Origin: Nitrospirota bacterium
GTDB taxonomy: Bacteria; UBA2233
Direction of reading: 5' to 3'
Assembly: GCA_011620345.1 (NCBI GenBank)
Contig: WOZJ01000007.1
Location: 1-7,755 of the forward strand
Length of the DNA stretch: 7,755 bases
Shown: piece by piece, positions 1 through 7,755 of the stretch
Position numbering within the stretch: the stretch's first letter is position 1
Layout of the letters: the number at the start of each line of letters is the position of its first letter
The notes under the pieces: generated by a model
What the model saw: the letters and a program-made list of their open reading frames with translations, nothing else
What the model was told of the DNA's origin: nothing
Database searches by the model: none
Position numbers and translations under genes: made by a program

Positions 1-28
1 GCTTTATCCGTGACAACCTTTATCCGGC

Positions 29-40
29 CTACCTTTAGGG
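29..40. repeat. 12-bp direct repeat, copy 1 (CTACCTTTAGGG)
   Basis: Exact match to bases 295-306. The similarity continues loosely after the exact core (aaaaacgtacc here, cgaaacggctacc at the other copy). Related words lie just to the left (ACCTTTATCCG at 16-26, CTTTATCCG at 2-10), giving a cluster of ACCTTTA-like words spaced 14-16 bp. The function is unknown; it could be a protein-binding site or a remnant of a repeat family that continues outside the window. Confidence 0.6.
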
Positions 41-331
41 AAAAACGTACCAAGCGCAAGGGAAGTCCCACAGCCCGCCGCATGTGTGCCTGCCTGGCGA
101 CGTCTGGGAGAGAGGGAGCGGACCCAACGAGGGCTCCTGCCCTTGCGGGGCAAAGAACGTGTAGCCCCCCGTTCCTTGAGGAAAGCCCGCGGGTTGGACC
201 CCTGCGGGCCCGGCAGGCCTAGCCTGCGAGCCTCCCAACGCCTGCTGGGCATAAGCATGGCTGAACCCAAGCGACGTGATTAAGGCGCCCGCCGCTACCT
301 TTAGGGCGAAACGGCTACCTTGCCGAGGCAT
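35..331 (-). CDS. Doubtful small exported protein (98 aa)
   Basis: This is unrecognised and may not be a gene. The frame opens with an ATG that overlaps the last 17 bases of the GntR gene. Its first 28 residues look like a Sec signal peptide: basic n-region (MPRQGSRFALK), hydrophobic core (VAAGALITSLGF), then HAYA before QQ as a plausible cleavage site. The rest is rich in G, P, A and Q and matches no family I know; it could also be a frameshifted remnant. Against it: no good Shine-Dalgarno (nearest AGGG is about 12 bases upstream), competing open frames on both strands over the same bases, and low-complexity composition typical of chance ORFs in GC-rich DNA. Confidence 0.22.
   Translation of the reverse strand: MPRQGSRFALKVAAGALITSLGFSHAYAQQALGGSQARPAGPAGVQPAGFPQGTGGYTFFAPQGQEPSLGPLPLSQTSPGRHTCGGLWDFPCAWYVFP
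295..306. repeat. 12-bp direct repeat, copy 2 (CTACCTTTAGGG)
   Basis: Second exact copy of the word at 29-40, located just beyond the stop codon of the GntR gene. The two copies are 266 bp apart. No inverted terminal repeats or transposase are visible between them, so a mobile insertion is not supported. Confidence 0.6.
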
Positions 332-1013
332 CAGAAGAGTTGCCCTGCACGGCCGGGATATGTTCTTTTTTCTTGCGCAGCTCCCGGGTCAAGACCCTGG
401 CGCCTTCCATTGCGTTCTCCCAAACTAAGCGACCGGCTTCGTCTGCATCCTTCTTGCGAAAGGCCTCTATAATCTTGGCGTGCGTCTTGAACGTATCCCT
501 GCCGTCCTCGGTAAGCGAAATGGCAATGCGGTAGCGCCTGTATTGTCTCACAAGCTGCTCGTTGATCTGAACGATCTTGTCGTTTCCGCAGGCGTTGACA
601 AAGACGGAGTGAAACTCGTTATGGGCCTTGAGGACGGCGGCGGAGTCCTCTTTGCCGGCCATGCGTTCGAGCTGCTCGTTGAGCTTCTCCATTTTCTGAA
701 GATCCTTCTCCGTCAGCCTGTCCACGGCTTTCCTAGCGGCGTAGCTCTCCAGCAGCGCTTTTAGTTCGTAGAAATCCTCGACGTCTTTTTCGTCCCAGCT
801 TGAGACGACGGCCCCCCTGTGGGGGTAGATGTCGATGAACCCCTCGGCCGCAAGTTCCCTGAAGGCTTCGCGCACGGGAGTACGCGAGATCTGGTATTGT
901 TCGGCCATTTCTTCTTCGGTAAGCCGTTCGCTCGGCTTGAGCTGTCCTTTGACGATGGATTCCCTGATTGCCTCGACCACTCTTTCTCGCAGCGTCTTGT
1001 AAGCGCGCACCAT
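315..1013 (-). CDS. GntR-family transcriptional regulator, FadR/FCD subfamily
   Basis: DNA-binding regulator of 232 aa, the usual size for the FadR subfamily, acting in the cytoplasm as a ligand-responsive dimer. The N-terminal winged helix-turn-helix covers about residues 8-72, with the typical GntR signature (LKPSERLTEEEMAEQYQISR then TPVREAFRELAAEGFI, wing HRGAVV). A helical FCD effector domain follows from about 78 to 215. FCD domains usually bind a metal and a small organic acid through an acidic residue and three histidines; H135 (in the EFH motif) and H178 (THAKII) are visible, but the third position, normally in an 'mrrHl' context near residue 200, reads WENAMEG and lacks histidine. 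The start ATG follows AAGGGGGGT, a strong ribosome site; a GTG one codon later is an alternative. The ligand and target genes cannot be read from the sequence; the gene stands alone, with its own promoter at 1081-1109. Confidence 0.93.
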   Translation of the reverse strand: MVRAYKTLRERVVEAIRESIVKGQLKPSERLTEEEMAEQYQISRTPVREAFRELAAEGFIDIYPHRGAVVSSWDEKDVEDFYELKALLESYAARKAVDRLTEKDLQKMEKLNEQLERMAGKEDSAAVLKAHNEFHSVFVNACGNDKIVQINEQLVRQYRRYRIAISLTEDGRDTFKTHAKIIEAFRKKDADEAGRLVWENAMEGARVLTRELRKKKEHIPAVQGNSSDASAR

Positions 1014-1080
1014 ACCCCCCCTTGTTCAGAAGAGCCTTTTTAAAGCTCGGACTCCTTGATGGATAAAGTTGATAGTGCAC

Positions 1081-1109
1081 ATTGTATCGTATATATTGTT
1101 CCTTGCCAA
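1081..1109 (-). promoter_or_regulatory. Predicted sigma-70 promoter of the GntR gene
   Basis: On the minus strand TTGGCA (1109-1104, five of six matches to TTGACA) and TACAAT (1086-1081, five of six matches to TATAAT) are separated by exactly 17 bases. Transcription would start near 1074, leaving a leader of about 60 bases before the GntR ATG at 1013. An imperfect dyad GATA-N10-TATC with a central GTGCAC lies across the -10/start region (about 1071-1088) and could be an operator for autoregulation, which is common in this family; that last part is speculative. Confidence 0.6.
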
Positions 1110-1182
1110 GCCCCAGCATAGGGATGAACGTCTTTGGTGTGACAATGCCTTTTTCGAGTGGAATCCAGGGTTAAAACCCGAT

Positions 1183-1536
1183 TCACGGCCTTTCGTTGCG
1201 CTCTTGCTCGGCCTTGCACTCGATGCACAAATCGGTGACGGGCCTGGCTCTTAGCCTTTCTATGTGGATTTCCTGTCCGCAATGGATACAAAGGCCGAAG
1301 GTACCCGTCTCGAACCGCTCGAGCGCCTCGTCGATCTTCTTGATGAGCTTTCGCTCCCTGTCCTTGATCTTTAAAATGGAGATCCGTCCATCCTCGATCT
1401 GGGCCCGGTCTGTGGGATCGGAAGTTTGCCCCGGATCAAGCTGGCCCTTTTGAGAAAGCTGTATCGCCCCTTCGAGGAGCTCTTCTTTCCATCGAAGCAA
1501 CGCCTCTTTGAGCAGGATCAGTTCTTTTGCGTTCAT
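1183..1536 (-). CDS. DksA/TraR-family RNA polymerase-binding regulator
   Basis: Protein of 117 aa that should enter the RNA polymerase secondary channel and, with ppGpp, tune transcription during starvation. The N-terminal coiled-coil (about residues 3-30 and 44-75) carries the tip motif DPTDRA at 40-45, with the two aspartates (D40, D43) and alanine (A45) important for E. coli DksA activity. The stretch KIKDRERKLIKKID (57-70) closely matches E. coli DksA. A C4 zinc finger follows: C83-X2-C86-X17-C104-X2-C107, in the expected spacing, with the RLRARPVTDLC segment. It is shorter than E. coli DksA (151 aa), missing part of the N-terminus. I chose ATG 1536 because GGAG lies five bases upstream; a longer frame from 1587 would overlap the preceding gene and add a non-homologous leader. 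It lies 25 bp after the Mut7-C gene, probably co-transcribed. Confidence 0.92.
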   Translation of the reverse strand: MNAKELILLKEALLRWKEELLEGAIQLSQKGQLDPGQTSDPTDRAQIEDGRISILKIKDRERKLIKKIDEALERFETGTFGLCIHCGQEIHIERLRARPVTDLCIECKAEQERNERP

Positions 1537-1541
1537 GACGT

Positions 1542-1545
1542 CTCC
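1542..1545 (-). promoter_or_regulatory. Ribosome binding site fixing the DksA-family start
   Basis: GGAG on the minus strand, five bases before ATG at 1536. This favours the 117-aa form over the longer upstream frame that begins inside the Mut7-C coding region. Confidence 0.6.
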
Positions 1546-1561
1546 GTTCGTATGGCCTCCA

Positions 1562-2059
1562 TCAATCGCCTTCCAGGTAGCGGGCAAAGCCGTTTAGGTC
1601 CTCCAAGAACCGCCGCATAAGCCTTTGGTGGCTTGCTTGGTAGTATACGCGCCCGCAGCTTGGGCATGTCCAGAAGCGTTCCATGTTCCTTGCGACATGG
1701 GTAGGAATGCGGCCGATCACCTCTCGTTTTGGAGCAACTAGGAGCCTGGCGTTGCATACGGTGCAAAGGCCTCCCATAACCCTGCTCGGCTCGAGAAATT
1801 TGAGCAGCGGGGCGATCTCGAGAAGCTGGTCTCGGACAACGTTGCAATGGAGGAGGTAGAATGCAACCGGAGGGCATTGTAGGGTAAGGAGCCGGTCCTT
1901 CGTAACCAGCACGCGACTGTCCCGGAGCGTGAGCGCGACAAGCTGCTCGTCTGGCCCTTTTGGGTAGTAGCGGGCATCGAAACGGAGGATTCTAAGCCAC
2001 CTTGCAAGCCTTCCCAGCATCGTATCCAGCATTAGCCCGCCGTAGGAAGGCCGATTCAT
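1562..2059 (-). CDS. Mut7-C RNase-domain protein with zinc ribbon
   Basis: Protein of 165 aa in the Mut7-C family (PIN-like fold), predicted cytoplasmic RNase of unknown substrate. The opening MLDTMLGRLARWLRILRFDA (10-29) is the family hallmark, and acidic residues expected in a PIN-like active site are present: D12, D37 (in PDEQL) and D55 (in VTKD). A C-terminal zinc ribbon is formed by C99-X2-C102 and C132-X2-C135, also usual in this family. The length matches typical free-standing bacterial members. The ATG at 2059 is preceded by AGGCGAG as a modest ribosome site. The DksA-family gene follows 25 bp after its stop. Bacterial Mut7-C proteins are often annotated simply as 'Mut7-C RNAse domain-containing protein'; a toxin or tRNA/mRNA-processing role is possible but not shown. 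Confidence 0.88.
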   Translation of the reverse strand: MNRPSYGGLMLDTMLGRLARWLRILRFDARYYPKGPDEQLVALTLRDSRVLVTKDRLLTLQCPPVAFYLLHCNVVRDQLLEIAPLLKFLEPSRVMGGLCTVCNARLLVAPKREVIGRIPTHVARNMERFWTCPSCGRVYYQASHQRLMRRFLEDLNGFARYLEGD

Positions 2060-2102
2060 CGATTTTCTCGCCTATGTTTATGTCAATTTGGAGGCTCCTT
2101 TG

Positions 2103-2111
2103 ATCATAGCA
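2103..2111 (-). promoter_or_regulatory. Candidate extended -10 promoter for Mut7-C/DksA genes
   Basis: Minus strand TGC-TATGAT fits an extended -10 element (TGn followed by five of six matches to TATAAT). No good -35 lies 17 bases upstream, which extended -10 promoters tolerate. The start would be about 45 bases before the Mut7-C ATG. It lies back to back with the predicted phosphofructokinase promoter. Confidence 0.4.
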
Positions 2112-2125
2112 AAACTTTCTCGGCC

Positions 2126-2156
2126 TTGACATTGTTTCCTGGGTGCGTTGTAGAAT
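2126..2156 (+). promoter_or_regulatory. Candidate sigma-70 promoter of the phosphofructokinase gene
   Basis: Perfect -35 TTGACA (2126-2131) and a five-of-six -10 TAGAAT (2151-2156) on the plus strand. The spacing is 19 bases, longer than the ideal 17, so the match is only moderate. The leader would be about 60 bases. The divergent Mut7-C promoter overlaps the upstream side. Confidence 0.45.
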
Positions 2157-2222
2157 TTGGAGAGGGCCAAAGGAGAGTTTGACGACGATAGCCTTGCCTA
2201 AGGAAACAACAGGAGATTCTGT

Positions 2223-3266
2223 ATGCCCAAGCGTGTGGGGATTTTAACCGGCGGAGGCGATTGTCCAGGCCTAAACGCCGCCATCCGTGCCGTTGTTCGT
2301 AGGTTGCTTCCCGAGAACATCGAAACGATCGGCATTCTCAAGGGCTGGAAGGGGGCATTGGAAAAAGAAACCATGCCTTTGGGCGTGGACGAGGTAGCGG
2401 GCATCCTGCCCAGAGGCGGAACAATCCTTAGGACTTCCAGGACAAACCCGTTGAAGCATGATGGTGGGCTGGAGAAAACCGTTAAAAACCTGGAAGGCCT
2501 AGGCATTGAAGCGCTCGTAGCGATCGGAGGGGAGGATACGCTCGGCGTGGCCTCGAAGCTGTTCGAGGCGGGGGTGAAGGTCGTCGGAATCCCAAAGACG
2601 ATCGACAACGACCTTTCCGGTACGGACATGACGTTCGGGTTCGACACGGCCGTTTCCATCGCAACCGAGGCGATCGATCGAATCCACACGACCGCCGAGT
2701 CGCACGATCGGGTCATGGTCGTCGAGGTGATGGGCCGCTATACCGGATGGATCGCCGCTTACTCTGGGATCGCGGGCGGGGCGGATGCCATCCTTATCCC
2801 TGAAGAGCCGTTTTCGCTCGAAGAGGTCGTCAGAATCATAAGAAAGCGTCACGAGCGCGGCCGGGATTTCAGCATTGTCGTCGTTGCGGAAGGCGCCAAG
2901 TTTGGCGATGTGGCCGAGAAGAACATGCTGGTCGTTCAAGACGCCCGGATGGACGAGTTCGGGCATGTCAAGCTTGGAGGGATCGGCAACGTCCTGGCGC
3001 GGGAGATCGAAGATCAGACAGGCTATGAAACCCGGGTTACCGTCTTGGGGCACATCCAGCGAGGGGGGACTCCGACGGCGTTTGACCGTGTCCTGGCCAC
3101 CCGGTTCGGGGTTTTCGCCGCAGATCTCGTGTTGCAAGGCAAGTTCGGGCATATGGCTGCGTTGCGAGGGATGCAGATTGCGGATGTTCCGCTGAAAGAA
3201 GCCACGGGCCAGGTTAAAAAGCTCGACAAGAAGATCTTCGAGGTTGCGAAGGTCTTCTTCGGCTAG
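2223..3266 (+). CDS. 6-phosphofructokinase, probably pyrophosphate-dependent
   Basis: Phosphorylates fructose 6-phosphate to fructose 1,6-bisphosphate in glycolysis; with PPi as donor the reaction is reversible. The protein of 347 aa has the full family order: phosphate-binding GGGDCPGLNA (10-19), GGEDT (102-106), catalytic PKTIDND (124-130, with D128 as the base), MGRYTGW (170-176), the loop with E223 (VVAEGAKF), and HIQRGG (277-282). In ATP-dependent enzymes such as E. coli PfkA the second motif reads GGDGS and the third PGTIDND. Here an aspartate replaces that glycine (D105) and a lysine replaces the other (K125), the pair used to recognise PPi-dependent enzymes; GGEDT is also found in the Amycolatopsis-type PPi-PFK. 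Start: AGGAG lies seven bases before the ATG. It is a lone gene with its own predicted promoter and a hairpin/T8 at its end. Donor preference is inferred, not proven. Confidence 0.93.
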   Translation: MPKRVGILTGGGDCPGLNAAIRAVVRRLLPENIETIGILKGWKGALEKETMPLGVDEVAGILPRGGTILRTSRTNPLKHDGGLEKTVKNLEGLGIEALVAIGGEDTLGVASKLFEAGVKVVGIPKTIDNDLSGTDMTFGFDTAVSIATEAIDRIHTTAESHDRVMVVEVMGRYTGWIAAYSGIAGGADAILIPEEPFSLEEVVRIIRKRHERGRDFSIVVVAEGAKFGDVAEKNMLVVQDARMDEFGHVKLGGIGNVLAREIEDQTGYETRVTVLGHIQRGGTPTAFDRVLATRFGVFAADLVLQGKFGHMAALRGMQIADVPLKEATGQVKKLDKKIFEVAKVFFG

Positions 3267-3278
3267 CCTCTTTTTTTT
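3228..3278 (+). terminator. Candidate terminator overlapping the end of the phosphofructokinase gene
   Basis: AAGAAGATCTTCG (3228-3240) and CGAAGGTCTTCTT (3247-3259) pair over 13 positions with one G-U wobble and a six-base loop (AGGTTG). Eight T residues follow at 3271-3278. The stem lies within the last coding codons, and 11 bases separate it from the T-tract, more than in a textbook rho-independent terminator. It may still terminate or at least stabilise the 3' end of the transcript. A small GGCTAGCC palindrome lies in the gap. Confidence 0.45.
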
Positions 3279-3311
3279 CGCGAGCAGCGCAAGGCGGGGC
3301 ATTTTGAGGGC

Positions 3312-3333
3312 TTAGGAGGCAGAAGCCTCCTAA
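3312..3333. terminator. Perfect 9-bp hairpin in the convergent spacer
   Basis: TTAGGAGGC-AGAA-GCCTCCTAA forms a perfect stem with a four-base loop, symmetrical and therefore available on both strands. It lies between two converging genes (ends at 3266 and 3432), the usual place for a bidirectional terminator, but no T-tract directly follows on either strand. It could instead block 3' exonucleases. A perfect 14-bp palindrome GGGAGGGCCCTCCC follows at 3351-3364. Confidence 0.45.
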
Positions 3334-3372
3334 ACGGCGCTGGTTTTCCCGGGAGGGCCCTCCCCGTGGCTA

Positions 3373-3410
3373 GGCCGAAAACTTCTCCGGTGCATGCCGT
3401 TTTTTCGGTG
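3373..3410 (-). terminator. Weak candidate terminator of the redox operon
   Basis: On the minus strand, just after the multihaem cytochrome stop, CCGAAAA and TTTTCGG pair around an inner CGG-TGCATG-CCG-like dyad. The stem is partly AT-rich and no clean T-tract follows outside it, so this is only a structural candidate for the operon's 3' end. Confidence 0.25.
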
Positions 3411-3431
3411 TTCTCTAGGTGGTTGCCGTGG

Positions 3432-4838
3432 CTATCGGGCAAAGCGTCCTTCCTGCCTTCGGTGCCTTGAGGCGTCGTGGCAGGGGTAGCAATCTTGGCT
3501 GCGCTGTTTTTTTTCCTCTTGGGCGCAGCGGCTATGGGTTGCAAGCGGAACCCTCCAACGCTTTTCGTGGGCCTTCGAATGCAGAATCACCTGCCCGTTT
3601 TTCTCCCTTAGGTGGGGGAGTGGCTCGTTAGCATCCGTTATTCCAATACGGTCTCCTAGCTTAAGGGCAGGAAAACCCCTCCTGTAGCTTCTCACAACCC
3701 AAAACGCCTCATCGGCCCCGCTTGCAAGCGTTCGGAGCGCGGGCAACGAGGTTTTTGTCCCATGGCAGGTCTTGCAGCGAACCCTTTGGAGCGCGTCCTT
3801 ATTGCCCGTCAGGTGGCCATCGCCCATGACCTCGGTGCGGGTATGGCAGTCGATGCACTCTAACTCGACCTCACAGCGGGCGAACTGGGCCTGGGGGATG
3901 TAGTAAGCCTTCCAGCGGTCCGCATTGGGGTCCGTGATCGCCGGCCTAGGAATGTCCGCCCTGTAGAAGAATTCAAGCCTCAAGGAGTGAACCCCTTGGT
4001 TGTGACAGGCATTGCAGGCCGTATACGAGATGGCCGTCGTCATTTTGTGGTAGGGCGCATGGCCGGCCTCGTTCTTTTTGATCGCCTTGTCTTTCCCCAA
4101 ATAGCGGCCGCTTGGCCGAAAGGGGACATGGCAGGCCGCACAGCCTGAAAGGTGCCTGGCGTCGGTGTTTTTTAAATCATGGCCCGTATGGAGATGACAA
4201 AAGCTCAGGCAGTTCTTTACGAAGCGCGTTTTTTGCGGGTTGTCCTCCGGCCGAAAAGGTGCGAGCGAACTGGCTGCAAGCATGCGTTTTTCTCGGATCT
4301 CTGGGATCAGTCCGAGGGCCTCTCGGGCTGGGCTTACGCCAAACCGGGCAAGCTCGTCTTTTTGCCAGCCCAGGGCAAACGCGGCCTTGGCGATCTCGGA
4401 GGCCTTGGTGGCCATGAGTGTCAAGGGTACGCTCGCAGACGGGCTCCTTGAAGGGTTATCGGACCTTACGTGGCAGCCTTCTTTCCCGCAGGTCTTTTCT
4501 TGAACCTCAAGGGTGGCCGGGTTTCTTTTTCCAAGAAGCCCTTTGTGGGCGCGTGGCTTCGAAAGCGCAAGAGCGTTTCCTCCATGGCAGACCACGCAGC
4601 CAAACGCCCGGGTAGGGTGCGCCGGGCTGATCTCTTCGATTCCAAAATGGCAGGTAAGGCAACGCTCCGGCTTTCCTGTAAGCGTGGGCACGACCGTCAT
4701 TGGCTCTGCGCTAAAGCGTCTCCAGGGCTGCATGGCATCCTTGATAAAGACAAGAATGAGCGCGGCCCCACCAAGGACAACGCCTACGATGGCGACAAGC
4801 CTCCAGGCGTCTTTTACGGCCCATGCGAACCGTCTCAA
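3432..4838 (-). CDS. Membrane-anchored multihaem cytochrome c (nine haem motifs)
   Basis: Probable periplasmic electron carrier anchored by one N-terminal helix (about residues 12-33), serving the Rieske/cytochrome b complex encoded just upstream. Of 468 aa, nine haem-attachment motifs are visible. Seven are CXXCH (CLTCH, CVVCH, CAACH, CNACH, CIDCH, CKTCH, CYPCH), one is CX3CH (CLSFCH, near residue 210) and one CX4CH (CGKEGCH, near 117). Many extra histidines could be distal ligands. There is a long haem-free stretch between the third and fourth motifs. No ATG exists near the start: the frame opens after a TAG with TTG codons at 4853, 4844 and 4838. I prefer TTG 4838 because it overlaps the previous stop as TTGA, matching the ATGA overlaps earlier in the operon; 4853 would give 473 aa. 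It may correspond to the multihaem subunit of Geobacter cbc6/ext-like clusters; I cannot confirm this. Confidence 0.9.
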   Translation of the reverse strand: MRRFAWAVKDAWRLVAIVGVVLGGAALILVFIKDAMQPWRRFSAEPMTVVPTLTGKPERCLTCHFGIEEISPAHPTRAFGCVVCHGGNALALSKPRAHKGLLGKRNPATLEVQEKTCGKEGCHVRSDNPSRSPSASVPLTLMATKASEIAKAAFALGWQKDELARFGVSPAREALGLIPEIREKRMLAASSLAPFRPEDNPQKTRFVKNCLSFCHLHTGHDLKNTDARHLSGCAACHVPFRPSGRYLGKDKAIKKNEAGHAPYHKMTTAISYTACNACHNQGVHSLRLEFFYRADIPRPAITDPNADRWKAYYIPQAQFARCEVELECIDCHTRTEVMGDGHLTGNKDALQRVRCKTCHGTKTSLPALRTLASGADEAFWVVRSYRRGFPALKLGDRIGITDANEPLPHLREKNGQVILHSKAHEKRWRVPLATHSRCAQEEKKQRSQDCYPCHDASRHRRQEGRFAR

Positions 4839-5194
4839 GGCCAAGAAAACCAAAGCCTAAAAAAGAGCGTGGCTAAAACCCAAAAGCTCAAGAGACCGAT
4901 CCCAAGACCTTTTATGGCCGTATGTCTTCTCATCGGAAAGTATGGCAGCAAAACAAGAAAGCAAAGCGCTAGCATAGGCAGGAAAACCCCGGCAAGAAAG
5001 GGCGAAAAGATCAGCAAGAGCCCTTGGATCGCCACGAAAATCCACGGCGCTGGGGCAACTCCGCCTTGAGGGGGCCCGCCAACGATCAAGCCGGAAGGAA
5101 AAAGGGCCGCAGCGAGGGCCAAAAGCCCCAAAGCCAACAAGAATACGGCTCCCTCTCGCCTAAGAAGTTCTCTTCTTGGGATAAAACCCTTCAT
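4835..5194 (-). CDS. Cytochrome b C-terminal (subunit IV-like) membrane protein
   Basis: Small hydrophobic protein of 119 aa that takes the place of subunit IV / the cytochrome b C-terminal domain behind a b6-like cytochrome b gene. Membrane segments lie at about residues 14-36, 51-86 (one long or two short helices) and 96-116, versus about 160 aa for plastid subunit IV. The loop before the second segment (GGPPQGGVAPAPWIFVAIQG) aligns by position with the Qo-site PEWY region, but reads PAPW-I: the catalytic glutamate is absent. The start at ATG 5194 overlaps the previous stop as ATGA; a longer frame to 5248 would run into the cytochrome b gene. Its own stop overlaps the next start (TTGA). Identity rests mainly on position and on the loop; similarity is weak. 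Candidate relative: ExtQ-type b-cytochrome subunits (unverified). Confidence 0.75.
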   Translation of the reverse strand: MKGFIPRRELLRREGAVFLLALGLLALAAALFPSGLIVGGPPQGGVAPAPWIFVAIQGLLLIFSPFLAGVFLPMLALCFLVLLPYFPMRRHTAIKGLGIGLLSFWVLATLFFRLWFSWP

Positions 5195-5844
5195 AGGCCC
5201 CGACTGACCCCGCCATCCCGACGCACGCGGTAAAAGTGCCATGCGCACAGCCCGAGCGCCAAAAAAGGCAACACCCCGCAGTGGAGCGCGTAGAGCCTGA
5301 GCCCAGCGCCCTGGCCTACGGGGTCGGCACCGAAAACGAGGGCTTGGAAGATTCCGCCCAGCAAGGGAACCTCCCCCAAAAGCCCGAACGCCACCCTAGA
5401 GGCATCCATTGCCCTTTCATCGCCGATCAAGAGGTAGCCGCTGAAATCTAGAAAGAATGTCAGCACCAAAAGGCTCATGCCGATGAGCCAGTTCCCCCGA
5501 CGCGGCGGGGCAAAGGCACCCGAGGCCAGCACCCTCAGCGTATGGCCAACGAGCACGATAATCATGAGCTGGCCCGCGAAGAAATGCAGGCTCCTTAGGA
5601 AAGAGCCGTAGGCTAGGGCCTCTTCGATCGTCAAGACCGAATCAAGGGCCTCGCTTGGCGATCCTGGCTTATAAAAGGGCATCAAAAGAAATCCCGTGAA
5701 GATCAAGACCACAAAAAACCCGAAGGAAAGCCCACCTAAGCAAAGAGTGGGCCAAAGCCCCGCGGCGTCTTTTGGGATCTTTGGCGGATGGATGTGCGCC
5801 AAGAACCCGAATATCCCGTTTCGGTTTGTGCCCAGCGCCTTCAT
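5191..5844 (-). CDS. Cytochrome b (b6-like), quinone-oxidising membrane subunit
   Basis: Integral membrane subunit of a Rieske/cytochrome b complex, moving electrons across the membrane between quinone sites. At 217 aa it is the size of cytochrome b6 (about 215), with four hydrophobic helices at about 32-56, 85-107, 117-141 and 185-206. Two histidine pairs ligate the b haems: H87-X13-H101 in the second helix and H188-X14-H203 in the fourth. The X14 spacing in the last helix is the b6 pattern (mitochondrial cytochrome b has X13). C35 sits in CLGG, matching the residue and context that bind haem cn/ci covalently in b6f. The loop DFSGYLLIGDERA corresponds to the G-x-TGYSLPWDQ region but has lost PWDQ. 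Start: ATG 5844 overlaps the Rieske stop as ATGA; its stop overlaps the next gene the same way. It may correspond to ExtP-type subunits of Geobacter (unverified). Confidence 0.92.
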   Translation of the reverse strand: MKALGTNRNGIFGFLAHIHPPKIPKDAAGLWPTLCLGGLSFGFFVVLIFTGFLLMPFYKPGSPSEALDSVLTIEEALAYGSFLRSLHFFAGQLMIIVLVGHTLRVLASGAFAPPRRGNWLIGMSLLVLTFFLDFSGYLLIGDERAMDASRVAFGLLGEVPLLGGIFQALVFGADPVGQGAGLRLYALHCGVLPFLALGLCAWHFYRVRRDGGVSRGL

Positions 5845-6272
5845 AGGCGAAACTCCGGGCCGGCCTCGATGGTCAGCCCGGCCTTAAGTCGAGCTTCGCT
5901 CACCTTAAAAAGCTTTAGGCGCTTGAGGGGCCTGACGGCCGGCCCTTTGAGCACCCGACCCCCTAGATCGTATTCGCTCCCGTGGCATGGGCATGAAAAC
6001 GAGGATTCCAGCGGAACAAAACGAACAGGGCACCCCAAGTGGCTACAGCGGTTCAAAAGGGCATAGGAGCCTTTTTTGTCGCGCACAAGCCAAGCGAGCC
6101 CTTGGTTGCCGAGAAGGGGTTCTTCGCCTCCTTGGGGCTTTGTGAGGTCGAACTCCTCGAACTCGGGTACCCTCCCCTCTGGGTTAGAGCCAAGATAGCC
6201 TAAAACGAGCTTCAAAAACCCCAATGCGGGCAAGGCCAAAAGGGCTTTTACAAGGTTCCGCCTTGCAAACAT
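5841..6272 (-). CDS. Rieske [2Fe-2S] protein of the cytochrome b complex
   Basis: Carries electrons from quinol at the Qo site to a c-type cytochrome on the outer face of the membrane. The 143-aa protein shows both cluster motifs: C76-S-H78-L-G-C81 and C94-P-C96-H97-G-S. C76, H78, C94 and H97 ligate the cluster; C81 and C96 would form the stabilising disulfide. It begins with MFARRNLVK followed by a hydrophobic helix (about 7-27), a Tat-type signal anchor as in other Rieske proteins. The YDLGGRVLKGPAVRPLKRL segment is the usual C-terminal part of the domain. I chose ATG 6272 since GAAGG lies five bases upstream; the longer frame from 6335 would translate through a perfect hairpin and delay the RR motif. 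The stop overlaps the cytochrome b start by four bases. It may correspond to ExtO-type subunits (unverified). Confidence 0.94.
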   Translation of the reverse strand: MFARRNLVKALLALPALGFLKLVLGYLGSNPEGRVPEFEEFDLTKPQGGEEPLLGNQGLAWLVRDKKGSYALLNRCSHLGCPVRFVPLESSFSCPCHGSEYDLGGRVLKGPAVRPLKRLKLFKVSEARLKAGLTIEAGPEFRL

Positions 6273-6277
6273 CCGAA

Positions 6278-6282
6278 CCTTC
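6278..6282 (-). promoter_or_regulatory. Ribosome binding site fixing the Rieske start
   Basis: GAAGG on the minus strand, five bases before ATG 6272. It lies just 3' of the 17-bp hairpin (6292-6333), 9 bases away, so the hairpin could influence ribosome access. Confidence 0.6.
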
Positions 6283-6291
6283 GGGTATTCA

Positions 6292-6333
6292 GAAAGTTCC
6301 GGCCGGGGTAAAAACGCCCCGGCCGGAACTTTC
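6292..6333 (-). promoter_or_regulatory. Perfect 17-bp hairpin in the Rieske leader
   Basis: GAAAGTTCCGGCCGGGG and its exact reverse complement are separated by an eight-base loop that on the minus-strand transcript reads CGTTTTTA. The stem is very GC-rich and lies between the trihaem cytochrome stop (6382) and the Rieske ribosome site. No T-tract follows the stem, so it is not a textbook terminator. It is better read as an mRNA processing or stability element, or partial attenuator, setting different levels for the upstream cytochromes and the downstream membrane complex. A smaller dyad (AGGCC-tctg-GGCCT) lies about 20 bases upstream of it in the same leader. Confidence 0.7.
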
Positions 6334-6381
6334 ACGCAAGTAATTCAGGCCCAGAGGCCTCAAGCCAAGCAAAAACCCTGC

Positions 6382-6735
6382 CTACTTGGCCCCGTAGCTG
6401 GCCGCCTTTTGCTGCCAGTCGCTCGGATGGCACGAGCCACAGTTGAACTGCAGGTCGTCAAACGGGTTGACCATGCCCTGGTGCGCCCTGGCCTTGTCCG
6501 TCGCGCCCGGCTGGCCGGCGTGGCAGTAATCGCAGGCATCGAGGTTGGCGTGGTCTACATGCCATTTGCCCTGGTTCGAGACGGGCTTTTGCTTTTGGAT
6601 CTCATGGCAGCTCTTGCAAGAGCTCACCGAAGACCCGCAGGCAGCATGAAGAGGGCCTACTCTATACAGCCCGCTAAAAAGAACGATCGCTATACTTGAA
6701 AGAAGGAGCTTCTTCTTGAAACCCGGTGGTTTCAT
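6382..6735 (-). CDS. Small exported trihaem cytochrome c
   Basis: Periplasmic electron carrier of 117 aa with three CXXCH haem motifs: C40-KS-C43-H44, C68-DY-C71-H72 and C99-GS-C102-H103. Histidines at 59, 62 and 85 are candidates for sixth ligands. The N-terminus has a basic start (MKPPGFKKK) and a hydrophobic core (LLLSSIAIVLFSGLY) ending in HAAC, a Sec signal; cysteine 33 could be lipidated but the lipobox is poor (H at -3). The overall size and haem count recall c7-type or triheme carriers, though the spacing is different from c7 and I cannot assign a subfamily. The start at ATG 6735 gives a clean signal peptide; GGAGG is 11 bases upstream, a little far. It sits between the split-Soret cytochrome and the Rieske gene, so probably shuttles electrons within that system. 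Confidence 0.88.
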   Translation of the reverse strand: MKPPGFKKKLLLSSIAIVLFSGLYRVGPLHAACGSSVSSCKSCHEIQKQKPVSNQGKWHVDHANLDACDYCHAGQPGATDKARAHQGMVNPFDDLQFNCGSCHPSDWQQKAASYGAK

Positions 6736-6777
6736 GGCACAGTAAACCTCCATTTTTTTACAGGGCAACATTCCTTT

Positions 6778-7620
6778 CTATAGGCCTCTAGGAGGATGAT
6801 TCGACCAATCGACCTTCTCGATATCTACATGGCATGTCGTACAGTTCATCTGCGCCTTGACGTTCAAGTTGTACGCATTCTGGGCATCGACATGGCAAGT
6901 AACACAGGCCGAATATTCTCCTGAAGGCTCATAAGTCGCTAAGTACTTCCCGTCATAGTCATCGTTGATCATTTTGGCGACATGAAACGCCACGTCTCCG
7001 GCAACCTTGGCGCACCTGTCGGCCCTTTCAGGGCTGAGTGCCGTGATCGAAGGCCGTTCTTTCCTTGCACCGTTGACCCATGTGGTGACGCTGATGTGGC
7101 ATATCGGGCTTTTGGCAACCGTCTTGGGTTGATTTTTGTATTTCGCGTAGGCATCATGGTCCGTGCTTGGAAATTCCTGCTTGGAATACCAGTCGAAAAG
7201 ATCGTTTATGAGCTTTTGATACGTCAATGGATTGCCCACGAGGTTTAGTACGGCCGCAGCACCATTCAACGTGCCACAAACCGTTCCCCATCCGGCGATG
7301 CCCCCACCGCCGTAGCGGTACATATCCACGGGAAGCGTCGTAAAAGGCGCTCCGATATCGGCCTGCAAAGCCCTAACGAGTGTTGCCGCCACGGCGAACA
7401 TGCACTCTCCCTCATAAAAGTTCTCGTACGCGCTCTGCCGGATCGCAACAGGATCAAAGCGGTAAGAGCCTAAAGTCCAGGGCAGTCTGAGCGTTCTGGG
7501 CGCCTCCAGGGTTTGCGCCATACCATCTTGGCCTAAGAGCCTACCCAACCCAAAAGCCCCGCCTGTTATCACCCCTGCGGCCATCAAAAGACCTCTTCGC
7601 GAAACGTTTCCCTCAGACAT
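6778..7620 (-). CDS. Split-Soret-type dihaem cytochrome c (C_GCAxxG_C_C family), Tat-exported
   Basis: Exported redox protein of 280 aa. A twin-arginine signal opens it: SRRGLLMAAGVITGG (7-21), the type used for proteins folded with cofactors. The middle domain carries cysteines of the C_GCAxxG_C_C family: C73 (GEC), C115 in VCGTLNGA (114-121), C174 (SPICH) and C203 (DRCAKVAG), likely ligands of an Fe-S cluster. Two CXXCH haem sites lie at the C-terminus: CVTCH (239-243) and CTTCH (260-264). An N-terminal cysteine-cluster domain followed by two C-terminal haems is the architecture of Desulfovibrio split-Soret cytochrome c, whose physiological role is unclear. ATG 7620 is chosen since the purine-rich GGGGAGAGGAGAGA precedes it directly; the longer frame from 7668 would bury the Tat motif behind 16 extra residues. 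A rhodanese gene precedes it and the trihaem cytochrome follows after 42 bp. Confidence 0.85.
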   Translation of the reverse strand: MSEGNVSRRGLLMAAGVITGGAFGLGRLLGQDGMAQTLEAPRTLRLPWTLGSYRFDPVAIRQSAYENFYEGECMFAVAATLVRALQADIGAPFTTLPVDMYRYGGGGIAGWGTVCGTLNGAAAVLNLVGNPLTYQKLINDLFDWYSKQEFPSTDHDAYAKYKNQPKTVAKSPICHISVTTWVNGARKERPSITALSPERADRCAKVAGDVAFHVAKMINDDYDGKYLATYEPSGEYSACVTCHVDAQNAYNLNVKAQMNCTTCHVDIEKVDWSNHPPRGL

Positions 7621-7678
7621 TCTCTCCTCTCCCCTTTTTGGCCTAAGGAGCGCCCCTTTTGGCCTCAAGCACTTGCGT

Positions 7679-7755
7679 TTAGTAGGCTACGGGGAACCCC
7701 GCGGCCGTCCAGTTGGTCGTTCCGCCGATTAAGTCATACACCTGCGTGAATCCCT
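7679..7755 (-). CDS. Rhodanese-like protein, C-terminal fragment
   Basis: Partial gene entering from the right edge of the window; only the last 25 codons or so are present, ending at TAA 7679-7681. The visible residues, GFTQVYDLIGG followed by TTNW and AAGFPVAY, match the end of a single rhodanese domain, where a glycine-rich 'G-x-x-x-V-x-x-L-x-GG-x-x-x-W' stretch precedes a terminal 'AG-P-V'. The active-site cysteine loop lies upstream outside the window, so activity (sulfur or selenium transfer) cannot be judged. It is 58 bp upstream of the split-Soret gene on the same strand and is likely part of the same operon. Rhodanese proteins head the ext clusters of Geobacter (ExtH), which would fit; this is a recollection only. 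Confidence 0.7.
   Translation of the reverse strand, partial: GFTQVYDLIGGTTNWTAAGFPVAY

Follow-up and report, generated by a model that had tools for sequence, protein, structure and literature searches.

Among the closest described systems, the extHIJKLMNOPQS cluster of Geobacter (PMC5877670; PMC6148476) encodes a Rieske protein (ExtO), a cytochrome b (ExtP), the membrane protein ExtQ, the multihaem cytochrome ExtM, and a rhodanese at its head. Anammox bacteria also possess Rieske/cytochrome b complexes that include multihaem cytochromes (PMC12954380). Split-Soret cytochromes c, for which our literature search found no established partner, include the protein of Desulfovibrio desulfuricans (PDB code 1h21) and a dihaem cytochrome of Pyrodictium delaneyi that is associated with a membrane cytochrome b (Pyrde_1256/1257; PMC8105010). 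Rhodaneses of the CxU form are among the listed selenoprotein types (PMC13188914).

The locus analyzed here lies on a 7,755-nucleotide stretch of DNA from a Nitrospirota bacterium (the window), which is an entire contig (C42) of a 1.8-Mb genome and stops at position 7755. Positions 3432-7755 hold six complete minus-strand genes (7668 to 3432) and the tail of a rhodanese gene, all tightly packed. The neighborhood comparison covered the genome of a sister species from the same genus (the sole other genome of the phylum in the comparison), 336 genomes across many families, and 25 other split-Soret loci. In the order of transcription, the features are as follows.

7679..7755, minus strand: exported, tandem-domain rhodanese, C-terminal 24 codons and stop (96% identity over 24 amino acids to the sister copy)
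6778..7668, minus strand: split-Soret-type dihaem cytochrome c with an Fe-S domain (NF047622, PF09719, 1h21)
6382..6771, minus strand: exported trihaem cytochrome c with three CxxCH (motifs; 70% identity to the sister copy)
5841..6335, minus strand: Rieske [2Fe-2S] protein in the ExtO position (PF00355, E 8e-12; intact boxes)
5191..5844, minus strand: b6-like cytochrome b in the ExtP position (NF040969, E 6e-57, below cut-off; b6 structures)
4835..5248, minus strand: subunit IV-like membrane protein in the ExtQ position (alignment only; no Pfam or NCBIfam match)
3432..4853, minus strand: ExtM-like nine-haem cytochrome, anchored by a single N-terminal transmembrane segment (NF040943, E 5e-49)

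Family searches and motif counts thus recover all seven minus-strand features listed in the earlier note, the rhodanese as the last 77 nt only. The operon encodes neither cytochrome c1 nor cytochrome f. Adjacent genes either overlap or are separated by 7-58 nt, so that the arrangement is not by chance, and from this spacing the whole block is probably read as one transcript. A search for sigma-70 promoters in the block found none (1.5 expected by chance), and an Rfam search of the window gave no match. The left half of the window encodes GntR, DksA, Mut7-C, and phosphofructokinase and is syntenic with contig C54 of the sister genome, on which phosphofructokinase is followed directly by a second rhodanese copy.

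The sister operon (L008) runs from a rhodanese through a Tat molybdopterin oxidoreductase, a Fer4 subunit, and a b561 subunit to the trihaem cytochrome, the Rieske protein, cytochrome b, subunit IV, and an ExtM-like cytochrome. The rhodanese and the core are common to both species (81% identity for cytochrome b and 72% for the ExtM-like protein), whereas the middle slot differs, holding the split-Soret gene here and a three-gene Phs/Psr-like molybdoenzyme there. The best named family of the sister oxidoreductase is PhsA, at a score below the cut-off. The split-Soret gene was not found in the sister genome, and this genome holds no close relative of the sister molybdoenzyme (best match 32%). 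As the phylum is represented by two genomes, the "replacement" of the partner is drawn from one pair. dsrA is absent from both genomes.

The core retains the redox ligands of Rieske/cytochrome b complexes. Both boxes of the Rieske protein (CSHLGC and CPCHGS) are intact; the protein is 68% identical to its sister orthologue, and its nearest solved relatives are the anammox Rieske structures 9rk3 and 9rk4. Cytochrome b matches PF00033 (E 3e-27), and a profile search gave cytochrome b6 as its best solved-structure match (E 5e-44). Its haem ligands are the pairs His-87/His-101 and His-188/His-203, and Cys-35 occupies the site of haem ci attachment in b6f, an established trait of that family. The 137-amino acid subunit IV-like protein, which matches no Pfam or NCBIfam family, can be aligned to the subunit IV proteins encoded after related cytochromes b; neither this protein nor the ExtM-like protein has a match in PHROGs.

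The nine haem motifs of the ExtM-like cytochrome (seven CxxCH, one CxxxCH, and one CxxxxCH) form a set identical to that of its sister orthologue. The trihaem cytochrome is 70-73% identical to the sister copy at the equal operon position, and a trihaem-like cytochrome adjoins a Rieske/cytochrome b pair in one unrelated genome (L090). In another unrelated genome, a five-haem relative lies close to a Tat molybdopterin oxidoreductase (L088:7676-12711). The sister genome also contains an orphan, decayed trihaem copy with an in-frame TGA, which has an aldehyde dehydrogenase gene and rpmB as neighbors (contig C16; L086:1495-1890). At the DNA level, this copy is closer to the window copy (83% identity) than to the copy in the sister operon (69%).

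The quinol oxidation site is altered. In both species, the Qo segment of cytochrome b reads GYLLIGDERAMDA, in which LIGDE replaces the LPWDQ of the Qo site and an aspartate replaces the next aromatic residue, a tryptophan. All comparators from other genomes carry GYLLPWDQ followed by the conserved tryptophan (28/28, these being the top matches of one profile search and no random sample of all cytochromes b), and the sister's own ext-type cytochrome b has LPMDQ at this segment. The Qo motif of subunit IV is APWI in both species, compared with APWY in most comparators (the standard being PEWY or APWY). Judged from the aligned residues, the Qo change is shared and specific to this lineage. With the Rieske boxes and the two haem b histidine pairs present, homology to Rieske/cytochrome b complexes holds, whereas a standard Qo site does not, which makes ordinary quinol oxidation uncertain. 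Loss of LPWDQ with every metal ligand kept is relevant to the requirements for a working Qo site.

Rhodaneses are sulfur carriers. The window contains the last 77 nt of the rhodanese gene, encoding GFTQVYDLIGGTTNWTAAGFPVAY and a stop codon, with the gene truncated by the contig end at 7755. The tail by itself is thin evidence, and the identity of the protein is based on these 24 residues together with the complete tandem rhodanese of the sister genome (L008:17784-19001 and beyond). The contig runs exactly 77 nt into the gene, stop included, a length that an assembler might leave as overlap where it meets the boundary of a duplicated gene; in the sister genome, the rhodanese is indeed present in two copies. 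We considered a chimeric assembly at this junction and set it aside, these pointers being suggestive only.

The first active-site loop of the sister rhodanese contains an in-frame TGA (ILICA-UGA-GIRA; L008:18579-18581), and the second copy carries the same in-frame TGA (C-A-UGA-G-I-R; L075:10385-10387). Downstream of the TGA, substitutions between the two copies are concentrated at third codon positions (15, 12, and 40 at the first, second, and third positions). In both copies, the TGA is followed by the same hairpin, which has a GUUA loop, although the fold energy of this stretch is only moderately better than that of shuffled sequences (z about -2). Both genomes encode tRNA-Sec (81 bits versus a cut-off of 47). 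An in-frame UGA in the loop, a SECIS-like hairpin, and tRNA-Sec, the hallmarks of CxU selenoproteins, thus occur together for the two diverged sister copies, which are both predicted to be selenoproteins; the window copy shows the tail only.

The split-Soret protein matches NF047622 (E 3.7e-41), PF09719 (E 3e-10), and the solved structure 1h21 (E 1e-31). Its NF047622 score of 141 bits compares with an equivalog cut-off of 400 bits, so the protein is a divergent relative and no equivalog by that model. It carries a Tat signal (SRRGLLMAAG), with a probable start at the ATG at 7620. Scanning 84,980 species genomes for relatives yielded the 25 other loci, the nearest of which encodes a 38% identical protein in an Actinomycetota MAG. 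The non-haem cysteines 89, 131, 190, and 219, both CxxCH motifs, and His-191 are invariant in all 26 split-Soret sequences, and His-291 is kept in 24 of the 26. Since the invariant ligands are retained, cofactor binding is expected for the window protein.

Our leading reading, which we hold tentatively and rate a little short of an even chance, is a quinone-linked, ExtO-P-Q-M-like Rieske/cytochrome b6-type core in which the nine-haem cytochrome serves as c1/f, with an exchangeable periplasmic partner and probably a sulfane-sulfur or selenium substrate. Cytochrome b, subunit IV, and the Rieske protein would oxidize quinol, and the Rieske protein would pass electrons to the membrane-anchored nine-haem cytochrome, in place of cytochrome c1/f. 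The exported trihaem protein would carry the electrons onward, and the Tat-exported split-Soret protein would act as the final, periplasmic redox partner encoded by the operon. This terminal slot would belong to the Phs/Psr-like molybdoenzyme in the sister species. Because that enzyme takes the place of the split-Soret protein, the partner may be an exchangeable module on a conserved core.

This reading builds on the gene content, the ligands, the replacement between the species, and the changed Qo residues. It is supported by the co-directional, overlapping genes, by the orthologous core of the sister operon, and by the intact redox ligands of the split-Soret protein, cytochrome b, and the Rieske protein. 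The trihaem-like cytochromes of two unrelated genomes, found next to a Rieske/cytochrome b pair (L090) and a molybdopterin enzyme (L088), also fit the model. The CxU loop and hairpin of the sister rhodanese and the tRNA-Sec of both genomes count in its favor as well, and the anammox complexes offer a precedent for multihaem partners, as P. delaneyi does for a split-Soret cytochrome linked to a membrane cytochrome b. From these features, we infer complex formation, the direction and order of electron flow, and the substrate.

The earlier note had described an unusual quinone:cytochrome oxidoreductase with multihaem partners and no c1/f gene in the operon, and gene content and ext homology bear this out. 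Its proposed sulfur or selenium link becomes more credible through the shared rhodanese, the predicted selenocysteine, and the tRNA-Sec in both genomes, and the exported rhodanese upstream suggests sulfane sulfur or selenium as the substrate. The difference in slot content between the two sister species amounts to a natural experiment on how a single quinone-linked core is joined to different terminal reactions. In addition, the split-Soret cytochrome has a solved structure, and its location within a Rieske/cytochrome b operon opens the identity of its electron donor to experiment.

The changed Qo residues can also be read differently. Electrons may flow in the opposite direction, the rhodanese handling a sulfur or selenium species in the periplasm whose oxidation feeds electrons via the cytochromes and the Rieske/cytochrome b proteins into the quinone pool, or the complex may no longer bifurcate. 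Such an explanation, which we consider unlikely, draws on the LIGDE and aspartate substitutions that set both species apart from the 28 comparators and on the rhodanese as a sulfur carrier. However, the Rieske boxes, the four haem b ligands, and the haem ci cysteine are retained as in a working complex. Similarly improbable in our view is a bolder form of the leading reading, in which the Qo site is rebuilt, there is no classical Q cycle, and the multihaem cytochromes provide the link to an interchangeable terminal enzyme (the split-Soret protein or the molybdoenzyme) whose substrate is sulfane sulfur or selenium delivered by a selenocysteine rhodanese. If true, the split-Soret cytochrome would gain a genetically defined electron-transfer chain.

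In line with the ext resemblance raised in the earlier note, the locus might instead be a truncated ext system that reduces selenite/tellurite or metals at the cell surface, but we regard this as distinctly improbable. The core is distantly homologous to ExtO/P/Q/M, as indicated by the matches to the ExtM (E 5e-49) and ExtP (E 6e-57) families, and to this extent the likeness to Geobacter ext stands. Membership in the cluster does not. The nine-haem cytochrome scores 167 bits on NF040943 (cut-off 800) and cytochrome b 193 bits on NF040969 (cut-off 290). The ext porin, for which the earlier note proposed to look, reaches 18 bits as the best ExtI score in this genome (cut-off 150) versus 475 bits in the sister genome. 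The sister rhodanese has no NF040901 match, and a separate ExtH-like protein there scores 172 bits (cut-off 200), the window holding the tail only. By these scores, the block falls outside the ext cluster in every comparison made (ExtM and ExtP cut-offs, ExtI porin, and ExtH-type rhodanese). This genome encodes a single cytochrome b.

The sister species, by contrast, also has an ext-type operon (L009:599-8882) that comprises an ExtH-like rhodanese, an ExtI porin, ExtM, ExtN/O, a Rieske protein, an ExtP-like cytochrome b, subunit IV, and ExtS, with no ExtKL gene seen. It adjoins the molybdoenzyme/Rieske operon on the same contig and is transcribed divergently from it. The presence of an ext-type operon in the sister genome could speak for a shortened version here, but as the two systems coexist next to each other in that species, they are likely not redundant.

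The split-Soret gene is the variable element. None of the 25 other split-Soret loci has homologues of the Rieske protein, cytochrome b, the trihaem cytochrome, the ExtM-like protein, the rhodanese, or the molybdoenzyme in its flanks, which are short on some contigs. A related cytochrome b is encoded anywhere in the genome in 6 of the 22 split-Soret-bearing genomes and is absent from the other 16. The protein is usually encoded alone and can therefore work without this complex. The earlier note had made its proposal depend on conservation of the rhodanese and the split-Soret gene beside the Rieske/cytochrome b genes: a rhodanese heads the sister operon too, whereas the split-Soret gene is missing from the sister genome and has none of these neighbors elsewhere (0/25), so that it is no conserved operon member. 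Its link to the operon is specific to one genome, and that of the rhodanese is common to both species.

On these grounds, the gene could be a passenger inserted between the rhodanese and trihaem genes, with a role of its own unconnected to the Rieske/cytochrome b complex, yet we give this little credence, as the gene is co-directional, 58 nt after the rhodanese gene and 7 nt before the trihaem gene, the sister slot holds another exported redox enzyme rather than being merely empty, and all split-Soret metal ligands are retained. The GC content of the gene (0.54; GC3 0.60) is at the low end of its neighbors, and base composition gives no foreign mark.

Compared with the Geobacter ext cluster (PMC5877670), our preferred assembly of a conserved core with an exchangeable partner lacks ExtI, ExtN, ExtS, and ExtKL and adds the trihaem and split-Soret cytochromes. 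The ExtM-like gene is last here, whereas ExtM precedes the Rieske gene there, and it encodes 473 amino acids with nine motifs instead of ∼600 with twelve. The anammox complexes (Kustd1480-1485 and Kuste4569-4574) likewise combine Rieske/cytochrome b proteins with multihaem cytochromes; a role in NAD(P) reduction is proposed for them, and the part of PMC12954380 considered here mentions neither a split-Soret protein nor a rhodanese. CxU-type rhodanese selenoproteins (NF041203; PMC13188914) share the active-site loop of a cysteine, one residue, and selenocysteine with the sister copies, which differ in being exported tandem-domain proteins at the head of a cytochrome operon, with the complete form present only in the sister genome. 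The D. desulfuricans split-Soret cytochrome (1h21) shares the fold family by sequence, the two CxxCH motifs, and the four invariant non-haem cysteines at ∼34% identity; such genes normally lack the neighbors seen here, within a Rieske/cytochrome b operon. In P. delaneyi (PMC8105010), the split-Soret partner is a formate-dehydrogenase-type cytochrome b, whereas here it would be a Rieske/cytochrome b complex. The locus is a real operon of a known general type, here with an unusual split-Soret partner.
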